From: Bacteroidales bacterium
GTDB taxonomy: Bacteria; Bacteroidota; Bacteroidia; Bacteroidales; Muribaculaceae
Direction of reading: 5' to 3'
DNA length: 35,518 nucleotides
Assembly: GCA_020860445.1 (NCBI GenBank)
Contig: JAJBUH010000003.1
Location: forward strand, 1 to 35,518
Shown here: one piece after another, positions 1 to 35,518 of the stretch
Layout of the letters: every line of letters begins with the position of its first letter
Position numbering within the stretch: the stretch's first letter is position 1
Position numbers and translations under genes: made by a program
The notes under the pieces: generated by a model
Told to the model about the DNA's origin: nothing
The model's input: the letters and a program-made list of their open reading frames with translations, nothing else
The model's database searches: none

Positions 1-24
1 AGTTTTTCTGCTTGCATCCCTTTG

Positions 25-64
25 CTACCCCACCCAGCGTCGCTTCGCTCCGCTGAGTGGGGTT
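25..64. repeat. GC-rich hairpin repeat, copy 1
   Basis: An imperfect palindrome (arms CCCCACCCAGCG and CGCTGAGTGGGG) lies directly at the 3' end of the minus-strand outer-membrane protein gene. A 40-bp identical copy is present at 28736-28775. The position suggests it may act as a transcription terminator or mRNA-stabilising hairpin. The identical distant copy shows it is a dispersed repeat family. Confidence 0.8.
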
Positions 65-1302
65 TAGTAGATTTTTGATTTGCGGAACCAAACCTCGTTG
101 AAGTTTACACCGAGCGAGATGTTGAAGTACTGCTCCTTGACCAATGGGTCGGGATGGGCCTGACGATGCTTATACTCAAATGTGAGGTTGATCATCGTCT
201 TGAAGCTGGGCACCGGCAGACCGAAACCTATGCTGGCTCCAATCTCGCGGAGGTTGTTGCCAAGAATCTTGAGATAATCGTGGTTGTAGTATGCGCCAGC
301 GCGGTATTGCACCCTCTGGATCCAAGAACCGCGAGGTGCAGGAATGTATTGCAAACCGCCGGCTATCTTCCAGCGATTGTCAAATTCTGACGATTCGAAG
401 TTCTCGAGCGTAGCGTACTTGGCATTCTTCCAGGGCTGGTAGGTGAAGTCAACCTCGACCATCAGCCTCTGGCGCCAAGTGTAGCTGATACCGGCGCCGT
501 AGGTGGCAGGAGCCGAATATTTGCCCTTGAGCTTGGTGTAACCGGTGGTGTCAGCCTTGGTGTCGAGCGAGGCATCGTAGTATATGCCATAGGTCTCGCC
601 GTGGAAATCCTTAGCGGGCGAGAAGTTGAAGCCGAGAGTCAGCTTGTTGTCGGGATTGACATTGATATCATACTGCGCGCCGATGTCGAGTCGCCAGTCG
701 CGAATGCGCATGTAGCGTTCAAACAGAGTGGTCGACCCGGTGATGGTGTAGGCATAGAGGTCATTGATGGTGGTGCCGAACAGGTAGGCGAAGTTGGCTC
801 CGACATACAGATTCCTCAGTGGCTCTACGCCTACGCCTATGTACAGCTGGTTGATATTGCCATTGCCGGCGCGAGCCACCGAACCGTTGGTGATGTCGTC
901 GGCAAACGAATAACCAGTGGTCGAGTAGGGGAGCAAGCCCAAGCTGCCGCCGATGCGCTTGGCTATCGGGAAGGCCATAGTGATATAGTCGAGACCGCCG
1001 CTGAAGTGGTCTTCGCGCACATCGCCCTCTTCAAACCACATGGTGTTGAAGTTGACGCCCATGTCAAACAGGAAAGTCAGAGAGTCGATAGCCGCATAGG
1101 AGGCGGGATTCATCACATTGATTTGTCGGCCGGAATTCATGGCAAATCCCACACCGCCCATAGCGCGCTGAGCAGAAGTAGCGTTTTCGCTGAGCATACC
1201 GTAGCCATAGCGGCTGTAGGGAGTGAGGGTGGCGTTTTGGGCCCAGACCCCAAGGCATAAAGCCAGGACTGCCACGGTCGCCAGTAGTCTATTTATTTTC
1301 AT
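64..1302 (-). CDS. Outer-membrane beta-barrel protein (FadL/PorV-like, unnamed)
   Basis: A 412-residue exported protein. The N-terminus has a signal peptide (MKINRLLATVAVLALC, cleavage near VWAQ). The rest is rich in alternating aromatic/polar beta-strand segments and glycines, as expected for an outer-membrane barrel. The motif TPYSRYGYGML followed by RAMGGVGFA is typical of Bacteroidetes barrel proteins related to the FadL superfamily that are often encoded next to coaX. The start overlaps the end of coaX by 14 bp, so the two are probably co-transcribed and translationally coupled. The substrate or partner is unknown. The C-terminus NEVWFRKSKIY is compatible with a final strand. The family call is inference from overall pattern rather than a specific domain motif. 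Confidence 0.75.
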   Translation of the reverse strand: MKINRLLATVAVLALCLGVWAQNATLTPYSRYGYGMLSENATSAQRAMGGVGFAMNSGRQINVMNPASYAAIDSLTFLFDMGVNFNTMWFEEGDVREDHFSGGLDYITMAFPIAKRIGGSLGLLPYSTTGYSFADDITNGSVARAGNGNINQLYIGVGVEPLRNLYVGANFAYLFGTTINDLYAYTITGSTTLFERYMRIRDWRLDIGAQYDINVNPDNKLTLGFNFSPAKDFHGETYGIYYDASLDTKADTTGYTKLKGKYSAPATYGAGISYTWRQRLMVEVDFTYQPWKNAKYATLENFESSEFDNRWKIAGGLQYIPAPRGSWIQRVQYRAGAYYNHDYLKILGNNLREIGASIGFGLPVPSFKTMINLTFEYKHRQAHPDPLVKEQYFNISLGVNFNEVWFRKSKIY

Positions 1303-2017
1303 TGTACACTATAATTTTCATTAATCCTCTGAGCGCCAAATCGGTGTCGATAGTGATAGGCAAGGTCAGGTAGGGAGCCAAGTCAAGGGCGCGGCCACCG
1401 GTGAGCACTGTAGTGGCCTCGTGCCATTGCCGCTGGTAGTATTCAATCTCGCCCACTACGCCGCGCAGGGCCCCGGCTTGCATGGCTTGCACTGTGTTCT
1501 GTCCCAACAGCGGAGCCTCAGGGTCGGTTTCGACCTCGGGGAGACGCGCCGTGAAAGCGTGGAGGGCCTTGAGGCGCATACCCAGGCCAGGGGCGATGTT
1601 GCCGCCTTGGAATACGGCATCCCTGCTGAGCAGGTCGTAGGTGATGGCGGTGCCGCAGTCGATCACCAGCAGCTCTTGGCCTGGATACAGAGCCAAGGCG
1701 CCAGCCATTGCCGCCAAGCGGTCGGAGCCAAGGGTGGCGGTAGCATAATCGCCAAGCGACAGGGGCAGAGGAGTAGAGGCGTCAACCTCGATCAAATCGA
1801 GGGCCATGGCGGCTGCAGCCTTGACCAAGCCGTGAGGGTCGTGCGCAACCGAGCACACGGCTGCGCAGGCCAACGGGCCGCTCACCGCCGAGCATAGCAG
1901 ACGCAAGTCGGCTGGCCGCAAATCGCCCCAAATCGGGCGTGCCGCCAGCTTATCATCAGTCCAAACAGCGGCCTTGGCCGAGCTGTTGCCTATGTCAATG
2001 GTCAGATAATTTGCCAT
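1289..2017 (-). CDS. coaX: Type III pantothenate kinase CoaX
   Basis: A 242-residue cytoplasmic ASKHA-fold kinase that phosphorylates pantothenate, the first step of coenzyme A synthesis. The N-terminal phosphate-binding motif (TIDIGNSSAKAAVW) is intact. So are the mid-protein motif DCGTAITYDLL and the following GGNIAPGLGMRLKALH segment, which carry the substrate-binding and catalytic aspartates of the type III family. The length matches the family (about 240-260). The ATG is chosen because the signature begins four residues later. The gene lies 14 bp into the following barrel-protein gene, consistent with an operon. A TAATTTTG promoter-like box sits just upstream, leaving almost no leader. 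Confidence 0.93.
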   Translation of the reverse strand: MANYLTIDIGNSSAKAAVWTDDKLAARPIWGDLRPADLRLLCSAVSGPLACAAVCSVAHDPHGLVKAAAAMALDLIEVDASTPLPLSLGDYATATLGSDRLAAMAGALALYPGQELLVIDCGTAITYDLLSRDAVFQGGNIAPGLGMRLKALHAFTARLPEVETDPEAPLLGQNTVQAMQAGALRGVVGEIEYYQRQWHEATTVLTGGRALDLAPYLTLPITIDTDLALRGLMKIIVYNENK

Positions 2018-2025
2018 AACAGCCG

Positions 2026-2033
2026 CAAAATTA
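2026..2033 (-). promoter_or_regulatory. Candidate -7 box of coaX
   Basis: On the minus strand TAATTTTG matches the Bacteroidetes -7 consensus TAnnTTTG. It is 8 bp from the coaX ATG, which would give a nearly leaderless transcript. No convincing -33 TTTG lies at the right distance, so this is a weak call. Confidence 0.35.
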
Positions 2034-2117
2034 CGAAAAACGCAAATAATAACATTAAAAAGAATGAAATATTTAACGATTATTATACCATTTTTTCGGC
2101 AATCGCCTCATTTTCTG

Positions 2118-2299
2118 CTACACAGAGGCGACCCTACGGGCCGCGATGGGTGGGGAATCGGCGGGTTCTACACAGAGGCGACCCTACGGGCCGCACAAGG
2201 GTATTGGTCTCTAACAGGGTGCGGCCCGTAGGGTCGCCTCTGTGTAGAAACAATGCAAATGACGTAACATGGTGCGGCCCGTAGGGTCGCCTCTGTGTA
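2118..2299. repeat. Four-copy inverted palindromic repeat cluster
   Basis: A 27-bp unit containing GAGGCGACCCTACGGGCCGC occurs twice in forward orientation (2118-2144, 2168-2194) and twice inverted (2221-2247, 2274-2299). The whole 180-bp block can fold into a large cruciform or hairpin. It lies in the roughly 450-bp gap between the divergently transcribed coaX and rlmN. I see no gene in the gap, only this cluster, AT-rich DNA and the rlmN promoter. The units resemble REP/BIME-type dispersed palindromes. Confidence 0.9.
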
Positions 2300-2384
2300 A
2301 ATCACATTAATTTTTGGAAAAATCGGGGAAAAGTTGGCCATATACGCCGATTTGATTGTTATACCAATAGAATTTATGCACACT

Positions 2385-2417
2385 TTTGGGAAATTTGTGA
2401 AAAAATTTGTAACTTTG
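2385..2417 (+). promoter_or_regulatory. Promoter of rlmN
   Basis: TTTG at 2385-2388, 21 bp, then TAACTTTG at 2410-2417 fits the Bacteroidetes primary sigma factor consensus (TTTG/TAnnTTTG). It lies about 50 bp upstream of the preferred rlmN start and leads into the plus-strand gene series. Confidence 0.7.
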
Positions 2418-2467
2418 TACCCGAAAACTTAGGGTCCTGCCCACTAAGCCAAAATTGATTGAAGAGT

Positions 2468-3496
2468 ATGGAAACATCAGATCGCACACCGCTAATAGGC
2501 CTTACCCTTGCCGAGCTGCAGCAAGTAGCTGTCGACAACGGATTGCCGCGCTTTGCCGGGGCGCAGATTGCCCAATGGCTGTATGAGAAGCGTGTGCGGT
2601 CGATCGACGAGATGACCAATCTCTCAAAGGCTGGCCGCGCTCGCCTGGCTGAGCATTACTGCGTTGGCTACGAGGAGACTAAGGCTGAGGCTCGCAGCGC
2701 TGATGGCACGGTCAAATACCTATTCAACGGCGCCGGAGGCCGCGATGTCGAGGCTGTTTTCATCCCTGACAAGGAGCGCGCCACGCTGTGCGTATCATCT
2801 CAGGCCGGCTGCAAGATGAATTGCGCATTTTGTATGACTGGGCACCAAGGATTCCACGGACAGCTCACGACCCACCAGATTCTCAATCAGATTATGGCTA
2901 TACCGCGCAGCCAAGACCTCACCAACCTGGTGTTTATGGGCATGGGCGAACCGCTCGACAACATCGATGCGGTGCTCAAAGCCATAGAGATTCTCACGGC
3001 CAAGTGGGGATTTGCCTGGAGCCCTAAGCGCATCACCGTAAGCACCATCGGCAAACTGCCCCAGTTGCAGCGACTGATCGAGGAGACCAAGGTGCATATC
3101 GCCCTGAGCGTGCACAATCCCATCAGCCAACAGCGAGCCCAGATTATGCCGGTTGAGCGAGCTTTCCCCGTGCGCAGCGTGGTGGAGATGCTCAGGCAGT
3201 ACGACTTCGCCCACCAGAGGCGCCTGTCGGTAGAATATATAATGTGGGCCGGAGAGAACGATAGCATGCGCTATGCCGACGCCTTGGCTCACCTGATGCA
3301 AGGCACAAGCGCCAGGGTGAACTTGATAAGATTTCACAGCATACCCGGCAGTGACTTGCGGCCGGCACCTATCGAGACCATGGAGGCATTTCGCGACCGC
3401 CTCAACGCCCTGGGCGTGACGGCAACCATACGCGCCAGCCGAGGCGAAGACATAATGGCCGCTTGCGGCATGCTCGCCGGGCGCCAAAAACAGTAA
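2468..3496 (+). CDS. rlmN: Dual-specificity 23S rRNA/tRNA A2503/A37 C2-methyltransferase RlmN
   Basis: A radical-SAM methyltransferase that methylates C2 of A2503 in 23S rRNA and, in characterised members, A37 of some tRNAs. The 4Fe-4S motif CxxxCxxC (CKMNCAFC, about residues 115-122 from the ATG) is present. So is the second conserved cysteine in LCVSSQ and the methyl-carrying cysteine near the C-terminus in AACGM (about residue 333). The N-terminal helical RNA-binding region begins at LTLAELQQV. The track starts at TTG 2459; I prefer the ATG three codons later, giving 342 residues, which is normal. It follows a good promoter. A 7-bp tandem repeat separates it from pdxA. Confidence 0.95.
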   Translation: METSDRTPLIGLTLAELQQVAVDNGLPRFAGAQIAQWLYEKRVRSIDEMTNLSKAGRARLAEHYCVGYEETKAEARSADGTVKYLFNGAGGRDVEAVFIPDKERATLCVSSQAGCKMNCAFCMTGHQGFHGQLTTHQILNQIMAIPRSQDLTNLVFMGMGEPLDNIDAVLKAIEILTAKWGFAWSPKRITVSTIGKLPQLQRLIEETKVHIALSVHNPISQQRAQIMPVERAFPVRSVVEMLRQYDFAHQRRLSVEYIMWAGENDSMRYADALAHLMQGTSARVNLIRFHSIPGSDLRPAPIETMEAFRDRLNALGVTATIRASRGEDIMAACGMLAGRQKQ

Positions 3497-3503
3497 TTTC
3501 TCC

Positions 3504-3531
3504 TCTTGACTTTTGACTTTTGACTTTTGAC
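3504..3531. repeat. Heptanucleotide tandem repeat (TTTTGAC)
   Basis: About four units of TTTTGAC (the first degenerate) fill the short gap between the rlmN stop and the pdxA start, ending 8 bp before the pdxA ATG. It is one of four 7-bp arrays in this window. Confidence 0.9.
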
Positions 3532-3538
3532 TGGATTA

Positions 3539-4627
3539 ATGGAACGACCAATAAGAGTGGGTATCACCCACGGTGACATAAACGGAATCGGATACGAGGT
3601 GCTGCTCAAGACCCTCGAGGATAACCGCATACTCGAACTCTGTACCCCCGTGGTTTATGGTTCGGCCAAAATTGCTGCCTTCTACCGCAAGCTGCTCGAT
3701 TTTCCACAGGTGCCCTTCACTCAGGTGAAGAGCGGCGAGGAGATTGTCGACGGAGTAAACAATATTATAAATGTGGTAGGCGAGGATGTCAAGGTTGAGC
3801 CGGGCACATCGTCAGAGGTCGGAGGCCAAGCCGCTTTTGCCAGCTTGGAGCGCGCCGTGGCTGACCTGAAGGATGGCCATATCGACGTGCTGGTGACTTC
3901 GCCAATCAACAAGCGCAACATACAGAGCGAGAATTTCAAATTCCCCGGCCACACCGAATACCTCGAGGCCACCATCGGTGATGGCAGCCAAGCGTTGATG
4001 GTGCTGTGCGCCAAAGACCTGCGCGTAGCATTGGTCACCACTCACCTGCCCATCAAGGATGTGCCAGCGGCTATCACCAAGGAGGAGATTCTCAACAAGC
4101 TGAGAATCTTCAACCGTTCGCTCATCCGCGACTTCGGCATCGAGGCTCCGCGCATCGCTGTGCTGTCGCTTAATCCACACGCTGGCGAAGACGGACTGCT
4201 CGGCACGGAGGAGAAAGACATTATCATTCCCGCCATTGAAGAGGCCAAGCAGCAAGGCATCCTGGCATTCGGGCCTTATGCCCCCGATGGTTTCTTCGGC
4301 GCGGGCCGGTTTGTGAAATTTGACGGCATCTTGGCTATGTATCACGACCAGGGCCTGGCACCGTTCAAGGCTCTCGCTATGGATGCCGGCGTCAACTTCA
4401 CAGCTGGTCTGCCTTATGTGCGTACATCGCCCGACCATGGCACTGGTTACGACATCACCGGCCGAGGCGAGGCCTCGCCCGAATCGATGCGCGAAGCCAT
4501 CTATTCCGCCATCGACATCTTCCGCAATCGCAAGCGCGAAGACGAATGCCGCAAGCGCCCCCTGCGCAAGCAATATGTGGCCAAGGGCCAAGACAATGTA
4601 GTGCTTGACTTGACCAAGGAACAGTGA
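3539..4627 (+). CDS. pdxA: 4-hydroxythreonine-4-phosphate dehydrogenase PdxA
   Basis: A cytoplasmic NAD-dependent, metal-binding dehydrogenase of the DXP-dependent pyridoxal 5'-phosphate pathway. It oxidises 4-phosphohydroxy-L-threonine. The N-terminus GITHGDINGIGYEV is the Bacteroidetes form of the family signature. The metal-binding histidine motifs are all visible in order: FPGHTEYL, SLNPHAGEDG and MYHDQGLAPFK. The tail DHGTGYDITGRGEASP is also typical. The ORF track starts at TTG 3527, but the ATG at 3539 starts right before the signature and gives a 362-residue protein, close to family length. It follows rlmN by 42 bp, and the TGA stop lies at the edge of the next 7-bp repeat. Confidence 0.95.
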   Translation: MERPIRVGITHGDINGIGYEVLLKTLEDNRILELCTPVVYGSAKIAAFYRKLLDFPQVPFTQVKSGEEIVDGVNNIINVVGEDVKVEPGTSSEVGGQAAFASLERAVADLKDGHIDVLVTSPINKRNIQSENFKFPGHTEYLEATIGDGSQALMVLCAKDLRVALVTTHLPIKDVPAAITKEEILNKLRIFNRSLIRDFGIEAPRIAVLSLNPHAGEDGLLGTEEKDIIIPAIEEAKQQGILAFGPYAPDGFFGAGRFVKFDGILAMYHDQGLAPFKALAMDAGVNFTAGLPYVRTSPDHGTGYDITGRGEASPESMREAIYSAIDIFRNRKREDECRKRPLRKQYVAKGQDNVVLDLTKEQ

Positions 4628-4633
4628 ATAACT

Positions 4634-4682
4634 AATAGTGAATAGTGAATAGTGAATAGTGAATAGTGAATAGTGAATAGTG
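4634..4682. repeat. Heptanucleotide tandem repeat (AATAGTG)x7
   Basis: Seven perfect copies of AATAGTG begin a few bases after the pdxA stop codon. The stop itself lies in a repeat-like sequence (CAGTGAATA). The array is followed by the 12-bp palindrome CCATCCGGATGG (4691-4702), which also occurs in the 31.8 kb and 35.4 kb elements. Copy number is likely to vary between strains. Confidence 0.95.
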
Positions 4683-4744
4683 AATAACGGCCATCCGGAT
4701 GGCACCTTATCACTTATAATAACTTATAGTTTATACCTAACATC

Positions 4745-6400
4745 ATGAAATATGGAATCATAGCAGCCGGAGAGGGGTCGCGCCTACAGCAAGAGGGCGT
4801 GGCACTGCCCAAGCCGCTCGTCGAGCTCGACGGGAGGCCGATGATCCGCCGCTTGATTGACATATTCCTCAATTGCGGAGCCGAAGAGATTTGCGTCATC
4901 GTGAATCAGGAGATGCGCGAGGTGCAAGACTACCTGCGCTCGCTGCAGTTGCCGGTGCCGCTGCGCATAGCGGTGCAAAGCACTCCAAGCTCGATGCACA
5001 GCATGGGTGTGCTTGCCCCTTGGCTGAGAGGCGGACGATTTGTGCTGGCTACGGTCGACACGATTTTCTCTGAGGCTGACCTGCGCGCATACGTCGAGGC
5101 TTTCAATGCCGACACTGAGGCCGATGGCATGATGGGTGTGACCGATTATGTCGATGACGAGAAGCCGCTCTATGTGGGTGTAGACGCGCAGGGTTGGATT
5201 CAGTCATTTGACGACGCTCCCAATGGCAGTCCTTATATCTCGGCAGGCATCTACGGTTTGGACGATCGAGCCATAGATGTTCTTGAGGAATGCCTGGCAT
5301 CGGGCGCAAGTCGCATGCGCAATTTCCAGCGAGCATTGCTCGCCGCTGGCCTCAAACTCAAGGCCAAGCCTTTTGGCAAGGTGATCGACGTGGACCATGC
5401 ATCGGACACCGCCATGGCTAAGGCTCTCATCAATGAAAACACAAATAACCATACTAATACCATAACTGATACCAAAACACTTAGAACCTTTATGCAACAC
5501 ATTAAGGATTTCAACGAACTGGAGCAGGCTCTGATCCAGAAAGGCGAGCGCAAACGCGCCGCCATCGTATGGGCCCAGGATGCCACAACGCGCGCTGCCG
5601 CAGCTCGCGCATTGGAGAAGGGTCTGATTGAGGCCATCTTCTGTGGCTGCCGCGCCGAAATCGAGGCCGACGAGGCTCTCATGGCCCATAAAGACCATAT
5701 CACAATCGTAGACGCCGCCGATGGCGACGACGCAGCCGCTAAGGCTGTGGCAATGGCTCGCCGCGACGAGGTGGATCTGATTGTGAAGGGCATGCTCAAT
5801 ACTGACAACATACTGCGCGCCGTGCTCAACAAGGAGCAGGGCATCTTCGAGAAGGGCTCGGTGCTGACTCACCTCACCGCCGCATCTATCCCGGCTTATG
5901 GCAAGCTGCTGATGCTCACCGACGTGGCCGTGATTCCTTACCCCAACGATGAGCAGCGCGTGGCACAGGTGCGTTACGCCCTCGATGCCCTCCACGCTTT
6001 GGGTATAGAAAAACCCAAAGTGGCTCTGATCCACTGCTCAGAGAAGGTTGATGCCCGCCACTTCCCATTCACCGGCCATTACCAGACTCTCAAGGAACAG
6101 GCTGCGGCTGGCGAATTTGGCGAATGCGTCATCGATGGGCCGTATGACGTGAAGGTGGCTTGCAGCGAGGCCGCTATGAAAAAGAAACATATAGAGTCGC
6201 CTCTCGAGGGCTATAGCGATGCGCTGATATTCCCCGACATCGAGGCTGGAAACACATTCTATAAGACTATCACTCTGTTTGCCGGAGCCGACATGGCGGG
6301 TTGGGTGGTAGGCGCCAAGGTGCCAATCATGGTGCCAAGTCGAGGAGACAGCGTAGACTCAAAGTACCACAGTCTGCTCATGGCAATCCTCAACGCCTAA
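4745..6400 (+). CDS. Fusion: sugar-phosphate nucleotidyltransferase + phosphate butyryltransferase
   Basis: A 551-residue ORF made of two proteins. Residues 1 to about 230 are an NTP-transferase domain: GIIAAGEGSRLQQ is the nucleotide-binding signature, with LPKPLVELDGRPM following and a central TVDTIF aspartate segment. Residues 250-551 are a complete phosphate acetyl/butyryltransferase (Ptb) domain beginning at an internal Met (ATG at 5492) with MQHIKDFNELEQAL, then LIVKGMLNTDNILRAVL. Ptb interconverts acyl-CoA and acyl-phosphate and pairs with Buk, encoded next. The join (NENTNNHTNTITDTKTLRTF) is Asn/Thr-rich and its DNA is AT-rich, like the intergenic spacers nearby. It is either a true bifunctional protein, a recent loss of the stop between two genes, or internal initiation at 5492 yields a separate Ptb. 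The nucleotidyltransferase substrate is unknown. Confidence 0.85.
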   Translation: MKYGIIAAGEGSRLQQEGVALPKPLVELDGRPMIRRLIDIFLNCGAEEICVIVNQEMREVQDYLRSLQLPVPLRIAVQSTPSSMHSMGVLAPWLRGGRFVLATVDTIFSEADLRAYVEAFNADTEADGMMGVTDYVDDEKPLYVGVDAQGWIQSFDDAPNGSPYISAGIYGLDDRAIDVLEECLASGASRMRNFQRALLAAGLKLKAKPFGKVIDVDHASDTAMAKALINENTNNHTNTITDTKTLRTFMQHIKDFNELEQALIQKGERKRAAIVWAQDATTRAAAARALEKGLIEAIFCGCRAEIEADEALMAHKDHITIVDAADGDDAAAKAVAMARRDEVDLIVKGMLNTDNILRAVLNKEQGIFEKGSVLTHLTAASIPAYGKLLMLTDVAVIPYPNDEQRVAQVRYALDALHALGIEKPKVALIHCSEKVDARHFPFTGHYQTLKEQAAAGEFGECVIDGPYDVKVACSEAAMKKKHIESPLEGYSDALIFPDIEAGNTFYKTITLFAGADMAGWVVGAKVPIMVPSRGDSVDSKYHSLLMAILNA

Positions 6401-6435
6401 TTACTTATTACTCATTACTTATTACTTTATACTTA
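6401..6435. repeat. Degenerate heptanucleotide tandem repeat (TTACTTA)
   Basis: Five 7-bp units (TTACTTA, TTACTCA, TTACTTA, TTACTTT, ATACTTA) follow immediately after the TAA of the fusion gene and run to within 5 bp of the buk ATG. Confidence 0.85.
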
Positions 6436-6440
6436 ACCTT

Positions 6441-7532
6441 ATGCGTATATTAGCTATTAACCCTGGAAGCACCAGCACTAAGATTGCTGTCTATGAAGAC
6501 ACCAAGCCTCTGTTCGTCAAGTCGATATCGCACTCGGCAGAAGACCTCAGCATATTTAACAAGGTATCCGACCAATACGGATTCCGCAAGCAGCTCATCA
6601 AGGATGTGCTTGCTGACAATGGATACAATCTGGCCGACTTTGACGCCGTGATCGGACGTGGTCCGCTCTCCAAGCCTGTCGAGGGTGGCGTGTATGTCGT
6701 CACCGACGATATGGTCCACGAGGCCAAGGAGGCAGAGCACCAGCACGCTTGCGACCTGGGCTGCATCCTGGCTTTCGACATCGCCTCTGAAATTCCGGGC
6801 AGCATCAGCCTTATGGCCGACCCTGGCGTGGTCGACGAGTTGTGCCCTTATGCTCGCATTAGCGGCAGCCCGCTCATGCCTCGCATTGCTATCTGGCATG
6901 CCCTCAACCAGCGAGCCATCGCTCGTCGCTACGCCAAGTCAATTGGCAAGAAATACAAGGATCTCAACCTGATCATCTGCCACCTGGGCGGAGGTATCTC
7001 GGTTGCCGCTCACGAGCGCGGTCGCGCCATCGACACCAACAATGCTCTCGACGGCGAGGGTCCCTTCTCGCCCGAACGCGCCGGCACACTGCCTTCGGCC
7101 GACTTGATCAAACTGTGCTACAGCGGCAAGTACACTCAAGAGCAGCTGCTCAAGCGTGTGGCTGGCCAGGCTGGCTTGGCTGCTCACCTTGGCACCACCG
7201 ACATGCGCGAAATCCTGCGCCGCATCGAGGCTGGCGACAAGCACGCCGAGCTCATCGTCAACGCTATGATCTACCATATCGCCAAATACATCGCTGCCGA
7301 GGGAGCAGTGCTCTGCGGCGACGTTGATGCCATCCTGCTCACTGGCGGCATCGCCTACAGCGACTATGTGGTCAATCGCCTGAAGCGCCGTGTCGAGTTC
7401 CTCGCTCCAGTCCATGTCTTCCCCGGCGAAGACGAGATGGAGGCCCTGGCCCTCAACGCCCTGGCTGTCCTCCGTGGCGAGGTCCAAGTGAAAAGCTACA
7501 CCCAGCTCGACCAAGAGCCCATAGTGCAATAA
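6441..7532 (+). CDS. buk: Butyrate kinase
   Basis: A 363-residue acetate/butyrate kinase-family (ASKHA fold) enzyme. It makes ATP from acyl-phosphate and ADP, releasing butyrate or a branched short-chain acid. The N-terminal phosphate motif NPGSTSTK, the central ICHLGGGISVAAH and the C-terminal LLTGGIAYS are intact, and the length is normal for Buk. It lies 40 bp after the Ptb domain, so Ptb and Buk form the usual two-step acyl-CoA to acid plus ATP module. No butyryl-CoA synthesis genes are present here, so the natural substrate could be butyryl-, isobutyryl- or isovaleryl-phosphate. A strong terminator follows. Confidence 0.94.
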   Translation: MRILAINPGSTSTKIAVYEDTKPLFVKSISHSAEDLSIFNKVSDQYGFRKQLIKDVLADNGYNLADFDAVIGRGPLSKPVEGGVYVVTDDMVHEAKEAEHQHACDLGCILAFDIASEIPGSISLMADPGVVDELCPYARISGSPLMPRIAIWHALNQRAIARRYAKSIGKKYKDLNLIICHLGGGISVAAHERGRAIDTNNALDGEGPFSPERAGTLPSADLIKLCYSGKYTQEQLLKRVAGQAGLAAHLGTTDMREILRRIEAGDKHAELIVNAMIYHIAKYIAAEGAVLCGDVDAILLTGGIAYSDYVVNRLKRRVEFLAPVHVFPGEDEMEALALNALAVLRGEVQVKSYTQLDQEPIVQ

Positions 7533-7627
7533 TTCCGCTTTGCCCTTCACTGGTGCCTACATAGCTAAGAGTGGTAAGGCCACTCTCAAATTCTTTGTAC
7601 ATTGATCCCTAATCCCCCTTAGATAAA

Positions 7628-7662
7628 AATAGCCAGGCCCACAGTGGGCTTGGCTATTTTTT
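7628..7662 (+). terminator. Rho-independent terminator after buk
   Basis: A 14-bp stem (AATAGCCAGGCCCA / TGGGCTTGGCTATT, one G-T wobble) with a 3-base loop is followed by a run of six T. A smaller hairpin (AGAGTGG/CCACTCT, 7568-7586) lies upstream. This closes the rlmN-buk gene series. Confidence 0.92.
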
Positions 7663-7670
7663 GTATTGTA

Positions 7671-8105
7671 CTATAGTTTTTCGATATCCTCGGCATTGAG
7701 GCCAGTGCAGTGAATGATGGTAGCGGTGGAAACGCCTTCTTGCTTTAGACTCCGAGCAATTTCTATGCTCCTTTCATCTCTGCCCTCTTTGTATGCGGTA
7801 TTGACGATATTGACGTTGTCGCGGAGCACTTTTAGGCTGACCTCCATCTCTACTATTCTATAGGCCGTTTTGGTTTTGCAGTAGATGTCGAATATGGCTC
7901 GGCGGTCCTGTGGGCGCAGCCCCAGTTTTTCGGGGTTCATGTAGGTCACATCGACGATTGGTTCCTCGTCCTCAATGATGGTGTTGAGGAAGTGTATGAG
8001 TATGTCTTTGTTGGCCTCGGTGCCAAACAGGCGCTTGAATCCGAAGTCGGTAAACGGGTTAATATATTTTTTCCTTGCACATGGCGCTGTCGCATTAATG
8101 TTCAC
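7671..8105 (-). pseudogene. Rpn/PD-(D/E)XK transposase-like gene with internal deletion
   Basis: A 144-residue ORF. The first ~90 residues (YINPFTDFGFKRLFGTE ... IFDIYCKTKTAYRIVEME) match the N-terminal catalytic half of the Rpn family (recombination-promoting nuclease, PD-(D/E)XK nuclease family transposase). Full members are about 280-310 residues. The sequence then jumps directly to a C-terminal-type segment (VLRDNVNIVNTAYKEGRDERS ... TGLNAEDIEKL), so roughly 150 residues of the middle appear to be missing in frame. The apparent start is GTG. It is most likely a decayed copy; a short functional variant cannot be excluded. It reads towards the buk terminator. Confidence 0.7.
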
Positions 8106-8163
8106 ATTGCGAATTTACGACTTTTATCTCATACTACCAAATCTTAAAGAGTAAAACTCGGAT

Positions 8164-8194
8164 TTTGTGGAATCGGAGAATTTTACTAATTTTC
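8164..8194 (+). promoter_or_regulatory. Duplicated promoter-like module, copy 1
   Basis: TTTG, 19 bp, TAATTTTC, embedded in a ~32-bp stretch nearly identical to the sequence at 11839-11870 upstream of the AAA-ATPase gene (two mismatches seen). It lies 120 bp upstream of the toxin gene in the otherwise featureless AT-rich 8106-8315 gap. Confidence 0.5.
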
Positions 8195-8278
8195 CAGAAG
8201 GCCAACATTTAAAATCTGTCAACTTTTTTTCAGGAACTGACAGAAATTAGGATAAGATTTGAAAATTTGTTGGATAAA

Positions 8279-8311
8279 ATTGTTATATATGTAAACTTTT
8301 TAGTAACTTTG
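8279..8311 (+). promoter_or_regulatory. Promoter of the toxin-antitoxin pair
   Basis: ATTG, 21 bp, then TAACTTTG at 8304-8311, a good Bacteroidetes -7 box. The toxin ATG begins only 5 bp after the box, so the mRNA would start at or next to the start codon (leaderless). Confidence 0.65.
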
Positions 8312-8315
8312 CAGT

Positions 8316-8660
8316 ATGAATCTACCACGTAAGTTGATATACTACAAATCCTACTTCATGGATTTCTTCAATACACTCGATGGAGATGTGCAAGAGAAAA
8401 TCTTGTACATGATTAATATGCTCAAGACTCAGCCACGCTTAAGTACCAAAGTGGTGAGATTGATTCGAGATGGGTTATTTGAATTGAAAATCGAATATGA
8501 AAGTAACATATACAGGTTTTTCTTTATTTTTGACAAGGGTAACATTGTAGTGCTCTTCAATGGCTTTACTAAGAAGACGCAGAAAACACCACCAAGAGAA
8601 ATAGAAAAGGCTTTAAGGATAATGAAAGAATATTATGAATCAAAAAGAGATGGAAAATAA
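8316..8660 (+). CDS. HigB/RelE-type toxin (phage-derived Gp49-like family)
   Basis: A 114-residue basic protein with the pattern of the Gp49-like/HigB branch of the RelE/ParE superfamily: LIYYKSYFMDFFNTLD at the N-terminus, VRLIRDGLFELKIEYESNIYRFFFIFD in the core, and GFTKKTQKTPPREIEKAL near the C-terminus. Members are usually ribosome-dependent mRNA interferases. It overlaps the downstream XRE antitoxin gene by 26 bp, in the toxin-first order typical of higBA. The start at 8316 is supported by family alignment even though the promoter box is only 5 bp away. The AT-rich composition differs from the upstream metabolic genes and suggests acquisition. Confidence 0.88.
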   Translation: MNLPRKLIYYKSYFMDFFNTLDGDVQEKILYMINMLKTQPRLSTKVVRLIRDGLFELKIEYESNIYRFFFIFDKGNIVVLFNGFTKKTQKTPPREIEKALRIMKEYYESKRDGK

Positions 8661-8955
8661 AGATTTACATAGTTTAGACGAATTGCTCGATCAGCGCTAC
8701 GGGGCTGTGGGTACCGAAAGCCGAGCTGAGTTTGATCGTCAAAGTGAGTTGTTCTACTTTGGACAAATCATACGGGAGACTCGTAAAAAAGAGAAGATGA
8801 CCCAATCTCAACTTGCAGCTTTGGTTGGTACCACCAAAAGCTATATCTCGCGTATTGAGAAAGGCTTAATTGAGCCTGGAATTACTCTGTTTGTGAGAAT
8901 TCTCAACGCATTGGGCCTGCGAATGGAGATTACTACTCCTATTTGCTACACTTGA
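8635..8955 (+). CDS. XRE-family antitoxin (HigA-like)
   Basis: A 106-residue protein with a helix-turn-helix of the Cro/C1 type in its C-terminal half (MTQSQLAALVGTTKSYISRIEKG, then LFVRILNALG). The N-terminal ~40 residues probably contact the toxin. It overlaps the toxin gene and completes a type II toxin-antitoxin module. Such antitoxins usually bind the promoter of their own operon. No clear operator palindrome is visible at the promoter. Confidence 0.9.
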   Translation: MNQKEMENKDLHSLDELLDQRYGAVGTESRAEFDRQSELFYFGQIIRETRKKEKMTQSQLAALVGTTKSYISRIEKGLIEPGITLFVRILNALGLRMEITTPICYT

Positions 8956-9295
8956 CCAAAGAGTGTAATTAGGGTTCAAATTAAAATTAAGCTTCATTCT
9001 CGGGTATACCCGGATGACAACCCCTACGGGGTAGCCATCCGGGCGACCTCCATATTTAACTTCTAATTGGACTCTTACTTCTCAGGGGAATTTAACGGAA
9101 ATGAAGTCTATGGATTTTCTCGGCCATGGGGCCAGAGTAGGGGTAGGGTAGCGAATCATAGGGAGCCGGTGCGGAAGTTGGTTACGGGCTTGTGGGAAAT
9201 TGAATGTCTCCAACTCAATAGAAGCTTGCCGCATCGCCACCTCCTTAGGCCTGTTGTGATAATTCCTAATCAAAAATGTAAATCAGTGATAGATA
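8956..9295. other. Intergenic region with one palindromic repeat
   Basis: A 340-bp gap before the LuxR-type gene. It contains one hairpin-like repeat (9017-9043, core ACCCCTACGGGGTAGCCATC) of the same family as the four copies at 28.8-29.0 kb. The two short ORFs drawn here have no recognisable protein features. I see no RNA gene. Confidence 0.6.
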
Positions 9296-10066
9296 ATGGA
9301 TATACTGCGCAGGGAGCTGAATGAGATATATCTTGGGCAGGGGCTTGGAGAGGAGCATCTGTCTGAGCAGGTGGTGCGCGAAGCGTTGCGGAAGGCGAGG
9401 GCTTTTTCGGAATTGTCAAAATGCAGCGTGGTGGTGACGGATATAGCGAGCGACAAGTCGTTTTTCTACTCGGGACATATATCCGACTTTATGGGTCTTA
9501 CCGAGAGCCAAAAGGCTCAGGAGGAGTTGGCGTCGAGCGATGAGGATTTTCTTTATGCCAGGATGCACCCCGAGGATTTGGTGGATTTGCGAATGTTGGA
9601 ATATGAATTCTTCAAACTGGCCGACAAGGCTCCGACAGATCGCAAATTAGATATTCAAGCTTATGCCACTGTAAGAATGGCAACCGCTGAAGGCCGCTAT
9701 GTGAGGATATACAAAGGCACCCGAGCGATGCAGCTGTCCCCCGCTGGCAAGCTATGGCTTATGCTATGCACTTATGACTTGAATCCGTATTATGAAGGTG
9801 GAGGCACCAACCCGGTGATAGTGAATATGCGCACTGGCGAGGTGACTCATCTCTACTTTGATAATCAGCGCAGCCATATCCTATCGGAGCGAGAGAAACA
9901 AGTGCTGAGACTGATAAGGGGCGGCAAGCTGAGCAAGGAAATCGCTGATGAGTTGGGCATCTCAGTGAATACCGTCAGCCGCCATCGGCAAAAAATCTTG
10001 GAGAAATTGTCGGTCGACAATTCGATTGAGGCTGTCAATGCTGCAGTGAGAATGAGGCTGCTATAG
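9296..10066 (+). CDS. LuxR-family transcriptional regulator with PAS-like N-terminus
   Basis: A 256-residue protein. Residues ~195-256 form a LuxR/GerE helix-turn-helix (LSEREKQVLRLIRGGKLSKEIADELGISVNTVSRHR). The N-terminal two thirds, including a PAS-like stretch around SVVVTDIASDKSFFYSG and ARMHPEDLVDL, resembles the sensor domain of a widespread group of Bacteroidales regulators. There is no receiver domain or membrane segment, so it probably senses a cytoplasmic signal. It stands alone between the toxin-antitoxin pair and the MalS-like gene, and its targets are unknown. Confidence 0.82.
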   Translation: MDILRRELNEIYLGQGLGEEHLSEQVVREALRKARAFSELSKCSVVVTDIASDKSFFYSGHISDFMGLTESQKAQEELASSDEDFLYARMHPEDLVDLRMLEYEFFKLADKAPTDRKLDIQAYATVRMATAEGRYVRIYKGTRAMQLSPAGKLWLMLCTYDLNPYYEGGGTNPVIVNMRTGEVTHLYFDNQRSHILSEREKQVLRLIRGGKLSKEIADELGISVNTVSRHRQKILEKLSVDNSIEAVNAAVRMRLL

Positions 10067-10078
10067 TCATAAATGACT

Positions 10079-10110
10079 ATTGTACGCGTGGCCTAAAGCC
10101 TGTAACTTTG
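10079..10110 (+). promoter_or_regulatory. Promoter of the MalS-like gene
   Basis: ATTG, 20 bp, then TAACTTTG at 10103-10110, only 13 bp before the ATG at 10124. It is a good match to the Bacteroidetes consensus. Confidence 0.65.
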
Positions 10111-10123
10111 CGGCAAAAAGAAT

Positions 10124-11831
10124 ATGAAAAAGGCATTATTCATTTTGCTGTTGATGGCCTACAACTCGCTTTGCTTTGGCCAACAAGCCGGGTTCAGTTG
10201 GCCCAGCGCTACCGTCTACTTCCTAATCACTGACCGCTTTGTCAACGGCGACACAGCCAATGACCAAAACTATGGCCGCATCAATGATTACGGCGATGGG
10301 CGGCTCAATGCTGCTACTTTCCATGGCGGAGACCTCAAGGGCATATTGCAAAAAGTGGAGGAGGGTTATTTCGACGCTCTGGGCGTGGATGTAGTGTGGA
10401 TGACTGATGTGTACGAGCAGATCCACGGCTGGCAGCCGGGCAGCGGAGGAGCTGTCAACGACTTCCCGCATTATGGCTATCATGGGTATTATCCCTTGGA
10501 TTACACACAAATGGACAAGAATTATGGCACCATCGCCGAGATGCGCCAACTCGTTGATGCTCTCCATAGCCGCGGCATACGCGTGATGCTCGGCGCCAAC
10601 ATCAATGACCCAGGTTATCCTACGTTGCTCGACGCTGTGCAGTACGGCTTTTGCTCCCACCGATGGCATGACTGCAGAGCAAGCAGCAGCTCATAATCCT
10701 GATTGGAATTATGAATCGTGGGCGCAATTTCAAGATTGGCCTAAGTGGTGGACCGACGCCTGGCTGCGCACACCTGCTGAATCATGGGACCAGACCGACA
10801 AGCAGACCATGACCCTCTACGGCTTGCCCGATTTCAAGGATGAGAAGACCGAGAGGGTAAAGCTCCCTATCTTTCTGAAGGAAAAGTGGGCCCAGGAGGG
10901 TGCCTCTAATGATGCTTGGGTGAATCCTTCGGCTCGCCATCTGCGCAAAGATATGCCTTGGGCGCCGGCTGACTATGTAATAGCTTGGATAGCATCGTGG
11001 GTCGAGGAATTCGGCATTGATGGCTTCCGCTGCGATATCGTGGAGTATGTGCATGGAGATCGCTGGCGGCAATTGTATGACGCATGCAATCTGGCGCTTG
11101 ACAAGTGGAGAAAAGCCCATCCCGATGACCCAGCCTCGACCTGGACGGATGCCTTTTACCTTACTGGCGATTTTGATAATGCCTATATTGACTATAAGCC
11201 AGATTATGCCAACTATGGGTTCTCGTCGATGGTGAATTTCTATTTCCCTAAGCGTGGCGATTTGGATGGGATAGTGCCAGTGTGGCGGATGTATGCCGAT
11301 TCGATAGCTGCGCATCCGGGTTGGCATTCCTTCAATTATCTCAACAATTCCTACCATCGCGATGCTGACTTCGCCAATATGACGGATTGCCTGACTACCT
11401 TGCTTCTCTCACCTGGGGTGGCACAGCTGTTTTATGGCGATGAGACGCGGCGAGATGTCAGCCATTGCCCGGCCTTGCAGAATGTCGACAGTGACCAGGC
11501 CTTTCGCGCTGACATGGATTGGGACAACATCGATGTCAATCTTTTGAATCACTGCCAAAAATTGGGCCAGATACGCCGCAGCCATCCTGTGATTGCTACG
11601 GGCCGACAGATTACCCTCAATCCTCACACCTGCGCTCGCATCTCTGATAATGATACCCTTATTATCAGAGTAAAACCAATCCCAAACGACCCAATACCCG
11701 TATCCCCTCTCTTTCCCGATGGAATAGTGCTTACAGATCTCTACACAGGCCGGCAATCCCCAGTGAAAAATGGCACCGTCTCCTTCCCCTCCTTCCAAAA
11801 CAATGTCGCCATCCTCGCTAAGCAAAGATAA
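10124..11831 (+). pseudogene. MalS-like GH13 alpha-amylase homologue, frameshifted and catalytically altered
   Basis: Two overlapping ORFs (10124-10696 and 10605-11831) together encode one periplasmic or secreted protein with a signal peptide (MKKALFILLLMAYNSLC). It resembles E. coli MalS (VYFLITDRFVNGD, TFHGGDLKG, EQIHGW, FPHYGYHGYYPLD, IDGFRCDIVEYV, QLFYGDET). The frames join at TTTT (10649-10652), where one extra T shifts the reading frame inside QYGF|APTDG. Independently, the active site is altered. Region I VVMNH is replaced by ANIND, and the acid/base Glu of region III (TGE) reads TGD. Region IV SSHD reads NSYHRD. Only the region II Asp is kept. So it looks like a pseudoenzyme that is now, or appears to be, broken. 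A single-base assembly error could explain the shift but not the active-site changes. Confidence 0.82.
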
Positions 11832-11842
11832 CTTTGTGAAAT

Positions 11843-11873
11843 TTTGTGGATTCGGGGAATTTTACTAATTTTG
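11843..11873 (+). promoter_or_regulatory. Promoter of the AAA-ATPase gene pair (duplicated module, copy 2)
   Basis: TTTG, exactly 19 bp, TAATTTTG. Surrounding bases match the module at 8162-8193 closely. It lies 55 bp upstream of the ATG at 11928. A second TAACTTTG box overlaps the stop of the preceding gene (11829-11836). Confidence 0.7.
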
Positions 11874-11927
11874 CGATATGATACCACGACTACCGACAAT
11901 TGGTGAATTTTAGGACGAGAATAGAGT

Positions 11928-13100
11928 ATGAAGTATCCGATTGGCATACAGAATTTCAAGAATCTGCGTAAGGGAGGATTTGTCTACGTGGATAAGACGG
12001 CCTATATTTATGATTTGGCCCATAATCGTCCATGTTGTTTCTTGAGCCGACCGAGGCGATTTGGAAAGAGTCTTCTGTTGTCAACGATGGAGGCTTATTT
12101 CTGTGGGGAAAAATCGCTGTTTGAAGGACTGGCAATCTATGAACTGGAACAAGAGTGGACTAAACACCCAGTGCTTCACCTCGATATGAATAATGGGAAC
12201 TTCTCCTCAGTAGAGAAACTGGAAGAATTTCTCTCTAACGAACTCCATAAGTGGGAAGAAGAATATGACGTAGAGGTATTGACAAGTGAATTAGGTATCA
12301 GATTCGAGAATGTTATTGACGCGGCATTCAAGAAAACCGGCCGTCAGGCCGTGATTCTTATAGATGAATATGACAAGCCTTTGCTCCAAGTCATCACTAA
12401 GGAATGGGAGCAAAGGAAATACCGCTCACTCTTAAAACCATTCTATGGTACCCTTAAGAAGGCAGAGGATCATATAAAGTTCATTTTCCTAACTGGTGTG
12501 ACCAAATTTGGCAAATTGAGTGTGTTCAGCGACCTTAATCAGCTGAAAGACATTTCTCTGATGCCTGAATACAAATCAATATGCGGAATCAGCGAGGAAG
12601 AGTTTCAACACTACTTCCAACCCGAACTAAAAGATTTTTCTGCTGCTCAAGGTCTTGACCAAGAGGAGACCCTGAAGGAATTGAAACGCATGTATGACGG
12701 GTACCATTTTTCGCGCATCGTCACTTCAGGTGTCTTCAATCCCTATAGTCTTTTGAATTCTCTTGATGAGAAAGATTTTGGCAGCTACTGGTTCCAAACC
12801 GGCATTCCCTCTTTTTTAGTAGACCTGCTAAAAGAAAGCCATTACCATCTCACTCGCTTAGACAACGCCATAGTAACCGAAAAGTTGCTCACTTGTGTAG
12901 ACGATCCAAAGTCTACCCCAATAACAGTCCTCTATCAAAGCGGCTTTCTTACCATCAAATCCTATGATCCTTTAACGCGCTTCTATACTTTGGACTTCCC
13001 TAATGAAGATGCGAAAAGGATTTTCTTGACTCATATACTGTCTCATTTTTCATGTATAGATTCACAAGAAATATTCGCAACATCTCCAAAGATTGGATAA
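11928..13100 (+). CDS. AAA-ATPase-like protein, C-terminal nuclease domain missing
   Basis: A 390-residue protein of the AAA-ATPase-like family that normally carries a C-terminal PD-(D/E)XK nuclease domain (about 510-580 residues in full). Seen: the N-terminal KYPIGIQNFKNLR and VDKTAYI, a Walker A-type RPRRFGKSLL, Walker B ILIDEYDKPL, sensor-type FLTGVTKFGKLSVFSDLNQL, and GYHFS. After LDFPNEDAKRIF the sequence ends within ~25 residues, so the nuclease domain is absent. It is followed 17 bp later by a complete relative in the same direction. The role of the family is unknown, although PD-(D/E)XK/ATPase fusions are often found in accessory regions. The gene is AT-richer than its surroundings, suggesting acquisition. 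Confidence 0.82.
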   Translation: MKYPIGIQNFKNLRKGGFVYVDKTAYIYDLAHNRPCCFLSRPRRFGKSLLLSTMEAYFCGEKSLFEGLAIYELEQEWTKHPVLHLDMNNGNFSSVEKLEEFLSNELHKWEEEYDVEVLTSELGIRFENVIDAAFKKTGRQAVILIDEYDKPLLQVITKEWEQRKYRSLLKPFYGTLKKAEDHIKFIFLTGVTKFGKLSVFSDLNQLKDISLMPEYKSICGISEEEFQHYFQPELKDFSAAQGLDQEETLKELKRMYDGYHFSRIVTSGVFNPYSLLNSLDEKDFGSYWFQTGIPSFLVDLLKESHYHLTRLDNAIVTEKLLTCVDDPKSTPITVLYQSGFLTIKSYDPLTRFYTLDFPNEDAKRIFLTHILSHFSCIDSQEIFATSPKIG

Positions 13101-13117
13101 TTGAGAAGGAATAAATT

Positions 13118-14863
13118 ATGAAGCTGATCCCACAGGCCATCGACAATTATGTGACCATTATCAAGGACAATTATTATTTCTTTGATAAGACCGCCTACAT
13201 AGCTACAGTAGAGCGCGAGAAGAATTTTATTCTCCTGGTGCGTCCCCGCCGTATGGGCAAGACTCTCTTCTCAAGCATGTTGATGACCTATTATGATATC
13301 AACTACAAAGACCAATTCCAAGAGCTGTTTGGAGGCTTAGCCATTGGCAAGAATCCTACACCGCTCGCCCACAGTTTCCTCACCCTGAGGTTTGATTTTT
13401 CGCACGTAACATCTGATATTGACCTGCTGGAACAAAGTTTTACCGAATACTGCAAAGGACAGATTTGGATCTTTTTCAAGCGTTACCCCACAATATACAC
13501 CGATGAGGAAAAGTCCCAGATTCTGGGAGCCCTCACCATAAAAGGCGCTCTTGTCAACCTGGTGGAACTCACTCACCTCAAAGGCCATAAGATATATCTA
13601 TTCATTGATGAATATGACAATTTCACCAATCTGGTCTTGGCCGCTCACGGAGTCAAGGCCCACGAAGAGATAACCCATGGCGATGGCTTCTATCGTGATT
13701 TCTTCAAGGGCTGCAAAGGCACATTCGACCGGATCTACATGACTGGCGTATCGCCCGTGACCTATGACGACATCACATCGGGGTTTTCTATCGGAGGCGT
13801 AGTAGCATTGAATCCGCGCTTCGATCAAGCCATCGGTGTCACTGAGACCGAGTTGCGAGCCATGATTGACTATTACCGAGAGCAAGGCTGCTATGAAAGG
13901 TCGACCGATGAGATTGTAGCTGAGATGAAACCTTGGTATGACAATTTCTGTTTCTCTCTCGACAGCTATGGCAAGGCCCCGACCATCTACAATACCTCGA
14001 TGGTTTGGCGGTATATGAACGAAATGGTGCTCTCTGGCCAACCGCCAAAACAGATGCTCGACCGCTCGGCTCGCACCGACCCTAAGAGTCTGAATTTCTT
14101 AGTAATGTCAGAAGACCTCGAGAATCGCGAGGAACGCATTGAGATTATCAAAGACATCTGCGTCAAGGGTTACACCACTGGCGAAGTAAAGGAGGAATTC
14201 CAAGCTTGCGACGCTGGCGATGAGGATAATTTCAAAAGCTTGCTCTATTATTACGGCACTTTGACCTTCGGAGGGCGCGACGCTTTGGGATTTCCCAAAT
14301 TGATAGTACCTAACAAGACCATGGGCGATTTGTATCTCGGCTACTTGATGCAAATTATAGAGCAAGAGGGCTTTCGCCTTAATGGACGCCGCAAAAAGCT
14401 CGAAGAAGCCATCCAAGAGGCGGCAGTGTCTGGCCAATGGAGGCAAATGGTGATGGATGTCGGAGCTCTTTGCAAAGATTATTCGAGCCTGCGTAATGCC
14501 AACCAGGGCGAAGCCAGCGTGCAAGCCTTTGCTCGCGGATTGCTATGCCTCAATCCCTATTTTGATGTATGGCCAGAATTGGAACTTAATCTCGGTTACA
14601 GCGATATTCTGCTTATACCTAAAGGCACAGAACATTGCCCAACTCGCTATAGCTATCTAATCGAGCTGAAGTACATGAATATGCGTGACAAACTCTCGGA
14701 CCGCTACGTCAAGGAGGCGTGCGAACAGCTCGACCGATACTCGCGCGATGCGCATCTACGTGGGAGCGCCTTGCTGCGCGGCTCCAAACTCATCTGCCTA
14801 TACATGATATTCCGTAACCAACGCCTCGTTGACAAGGGCGAGTATAAACCCAAAAACCTTTAA
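13118..14863 (+). CDS. AAA-ATPase-like / PD-(D/E)XK nuclease protein (full length)
   Basis: A 581-residue paralogue of the preceding gene. It starts with IPQAIDNYVTIIKDNYYFFDKTAYI and carries Walker A-type RPRRMGKTLF, Walker B FIDEYDNF and MTGVSPVTYDDITSGF. At the C-terminus is a plausible nuclease core with an Asp in GYSDILLIP (about D496) and the ELK motif in YLIELKY (E516, K518). An ATP-binding module linked to a restriction-fold nuclease is therefore likely intact. It is close behind the truncated ATPase (17 bp) and 26 bp before an exported protein gene, so they may be co-transcribed. Its biological role is not established; defence or mobile-element functions are guesses. Confidence 0.85.
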   Translation: MKLIPQAIDNYVTIIKDNYYFFDKTAYIATVEREKNFILLVRPRRMGKTLFSSMLMTYYDINYKDQFQELFGGLAIGKNPTPLAHSFLTLRFDFSHVTSDIDLLEQSFTEYCKGQIWIFFKRYPTIYTDEEKSQILGALTIKGALVNLVELTHLKGHKIYLFIDEYDNFTNLVLAAHGVKAHEEITHGDGFYRDFFKGCKGTFDRIYMTGVSPVTYDDITSGFSIGGVVALNPRFDQAIGVTETELRAMIDYYREQGCYERSTDEIVAEMKPWYDNFCFSLDSYGKAPTIYNTSMVWRYMNEMVLSGQPPKQMLDRSARTDPKSLNFLVMSEDLENREERIEIIKDICVKGYTTGEVKEEFQACDAGDEDNFKSLLYYYGTLTFGGRDALGFPKLIVPNKTMGDLYLGYLMQIIEQEGFRLNGRRKKLEEAIQEAAVSGQWRQMVMDVGALCKDYSSLRNANQGEASVQAFARGLLCLNPYFDVWPELELNLGYSDILLIPKGTEHCPTRYSYLIELKYMNMRDKLSDRYVKEACEQLDRYSRDAHLRGSALLRGSKLICLYMIFRNQRLVDKGEYKPKNL

Positions 14864-14889
14864 CATTGATCTTCTAATACTTCATCTGC

Positions 14890-16008
14890 ATGGGCAAGGA
14901 GAAATATTTGAAATATTACGGTTGGATTATTTCACTGTTTTTCCTGCTGATGGTCTGTCCCGGTGAGATATGGTCAAAAGATAAGAAGGGAGAGATGGGG
15001 AGCAGCCCTATCGAACTGAAGGAGCTGGAGGTGAAGAAGGATTTGAGGATGGTGCATATAGTGGCGTTTGTGAGAGATAATTCATTGCTCACTACGTATA
15101 CTGACACTGCCTTCCTCTTCCGCGAAAAGTGGGTGGATTTCATGCTCCCTCTCGACCGCAAGAACCGAGACAAGGGGTGGAGATTGCCAAGAATATTGTC
15201 GTCAAAATCTTATTTCAGGTTTACCAACGACAAGGGCATCGACAGCGTAAGCCACAAATTTGAGCAGCATTTCTCATGGTCGGATTGGATTAACCCTGTC
15301 GACCGAATCCCCTTGCCCAAGCCGCTGAGAGGCGTAAAACAAGCCACAGACACAATCTATGGCAAATACAGCCCAACGGAGACTTGGATCAAAGATGGAG
15401 ACACTGTCACTCTAAAGATAAACGTGCTGGCTGACCAGAGAAGCCGCAAATGGGTGCCCAGGCTGTCAACCTTCTTCAGCGATGAAGAGGGCCAGAAATT
15501 TGACTTTGAGGATTTCCGCATCACCTATCATTTTCGCAACATCGCCGACACCACCATCTACGCTCGCGACATAACCCAGATCACGGCTCATATTGCAAGC
15601 GAGGGCCGAGGGCGAAATATTTTCAGGTTCAACCCTGTCGAAGAGCCGTATTTCACCGAAACTTCGGCCGAGATGTATATCATAGATTACGAACTCCTTA
15701 CATCCAAAGAGGCTAAGAAATGGGAAAATGACAATCTGGAGGGCCTCAGTTTAGACCTTGCGCCCCCATCCAATATTGTGCCTCCTATTACTCCCGAAAT
15801 CGCTGCACTCATCAGCCGCGTGGAGAGTGCCCAAGAAATTGACGAGGCTGATGCCCGCGCCCGCCTCCAGGTAGACCAGCGCCTCGCTGGGCGTCCCCTG
15901 GAGGGTTATTCCAACGCTGAGGTAATCCGCCGTGTCCTCCTCAATGCCCTCGGCATCAAGACCAAGCGCAAATACAACAAAGACACTCGCCGCCGCTCCC
16001 CCTTCTGA
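14890..16008 (+). CDS. Exported protein of unknown function
   Basis: A 372-residue protein with a hydrophobic N-terminal segment (YYGWIISLFFLLMVCPGEIWS) that looks like a signal peptide. The mature part starts with LKELEVKKDLRMVHIVAF and continues with TYTDTAFLFREKWVDFMLP and RILSSKSYFRFTN, a conserved-looking pattern that I associate with unnamed Bacteroidales proteins. The C-terminus is basic (KTKRKYNKDTRRRSPF). No enzyme motif, lipobox or T9SS tail is seen. It lies 26 bp after the PD-(D/E)XK gene and is closed by a strong hairpin terminator. Confidence 0.7.
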   Translation: MGKEKYLKYYGWIISLFFLLMVCPGEIWSKDKKGEMGSSPIELKELEVKKDLRMVHIVAFVRDNSLLTTYTDTAFLFREKWVDFMLPLDRKNRDKGWRLPRILSSKSYFRFTNDKGIDSVSHKFEQHFSWSDWINPVDRIPLPKPLRGVKQATDTIYGKYSPTETWIKDGDTVTLKINVLADQRSRKWVPRLSTFFSDEEGQKFDFEDFRITYHFRNIADTTIYARDITQITAHIASEGRGRNIFRFNPVEEPYFTETSAEMYIIDYELLTSKEAKKWENDNLEGLSLDLAPPSNIVPPITPEIAALISRVESAQEIDEADARARLQVDQRLAGRPLEGYSNAEVIRRVLLNALGIKTKRKYNKDTRRRSPF

Positions 16009-16016
16009 CCAAAAGG

Positions 16017-16048
16017 AAAGGCGAGCAGACCCAGTCTGCTCGCCTTTT
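16017..16048. terminator. Bidirectional rho-independent terminator
   Basis: A perfect 14-bp stem (AAAGGCGAGCAGAC / GTCTGCTCGCCTTT) with a 3-base loop and T-rich flanks on both strands. It lies between the end of the plus-strand exported-protein gene and the 3' end of the minus-strand tRNA, and can end both transcripts. Confidence 0.93.
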
Positions 16049-16049
16049 G

Positions 16050-16122
16050 AGCGGTAGACGAGGCTCGAACTCGCGACCCTCAGCTTGGGAAGCTAATGCT
16101 CTACCAACTGAGCTACTACCGC
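16050..16122 (-). tRNA. tRNA-Gly (anticodon CCC)
   Basis: A 73-nt cloverleaf on the minus strand: acceptor GCGGTAG/CTACCGC, D-arm GCTC AGTTGGTA GAGC, anticodon stem TTAGC/GCTGA around loop TTCCCAA (anticodon CCC, reading GGG), and T-arm GCGAG TTCGAGC CTCGT. The discriminator is T and CCA is not encoded. Confidence 0.96.
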
Positions 16123-16142
16123 CTATTTCTGTGTTGGTGGTG

Positions 16143-16173
16143 CAAAGTTAGGCATTTTTGTTGAATCTACAAA
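16143..16173 (-). promoter_or_regulatory. Promoter of tRNA-Gly
   Basis: On the minus strand TTTG (16170-16173), exactly 19 bp, then TAACTTTG (16143-16150) matches the Bacteroidetes consensus perfectly. It lies about 20 bp upstream of the tRNA 5' end. Confidence 0.8.
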
Positions 16174-16231
16174 ATTTCCCGCAAGGAATTTTCACGATTC
16201 TATGTCGGAATTGCATGATGTATAATCAGGC

Positions 16232-17416
16232 TTATTTCTTGGCAGGAATGATGGATAGGGATAAAGTGATGATTGCTAGAGACAACAAGAGCCAGGGGGT
16301 AGTGATGAATGGGTCTGATAAACCCTCCAATGCAGTGGAGATGCCTCCAGCGAGATAACCAAGCGCTCCCAAAAGAGCTGAGGACATGCCAGCCTGGGCG
16401 CGCCCAGCATCCATCGCCAAAGAAACGGAGGCTGTGTTCAAGGCACCTAATCCCAGATATATTACAAGTACTCCAGATTCATATAGCCAATAACTGTCAG
16501 CTATCCATAATACTACTGCTACCCATAAGGCTCCGATGAGTATAACAATAGCAGACACCGTCATTAAAAATTTTTGATTTCTAAAGTGGGCGCTCGCCAT
16601 TGCCATAATGGCAAGCGCTATCGCATTGGCTCCCAATGTAAGACTAATACCGCCTTCCCCCATCCCCATTTTGGTCATAATAAACGGAGCGGATGAGAGA
16701 TTGACAATTATTAGGGACATCAACATCGAATATCCTATGCAAGGAATCAAATAAGCAGAGTTGCCCAATAGATGCTTGATAGAGAGCAACAAAGAGTGTG
16801 GAGCTATTGAGATTCTATTCTCTTTAGCAAGAGTTTCTCTGTACCATAGAGTGCATGGCACCATTGCAAGGCCGAGAAACTGCAGTGTCCAAAATACCCC
16901 TTGCCAACCATGGTGCACGGCTATGAACCCTCCGAACACTGGGGCAAGTACCGTAGCAATGCCATTTATCATGCTGACCGTGCCATACATTTTTGTCAAT
17001 TCATTGCCGGTGTAGCAATCTGCCACAATTGAGCGAGCAATTACTACGCCGCCAGATGAGGCCAAGCCCTGTACAAAGCGCAAGGCGATAAACCATTGGA
17101 TGGACGGTGAATAAATACACCCAAAGGTGACAATAAGATAGGCCACTAAGGACCATAGGGCGGGGCGTTTGCGGCCAGTGCTATCACTAATAGTCCCAAA
17201 CAACAGTTGTCCAATGGCTAGACCCACCACACATACGGCGAGCGACATTTGCACACTCGAGGATGAGGTAGAAAAGTAATTCACGATTTCGGGCATAGAT
17301 GCAAGATACATATCCATAACGAATGGAGCAAACGCACTCAGTATGCCGAGGTAAGCTGCCAGAAAGACTTTGCTGTTGTTTGGGGTTGAAGTCATAGAGG
17401 GGATTGGTTTATTCAT
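16232..17416 (-). CDS. Bcr/CflA-type MFS drug efflux transporter
   Basis: A 394-residue inner-membrane protein with about 12 hydrophobic segments. APFVMDMYLASMPEI in helix 1 is characteristic of the Bcr/CflA drug:H+ antiporter subfamily (DHA1). The MFS motif A appears as GTISDSTGRKRP after helix 2, and RFVQGLASSGGVVIARSIVAD in helix 4 fits the same group. The natural substrate is unknown. The start overlaps the stop region of the beta-glucuronidase gene by 8 bp, so the two are translationally coupled. The pump may export a product or by-product of the glucuronidase reaction, such as a released aglycone, but that link is inference from context. Confidence 0.9.
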   Translation of the reverse strand: MNKPIPSMTSTPNNSKVFLAAYLGILSAFAPFVMDMYLASMPEIVNYFSTSSSSVQMSLAVCVVGLAIGQLLFGTISDSTGRKRPALWSLVAYLIVTFGCIYSPSIQWFIALRFVQGLASSGGVVIARSIVADCYTGNELTKMYGTVSMINGIATVLAPVFGGFIAVHHGWQGVFWTLQFLGLAMVPCTLWYRETLAKENRISIAPHSLLLSIKHLLGNSAYLIPCIGYSMLMSLIIVNLSSAPFIMTKMGMGEGGISLTLGANAIALAIMAMASAHFRNQKFLMTVSAIVILIGALWVAVVLWIADSYWLYESGVLVIYLGLGALNTASVSLAMDAGRAQAGMSSALLGALGYLAGGISTALEGLSDPFITTPWLLLSLAIITLSLSIIPAKK

Positions 17417-19220
17417 TTGTTAGGGATTCCTCTCGTTTCATGCGATAGAAATCACGGAGGACATCAAAAGCAGCTTTCTTTTGTCCAGAATCTGAAACCA
17501 GACCTTTACGATTAAAGAAATTTTGGGTTTGATGATTTTGTCTACGCGGAGAACGGAAGTCCTTAAGTATCCAAGGAGAGCACCCAGCCCAACCTGGTTG
17601 ACGATTGTACATACGCAGGGTGCGTTCATAAAGATCCGCTTGGTATTCTTCAGTCCACTTTTGATTGGCTGGGCCATGCAATCCTGCCACTGCGCCACCA
17701 CCAAATTCACTTACGAAGAAAGGCTTATCGTAAGGAATATCATAAGAGTGTATGTCACAAGTCTCAGGAGTACCGCCATACCACCCCAGATAGGCATTGA
17801 AACTCACAATATCGACGTACTCATTCATGTTATCTCGGATATGTGCTGTGTAATCGTCCTCCTCAGCAATTTCCATAGCCATAGAGACCAGGCGCTCAGT
17901 GTCGGCCTCTTTGACCTGGCGAGCCAAATTGGATAGAAATTGATCTCTATCCTCACTGTGGGGCGTTTCGTTGGCAATGCTCCATACGGTGATTGCACAA
18001 CGATTATGATCGCGCTGCATATTGTCGCGCAATTGAATCGAAGCATTGGCGTAGGTATCGGGATTATCCCAGGCTATAGTCCAGTATACCGGAATTTCTG
18101 ACCAAACCATAAATCCCATTTCTTCAGCCTTGCGCACCATGTACTCGCTATGAGGATAATGCGCTAAGCGCACAAAGTTGCAATTAAGTTCTTTTGCCCA
18201 TTGCAGCAGTGTATCGCAGTCTGACTTAGTGAGGGCGCGAGTTGCATTGAATGGGGCCTCTTCATGTATGGAAATTCCACGCAGAAATACGGGTGCTCCA
18301 TTAAGCTTGATTTGTTTGCCCTCAACATCGAGATGGCGGAAGCCTATTCTGTCATTCAAAGTTTCATTGCCGCATGTGATGGCCACATCATAGAGAGTGG
18401 GAGATTCTGGAGACCATAAGTTTGGCTTCGCTTTGATTAGAGCTGAGGCTTTGCCTTGGGAATCAGTGGTAAGAGTTTGATTAATCTTTAGCTCTGGAAT
18501 ATTAATTTTAACCTCCACACCCTCAATTGGATTATTGAGGATAACCGTGGCTTGAAGGGTGTCATATCGATTTGGAGCTAAAGCCAATGAGTAATCATCG
18601 ACCGATATCTCAGGTGTTGACACTATCATCACATCGCGGGTTATACCGCCATAGTTCCACCAATCGCTAATTAATGTTGGCACATCCTCGGCATGGCGAG
18701 TATTGTTAACTCGCACTATCAGAGTGTTATCCTTTTCTTTTAATTTGCCAGTGACATCGAAACTAAAGGGGGTAAACCCGCCTATGTGCCAGCCTAATTT
18801 CTCACCATTAAGATAAACATCAGCGCGATAATTGACAGCAGCGAAGTAGAGATAGTTAGACCCCTCTTTAGGGTCTTGATAGTCGAAATCCTTTTTATAC
18901 CAAATCGAGCCCTCGTATAGCATTAGTTCGGGTCGTTGGGTGTTCCAATCGCCAGGCACTTTGAGGGTTTCCTTATCACAGAAATCATATTCAGCGTGCT
19001 CGTAATTTGATTTAGGTTGGTAGTTTCTGAAAAAACCATTTCCTGTCTCTTGCATACGATAGTCATAGAAGCCAGTCTCTACGGGATCTATGATAGTTTG
19101 CCAAGTGCCATTGAGGAGTACATAGTCACGAGCATACACATTCTGTAGAATCCGAGAGTCCTCGGCATTCAGAAACATCCAGCAAGAGGACAGCAATAGG
19201 GTGAGAGTAATAGCTTTCAT
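17409..19220 (-). CDS. GH2 beta-glucuronidase
   Basis: A 603-residue exported glycoside hydrolase family 2 enzyme. A signal peptide (MKAITLTLLLSSCWMFLNA) precedes a sugar-binding domain (to ~180, with VNYRADVYLNGEKLGWHIGGF), an Ig-like domain (~195-290), and a TIM barrel from ~300. The acid/base is E418 in SIANETPHS and the nucleophile E505 in VSEFGGG. The FNRKG segment (N570, K572) supplies the N-x-K motif that recognises the glucuronate carboxylate, separating it from beta-galactosidases. Size fits the ~600-residue glucuronidases. The signal peptide suggests a periplasmic location. It is cotranscribed with an efflux pump and lies downstream of a terminator. Confidence 0.9.
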   Translation of the reverse strand: MKAITLTLLLSSCWMFLNAEDSRILQNVYARDYVLLNGTWQTIIDPVETGFYDYRMQETGNGFFRNYQPKSNYEHAEYDFCDKETLKVPGDWNTQRPELMLYEGSIWYKKDFDYQDPKEGSNYLYFAAVNYRADVYLNGEKLGWHIGGFTPFSFDVTGKLKEKDNTLIVRVNNTRHAEDVPTLISDWWNYGGITRDVMIVSTPEISVDDYSLALAPNRYDTLQATVILNNPIEGVEVKINIPELKINQTLTTDSQGKASALIKAKPNLWSPESPTLYDVAITCGNETLNDRIGFRHLDVEGKQIKLNGAPVFLRGISIHEEAPFNATRALTKSDCDTLLQWAKELNCNFVRLAHYPHSEYMVRKAEEMGFMVWSEIPVYWTIAWDNPDTYANASIQLRDNMQRDHNRCAITVWSIANETPHSEDRDQFLSNLARQVKEADTERLVSMAMEIAEEDDYTAHIRDNMNEYVDIVSFNAYLGWYGGTPETCDIHSYDIPYDKPFFVSEFGGGAVAGLHGPANQKWTEEYQADLYERTLRMYNRQPGWAGCSPWILKDFRSPRRQNHQTQNFFNRKGLVSDSGQKKAAFDVLRDFYRMKREESLTNE

Positions 19221-19244
19221 AAAATTTGGATTGATGTTTGTAAA

Positions 19245-19297
19245 GAAAAAAAGGTGACAGTGGCCTGATCGACGTCCAGCGATGAGCCACTGTCACC
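19245..19297 (-). terminator. Terminator of the T9SS surface protein gene
   Basis: A perfect 12-bp stem (GGTGACAGTGGC / GCCACTGTCACC) with a 21-base loop, followed on the minus strand by seven T. It lies 15 bp after the stop of the 864-residue gene and separates it from the glucuronidase gene. I see no clear consensus promoter in the ~30 bp left before the glucuronidase ATG. Confidence 0.9.
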
Positions 19298-19311
19298 ATC
19301 ATGAGAAAAAT

Positions 19312-21906
19312 TTACCAAACTATAACCTTTTGCGTTTTGGTCGTGTCTTTCACAATGTAGACGCCGGGGGCGCTGACAGAGAGAGTGGTTTTTTGCTTAG
19401 CCAGTTGACGACCTTGTAGGTCGTAGATATCGCAGGGAGTATTAGCTATGATAGTGCGCCCATCCACTCTTATCGCTGATTCGGTAAGGGTCTCCACTGA
19501 TTCTAAGCCCGAGGTGTAGAATTGTACCAGAATTTCGTTAGAGGGTTCGCTTACGTAAGTGCTTGATGTATCGGAATCGTAGGCCCAAGAGCAGATAGAG
19601 TAGATATACTCCATGCCTGAAATTACGTAAAGATCTTCAAATTGATATGATTCGATATCGCCGCCTTCGAAATTCACTTGGTTCAACTCTGTGACAACAA
19701 TGGCACCCTCATTGAGATCCTGCATCACATTTACTTCGTCAAGGAAGAATGCAGCGCCAGATACGGTATAGAAGTAAATCGAGCCATAGTCTACACCTGA
19801 TAGGTTCACAGTGCCATCAGCCACACCATTCACATCGAAATACAGGTCTTCGACCTCGTCATAATATTGTATGCGCAGACGGTCACCAGCCTTGCCATAG
19901 GCTTTGGCATATACTTTGGCTGTGCCATTGCCATTTGTCAAATCAAGGTAGGGAGTGCAAACGTAGAAGATATCCTCATACTCTTCTTGGCATCCCACCA
20001 TGCCTGCCGCAATGGTACCTCCATAGACTGTCCATCCAGAAACATGGGTAAAATTGCTCAAATCATCAAGATAAGCGCCCTCAAACACATAAGGATTGTC
20101 CATCGTATAGGGCATATCATTCAGCTTAGAGAAATCTTCTGATAAGATAGAAAAATCAGGTGTATACTCTTTGGCTTCGTAGTGTTGCACTACAGATATA
20201 TAGTAGCCCGAGGCTCCATTGACTGCTTCCCAATTAGCGGTGAACGAACCATTATCCGCATCCATCTCTGTGGCCTCAAGAGCTACTGGAGGCCTGATGC
20301 CGAACACATGCTCGCGCTCATAAAGGGTAGTGATGAAGTCGCCTTTTGTGGCTTGTAGGGTATAATAGTGCTCACCCTCCATGTTGAGGCCGGTAAATGC
20401 GTATTCAGTATCGGTAGTGAAAAGATCGGAAACCACCTTTTGATCCGAACTGAGACCTTGCGATGCAAACTCAATGTTATCGACAAGTACGCATCCATCA
20501 TTGCTTGGCCAGATCTCCAACTCAAACCCGTAGTATTGGTCTGAGTAATCATTGCTGATGCCATAGTAGTCAACAGCATTAGCTATGTCAAATTCAATGG
20601 TAGTACCCAGCACATTGGCTACCTCACCCTTATTTAGGAGTTTAGATGAGCCAGTATCTGTGATGCCATAAAGGCGCCACTCGGTGGAATAGGGGTCTCC
20701 TCCGTAAGTTGGGGCAATTGTATTCTCAGCGACTACAGTCATTTGGCATCTAAAGTCTGATACCAGACCTCCTACAGGAGTGCAAATGTTGGGCAGCCAA
20801 CGTGAATTGAAGTAGCGAGTGTAATCTTCATAAAATAGGATACCAGTGCTCTGGTCCAATGGATTGGTGCCAACTTGGGGTTGTTTTTCGTTAAGTTCGA
20901 TAGTCCAGCCATCGGGGAGATTGAAATTAGTGACCATCATGTCTTCATCCCATTCCATATCCTCAAAGTCAATCGAGGTTTCAGTCTTACTATTGGGGTC
21001 AAAAGAGGTTTCCCAAAGGTTTATCAGGTAACCATCGCTTTGGGGGTCACCATTCCAAGAAAGGGTAAAACCATCATTGGTGAAGTGAGAAACGGAGATT
21101 GAATATGGCTCCATGATTTTGTCCTTCACGCGCTCTATTTTCAGGTCGTCGATGATCACTCCATCGCTGTAAGTCATTGCGTTGAATTGTACGAATGCGT
21201 CATTGCCCTCATAGGGGACATCGATTTCGAATTCAACATCAGTCCATCCATCTTCGGGGTAAAATGTCTGGATATAACTCTGATGTTCGGTTGCCATTTC
21301 TATATTAGCCCAGTCGTGACAGCAGGGTGTCACCACCATGGTGCATGGATACTCGCTTGCCGAGCGGCAACGAAATGATATGCGGATCACACCATTGAGG
21401 TTGAGGTTGTTGGGAGTGTTGAGTATGCCCCCAAGGTTGGGGTAATACAAAGCCACTGCGCCACCAGCCTGATATATACAGCAGCCTGACCAACCAGGAG
21501 TCTGGGTAAAGGCTGCTTCTATGTGGTAATCGGTGTCAGGGTCGATTTTGCCTTTGTCAAAATCGATGATGTATCCTGAGATGTCAAGGCTGGTATCGAT
21601 ATCATCGACCGAGCCGTCGTACATGAGATCGAAATTCTCAGAGAGGAGAAGCTCAGTCTCTGCATTGGCGCTGGCCTGGGTAGGTGTTTGCTGGCCATTA
21701 GGGGCTTTGCGTACCGCAGGAGATTCTTTGATTGACTTAAAGAGGTCTGTTGCTTGGTCTTGGCTCAAGACTCCGAGTTCAGGGGATTCAGTAGAGCGTG
21801 ATGGAGTTGCGACAAGCTCCTTAGATGTTGGGTTAAGCTGGCGCGTAGCGCTGGCAGCCGTTACCCAGCATGCAATCAGCATAAAAGCAAGAGTAAATTT
21901 TCTCAT
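19312..21906 (-). CDS. Large T9SS-type modular surface protein (cleaved-adhesin-like and FnIII modules)
   Basis: An 864-residue secreted protein. It has a signal peptide (MRKFTLAFMLIACWVTAASA), a disordered N-terminal stretch to ~85, and repeated jelly-roll modules of cleaved-adhesin/choice-of-anchor type (about 88-260, 310-490, 580-750). Each module has a NxDxVxI-like end such as IIDDLKIE, LVDNIEFA and FLDEVNVM. They alternate with fibronectin type III-like segments (SVSHFTNDGFTLSWNG; NGSFTANWEAVNGASGYYISV). The C-terminal ~60 residues (CDIYDLQGRQLAKQ ... GVYIVKDTTKTQKVIVW) match the type A T9SS sorting tail. It is probably displayed on the cell surface as an adhesin or glycan-binding protein; no catalytic domain is seen. 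It is divergent from the AraC gene and has its own terminator. Confidence 0.82.
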   Translation of the reverse strand: MRKFTLAFMLIACWVTAASATRQLNPTSKELVATPSRSTESPELGVLSQDQATDLFKSIKESPAVRKAPNGQQTPTQASANAETELLLSENFDLMYDGSVDDIDTSLDISGYIIDFDKGKIDPDTDYHIEAAFTQTPGWSGCCIYQAGGAVALYYPNLGGILNTPNNLNLNGVIRISFRCRSASEYPCTMVVTPCCHDWANIEMATEHQSYIQTFYPEDGWTDVEFEIDVPYEGNDAFVQFNAMTYSDGVIIDDLKIERVKDKIMEPYSISVSHFTNDGFTLSWNGDPQSDGYLINLWETSFDPNSKTETSIDFEDMEWDEDMMVTNFNLPDGWTIELNEKQPQVGTNPLDQSTGILFYEDYTRYFNSRWLPNICTPVGGLVSDFRCQMTVVAENTIAPTYGGDPYSTEWRLYGITDTGSSKLLNKGEVANVLGTTIEFDIANAVDYYGISNDYSDQYYGFELEIWPSNDGCVLVDNIEFASQGLSSDQKVVSDLFTTDTEYAFTGLNMEGEHYYTLQATKGDFITTLYEREHVFGIRPPVALEATEMDADNGSFTANWEAVNGASGYYISVVQHYEAKEYTPDFSILSEDFSKLNDMPYTMDNPYVFEGAYLDDLSNFTHVSGWTVYGGTIAAGMVGCQEEYEDIFYVCTPYLDLTNGNGTAKVYAKAYGKAGDRLRIQYYDEVEDLYFDVNGVADGTVNLSGVDYGSIYFYTVSGAAFFLDEVNVMQDLNEGAIVVTELNQVNFEGGDIESYQFEDLYVISGMEYIYSICSWAYDSDTSSTYVSEPSNEILVQFYTSGLESVETLTESAIRVDGRTIIANTPCDIYDLQGRQLAKQKTTLSVSAPGVYIVKDTTKTQKVIVW

Positions 21907-21951
21907 ACCGTTTTCGGAAAATTTTTGGATTAATTATTAGATTTGTCGTTG

Positions 21952-21959
21952 CAAAGATA
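21952..21959 (-). promoter_or_regulatory. Candidate -7 box of the T9SS surface protein gene
   Basis: TATCTTTG on the minus strand, 45 bp upstream of the ATG. No good -33 box at the usual spacing, so the gene may need an activator such as the divergent AraC protein. Confidence 0.5.
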
Positions 21960-22030
21960 TGGCTTTTATCGACCAATTGACGTTTCAGATAGTGTTAGAT
22001 TCATTTCAAAATAAGAACAGTAATGTTAAT

Positions 22031-22062
22031 ATTGTATGATTAAAATATTATGTGTATCTTTG
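22031..22062 (+). promoter_or_regulatory. Promoter of the AraC-family gene
   Basis: ATTG, 20 bp, then TATCTTTG at 22055-22062. It leads into the ATG at 22102 with a leader of about 30 bases. The same octamer is used on the opposite strand for the divergent gene. Confidence 0.65.
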
Positions 22063-22101
22063 CAATTCATTAGATTTTAATCGACTAAGCCTATTTCAAG
22101 A

Positions 22102-22935
22102 ATGAAACCACGAAATCATATACAGTATACTATCCTCACCCGAGCAGACTGGGCTGAGGGTCAATTGTACATCCCTGAGGCTTTCTATATGGGGGTCACC
22201 CAAGGGAGTGCTATAGTGCAAATTAGGAATCGACATTTCTTCCTTGAATATCAGAGCGAACTCCATCAATTCGGAGGCTCTCTTATCCAATGCCAAAATA
22301 TGAGTGATGATTTCCAAGCTCGTATTTTTACATATCCTAGGGCGCTTTTGGAGCCGCTTTTTAAGGCTATAGGGTATGATTGGTATGATTTCTTTGACGT
22401 CAATTCCTTTTACCAGCATGTTGATGATCCTCGCAGTCAGCGTACCTGGCGGGAGTTTAACCAATGGTTAGACTTAGCCCGGACCCTATTTTCCCCCGAG
22501 TCAAAAATCAAGTATCCGCAATTGCAGCAAGAGAATTTTCTGGCAGGCTACTGGATGTGGGCTATTGGTACTCTCCAAGAGGCGATGGTGCTATCAAGAG
22601 GGATGAGTCCTGCAAAGATGATTTACCGAAGATTTTTGAAATTGGTAAATCAACAAGCCATAGACCATCATGATGTGAAATATTATGCCGATATCTTGTC
22701 AATATCGCCTCGATATCTAAGTAAGATTGTCACAGAATGTACAGATGGGGTCACCCCTAAGCAAATCATTGATAGGCATCTCCTCGAGCTAATAAAGGAA
22801 TTGTTGAAAGACCGCTCCCTAACCCTCATCCAAATAGCCGACCAACTCAATTTCCCCGACCAATCCTACCTCAGCCGTTTTTTTTATCGCCACACCGGCT
22901 TTTACCCTTCAAAGTTTCAAAACTTAGCGCCTTGA
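22102..22935 (+). CDS. AraC-family transcriptional regulator
   Basis: A 277-residue DNA-binding protein. The C-terminal ~100 residues form the two helix-turn-helix units of the AraC/XylS family (VKYYADILSISPRYLSKIV, then TLIQIADQLNFPDQSYLSRFFYRHTGFYPSKF). The N-terminal half is a cupin-like sensing region typical of Bacteroidales family members, with no recognisable ligand motif. It is divergently transcribed from the T9SS surface protein gene across a 195-bp gap and is near the glucuronidase/efflux pair, so any of these may be its targets. The gene ends in front of a hairpin terminator. Confidence 0.9.
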   Translation: MKPRNHIQYTILTRADWAEGQLYIPEAFYMGVTQGSAIVQIRNRHFFLEYQSELHQFGGSLIQCQNMSDDFQARIFTYPRALLEPLFKAIGYDWYDFFDVNSFYQHVDDPRSQRTWREFNQWLDLARTLFSPESKIKYPQLQQENFLAGYWMWAIGTLQEAMVLSRGMSPAKMIYRRFLKLVNQQAIDHHDVKYYADILSISPRYLSKIVTECTDGVTPKQIIDRHLLELIKELLKDRSLTLIQIADQLNFPDQSYLSRFFYRHTGFYPSKFQNLAP

Positions 22936-22969
22936 TGTATCCAAATTTTGTGCTCAGGGGCAAATGCAA

Positions 22970-23000
22970 GGGGCGCAACTGTTTCACGCGGTTGCGCCCC
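22970..23000. terminator. Hairpin terminator between convergent genes
   Basis: A 10-bp GC-rich stem (GGGGCGCAAC / GTTGCGCCCC) with an 11-base loop between the convergent ends of the AraC gene and the DUF4465 gene. The T tract is weak on both sides, so efficiency is uncertain. Confidence 0.7.
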
Positions 23001-23034
23001 CTTCTATGTTAGAGTTGCCTGTAATTAGGAGGGG

Positions 23035-24009
23035 TTATTTCACGTAGACCTTCTTGCCGTTGATGATGTAGAGGCCGGGACGGCTGGTGTCGTTGACGCG
23101 GATGCCCTGGATGTTGTAGATTACATCCTGGCCATCGGTGTCAGCCTTAACGCTGTTGATGGCGGTTGTGGTGGGTATTCTCACGGCGATGTTGTCGAGG
23201 ATATAGTAAGCTGGCACTGACATGCCGCTGCCATTATCAATATCGCTGAGCATGTTGAGGCGTAGAGTCTTGATGGCACCCAGGCCGCTGAGGTCAACCT
23301 TTATGTAGCCAATCAGAGGCACACCCTCGGTGAGCACATCCTGCTCGATGATGCCGGTTGATTCGCCCTCGGCATCGAGGCCTTCAAACACAACCTTTAC
23401 ATAATTCTCAGGGGTAGCAGCCGGGCTCATAGAGTTGCCGTTGAGCAGCACATTCAGGGTGTAAGCGTTGAGAGCCAGATATAGGTGGTCGATCACTCGG
23501 GCATCAGTGTCCTTGAATGTCATGGTTGGACGATCATCGCTCCATTCGTTGAGGTATCCAAAGGCTACGGCAAAGTTGTCAGAATCATCATAGCCGCCCT
23601 TGCCGGTGGTGCTGAAAGCCTCGAGCTGCTCCTCAAAGTCGCAACCGGCATAGTCGTTGGTCACATAGTCAGAGATGGCAACGCCGCCATTCCAGTAGGC
23701 GTATGAGCCATAGTTGCAGTTGAGCTCAGAGTAGAGGTCAGTGTTGTTTTGGTCATACCACCAGTAGTTGTCGGCTGCGTCATAGATGCCGTAGCCATCG
23801 GCTCCGTAGAGGAGCTTGCCGCCGTATTCGGGGCTGTCGATGAGCGACGACCAGTTTTTCTCACCGAGCATGTTGCCGTCGCCCTTGTAGTCATCGTTTT
23901 CGAAAGTGAGCACGGCGATGGTGTACGAACCATCTTCCTCAGCGAAGCTGGGAGAAGCGATAGCGCCCATAGCGAGGCACATAGCAGCGATTTTGTAAAT
24001 CTGTTTCAT
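23035..24009 (-). CDS. DUF4465 (BtuH-like) secreted protein with T9SS-like tail
   Basis: A 324-residue secreted protein with a signal peptide (KIAAMCLAMGAIASPSFA). The central ~230 residues fit DUF4465: TFENDDY, a GGVAISDYVTNDYAG segment, DNFAVAFGY, LGAIKTLRLNMLSDID and PAYYILDNIAVR near the end. DUF4465 proteins are found in Bacteroidetes B12 loci; to my recollection the B12-binding BtuH proteins belong to this group. The last ~40 residues (VIYNIQGIRV ... GLYIINGKKVYVK) look like a T9SS sorting tail, and there is no lipobox. So it is probably anchored by T9SS rather than as a lipoprotein. It is last in the riboswitch-led btuB series, 66 bp after the preceding gene. Binding of cobalamin is inference. 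Confidence 0.82.
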   Translation of the reverse strand: MKQIYKIAAMCLAMGAIASPSFAEEDGSYTIAVLTFENDDYKGDGNMLGEKNWSSLIDSPEYGGKLLYGADGYGIYDAADNYWWYDQNNTDLYSELNCNYGSYAYWNGGVAISDYVTNDYAGCDFEEQLEAFSTTGKGGYDDSDNFAVAFGYLNEWSDDRPTMTFKDTDARVIDHLYLALNAYTLNVLLNGNSMSPAATPENYVKVVFEGLDAEGESTGIIEQDVLTEGVPLIGYIKVDLSGLGAIKTLRLNMLSDIDNGSGMSVPAYYILDNIAVRIPTTTAINSVKADTDGQDVIYNIQGIRVNDTSRPGLYIINGKKVYVK

Positions 24010-24075
24010 AGGTTTTTGTTTAGGGGTTAATATTGGGTTTTATTGGTTTTTCACCAGAGATATCCCTGGCGATTT

Positions 24076-25188
24076 TTATTTGACATATATTTTCTTGCCC
24101 GATTTGATGTAGATGCCGTGGGATGGGTTCACCACCTTGCGACCCATCAGGTCGTAGATCGAATCATCGGTCGAGCGTGGGTCGGCAATGACAGAACTTA
24201 CGCCTCCTACCTCGCGCGGAGTGATAATAATCGGATCCTCATCATAACCGGGGATTAGGTGCAAGTCGATAAACTCAGTTATCTCAGTCGAACTCTCGCC
24301 GAGCCATCCGCAATACTGGAATATGCCAGTATATACGCGTATGAAATTGATTTCATTGAGTTCGACTGGGTTGCCATCCTCATCAACGGCCCAACTGATA
24401 TCGAAAGTAGAGTAGATGTCAGTATTGAGAGAATCATCGACATAGCCGTAGGCATCGGGTGCGTAGCGGTACATCACCCAGTATTGGCTATTGCCTGTGC
24501 CATAGTTGACAGCATTGTTGGGCAGGCGCCCGCCCTTGAAGGTTAGGCTCTCGGCCGTCACCCACTCTGGCCAATAGCTCTGCTGGTGGAATGAATTTTT
24601 CATGTGGTAGCCAGTGGAATCGCAACGCTCGCCATCCTGGGTCCAGGTAGCTTCCCAGCGGATATATTCGTCGTAAGTCGAGAAGGGCTCGGTAGCGGTG
24701 CCGCTCTCGGCCGTGGGCTTGTAGTAGGTAATCTCAAAGTCGTGGACTTCGCCGGTGTAGTATTCCCAACCGGCTAATTCATACCACTTGGCAGTGTCAA
24801 CATTGTCTCCCACGCCCACCATCACGATGCCAGGCTCAAATGATCCGCCGATGGTCTCCCTCCCATACACTGGGTCGCTGTTGGCATAGTAACCGTTGCC
24901 GCAGATGCGCAGGTCGCTGCCCACGCCATTCTGTACTGGGTGGTCAAAAGCCACGGTGATATAGCCGCCATAAGGGCCAAGGCAAACCATCAGGCCGCTG
25001 TTGAGGGCATCGGCGCAACTGGCATTCATGTCATCCTGTGAGGTGGTGCCATCGGCCTCGGGCAGAGTGTTGATAAACTGTCCCGGAGCAGGCATATATT
25101 CCAGCACCTTAATTTTTTGCGACTGAGCTTGCGCCCCCAAGCCGCACACCACAAATATAAATAATAGATGTAAATATCTTGTCATCAA
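24076..25188 (-). CDS. Secreted B12-locus protein of unknown fold, T9SS-like tail
   Basis: A 370-residue secreted protein with a signal peptide (HLLFIFVVCGLGAQA). The mature N-terminus (KVLEYMPAPGQFINTLPEA) and GGYITVAFDHPVQNG form a pattern I associate with cell-surface proteins encoded beside BtuB/BtuG genes, but I cannot name a domain. The C-terminal DSIYDLMGRKVVNPSHGIYIKSGKKIYVK end (shown in part) resembles the T9SS tail of the next gene. Aromatic- and Asp-rich segments (FQYCGWLG, YWPEWVTAE) suggest a ligand-binding beta-sandwich. The gene lies between the BtuG-like and DUF4465 genes, 83 bp after the 7-bp repeat at the end of btuG. A role in corrinoid capture is inferred from the locus only. 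Confidence 0.72.
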   Translation of the reverse strand: MMTRYLHLLFIFVVCGLGAQAQSQKIKVLEYMPAPGQFINTLPEADGTTSQDDMNASCADALNSGLMVCLGPYGGYITVAFDHPVQNGVGSDLRICGNGYYANSDPVYGRETIGGSFEPGIVMVGVGDNVDTAKWYELAGWEYYTGEVHDFEITYYKPTAESGTATEPFSTYDEYIRWEATWTQDGERCDSTGYHMKNSFHQQSYWPEWVTAESLTFKGGRLPNNAVNYGTGNSQYWVMYRYAPDAYGYVDDSLNTDIYSTFDISWAVDEDGNPVELNEINFIRVYTGIFQYCGWLGESSTEITEFIDLHLIPGYDEDPIIITPREVGGVSSVIADPRSTDDSIYDLMGRKVVNPSHGIYIKSGKKIYVK

Positions 25189-25239
25189 ATTTTAAATTTA
25201 AAATAAGAGACTAAACCACCGATTTCCACTGATTCCTTA

Positions 25240-25274
25240 TTTTTCATTTTTCATTTTTCATTTTTCATTTTTCA
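25240..25274. repeat. Heptanucleotide tandem repeat (TTTTTCA)x5
   Basis: Five perfect 7-bp units plus degenerate flanks. On the coding (minus) strand the unit is TGAAAAA, and the first unit supplies the TGA stop of the BtuG-like gene. The array fills most of the 83-bp gap to the next gene. Confidence 0.95.
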
Positions 25275-26417
25275 TTCTTCATTTTCCTCGACTGGCACAG
25301 CCAGGATATGGGCTGGGTTGATATATACCTTTTGAGGCGAGAATATCTGCGTGCCCGCTGGGGTGTAGCCATAGAGGTATCCGGCTGTAGCGTAGCTGCG
25401 CGCATCGGTGAAGTAGAGATTCTGGGTGTAGGGCGACACATAGATGTCGTAGGGACTCTGTAGCGAGGCTATCAAGTCGGTAATTTCTTGGGTATAGATG
25501 ATGTCGGAGATGCTGAGGGTAGCGGGGTTGATGGTATGGATGTCATACTTATACTCGTAGGTGATGTATGAGAAAGCCGCGCCCACGGTGTAGAAGAGTT
25601 GGCCATCGCTTGTGCTGGCAGTAGATGGAAAGTCGAGTACAGTAAATTCATCGGTGTCGCAATTGAGTATGATTGTGGCTGGCTCGACATAATAATAGTC
25701 GCCTCCCGAATTGATGCACAGGTATTGTCCGGCCTGGGCCATGCCGCCGTAGAGGTTGATATGGCCGGTGTCGATAGTTTTGATCGACTGCATCGTGGCG
25801 GCATCGACCACCTGCACCGTGGTCTCGTAAGCATGATCCTCAGAATACCCATAGCCGCCGCTGTTGGCCACGTATAGCTTGCCGTTGTACAGTTTGATTC
25901 CCTCTGGCTCCCAACCGACCTCGCAGGTTGCCACTACATTCTTTGTGGCAACGTCGATCTTGGCGACATAGCCTTTCTCAAATGTCTGGTCGCCGCATAT
26001 ATGGGCATAGCTGGTCAGATAGATGTATTCGCCGTCGGTGCACATCTTGCGATTGTTGGGCACCTTCTCGGTGGCTCCGCAGGCAGTGCCGTCAGGGTGG
26101 ATGTATTGCACGATATTGCTCCAGTTTACGGCAATGGCAATCAGTGTGTCGTTGACCTGGATTATGTCGTTGGGAGTGTCGCCGAGCTTGTAGCCGTTGA
26201 CTTGCCTAAACCATTGGTTGGTCAGTACGCCAGTGGTTGAGTCATAGTACGATAGTTGTCCGTTGTCGCTCTGCCAGTTGCCTTCGTTGCACACGATGAC
26301 ATTTTCGCCAGTGAGCGTGGGCTCCGGCGTAGGCGTAGACGGTTCATCTTTGTCGCTGGAACAACCAGCGACAAGGACCCCGAGGATGGTCATGAGGGTA
26401 TAAGTGCGTTTGTCCAT
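25272..26417 (-). CDS. btuG: BtuG-like surface beta-propeller lipoprotein
   Basis: A 381-residue lipoprotein: LGVLVAGC gives the lipobox (Cys19), followed by SSDKDEP, an acidic stretch that in Bacteroidetes directs lipoproteins to the outer surface. The mature part is a YncE/DUF5074-type beta-propeller with repeated blades (YIYLTSYAH, VAKIDVATKNVVATCEVG, PEGIKLYNGKLYVANSGGYGY, VQVVDAATMQSIKTID, PYDIYVSPYTQNLYFTDARSY). BtuG proteins are propeller lipoproteins that bind cobalamin very tightly and cap BtuB. Here the gene follows btuB by 12 bp under a cobalamin riboswitch, which strongly supports that assignment. The 7-bp repeat begins at its stop codon. Confidence 0.85.
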   Translation of the reverse strand: MDKRTYTLMTILGVLVAGCSSDKDEPSTPTPEPTLTGENVIVCNEGNWQSDNGQLSYYDSTTGVLTNQWFRQVNGYKLGDTPNDIIQVNDTLIAIAVNWSNIVQYIHPDGTACGATEKVPNNRKMCTDGEYIYLTSYAHICGDQTFEKGYVAKIDVATKNVVATCEVGWEPEGIKLYNGKLYVANSGGYGYSEDHAYETTVQVVDAATMQSIKTIDTGHINLYGGMAQAGQYLCINSGGDYYYVEPATIILNCDTDEFTVLDFPSTASTSDGQLFYTVGAAFSYITYEYKYDIHTINPATLSISDIIYTQEITDLIASLQSPYDIYVSPYTQNLYFTDARSYATAGYLYGYTPAGTQIFSPQKVYINPAHILAVPVEENEE

Positions 26418-26429
26418 AATACTTGAATT

Positions 26430-28358
26430 TTAACTTAGATGATACTTGATAGTGAAAGCGAATCTGCGCCCCGGCATAGGCCAGCGCTGGATCATCTCAT
26501 AGCGGTCGTCAAAGAGGTTTTGACATTCCAATTCGGCTGAGACATGCTTTAGGCGATACGAGACCTTCACATCGGTGCAGTTGTATGCCCCGAGCGGCGG
26601 CTCGATCGAGTTTTCGGCTGTCCAATAGCGCTTGTCGACAAACATGTGCGACACCGAGGCTTGCAAATCGCGCCAGGTGAATGTGTAGACAGCCGTAAAC
26701 GACCAGCGGGGCGAGTAGGCGATGAAGTCGTTGTAGGCATCTTCGGCTGGGTCTGTGCGGTTGCGGTCGTCTTGAAATGTGGCGGTGAGCAGCAAGTGAT
26801 GCTCGCGGTAATGACCGCTGGCCGACACGTCGATGCCGAGGCTGCGGGTATAGCCGTAGTTGAGCATAGTCCATTGGTACGAGCCCTTGAGAGGCAGGCA
26901 CACGATGCGGTCTTCGATCTTATTGTAATAGCCATCAACCTGGATGTCAAACCAGTTGATGCCGTAGTTGAAACCGATGTTGTACTGGCGCGTGTATTCG
27001 GGCTTGAGGTTGCGGTTGCCAACCAGGGTGTAATAGAGGTCGTTGAGCGTAGGGATGCGGAACACCTCTTTGTAATAAGCTCGGAACAGCCAATGCCTCA
27101 CGCTGTACGACCCCAAGGCATTCCAGGTGAAGCGGCTCAGCGGTTTTGCCTCGCCACGGGTATGGTCGCTGCAATGGGTGTATAGGCCGCTGGCGTTGAC
27201 ATTCCATGGCCCTTTGTTGAAAAATCCTGAGATCGATGTCTTGCTATCAAGGCGGTAGACGTAGCTGAAATTTTTGACATCGGTGGTGAGGTCGCTCCAG
27301 CGCAGGTCGGTCGATGCCGAGACTTTCCAAGCCCGGCGCTCGTAGGCGGCGGCAAATGCGCCGTAGATGTCTTGTTGGTGGTATTTGTTGTTGCTGTGCA
27401 CCGCTATGTTTTCGGGGTAGTCAGAACGGTAATGCAGATGGTCGTTGCTGTATTTCATGATGGCGCGGAAGCCATAGTGGCGATAGCGCTTGCGCCAACT
27501 GAGTTGGCTGAAAAAGTTTCGGTCCCACTCGCGGCCCACATCGGTGTAGGTGTCGCTCAGGCGGCGCACAATGCCGCCGGGTAATCCGCGCTCTGAGTTG
27601 AAGAAATAGGTGTGCCATTGGAAACCCTTATAGAATAGGCAACTCTCGAGCCTGAGCATCTTGATGTCGCTGTTGCGGCGTGTACCGGATGTGTCTTCGT
27701 ATTGGGTATGGTATTCAAATGGATAGTCGCCCTTTGAGTAGGTGTATGCGGCATCGATGAATCCGAGGCGGCTGAGCGAACCTGTGACCGTAGTCTTGTA
27801 GGTATGAAATGAGCCGATTGTGCCCGAGGCGGTGATGTCGGTCTTGTCGGGGCGCTTGGTCTGGAGATATACGGTCGATGCCGAGGCGTACTCCGAGGCG
27901 CACATCAGCAGTTCGTTTTTGTTGGCGTTGTAGAGTGATACTGATTCGAGGGTCGAGAGAGAATACTTGCCAAGGTCGACAGTGCCGTTTTGCGCATTGG
28001 TGACGCGCACGCCGTCGATGTACACGCCTACATGCTGGCTGCCCAGCGAACGCACATTCACTGTCTTTTGTCCGCCCAGGCCTCCGTAATCCTTGACTTG
28101 CACTCCGGCCATGTATTTGAGCACATCAGCCACCGAGCTGGATGGGAGAGCCTCGATGATGTCGCGGCCAATCACTTGGTTGGGGGTGACATTCTTGGGC
28201 ATCACTTTTTCAATTATTACCTCTTGGAGTTCGATTGAATCGAGGTACGCATCGCTGTAGCCTTCGACCGACTGGCCAAAAGCAACAAAGCGGAGCGATG
28301 CAATCACACATGCAAGGCCCCACCTGAGTAAGGTAGATGATAAGAATCGTCCAATCAT
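26430..28358 (-). CDS. btuB: BtuB-like TonB-dependent cobalamin receptor
   Basis: A 642-residue outer-membrane transporter. A signal sequence (to ~FGQS) is followed by a TonB-box-like IELQEVIIEK, a plug domain (about 50-170, with LPSSSVADVLKYMAGVQVKDYGG and NVRSLGSQHVGVYIDGVRV), and a 22-strand-type barrel with typical segments (NLKPEYTRQYNIGFNYG, NLFDDRYEMIQRWPMPGRRF). The plug is the form seen in BtuB and related receptors without a SusC-like N-terminal extension. A cobalamin riboswitch in its leader makes corrinoids the likely substrate. It is the first gene of a four-gene series; no btuCDF genes are in the window. The length is normal for BtuB. Confidence 0.92.
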   Translation of the reverse strand: MIGRFLSSTLLRWGLACVIASLRFVAFGQSVEGYSDAYLDSIELQEVIIEKVMPKNVTPNQVIGRDIIEALPSSSVADVLKYMAGVQVKDYGGLGGQKTVNVRSLGSQHVGVYIDGVRVTNAQNGTVDLGKYSLSTLESVSLYNANKNELLMCASEYASASTVYLQTKRPDKTDITASGTIGSFHTYKTTVTGSLSRLGFIDAAYTYSKGDYPFEYHTQYEDTSGTRRNSDIKMLRLESCLFYKGFQWHTYFFNSERGLPGGIVRRLSDTYTDVGREWDRNFFSQLSWRKRYRHYGFRAIMKYSNDHLHYRSDYPENIAVHSNNKYHQQDIYGAFAAAYERRAWKVSASTDLRWSDLTTDVKNFSYVYRLDSKTSISGFFNKGPWNVNASGLYTHCSDHTRGEAKPLSRFTWNALGSYSVRHWLFRAYYKEVFRIPTLNDLYYTLVGNRNLKPEYTRQYNIGFNYGINWFDIQVDGYYNKIEDRIVCLPLKGSYQWTMLNYGYTRSLGIDVSASGHYREHHLLLTATFQDDRNRTDPAEDAYNDFIAYSPRWSFTAVYTFTWRDLQASVSHMFVDKRYWTAENSIEPPLGAYNCTDVKVSYRLKHVSAELECQNLFDDRYEMIQRWPMPGRRFAFTIKYHLS

Positions 28359-28400
28359 TGAAATTCTATCGAAGCCCGCGAGCGAATTTGTATGTTGAGC

Positions 28401-28562
28401 TTACAGCAGGTCTTCTGACTTGTCTCAGAGGTTCCGGCGTCTTCTCAGCCTGGAGGGGCCAATGACATGGTGTCGGATTCTTTCTGAAGAGACTTACAGC
28501 AGCGGGTACTGTCCAGGATTTTCACCTGATTCCCTTTTAAACTTGCCCCCACTGGGGCGAGT
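28401..28562 (-). promoter_or_regulatory. Cobalamin (B12) riboswitch
   Basis: On the minus strand the leader contains the conserved cobalamin-aptamer landmarks in order: AAAAGGGAA, GGTGAAAATCC, the CCCGC then CTGTAAG segment, a GC-rich mid-portion, and AGTCAGAAGACCTGC at the 3' end. It ends about 43 bases before the btuB ATG, so it probably represses btuB expression when cobalamin is plentiful, by blocking translation or by early termination. I see no obvious terminator, which favours translational control. Edges are approximate. Confidence 0.93.
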
Positions 28563-28577
28563 ACTATAAACTCGTTG

Positions 28578-28585
28578 CAAAATTA
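28578..28585 (-). promoter_or_regulatory. Candidate -7 box of the btuB operon
   Basis: TAATTTTG on the minus strand just upstream of the riboswitch matches TAnnTTTG. The -33 box is not clear. Confidence 0.55.
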
Positions 28586-28650
28586 GCAACAATTTCCCAC
28601 ATAAAAAAGTTTAATCTGCCTTTTGAGCGAATCATCTTGAAATTAGGCTT

Positions 28651-28998
28651 CTGGTCGCCTCGGAGAGGCGGTACTTTTGTTTATCGGAAATACCGCCTCT
28701 CCGAGGCGAATAGTCTATTTATCAGCACTTTCTTTCTACCCCACCCAGCGTCGCTTCGCTCCGCTGAGTGGGGTTAACCAAATACCGCCTCTCCGAGGCG
28801 ACCAGGAGCATACAGGCTCTCCCCGGATGGCTACCCCGTAGGGGTTGTTTCATTTAGCGTATAGGCTATCCCCGGATGGCTACCCCGTAGGGGTTGTTTC
28901 ATTCACTTGACTATCGGAATGAAACAACCCCTACGGGGTAGGAGGGGGGCGTCGCGCCAATAGCTAGATGAAATAACCCCTACGGGGTAGCCATCTGG
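28651..28998. repeat. Island of several palindromic repeat families
   Basis: A ~350-bp gene-free stretch between the riboswitch and the ABC permease gene holds three families. (i) GCCTCTCCGAGGC-core palindromes at 28651-28673, 28691-28709 and 28783-28805 (another at 35322-35342). (ii) The CCCCACCCAGCG hairpin at 28736-28775, identical to 25-64. (iii) Four copies of a unit with GGCTACCCCGTAGGGGTT: two direct (28811-28854, 28860-28902) and two inverted (28918-28941, 28968-28998). These look like REP/BIME-type dispersed palindromes. No coding sequence is evident. Confidence 0.9.
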
Positions 28999-29010
28999 TA
29001 CATTTGCAAT

Positions 29011-29078
29011 GTGAACAGAGGACAGGTACGCGTTCACAAGGTGATTGTGTACGGACAATAGTGTCCGTTTTCGTACAC
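29011..29078. promoter_or_regulatory. Palindromes upstream of the ABC operon (candidate activator sites)
   Basis: Three nested or adjacent inverted repeats: GTGAAC...GTTCAC (29011-29037), CGGACAATAGTGTCCG (29052-29067, perfect 6-bp arms), and GTGTACG...CGTACAC (29047-53/29072-78). They lie about 55-110 bp upstream of a -24/-12-like promoter, where enhancer sites for NtrC-type activators usually sit. They may bind the regulator encoded at 32.9 kb. Confidence 0.55.
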
Positions 29079-29121
29079 TATGAAATTGGTAATGGGGTTG
29101 ATATCAAGTGGTTAGGCGTTT

Positions 29122-29136
29122 TGGCACGGTATTGGA
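29122..29136 (+). promoter_or_regulatory. Candidate sigma-54 (-24/-12) promoter
   Basis: TGGCACGG matches the -24 half of TGGCACG-N4-TTGCA exactly. The -12 half is weaker (TTGG/TGGA instead of TTGC, one base of spacing ambiguity). It lies 28 bp upstream of the ABC permease ATG, and an NtrC-family regulator is encoded in the same cluster, which raises the prior. Confidence 0.5.
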
Positions 29137-29163
29137 GGGGATATAGGAGAAAAAGGAAATGAT

Positions 29164-31764
29164 ATGGAGAGAATAAAAGAAATATGGCTGCTGATATGCG
29201 CCAATAGGGTGAGCAGCGCCTTGTATATCGCGGGCGTGGCCCTCGCTGTGACTGTCTCGATGCTTGTGGCCATCGTCTGGCACGTCAAGCTGTCGCCAAT
29301 GTACCCCGAGGACAATCGAGCCCGCATCGCCTACCTCACCGAACTCGAATGTGTCGACGACACCGACGGCGATACCAATTCGGTCTCCTGGGGCCTCGGT
29401 CAAGGGACCATCCCGCTCTTCACCGACAGCGTTGGCGAATGGACTGAGGCGATTGGCATCGTGGCAGATTTGCGCGATCGCTTTGCCCATGTGATAGCTC
29501 CGGAGTGGGAGATGGATGGAGCCGTCAAGTTTGTCAACCCCGGATTTTTCAAGGTCTTCAACTACCAATTCCTCTCCGGTTCCCCCATCACCGAGCAGCA
29601 ATGGGCCAATCAAGAGCACATTGCCATAATCGATGATGACATGGCCCGGCAATTATTCGGCAGCGTTGATGCCGCTGTGGGGCAGATGGTCGATATCGAT
29701 GGCGTACAGTCAAAAATCACTGGCGTGGTGGCCCATGGTTCTACGCTGCTGCCCACGAGCTATGGCCAGATTTTCCAGCCCTATTATGTCAAGGATGTCT
29801 CAGAGGAGGAATATATGGACGCTGCGGTTGGGCCATTCCAACTCTTTTTCCTGCTCAGACCGGGAGCCAAGTTCTCTGACTTCAAAGAAGAAATGCAAAA
29901 TCGAGTGCGCCGAGTCAATTCCGCTGCTGAGTCTCGCACTCTCAATATCAAGAGCGGTCCGATGAATCACAAGCAATATGTTTCCGACGAGATTTTCTTT
30001 GACAATGGCAATTCCTTCTTGCTCGTATGCGTATTGGGCATAGTGCTATTGCTCGTGCCGGCCTTCAACCTTTCTGGCTTGATCCTCGAGGCCAATCATC
30101 GGCGCAATCAGGAGCAGGGAATCCGCAAATCATTTGGCGCATCAAAGCGCCATCTGCAGTGGGAGATATTCGTTGAGAATCTGTTTCTTACGGGCATCGG
30201 CGCGGCGATAGGCTTGGTGCTGGCATGGATAGTGGCTTGGGCCTGTCGCGACTGGATGTTTGACATCTTCAACTACTTTGGCGATTTTGAGAGCGAGAGA
30301 TTTGTCACCAAGGTTACCGCACCGATGCTTTTCTCTTGGCGAGTGTTCGCCATAGCCGTGCTGGCAGCCTTGCTGCTGAATATAGTGTCGTCGGTGATTC
30401 CGACTTGGCTGGCATTGCGGCGCCCGATCGTAGACCAACTGCACGATGCCGCTGGTCGGGATGACAGTTTTGGCTTCTGGCGCCGCTATGGAGTCAATGC
30501 GCTGGTGTTTGCCGAGATAGTGCTGATAGTGCTGCTGTCGTGGGCCATTCTCGACAATCTTACGGTGCGCACCTACGATTCCTACCAGCCTCTGGGCTAT
30601 GATTACGACCGCTTGGTTGATGTGACCTTCAATTCCTATCCGGCAGCCTCGGCCGCTTATCATGAAGAGGAGGCCGATTCGGCCGCCCAAGTGCAATCGG
30701 CATTGGCATTGATGAATGTGCTGTGGAATATGCCTGAGGTGGAGTGTGGGACATTTGTTAAGTCGTACACTCAATTTGAGTGGCGAGGAAATAGCAGCAG
30801 CGCTTTTGTCGGCTCTGATACCACTCAGCGACATATTGCCATAGATATCATAAATTATCCCTACGGCGGTGACTTCTTCGCTACAATGGGCATTAGGCCA
30901 ATAATGCCAGAAATTACCCCGGCACAGCTCGACCGCCTGCCATTGGCGCCCGATGAGGTGGTGATTACTCGCGATGCGGCCCTCAAAGGCTATGGACGAA
31001 TCGATGTGGTGGGCGACACTATGAAATCCAACTATCAGGGACCCAAGATAATCAGAGCGGTGGTTGAGAATGTGCGTATCAAATCGTTTATCAATAGTAA
31101 GTTGGTGCGGTTTCTCCCTGATTTCTACCATCCTACGCTTTATTCCGACAGCCGGCGGCTTAAGACTGAACCCACTATCATACTTAGGATGAAGGAGGGA
31201 GTACGTCCGGCGGATTTCATCAAGAATCATCAAACCGAACTGATGCAGTCGCTCAAAGCTGGCAATTATTACTGCTCGGGAGTATACGATTTTGATATGA
31301 AGACGCTGAGAGTTAAGAACTCTTACGGCATCACCAACACGATGCGAGTGAATGTGATATTGGCACTGTTTCTTGGGGCAAATGTTTTCCTCGGGGTTGT
31401 GGGCACGTACTATCTGCAGACGCGGCGCCGCAGCCACGAGGCTGGGTTGCGCAAGTCGTTTGGCGCCACCTCGGGGCGCATTACTCGGTCGCTGATGGCC
31501 GAGGGGATGGTGCTTACCTTCCTGGCCTGGGTGATTGGGTGCGTATTGTACTGGGCGATTGTTGGGCGCCATGGGCTGACTCTGAGCATGGGCGTTTCGT
31601 TTAGCACGATGCCCGACACATGGGTCTATCATTATTGGCAGCATTTCGCGGTCATCTCGGGCATCGTGCTGATAGTGATGCTTGTTGCCACCCTCATAGG
31701 CATCTCAGTCCCCGCTTACCGCATCAGCCGCATCACCCCCGTCGATGCCCTCCGCGACGAATAA
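29164..31764 (+). CDS. MacB/FtsX-family ABC permease, double-length
   Basis: An 866-residue inner-membrane protein built from two MacB-type halves. Half 1 has a TM near 15-40, a periplasmic MacB core (~45-280), and three TMs with the FtsX motif NHRRNQEQGIRKSFGASKRHL. Half 2 has a TM at ~445-465 and a periplasmic part. Its three C-terminal TMs carry TRRRSHEAGLRKSFGATSGRI (quoted in part), ending in the family tail RISRITPVDALRDE. About eight TMs in total. Such permeases usually pair with a LolD/MacB-type ATPase and act as mechanotransmitters or exporters of lipoproteins, peptides or toxic compounds. The cognate ATPase follows, with a 212-bp inverted-repeat element between them. The substrate is unknown. 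Confidence 0.9.
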   Translation: MERIKEIWLLICANRVSSALYIAGVALAVTVSMLVAIVWHVKLSPMYPEDNRARIAYLTELECVDDTDGDTNSVSWGLGQGTIPLFTDSVGEWTEAIGIVADLRDRFAHVIAPEWEMDGAVKFVNPGFFKVFNYQFLSGSPITEQQWANQEHIAIIDDDMARQLFGSVDAAVGQMVDIDGVQSKITGVVAHGSTLLPTSYGQIFQPYYVKDVSEEEYMDAAVGPFQLFFLLRPGAKFSDFKEEMQNRVRRVNSAAESRTLNIKSGPMNHKQYVSDEIFFDNGNSFLLVCVLGIVLLLVPAFNLSGLILEANHRRNQEQGIRKSFGASKRHLQWEIFVENLFLTGIGAAIGLVLAWIVAWACRDWMFDIFNYFGDFESERFVTKVTAPMLFSWRVFAIAVLAALLLNIVSSVIPTWLALRRPIVDQLHDAAGRDDSFGFWRRYGVNALVFAEIVLIVLLSWAILDNLTVRTYDSYQPLGYDYDRLVDVTFNSYPAASAAYHEEEADSAAQVQSALALMNVLWNMPEVECGTFVKSYTQFEWRGNSSSAFVGSDTTQRHIAIDIINYPYGGDFFATMGIRPIMPEITPAQLDRLPLAPDEVVITRDAALKGYGRIDVVGDTMKSNYQGPKIIRAVVENVRIKSFINSKLVRFLPDFYHPTLYSDSRRLKTEPTIILRMKEGVRPADFIKNHQTELMQSLKAGNYYCSGVYDFDMKTLRVKNSYGITNTMRVNVILALFLGANVFLGVVGTYYLQTRRRSHEAGLRKSFGATSGRITRSLMAEGMVLTFLAWVIGCVLYWAIVGRHGLTLSMGVSFSTMPDTWVYHYWQHFAVISGIVLIVMLVATLIGISVPAYRISRITPVDALRDE

Positions 31765-31779
31765 CCCGTCATTTTAAAT

Positions 31780-31991
31780 ATGGATTTTAACCACAGATTT
31801 ACACAGATTTACACAGATTCCTTAGATGGTCACATTTATATTTCATAGAGCACCAGAGGTGCTGACAGATTCCCACAGACCATCCGGATGGCATCTGTGG
31901 AAATCTGTCGGCGCTACTGCGCCTCTCTGAAACGATTGATTCCCATGGCAGAATCTGTGTAAATCTGTGTAAATCTGTGGTTAAAATCCAT
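31780..31991. mobile_element. MITE-like element with 41-bp perfect terminal inverted repeats
   Basis: The ends (ATGGATTTTAACCACAGATT... and its exact complement) are perfect 41-bp inverted repeats built from ACAGATTTAC-type units. The ~130-bp interior has nested palindromes AGCACCAGAGGTGCT and CCATCCGGATGG. There is no ORF and no clear target-site duplication. It lies between the permease and ATPase genes, occupying most of their 261-bp gap. A ~115-bp inverted partial copy is at 35351-35468, and a shorter hairpin relative is at 32776-32843. It is probably a non-autonomous or REP-like element moved by a transposase encoded elsewhere. Confidence 0.82.
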
Positions 31992-32025
31992 TACTATAGC
32001 TTAATTTAAAAATTGTGCTTTACTT

Positions 32026-32700
32026 ATGGATATTATAAAGTTGAGCGGTGTGCGCAAGGTGTATCGCACACGGCAGATCGAGACAAGAGCGCTCGATAAT
32101 GTGAATATTTCGGTGCCCGAGGGGCAATTCGTGGCAATCATGGGCCCTTCGGGCTGCGGCAAGTCCACGCTCCTCAACATCATGGGTCTGCTCGACCGGC
32201 CCACTGCTGGCAGCGTTGAGATTGGGGGCATCCGCGCCGACGCCCTCAAGGATTTGGCTATGGCGAGGTTTCGCAACGAGAATTTGGGATTTGTGTTCCA
32301 GAGTTTCTACCTAATCCCCCAACTCAATGTGCTGCAAAATGTGATGGTGCCGCTGCAATACCGAGGCGACATGTCGGCAAGCCTGCGGCGAGAACTCGCA
32401 GCTGAGGCGCTGCATCGCGTGGGCCTTGATGCTCGCCTTAGGCATTACCCTTGGCAATTGTCGGGTGGACAGAGCCAGCGCGTGGCGATAGCTCGCGCAA
32501 TAGTTGGCAATCCCAAGATAATCCTGGCTGACGAACCGACCGGCAATCTCGACTCTCGTATGGGCCAGGACATTATGGATCTGCTGCATGGGCTGAATCA
32601 GCACGAGGGACGCACCATTGTGATGGTGACACACAATGAGCGCCAAGCCAAGGGAGCCGACCGCATCATCCGCTTTTTCGATGGCCGACAGGTGCAATAA
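32026..32700 (+). CDS. LolD/MacB-type ABC transporter ATPase
   Basis: A 224-residue cytoplasmic ATP-binding subunit. Walker A GPSGCGKST (40-48), Q-loop FQSF (Q92), signature LSGGQ (145-149), Walker B IILADEPTGNLD (from 165) and an H-loop VTHNE are all intact. Length and sequence fit the LolD/MacB/FtsE group that energises MacB/FtsX permeases. It is probably the partner of the double permease upstream, although the inverted-repeat element separates them. A new promoter for the regulator genes lies just downstream. Confidence 0.95.
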   Translation: MDIIKLSGVRKVYRTRQIETRALDNVNISVPEGQFVAIMGPSGCGKSTLLNIMGLLDRPTAGSVEIGGIRADALKDLAMARFRNENLGFVFQSFYLIPQLNVLQNVMVPLQYRGDMSASLRRELAAEALHRVGLDARLRHYPWQLSGGQSQRVAIARAIVGNPKIILADEPTGNLDSRMGQDIMDLLHGLNQHEGRTIVMVTHNERQAKGADRIIRFFDGRQVQ

Positions 32701-32712
32701 CCGCATATTGTT

Positions 32713-32743
32713 TTTGGCTTTCCGATAAATTTCACTACCTTTG
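32713..32743 (+). promoter_or_regulatory. Promoter of the regulator-kinase pair
   Basis: TTTG, exactly 19 bp, then TACCTTTG matches the Bacteroidetes consensus. It lets the two-component genes be expressed independently of the putative sigma-54 promoter of the transporter. Confidence 0.7.
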
Positions 32744-32775
32744 TAACTTGTAAATAATAATTCATATGGATAAGG

Positions 32776-32843
32776 AACCACAGATTTACGCAGATTTACA
32801 CAGATTCCTCCTATGGAAATCTGTGAAAATCTGTGGTTAAAAT
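32776..32843. repeat. Short hairpin relative of the MITE-like element in the regulator leader
   Basis: AACCACAGATTTACGCAGATTTACACAG... faces GAAAATCTGTGGTT, so the transcript leader can form a long hairpin. It sits between the promoter and the regulator start. An ATG at 32766 opens a 24-codon ORF through the hairpin, ending at TAA 32838, in the same frame as the regulator. This looks like an insertion into the original 5' end of the gene. Confidence 0.75.
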
Positions 32844-32870
32844 ATACATCAGAGTTTTAAAATTGAAGGT

Positions 32871-34154
32871 GTGATACTGCTGATAGATGATGACATATCG
32901 ATAAGGGAATCCGTTAGGTTTGTGCTCAAGCATGCCGGGTATGAGTGTGTGCTGACCGAGGGCCCAGCCCAGGCCATGGACCTGCTGCGCACGCATCAGC
33001 CCGACCTCGTGCTGATGGATATGAACTTTGGCAACTCCACCAGCGGAGCCGAAGGCTTGGAGTTGTTGCGCCGGGTCAAGGCGTTGCGCCCGGGGTTGCC
33101 GGTGATTCTGATTACCGCTTGGGGCACCATCCCACTGGCGGTCGAGGGTATGCGCCTCGGCGCCAGCGATTTCATCACTAAGCCTTGGAATAATCAAGAG
33201 CTGCTCAGGCGCATCGAGACCATCCTCCAGCTCAACTCCAAGCCAACTCCTGGCGACACCGCCCAATGCTTCAGCAAGATCCTTGGCAATCATCCCTCGC
33301 TCACAAGCGTGATCAAGACGGCGCAGATGATTGCCCCGACCGATGCGCCGGTGCTGATACTCGGCGAAAACGGCACCGGCAAGGAACTCCTCGCCGAGGC
33401 TATCCACCGTGCCAGCCGTCGCGCTGGTCGGCCTTTTGTCAAGGTAAATCTGGGAGGGATATCGCAGAGCCTGTTTGAGAGCGAGATGTTCGGCCACCGC
33501 AAGGGGGCTTATACCGGGGCCATCGCCGACCGGGTAGGGCGCTTTGAATTGGCCGACCATGGCACTATCTTTCTCGATGAAATTGGCGACCTCGATGCGG
33601 CGAGCCAGGTTAAGCTGCTGAGGGTGCTGCAAGAACATACCTTCGAGCGTCTTGGCGAGAGTCAACCTCACCGGGTAGATATCCGAGTGATTTGCGCCAC
33701 CAACGCTGACTTGCAGCAACGGGTGGCAGAGCGCACATTTCGCGAAGACCTCTTCTATCGCATCAATCTGATTACCCTGCGATTACCGGCTCTGCGCGAG
33801 AGACCCGAGGATATACCGTTGCTTATCAAGCATTTCGCAGGCGAGGATTATTCGCGTTTTTCTGATAGCGCGATTGAGAGGTTGTCGGCTTTGCCTTATC
33901 CGGGCAATATACGCCAGCTTAAGAATCTGGTGGAGAGTCTTATTCTCACTCATCCCGACGATATTCCGGCCTCGGCCATTGAGGCGGCGGATAGTGCGCC
34001 CGCTTCGGCGCTTACCGATATCGAGAGCATGGAGCGGCGACAGATTTCCATTTCCTTGGAGCAATGCGATGGCAATGTGGCCAAGGCGGCAGCGTTGCTG
34101 GGCTTGACGCGTCAGGCTGTGTATCGACGCATCGAAAAATACGGGTTGCGATGA
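32871..34154 (+). CDS. NtrC-family sigma-54-dependent response regulator
   Basis: A 427-residue regulator. The receiver domain spans 1 to ~115 (acidic IDDD 5-8, phospho-acceptor D50 in LMDMNFG, T82, K104). The AAA+ domain has Walker A GENGTGKE (165-172), the sigma-54-contact loop GAYTGA (212-217, Y for the usual F, a known variant) and Walker B IFLDEIGD (233-240). A Fis-type helix-turn-helix ends the protein (GNVAKAAALLGLTRQAVYRRI). It probably activates the transporter operon with RpoN when phosphorylated by the kinase, whose ATG overlaps its stop. The GTG start at 32871 is used because a stop and a hairpin repeat lie in frame upstream; the original start may have been lost to the insertion. 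Confidence 0.92.
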   Translation: MILLIDDDISIRESVRFVLKHAGYECVLTEGPAQAMDLLRTHQPDLVLMDMNFGNSTSGAEGLELLRRVKALRPGLPVILITAWGTIPLAVEGMRLGASDFITKPWNNQELLRRIETILQLNSKPTPGDTAQCFSKILGNHPSLTSVIKTAQMIAPTDAPVLILGENGTGKELLAEAIHRASRRAGRPFVKVNLGGISQSLFESEMFGHRKGAYTGAIADRVGRFELADHGTIFLDEIGDLDAASQVKLLRVLQEHTFERLGESQPHRVDIRVICATNADLQQRVAERTFREDLFYRINLITLRLPALRERPEDIPLLIKHFAGEDYSRFSDSAIERLSALPYPGNIRQLKNLVESLILTHPDDIPASAIEAADSAPASALTDIESMERRQISISLEQCDGNVAKAAALLGLTRQAVYRRIEKYGLR

Positions 34155-35284
34155 TTTGGTGGATATTGCTTTGCTCGGCGTTGCTGCTGTGCCTGATAGG
34201 GTGGGGATATCGGCGATATGTGTGGTTGCCAAAGCAGACGCTCGCTATCGGCACAGATCTGCTGCACCAGCAGGATTTCAACAGCCGCCTCCGCAAGGTG
34301 GGCCATCGCGAGGTTGACCGCATCATCGACCTATTCAATCCTATGATGGATGCCTTGGATAGCAAGGCGCAGCGCATCGAGGAGCAGGAGAAATTTCTGA
34401 ATCAGATTATGGAGATTTCGCCTACGGCCATAGTGACGGTCGATGACAAAGGGAGCATCACTTATGCCAATCCGGCGTTTCGGGCTATGGCTGATGCTGA
34501 TGTGTGGGAGCGGGTGAGGACACTGGCGCTTGGCGAGAGCCAGGTGTTCAGGCTCAACACTGGCGCGGCATACCGAGGCACGCATCTCAGCTACATGGAT
34601 CGGGGTTTTGCCCATGATTTCTATATCATCGAATCGCTGACGGCCGAGATGGCCGAGGCCGAGAGGCATGCCTACGAGCAGGTGATCCGCACAGTCTCGC
34701 ACGAGGTCAACAACACGGTGTGCGGCGTAAATTCCACGCTCGAGGCCATCGGGCAGATTATCAGCGATGCCGATGCCGAGAGGGTGATAGCGGCTTGCCA
34801 GACGCGCACGCGCAACCTATCCGACTTTGTGTCGCGGTATGCGCAGATGGTGAAATTGCCGCAGCCGGTGATGCGGGAGGTGGCGCTTAATGATTTAGTG
34901 GCTGGCATTGCGCCATTTCTGGGCAATCTGTGCGCCGAGCATGGATGCGAATTTTCCTATCAGTTGGATTCGGCTGATGTTCATGTCATGATTGATGCGG
35001 CGCTGATGGAGCAGGCGCTGGTGAATATTGTGAAAAACGCTTGCGAGAATCCAGGGTGTCGGCTTGTGACCCTCGCTATCGATGGGCGCAGGATAGGGGT
35101 CGCCAATGATGGCGAGCCAATACCGGCCGAGGTGTCACAACATCTCTTCACTCCCTTCTTTACCACCAAGCCCACAGGCCAGGGCATCGGCCTCACCACC
35201 GTCCGTACCATCCTCACCGGCCACCATTGCCGCTTCTCCCTCGCCTCCGACGGCCCCCTCACCCGCTTCACCATTTGTTTCTAA
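34151..35284 (+). CDS. Sensor histidine kinase (NtrB/AtoS-like)
   Basis: A 377-residue kinase from the ATG at 34151, which overlaps the regulator stop (ATGA). The track's longer start at 34064 lies inside the regulator gene and is unlikely. One TM segment (3-20), a HAMP-like linker, a PAS domain (~82-165, SPTAIVTVDDKGSITYANPAF), an H-box RTVSHEVNNTV (H184), an N-box NIVKNACEN and a G-box GQGIGLTTV are seen. With no sizeable periplasmic domain it probably senses an inner-membrane or cytoplasmic signal. It should phosphorylate the regulator encoded immediately before it. Confidence 0.92.
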   Translation: MIWWILLCSALLLCLIGWGYRRYVWLPKQTLAIGTDLLHQQDFNSRLRKVGHREVDRIIDLFNPMMDALDSKAQRIEEQEKFLNQIMEISPTAIVTVDDKGSITYANPAFRAMADADVWERVRTLALGESQVFRLNTGAAYRGTHLSYMDRGFAHDFYIIESLTAEMAEAERHAYEQVIRTVSHEVNNTVCGVNSTLEAIGQIISDADAERVIAACQTRTRNLSDFVSRYAQMVKLPQPVMREVALNDLVAGIAPFLGNLCAEHGCEFSYQLDSADVHVMIDAALMEQALVNIVKNACENPGCRLVTLAIDGRRIGVANDGEPIPAEVSQHLFTPFFTTKPTGQGIGLTTVRTILTGHHCRFSLASDGPLTRFTICF

Positions 35285-35321
35285 GAAGGACAAATTAAAG
35301 TTAAATTTTAGTGGATACGAA

Positions 35322-35342
35322 TCGCCTCTCCGAGGCGACCAG
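35322..35342. repeat. GCCTCTCCGAGGC palindrome, distant copy
   Basis: Matches the family at 28651-28805, including the flanking GACCAG. Confidence 0.85.
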
Positions 35343-35350
35343 TGTCCCAG

Positions 35351-35468
35351 ATGCCATCCGGATGGTCTGTGACATCTGTCAGCACCTCTGGTGCTCTATG
35401 AAATATAAATGTGGCCACATAAGGAATCTGTGTAAATCTGTGTAAATCTGTGGTTAAAATCCATATTT
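35351..35468 (-). mobile_element. Partial inverted copy of the MITE-like element
   Basis: Reverse complement of the left ~115 bp of the 31780-31991 element, including the whole 41-bp terminal repeat (35424-35464), the AGCACCTCTGGTGCT palindrome and CCATCCGGATGG. The other end is missing or replaced by the GCCTCTCCGAGGC palindrome. It follows the histidine kinase stop. The last ~50 bp of the window hold nothing recognisable. Confidence 0.85.
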
Positions 35469-35518
35469 AGTGTTCACTGAATAATTAGGTCTCTTAGGCC
35501 CATACCCGCATGGGGCAA

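Follow-up and report, generated by a model that had tools for sequence, protein, structure and literature searches.

A lineage-restricted fusion of operon neighbours joins a nucleotidyltransferase to a Ptb-like phosphotransacylase in two sister species of Muribaculaceae

Bacterial operon neighbours can become parts of one reading frame, as at a locus in a window of 35,518 nucleotides (contig JAJBUH010000003.1, the whole stretch analysed) from a Muribaculaceae genome, here G000. The first gene of the row, which we take from family knowledge to be rlmN, is followed by pdxA, by a single uninterrupted open reading frame of 551 aa, and by buk (Table 1). The product of buk scores 503.7 bits against the butyrate kinase model TIGR02707 (cut-off 289.1). 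The 551-aa frame carries Pfam domains in both halves, NTP_transf_3 at residues 5-129, NTP_transferase at 5-201 and PTA_PTB at 329-547, in agreement with an earlier note that had read a nucleotidyltransferase (NTase) domain and a full-length Ptb in one frame. The same note had placed the expected start of a separate Ptb at the junction ATG, and the Ptb half does align from Met250 (ATG 5492) with the N-termini of free-standing Ptb proteins, e.g. MPSIKNFDEL and MNTIKNFDEL.

Table 1. Features of the NTase-Ptb locus and of related fusions (positions in the window unless a contig is named)
Feature	Position	Strand	Details
rlmN homologue (presumed), two genes upstream of NTase-Ptb	2468-3496	+	gene order common to G048, G035
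pdxA, directly upstream gene	3539-4627	+	PF04166
Heptamer array GAATAGT, 9.7 copies, pdxA-NTase spacer	4619-4686	+	G012: AAAAACC array before NTase
Fused NTase-Ptb reading frame	4745-6400	+	551 aa, uninterrupted
NTase domain, residues 1-229	4745-5431	+	PF12804/PF00483
Block identical in G000 and G012, 104 nt	5426-5529	+	linker and first Ptb codons; sequence comparison
Linker NENTNNHTNTITDTKTLRTF, residues 230-249, 20 residues, polar	5432-5491	+	60 nt, 72% A+T
Complete Ptb-like phosphotransacylase, residues 250-551 and stop	5492-6400	+	PF01515, 116.5 bits; N-terminal alignment; PDB 7vg9
Heptamer array ATTACTT, 5.1 copies, spacer before buk	6400-6435	+	another array in G012
buk, butyrate kinase, operon partner downstream of Ptb	6441-7532	+	TIGR02707
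CACAGATTTA / AATCTGTGTA repeats	31792-31819, 31952-31979, 32779-32806, 32817-32835, 35425-35452		
NTase/ATP-grasp-like fusion, G081	L178 1910-3451		
NTase/CDP-alcohol phosphotransferase fusion, G096	L181 620-1897		

The Ptb half clears the Pfam gathering cut-off of the PF01515 superfamily by a wide margin (cut-off 24) and matches the phosphate butyryltransferase of PDB 7vg9 with an E-value of 5e-46 over residues 4-300. It is called Ptb-like here because it stays under the curated cut-offs of TIGR02706 (208.9 vs 410.5) and NF004472 (223.1 vs 399). The NTase half exceeds the gathering cut-offs of PF12804 (53.5 vs 27) and PF00483 (45.8 vs 21.2). Its motifs are intact: the residues of G-x-G-S-R-L...PKP are conserved (GEGSRL...PKPL), as are VDTIF / VDVDH. 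The predicted fused product has a mass of about 60 kDa, and its AlphaFold model, built from two sequences, has a mean pLDDT of 33.6, too low to be informative.

The same 551-aa fusion is present in Muribaculaceae bacterium Zag1 (G012; NWBJ01000043.1, taxid 1958821), where it is 96% identical in protein and 92.5% in DNA. Because a second species carries it, the fusion is genuine, almost certainly no assembly error and not private to one genome; since the independent assembly has the same frame, a stop is unlikely to appear on resequencing. The reading that a stop was lost through an error of sequencing or assembly, or that a pseudogene is read through, can cite the draft state of the genome (281 contigs) and five stops in one alternative frame of the linker (5434, 5446, 5455, 5467 and 5482), but it has next to no chance against the same open frame and linker in the assembly of another species, which rules out assembly error, and against dN/dS far under 1 in both halves. 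Specifically, dN is 0.025 and dS 0.286 in the NTase half (dN/dS about 0.09), with corresponding values of 0.019 and 0.351 in the Ptb half (about 0.05), ratios that indicate purifying selection on both. Of the columns that are near-invariant among relatives, 37 of 40 in the NTase and 53 of 56 in Ptb are kept in both species; the NTase departures, in one species or the other, are confined to residues 4, 102 and 113.

Beyond these two species the fusion is narrowly distributed. A full-length match was found only in G000 and G012 among 397 Muribaculaceae genomes, and, in a sample of 393 genomes from the order, only in G000. Viral contigs held no further fused copies, a search of genome contigs yielded Zag1, one partial NTase and nothing else, and a literature search found no report of an NTase-Ptb fusion, which makes this a new domain pair within what could be searched. 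The NTase gene comes after pdxA in most relatives examined. In G048 and G035 the order rlmN-pdxA-NTase-ptb-buk is the same as here, with about 61% (NTase) and 60-61% (Ptb) protein identity to the fused halves, but NTase and ptb are two genes. The NTase of G048 ends in ISSYN-TAA, 26 nt before the Ptb ATG, and that of G035 in STFQRP-TAA, 37 nt before it; in both the Ptb frame differs from that of the NTase. In a third relative, G014, the row is pdxA-ptb-buk and the NTase is missing from it. In the Ptb tree, G000 and G012 group together (100/100) within a clade that includes G048, G035 and G014 (91/92), and G046 falls outside (96/92). Both parts of the fusion are thus adjacent and separate in members of the same clade.

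These comparisons bear out the separate, stop-terminated neighbours that the earlier note had proposed to look for in relatives, and they correct its account in two respects. It had supposed the fusion to be recent, whereas a join shared by two species that differ by a dS of about 0.3 is not very recent. It had also proposed stop-codon loss; since frame is not preserved across the spacers of the split relatives, stop loss alone was probably not enough, and a small frame change is the likelier route. With separate genes in G048 and G035 and the fusion only in G000 and G012, the simplest history is a single merger, which probably took place on the stem of the latter two before the species split. 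This is a lineage-restricted fusion of operon neighbours, ordinary in its mechanism.

Comparable joins are known for both domains. A homologous N-terminal NTase is fused to an ATP-grasp-like protein in G081 and to a CDP-alcohol phosphotransferase in G096, in each case a gene that neighbours it elsewhere, so fusion of such an NTase with a neighbour has occurred more than once in the order. Those partners come from the NTase's frequent cluster, whereas the partner here is Ptb. PTA/PTB-type domains likewise form the C-terminal half of enoyl-CoA hydratase-PTA (NF006045) and malic enzyme-PTA (6zng, 9kru), which differ in having an N-terminal partner other than an NTase.

The function of the NTase half is suggested by its surroundings in other genomes. 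It lies far under every NCBIfam equivalog cut-off for MurU, RmlA, GlmU and inositol-1-phosphate cytidylyltransferase. In several Muribaculaceae and other Bacteroidales the NTase gene lies before those of an ATP-grasp-like protein (a name given by eye; Pfam gave no match) and of a CDP-alcohol phosphotransferase, and a homologue of this usual phosphotransferase partner is encoded in G000 at C274. Because of this frequent proximity, the NTase probably acts in a lipid head-group pathway as a CTP:alcohol-phosphate cytidylyltransferase. A comparable role may belong to a putative CDP-inositol NTP transferase, its function unconfirmed according to the paper, of an alternative Bacteroidetes inositol-lipid cluster (PMC9246714); it too is encoded with a CDP-alcohol phosphatidyltransferase. 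No substrate common to the NTase and Ptb activities is evident, as the earlier note had also held; the connection between them is one of position only, and linking them has no evident biochemical logic. Ptb and Buk act in sequence, the former making an acyl phosphate from which the latter makes ATP.

The linker was described in the earlier note as AT-rich and similar to the spacers before the fused gene and before buk. Its A+T content is indeed high, at a level that only 0.35% of 60-mers in a sample of the genome's coding sequence attain, and in this respect it is like the spacers; the likeness does not extend to repeat class or evolutionary behaviour. The linker holds a weak 12-bp repeat and was rejected as a local heptamer array, since the period differs and there is no turnover: both flanking spacers have been replaced between G000 and G012, while the linker has zero changes. 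Were change spread evenly along the gene, the lack of any change at the junction would have a probability of about 5e-5. Change is not uniform, however: in comparable genes, 6% of codons fall in unchanged runs of 34 codons or more, the fused gene has a second, longer identical run at 4811-4932, and some true spacers are also 95-100% identical in this species pair. For these reasons the conservation of the junction is only suggestive. Spacer identity was discarded as proof of coding, several true spacers being identical between both species, and linker identity is by the same token no proof of translation. The open frame in G012 is no independent test of frame maintenance either, because linker divergence is zero. 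No RNA structure beyond that of shuffled sequences was found in the linker (z -0.57), and no Bacteroidetes-type promoter (TTTG-N18-22-TAnnTTTG) at the junction.

Repeats of the kind that flank the fused gene are widespread in both genomes. Intergenic tandem arrays in the window lie at 3506-3532, 4619-4686, 6400-6435 and 25239-25285; in G000 and G012 such arrays, beyond di- and trinucleotides, have almost exclusively a period of 7. Unit families include AAAAGTC, AATAGTG, AAAAATG, AACTCAT and AAAAACC, and the family may differ between the two genomes at the same spacer. Three-copy ACTTTTG has 129 occurrences in G000, 127 in G012 and four in G041; 45 further genomes of the genus have none. Heptamer repeats have been seen before, as TAACTGA in Beggiatoaceae (PMC4679880). 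It is also in G000 and G012 that heptamer arrays and dispersed intergenic repeats abound, and these two genomes measure 4.1 and 4.5 Mb (1.8-2.9 Mb in the other genus members compared). Short intergenic sequences at 9017-9080, 2117-2299 and 4627-4704 recur at many places in G012 as dispersed repeats, one of them adjoining a GGCCATCCGGATGGC palindrome. Around ABC transporter and response-regulator genes, CACAGATTTA and AATCTGTGTA form 10-bp tandem repeats in opposite orientations.

The ATG at 5492 has start-like properties, in line with the earlier note. In a start-site model trained on 312 reading-frame starts of G000 (about 0.49 Mb, the first ATG of each long reading frame being taken as its start), it outscores 99.1% of the 3039 in-frame ATGs internal to reading frames, and among real starts it ranks at the 54th percentile. 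The minimum free energy around it is -4.7, close to the median of starts (-4.5) and far from that of internal ATGs (-12.4). From this ATG to 5529 no changes separate G000 from G012; at real starts of the same pair, 9% of codons 2-13 are changed, against 19% elsewhere. The start-like context and the conserved junction fit continued internal initiation at ATG 5492 and do not prove it; alternatively, the context could be a disused remnant. From these signals it is possible that the gene makes two products, the fusion and free Ptb.

Taken together, the evidence argues, with good though not full confidence, for a fusion of operon neighbours in the ancestor of two sister species in which both halves were kept and the ptb start was retained. 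The NTase gene directly before ptb-buk lost its own end, probably in the ancestor of G000 and G012 and through a small change of frame across a short spacer. The NTase frame now runs through the probable former spacer, which became the 20-residue polar linker, into the complete ptb, and both enzymes have stayed constrained as domains of one predicted protein. With the former start kept behind an A+T-rich, weakly folded leader, translation may also begin at ATG 5492 and yield free Ptb, a step for which we see the chances as evenly balanced.

A purely neutral history, in which drift fixed a tolerated join, both domains function thanks to a flexible linker and the internal start is a mere leftover, is credible although we lean against it. 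It accords with the narrow distribution, the polar linker, the lack of a shared substrate and the fusions of homologous NTases to other neighbours elsewhere, since these suggest that the short C-terminus of the NTase is easy to extend; it is at odds with a linker that has zero changes at a dS of about 0.3, where some would be expected, which is a weak test. That the gene is an obligate bifunctional enzyme, made only at full length and selected for the linkage itself, e.g. for co-localisation or fixed stoichiometry, appears unlikely. The linker protein sequence is identical in both species, both domains are constrained and phosphotransacylase domains are known as C-terminal partners (NF006045; malic enzyme), but the linker has no synonymous changes either, and selection on the protein does not account for that; moreover, the Ptb start context is kept, no pathway links the two activities and only two sister species have the fusion. 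Highly improbable is the more elaborate proposal of a two-product gene whose full NTase-Ptb and free Ptb would tie lipid head-group activation to the acyl-CoA/acyl-phosphate state, e.g. through mixed Ptb oligomers carrying a tethered NTase.

The NTase-Ptb gene provides a two-species case in which the split relatives, the probable spacer-turned-coding linker and the former start are all still visible. An early step of domain fusion becomes testable here, namely whether a young fusion still makes the free downstream protein; peptides across NENTNNHTNTITDTK would mark the fused product. The case also carries a warning, as automatic annotation may assign one function to a two-enzyme gene beside butyrate kinase. 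The fusion is a real yet modest evolutionary curiosity.

Follow-up and report, generated by a model that had tools for sequence, protein, structure and literature searches.

The window, the whole stretch of 35,518 nucleotides analyzed here from a gut Bacteroidales bacterium of the family Muribaculaceae, carries a 212-bp element between the genes for an FtsX/MacB-like ABC permease and an ABC transporter ATPase (Table 1). Its two 41-nt arms are 100% complementary and enclose a spacer of 130 nt, and each arm consists of a leading stretch followed by three 10-bp units. As DNA, the element folds at -72.1 kcal/mol, compared with -20.4 +/- 2.8 for shuffled sequences (z -18.5), and as RNA at -117.9 (z -15.5); the predicted DNA shape is a cloverleaf, in which the long outer stem leads to two side hairpins and to an apical stem whose tip is self-complementary. 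The 212 bp contain no open reading frame, leaving a short, non-coding, gene-less element with inverted ends. When 15 long copies of this genome were aligned and six copies were read in its sister species, Muribaculaceae bacterium Zag1, the repeat family proved to exceed 212 bp: AT-rich outer arms, whose ends read TAAGTAA..TTACTTA in the copies of Zag1, extend the window copy to about 31762-32026 (~265 bp). With these outer arms, the element takes up the entire space between the two genes, beginning at the stop codon of the permease and reaching the ATG of the ATPase. The perfect 41-bp inverted ends and nested inner palindromes reported in the initial annotation are thus confirmed, and its 212-bp extent holds for the core, but three things escaped it: the 10-bp units, the AT-rich outer arms, and the connection with GxxExxY genes. 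Upstream of the permease, at 28810-29000, the window contains a further palindromic repeat, CCCCGGATGGCTACCCCGTAGGGGTTGTTTCAT, whose copies run in both direct and inverted orientation and which is also found at the matching place in Zag1.

Table 1. Features of the 212-bp element, its host genes, and its further copies in the window
Feature	Position	Strand	Remarks
FtsX/MacB-like ABC permease, 866 aa	29164..31764	+	Host context
Left AT-rich outer arm	31762..31779	.	Starts at permease stop TAA (31762-31764); copy alignment; TAACCCGTCATTTTAAAT versus consensus TAACCTGTCATTTTGAATTTAAAT
Left 41-bp arm	31780..31820	+	ATGGATTTTAAC, then CACAGATTTA CACAGATTTA CACAGATTC; arms co-vary between copies
Side hairpin 1, GCACCAGAGGTGC	31850..31862	.	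Fold and co-variation (two pairs changed on both sides)
Apical stem, GACAGATTCC..GGAAATCTGTC, tip CCATCCGGATGG	31864..31909	.	Fold; GxxExxY gene at tip in some gene-bearing relatives
Side hairpin 2, GGCGCTACTGCGCC	31910..31923	.	Fold and co-variation
Right 41-bp arm	31951..31991	-	Perfect reverse complement of left arm
Right AT-rich outer arm	31992..32026	.	Ends TTTACTTA; final A is the first base of the ATPase start codon (32026); copy alignment
ABC transporter ATPase, 224 aa	32026..32700	+	Host context
Short copy, same 10-bp-unit arms	32776..32838 (about)	.	Between ATPase and response regulator
Truncated long copy	35345..35464	-	After histidine kinase gene; full copy in Zag1 at same site

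The genome search that the initial annotation had proposed showed the element to be multicopy rather than single-copy: the two strands of its own genome together gave 83 matches, at about 40 similar places, and about 17 further places have CACGAAGG-type arms. The dispersed partial copies that it had described are likewise present, as the short and truncated copies in the window. All 17 long copies examined (13 in the source genome and 4 in Zag1) are intergenic. Zag1 is the nearest named relative (permease 92% identical), and it differs from the source genome at several of these sites. Its permease-ATPase gap keeps both genes and holds a different GC-rich stretch in place of the element, so that the site is not conserved; the gap that holds the short copy measures only 47 bp in Zag1; and a long copy of the source genome (L009:3590-3827) corresponds to joined flanks, that is, an empty site. 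Six near-identical copies in Zag1 suggest recent spread, and strong matches were confined to the source genome and Zag1, with 8 of 118 relatives matching the element at all. The single clean empty site revealed no clear target-site duplication, its flanks being A-rich and repetitive, and no transposition event was observed. Being multicopy, intergenic, and present or absent between sister species, the element bears out the MITE-like half of the earlier reading. A tandem row of four element copies was also seen on Zag1 contig C97 (92-1088).

These comparisons bear directly on whether the element could serve the transporter operon as an attenuator or a conserved functional RNA. While the very stable RNA fold, the co-varying arms, and the way in which the element fills the stop-to-start gap would all suit such a role, its absence from the Zag1 gap in which both genes are kept, the unrelated genes that adjoin the some 40 copies, and the failure of any Rfam family to reach its cut-off (the search returned sub-threshold hairpin matches only, nothing near the gathering score) make this explanation hardly credible.

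REPs are tied to a RAYT, and the other half of the earlier reading, a REP-type element mobilized by such an enzyme, did not hold up. A REP/BIME-type element moved by a RAYT (TnpA-REP) would agree with the palindromic, intergenic nature of the repeat and with the one clear Y1_Tnp gene of the genome (PF01797, at locus L050; a borderline match at L051 was left out), but this gene is bracketed by its own repeats, GTGCGTAGCACGG, which have nothing in common with the 212-bp element. In addition, a palindrome of 20-40 bp is expected of the REP class, and at 212 bp or more the element is far longer; a family-B copy does lie about 650 bp from the RAYT-type gene, but beyond another gene. We therefore regard mobilization by a RAYT as very unlikely. 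The L050 locus itself (1300-2160) has a RAYT-like gene at 1456-1935 between the inverted repeats GTGCGTAGCACGG and CCGTGCTATCGCAC, with CCCCACATGGAGTGCGTAGC units, and may be a candidate RAYT/REP system separate from the 212-bp element.

Across 21 copies, 89.6% of the compared cells pair, and 64 cells are changed on both sides, compared with 35 +/- 4 after shuffling and no more than 32 in controls that were slid. Pairing is maintained, and because the copies are related, this does not indicate the force behind its maintenance. One candidate is palindrome correction in a repeat that grew with no dedicated enzyme, through slippage during replication and template switching at hairpins. Gains and losses of 10-bp units between arms (L016, L019, L009, and L014), tandem arrays (L043, L235, and Zag1 contig C97), and the lack of a detectable target duplication are consistent with such growth; slippage alone, however, explains neither dispersal to unlinked sites nor the presence of a nuclease gene between the arms of related copies, and we consider it distinctly improbable as the full account.

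This nuclease gene belongs to the GxxExxY family (PF13366/TIGR04256; PD-(D/E)XK nuclease fold), and several loci tie it to the element. In another genus of the family (L235), a GxxExxY gene sits directly between AACCGCAGATTAAACAGATT and its inverse, near-identical CACAGATT-type arms, and in the source genome (L043) the stop codon of a GxxExxY gene runs into CACAGATT units and arms at a contig end. Both the source genome (L042) and Zag1 (L108) have a GxxExxY gene between CACGAAGG/CACGGAGG-type arms that end with CCATCCGG at one flank of the gene and CCGCATGG at the opposite one, and a gene-less CACGAAGG-type copy in Zag1 (L220) has outer arms that resemble those of the CACAGATT type. At a further Zag1 locus (L150), a complete TACACAGATT-subtype element is followed by a GxxExxY gene and then by a half element starting CCGGATGG. 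The element's own genome yielded no intact copy with a gene inside exactly the CACAGATT cloverleaf. Since the 212-bp element has the inverted arrays of ~9-10-bp units that mark the proposed GxxExxY-hairpin class and lacks the GxxExxY gene between its arms, we read it, from these sequence comparisons, as a non-coding sibling rather than a gene-bearing member of these hairpins. It was also observed that L043 and L150 hold GxxExxY genes that are 54% identical beside the same lpdA-like gene in the source genome and Zag1, with differing arm types, which points to turnover at one site.

PF13366 genes were gathered from relatives, and their upstream and downstream flanks were compared as inverted pairs. 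In the first set, 33 of 69 GxxExxY loci exceeded the 99% point of a null built across loci, as did 25 of 34 loci of the IVP comparison genes and 1 of 46 controls, the sole positive control (L059) being itself an element locus. A second set, fetched afterwards and scored alike, had 37 of 84 loci beyond the 99% point of its own null, a threshold that is inflated because relatives share arm families, and 56 of 84 above the first threshold. With the cut-off of 18 taken from the first set, the pooled data place 89 of 153 GxxExxY loci above it versus 2 of 112 neighbor genes in the same loci (Fisher p 1e-25, in a test that treats loci as independent and ignores kinship between them); none of 30 permease loci exceeded this score. 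The letters of the arms vary by genome (CACGAAGG, CACAAATT, ACGAATTAC, ACATAAGA, and others), while the design, tandem units of about 8-11 bp, is common to them. A global lag analysis placed lag 9 above background for GxxExxY and lags 7 and 14 for IVP, and we relied on the flank-pair scores instead because the control set of the lag analysis contained element loci. No general enrichment of the CATCCG tip motif was found beside GxxExxY genes. Genes of the IVP family (PF05635) at L045, L046, L047, and L170-L199 often lie between inverted arrays of ~7-8-bp units as well (19 of 34 above score 18), and the IVP loci that were read are not obviously inside rRNA.

The residues G-x-G-x-x-E-x-x-Y, D, and E-x-K are invariant in 11 GxxExxY sequences, as expected for a PD-(D/E)XK nuclease. 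The best hit of a PDB sequence search was T7 endonuclease I, a four-way-junction nuclease, at a non-significant E value of 0.46-0.9, and this likeness is only a hint. The three GxxExxY genes of the source genome pair with the three of Zag1 at 45-61% identity, versus 92% for the permease, which would reflect fast change or replacement. Because about 40% of GxxExxY loci fall below the threshold and a viral contig (L222:668-4179) has a GxxExxY gene without arms, the gene may be a passenger. That viral gene has an hsdM-like gene and an hsdS-like gene of type I restriction on its two sides, and its structure prediction (pLDDT 50) was not used. It was the one GxxExxY gene found in viral contigs; two further queries found none, and there was no exact match to the arm-plus-tip pattern in these contigs.

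It is in this light that an ordinary MITE has to be weighed, one that an unrelated transposase of the DDE or HUH type mobilizes in trans, with GxxExxY as a hitch-hiker that lands in palindromes. The multicopy, intergenic distribution, the terminal inverted repeats, the polymorphism between sister species, and the occurrence of GxxExxY outside arms all agree with it. We nevertheless consider it unlikely, as no clear target-site duplication was seen at the one clean empty site, ends made of tandem 10-bp units are unusual for IS ends, and GxxExxY lies between paired arms far more often than neighbor genes do.

Our results lead us to conclude that the 212-bp element is probably a gene-less copy of a MITE-like hairpin family in which the arms are inverted arrays of short tandem units, about 9-10 bp each, and the gene-bearing forms hold one GxxExxY gene between these arms. 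The gene-less copies are most likely passengers of the nuclease-bearing form and would spread with the nuclease supplied in trans. The candidate nuclease may cut or resolve the extruded cruciform, and copying could then take place during the ensuing repair, a route that fits because the design is palindromic and no target duplication was seen. In the window the element landed exactly between the permease stop and the ATPase start, and any putative effect on the transcript, such as the uncoupling of ATPase from permease levels suggested in the initial annotation, would be a by-product. The gene may instead hitch-hike, or the repeat may have grown by template switching.

More tentatively, and with rather less confidence than even odds would warrant, we propose that GxxExxY genes and inverted short-unit arrays constitute a widespread transposase-less mobile class in Bacteroidales, spread by a PD-(D/E)XK nuclease acting on the cruciform of the element itself, with the 212-bp repeat as a non-autonomous form and the hairpins around IVP genes, including the rRNA intervening sequences, as a parallel class. 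The nuclease-like GxxExxY family is annotated, apparently without an explanation, and occurs in many genomes of the Bacteroidales. Should hairpin elements have these genes as their coding part, the family gains a role, and a large class of palindromes that lie between the genes of gut bacteria would be accounted for; such hairpins would also offer a parallel to the old puzzle of the 23S rRNA intervening sequences that bear open reading frames.

Prokaryotic MITEs have been reviewed (PMC10969869), and one example, BrickBuilt of Porphyromonas gingivalis (PMC4596501), is likewise from the Bacteroidales. Like the element described here, these repeats are short, multicopy, and intergenic, with inverted ends and strong secondary structure. 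BrickBuilt, however, consists of tandem repeats 23 nt long and has small inverted ends (PMC4596501), whereas the arms here are inverted arrays of 10-bp units; the gene-bearing relatives of the element, unlike BrickBuilt, carry a PD-(D/E)XK gene, and target duplication was not seen here. REP/RAYT systems (PMC3733652, PMC3686654) resemble the element as many-copy intergenic palindromes, REPs being 20-40 bp long (PMC3733652). In the portions of the literature that our searches reached, including searches by repeat letters or PDDEXK_3, no description of arms flanking GxxExxY genes was found, and GxxExxY (TIGR04256, PF13366), to which the gene-bearing members of the proposed element family belong, is a name used there for a protein family only; the addition made here is to associate its genes with hairpins. 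The 23S rRNA intervening sequences with an S23/IVP open reading frame, such as the Coxiella IVS (PMC4990558; PF05635), differ from the 212-bp element, which lies between protein genes rather than in rRNA, has another unit length, is gene-less, and is related to another protein family, but they share with these hairpins the complementary ends and, in the loop, a small open reading frame.
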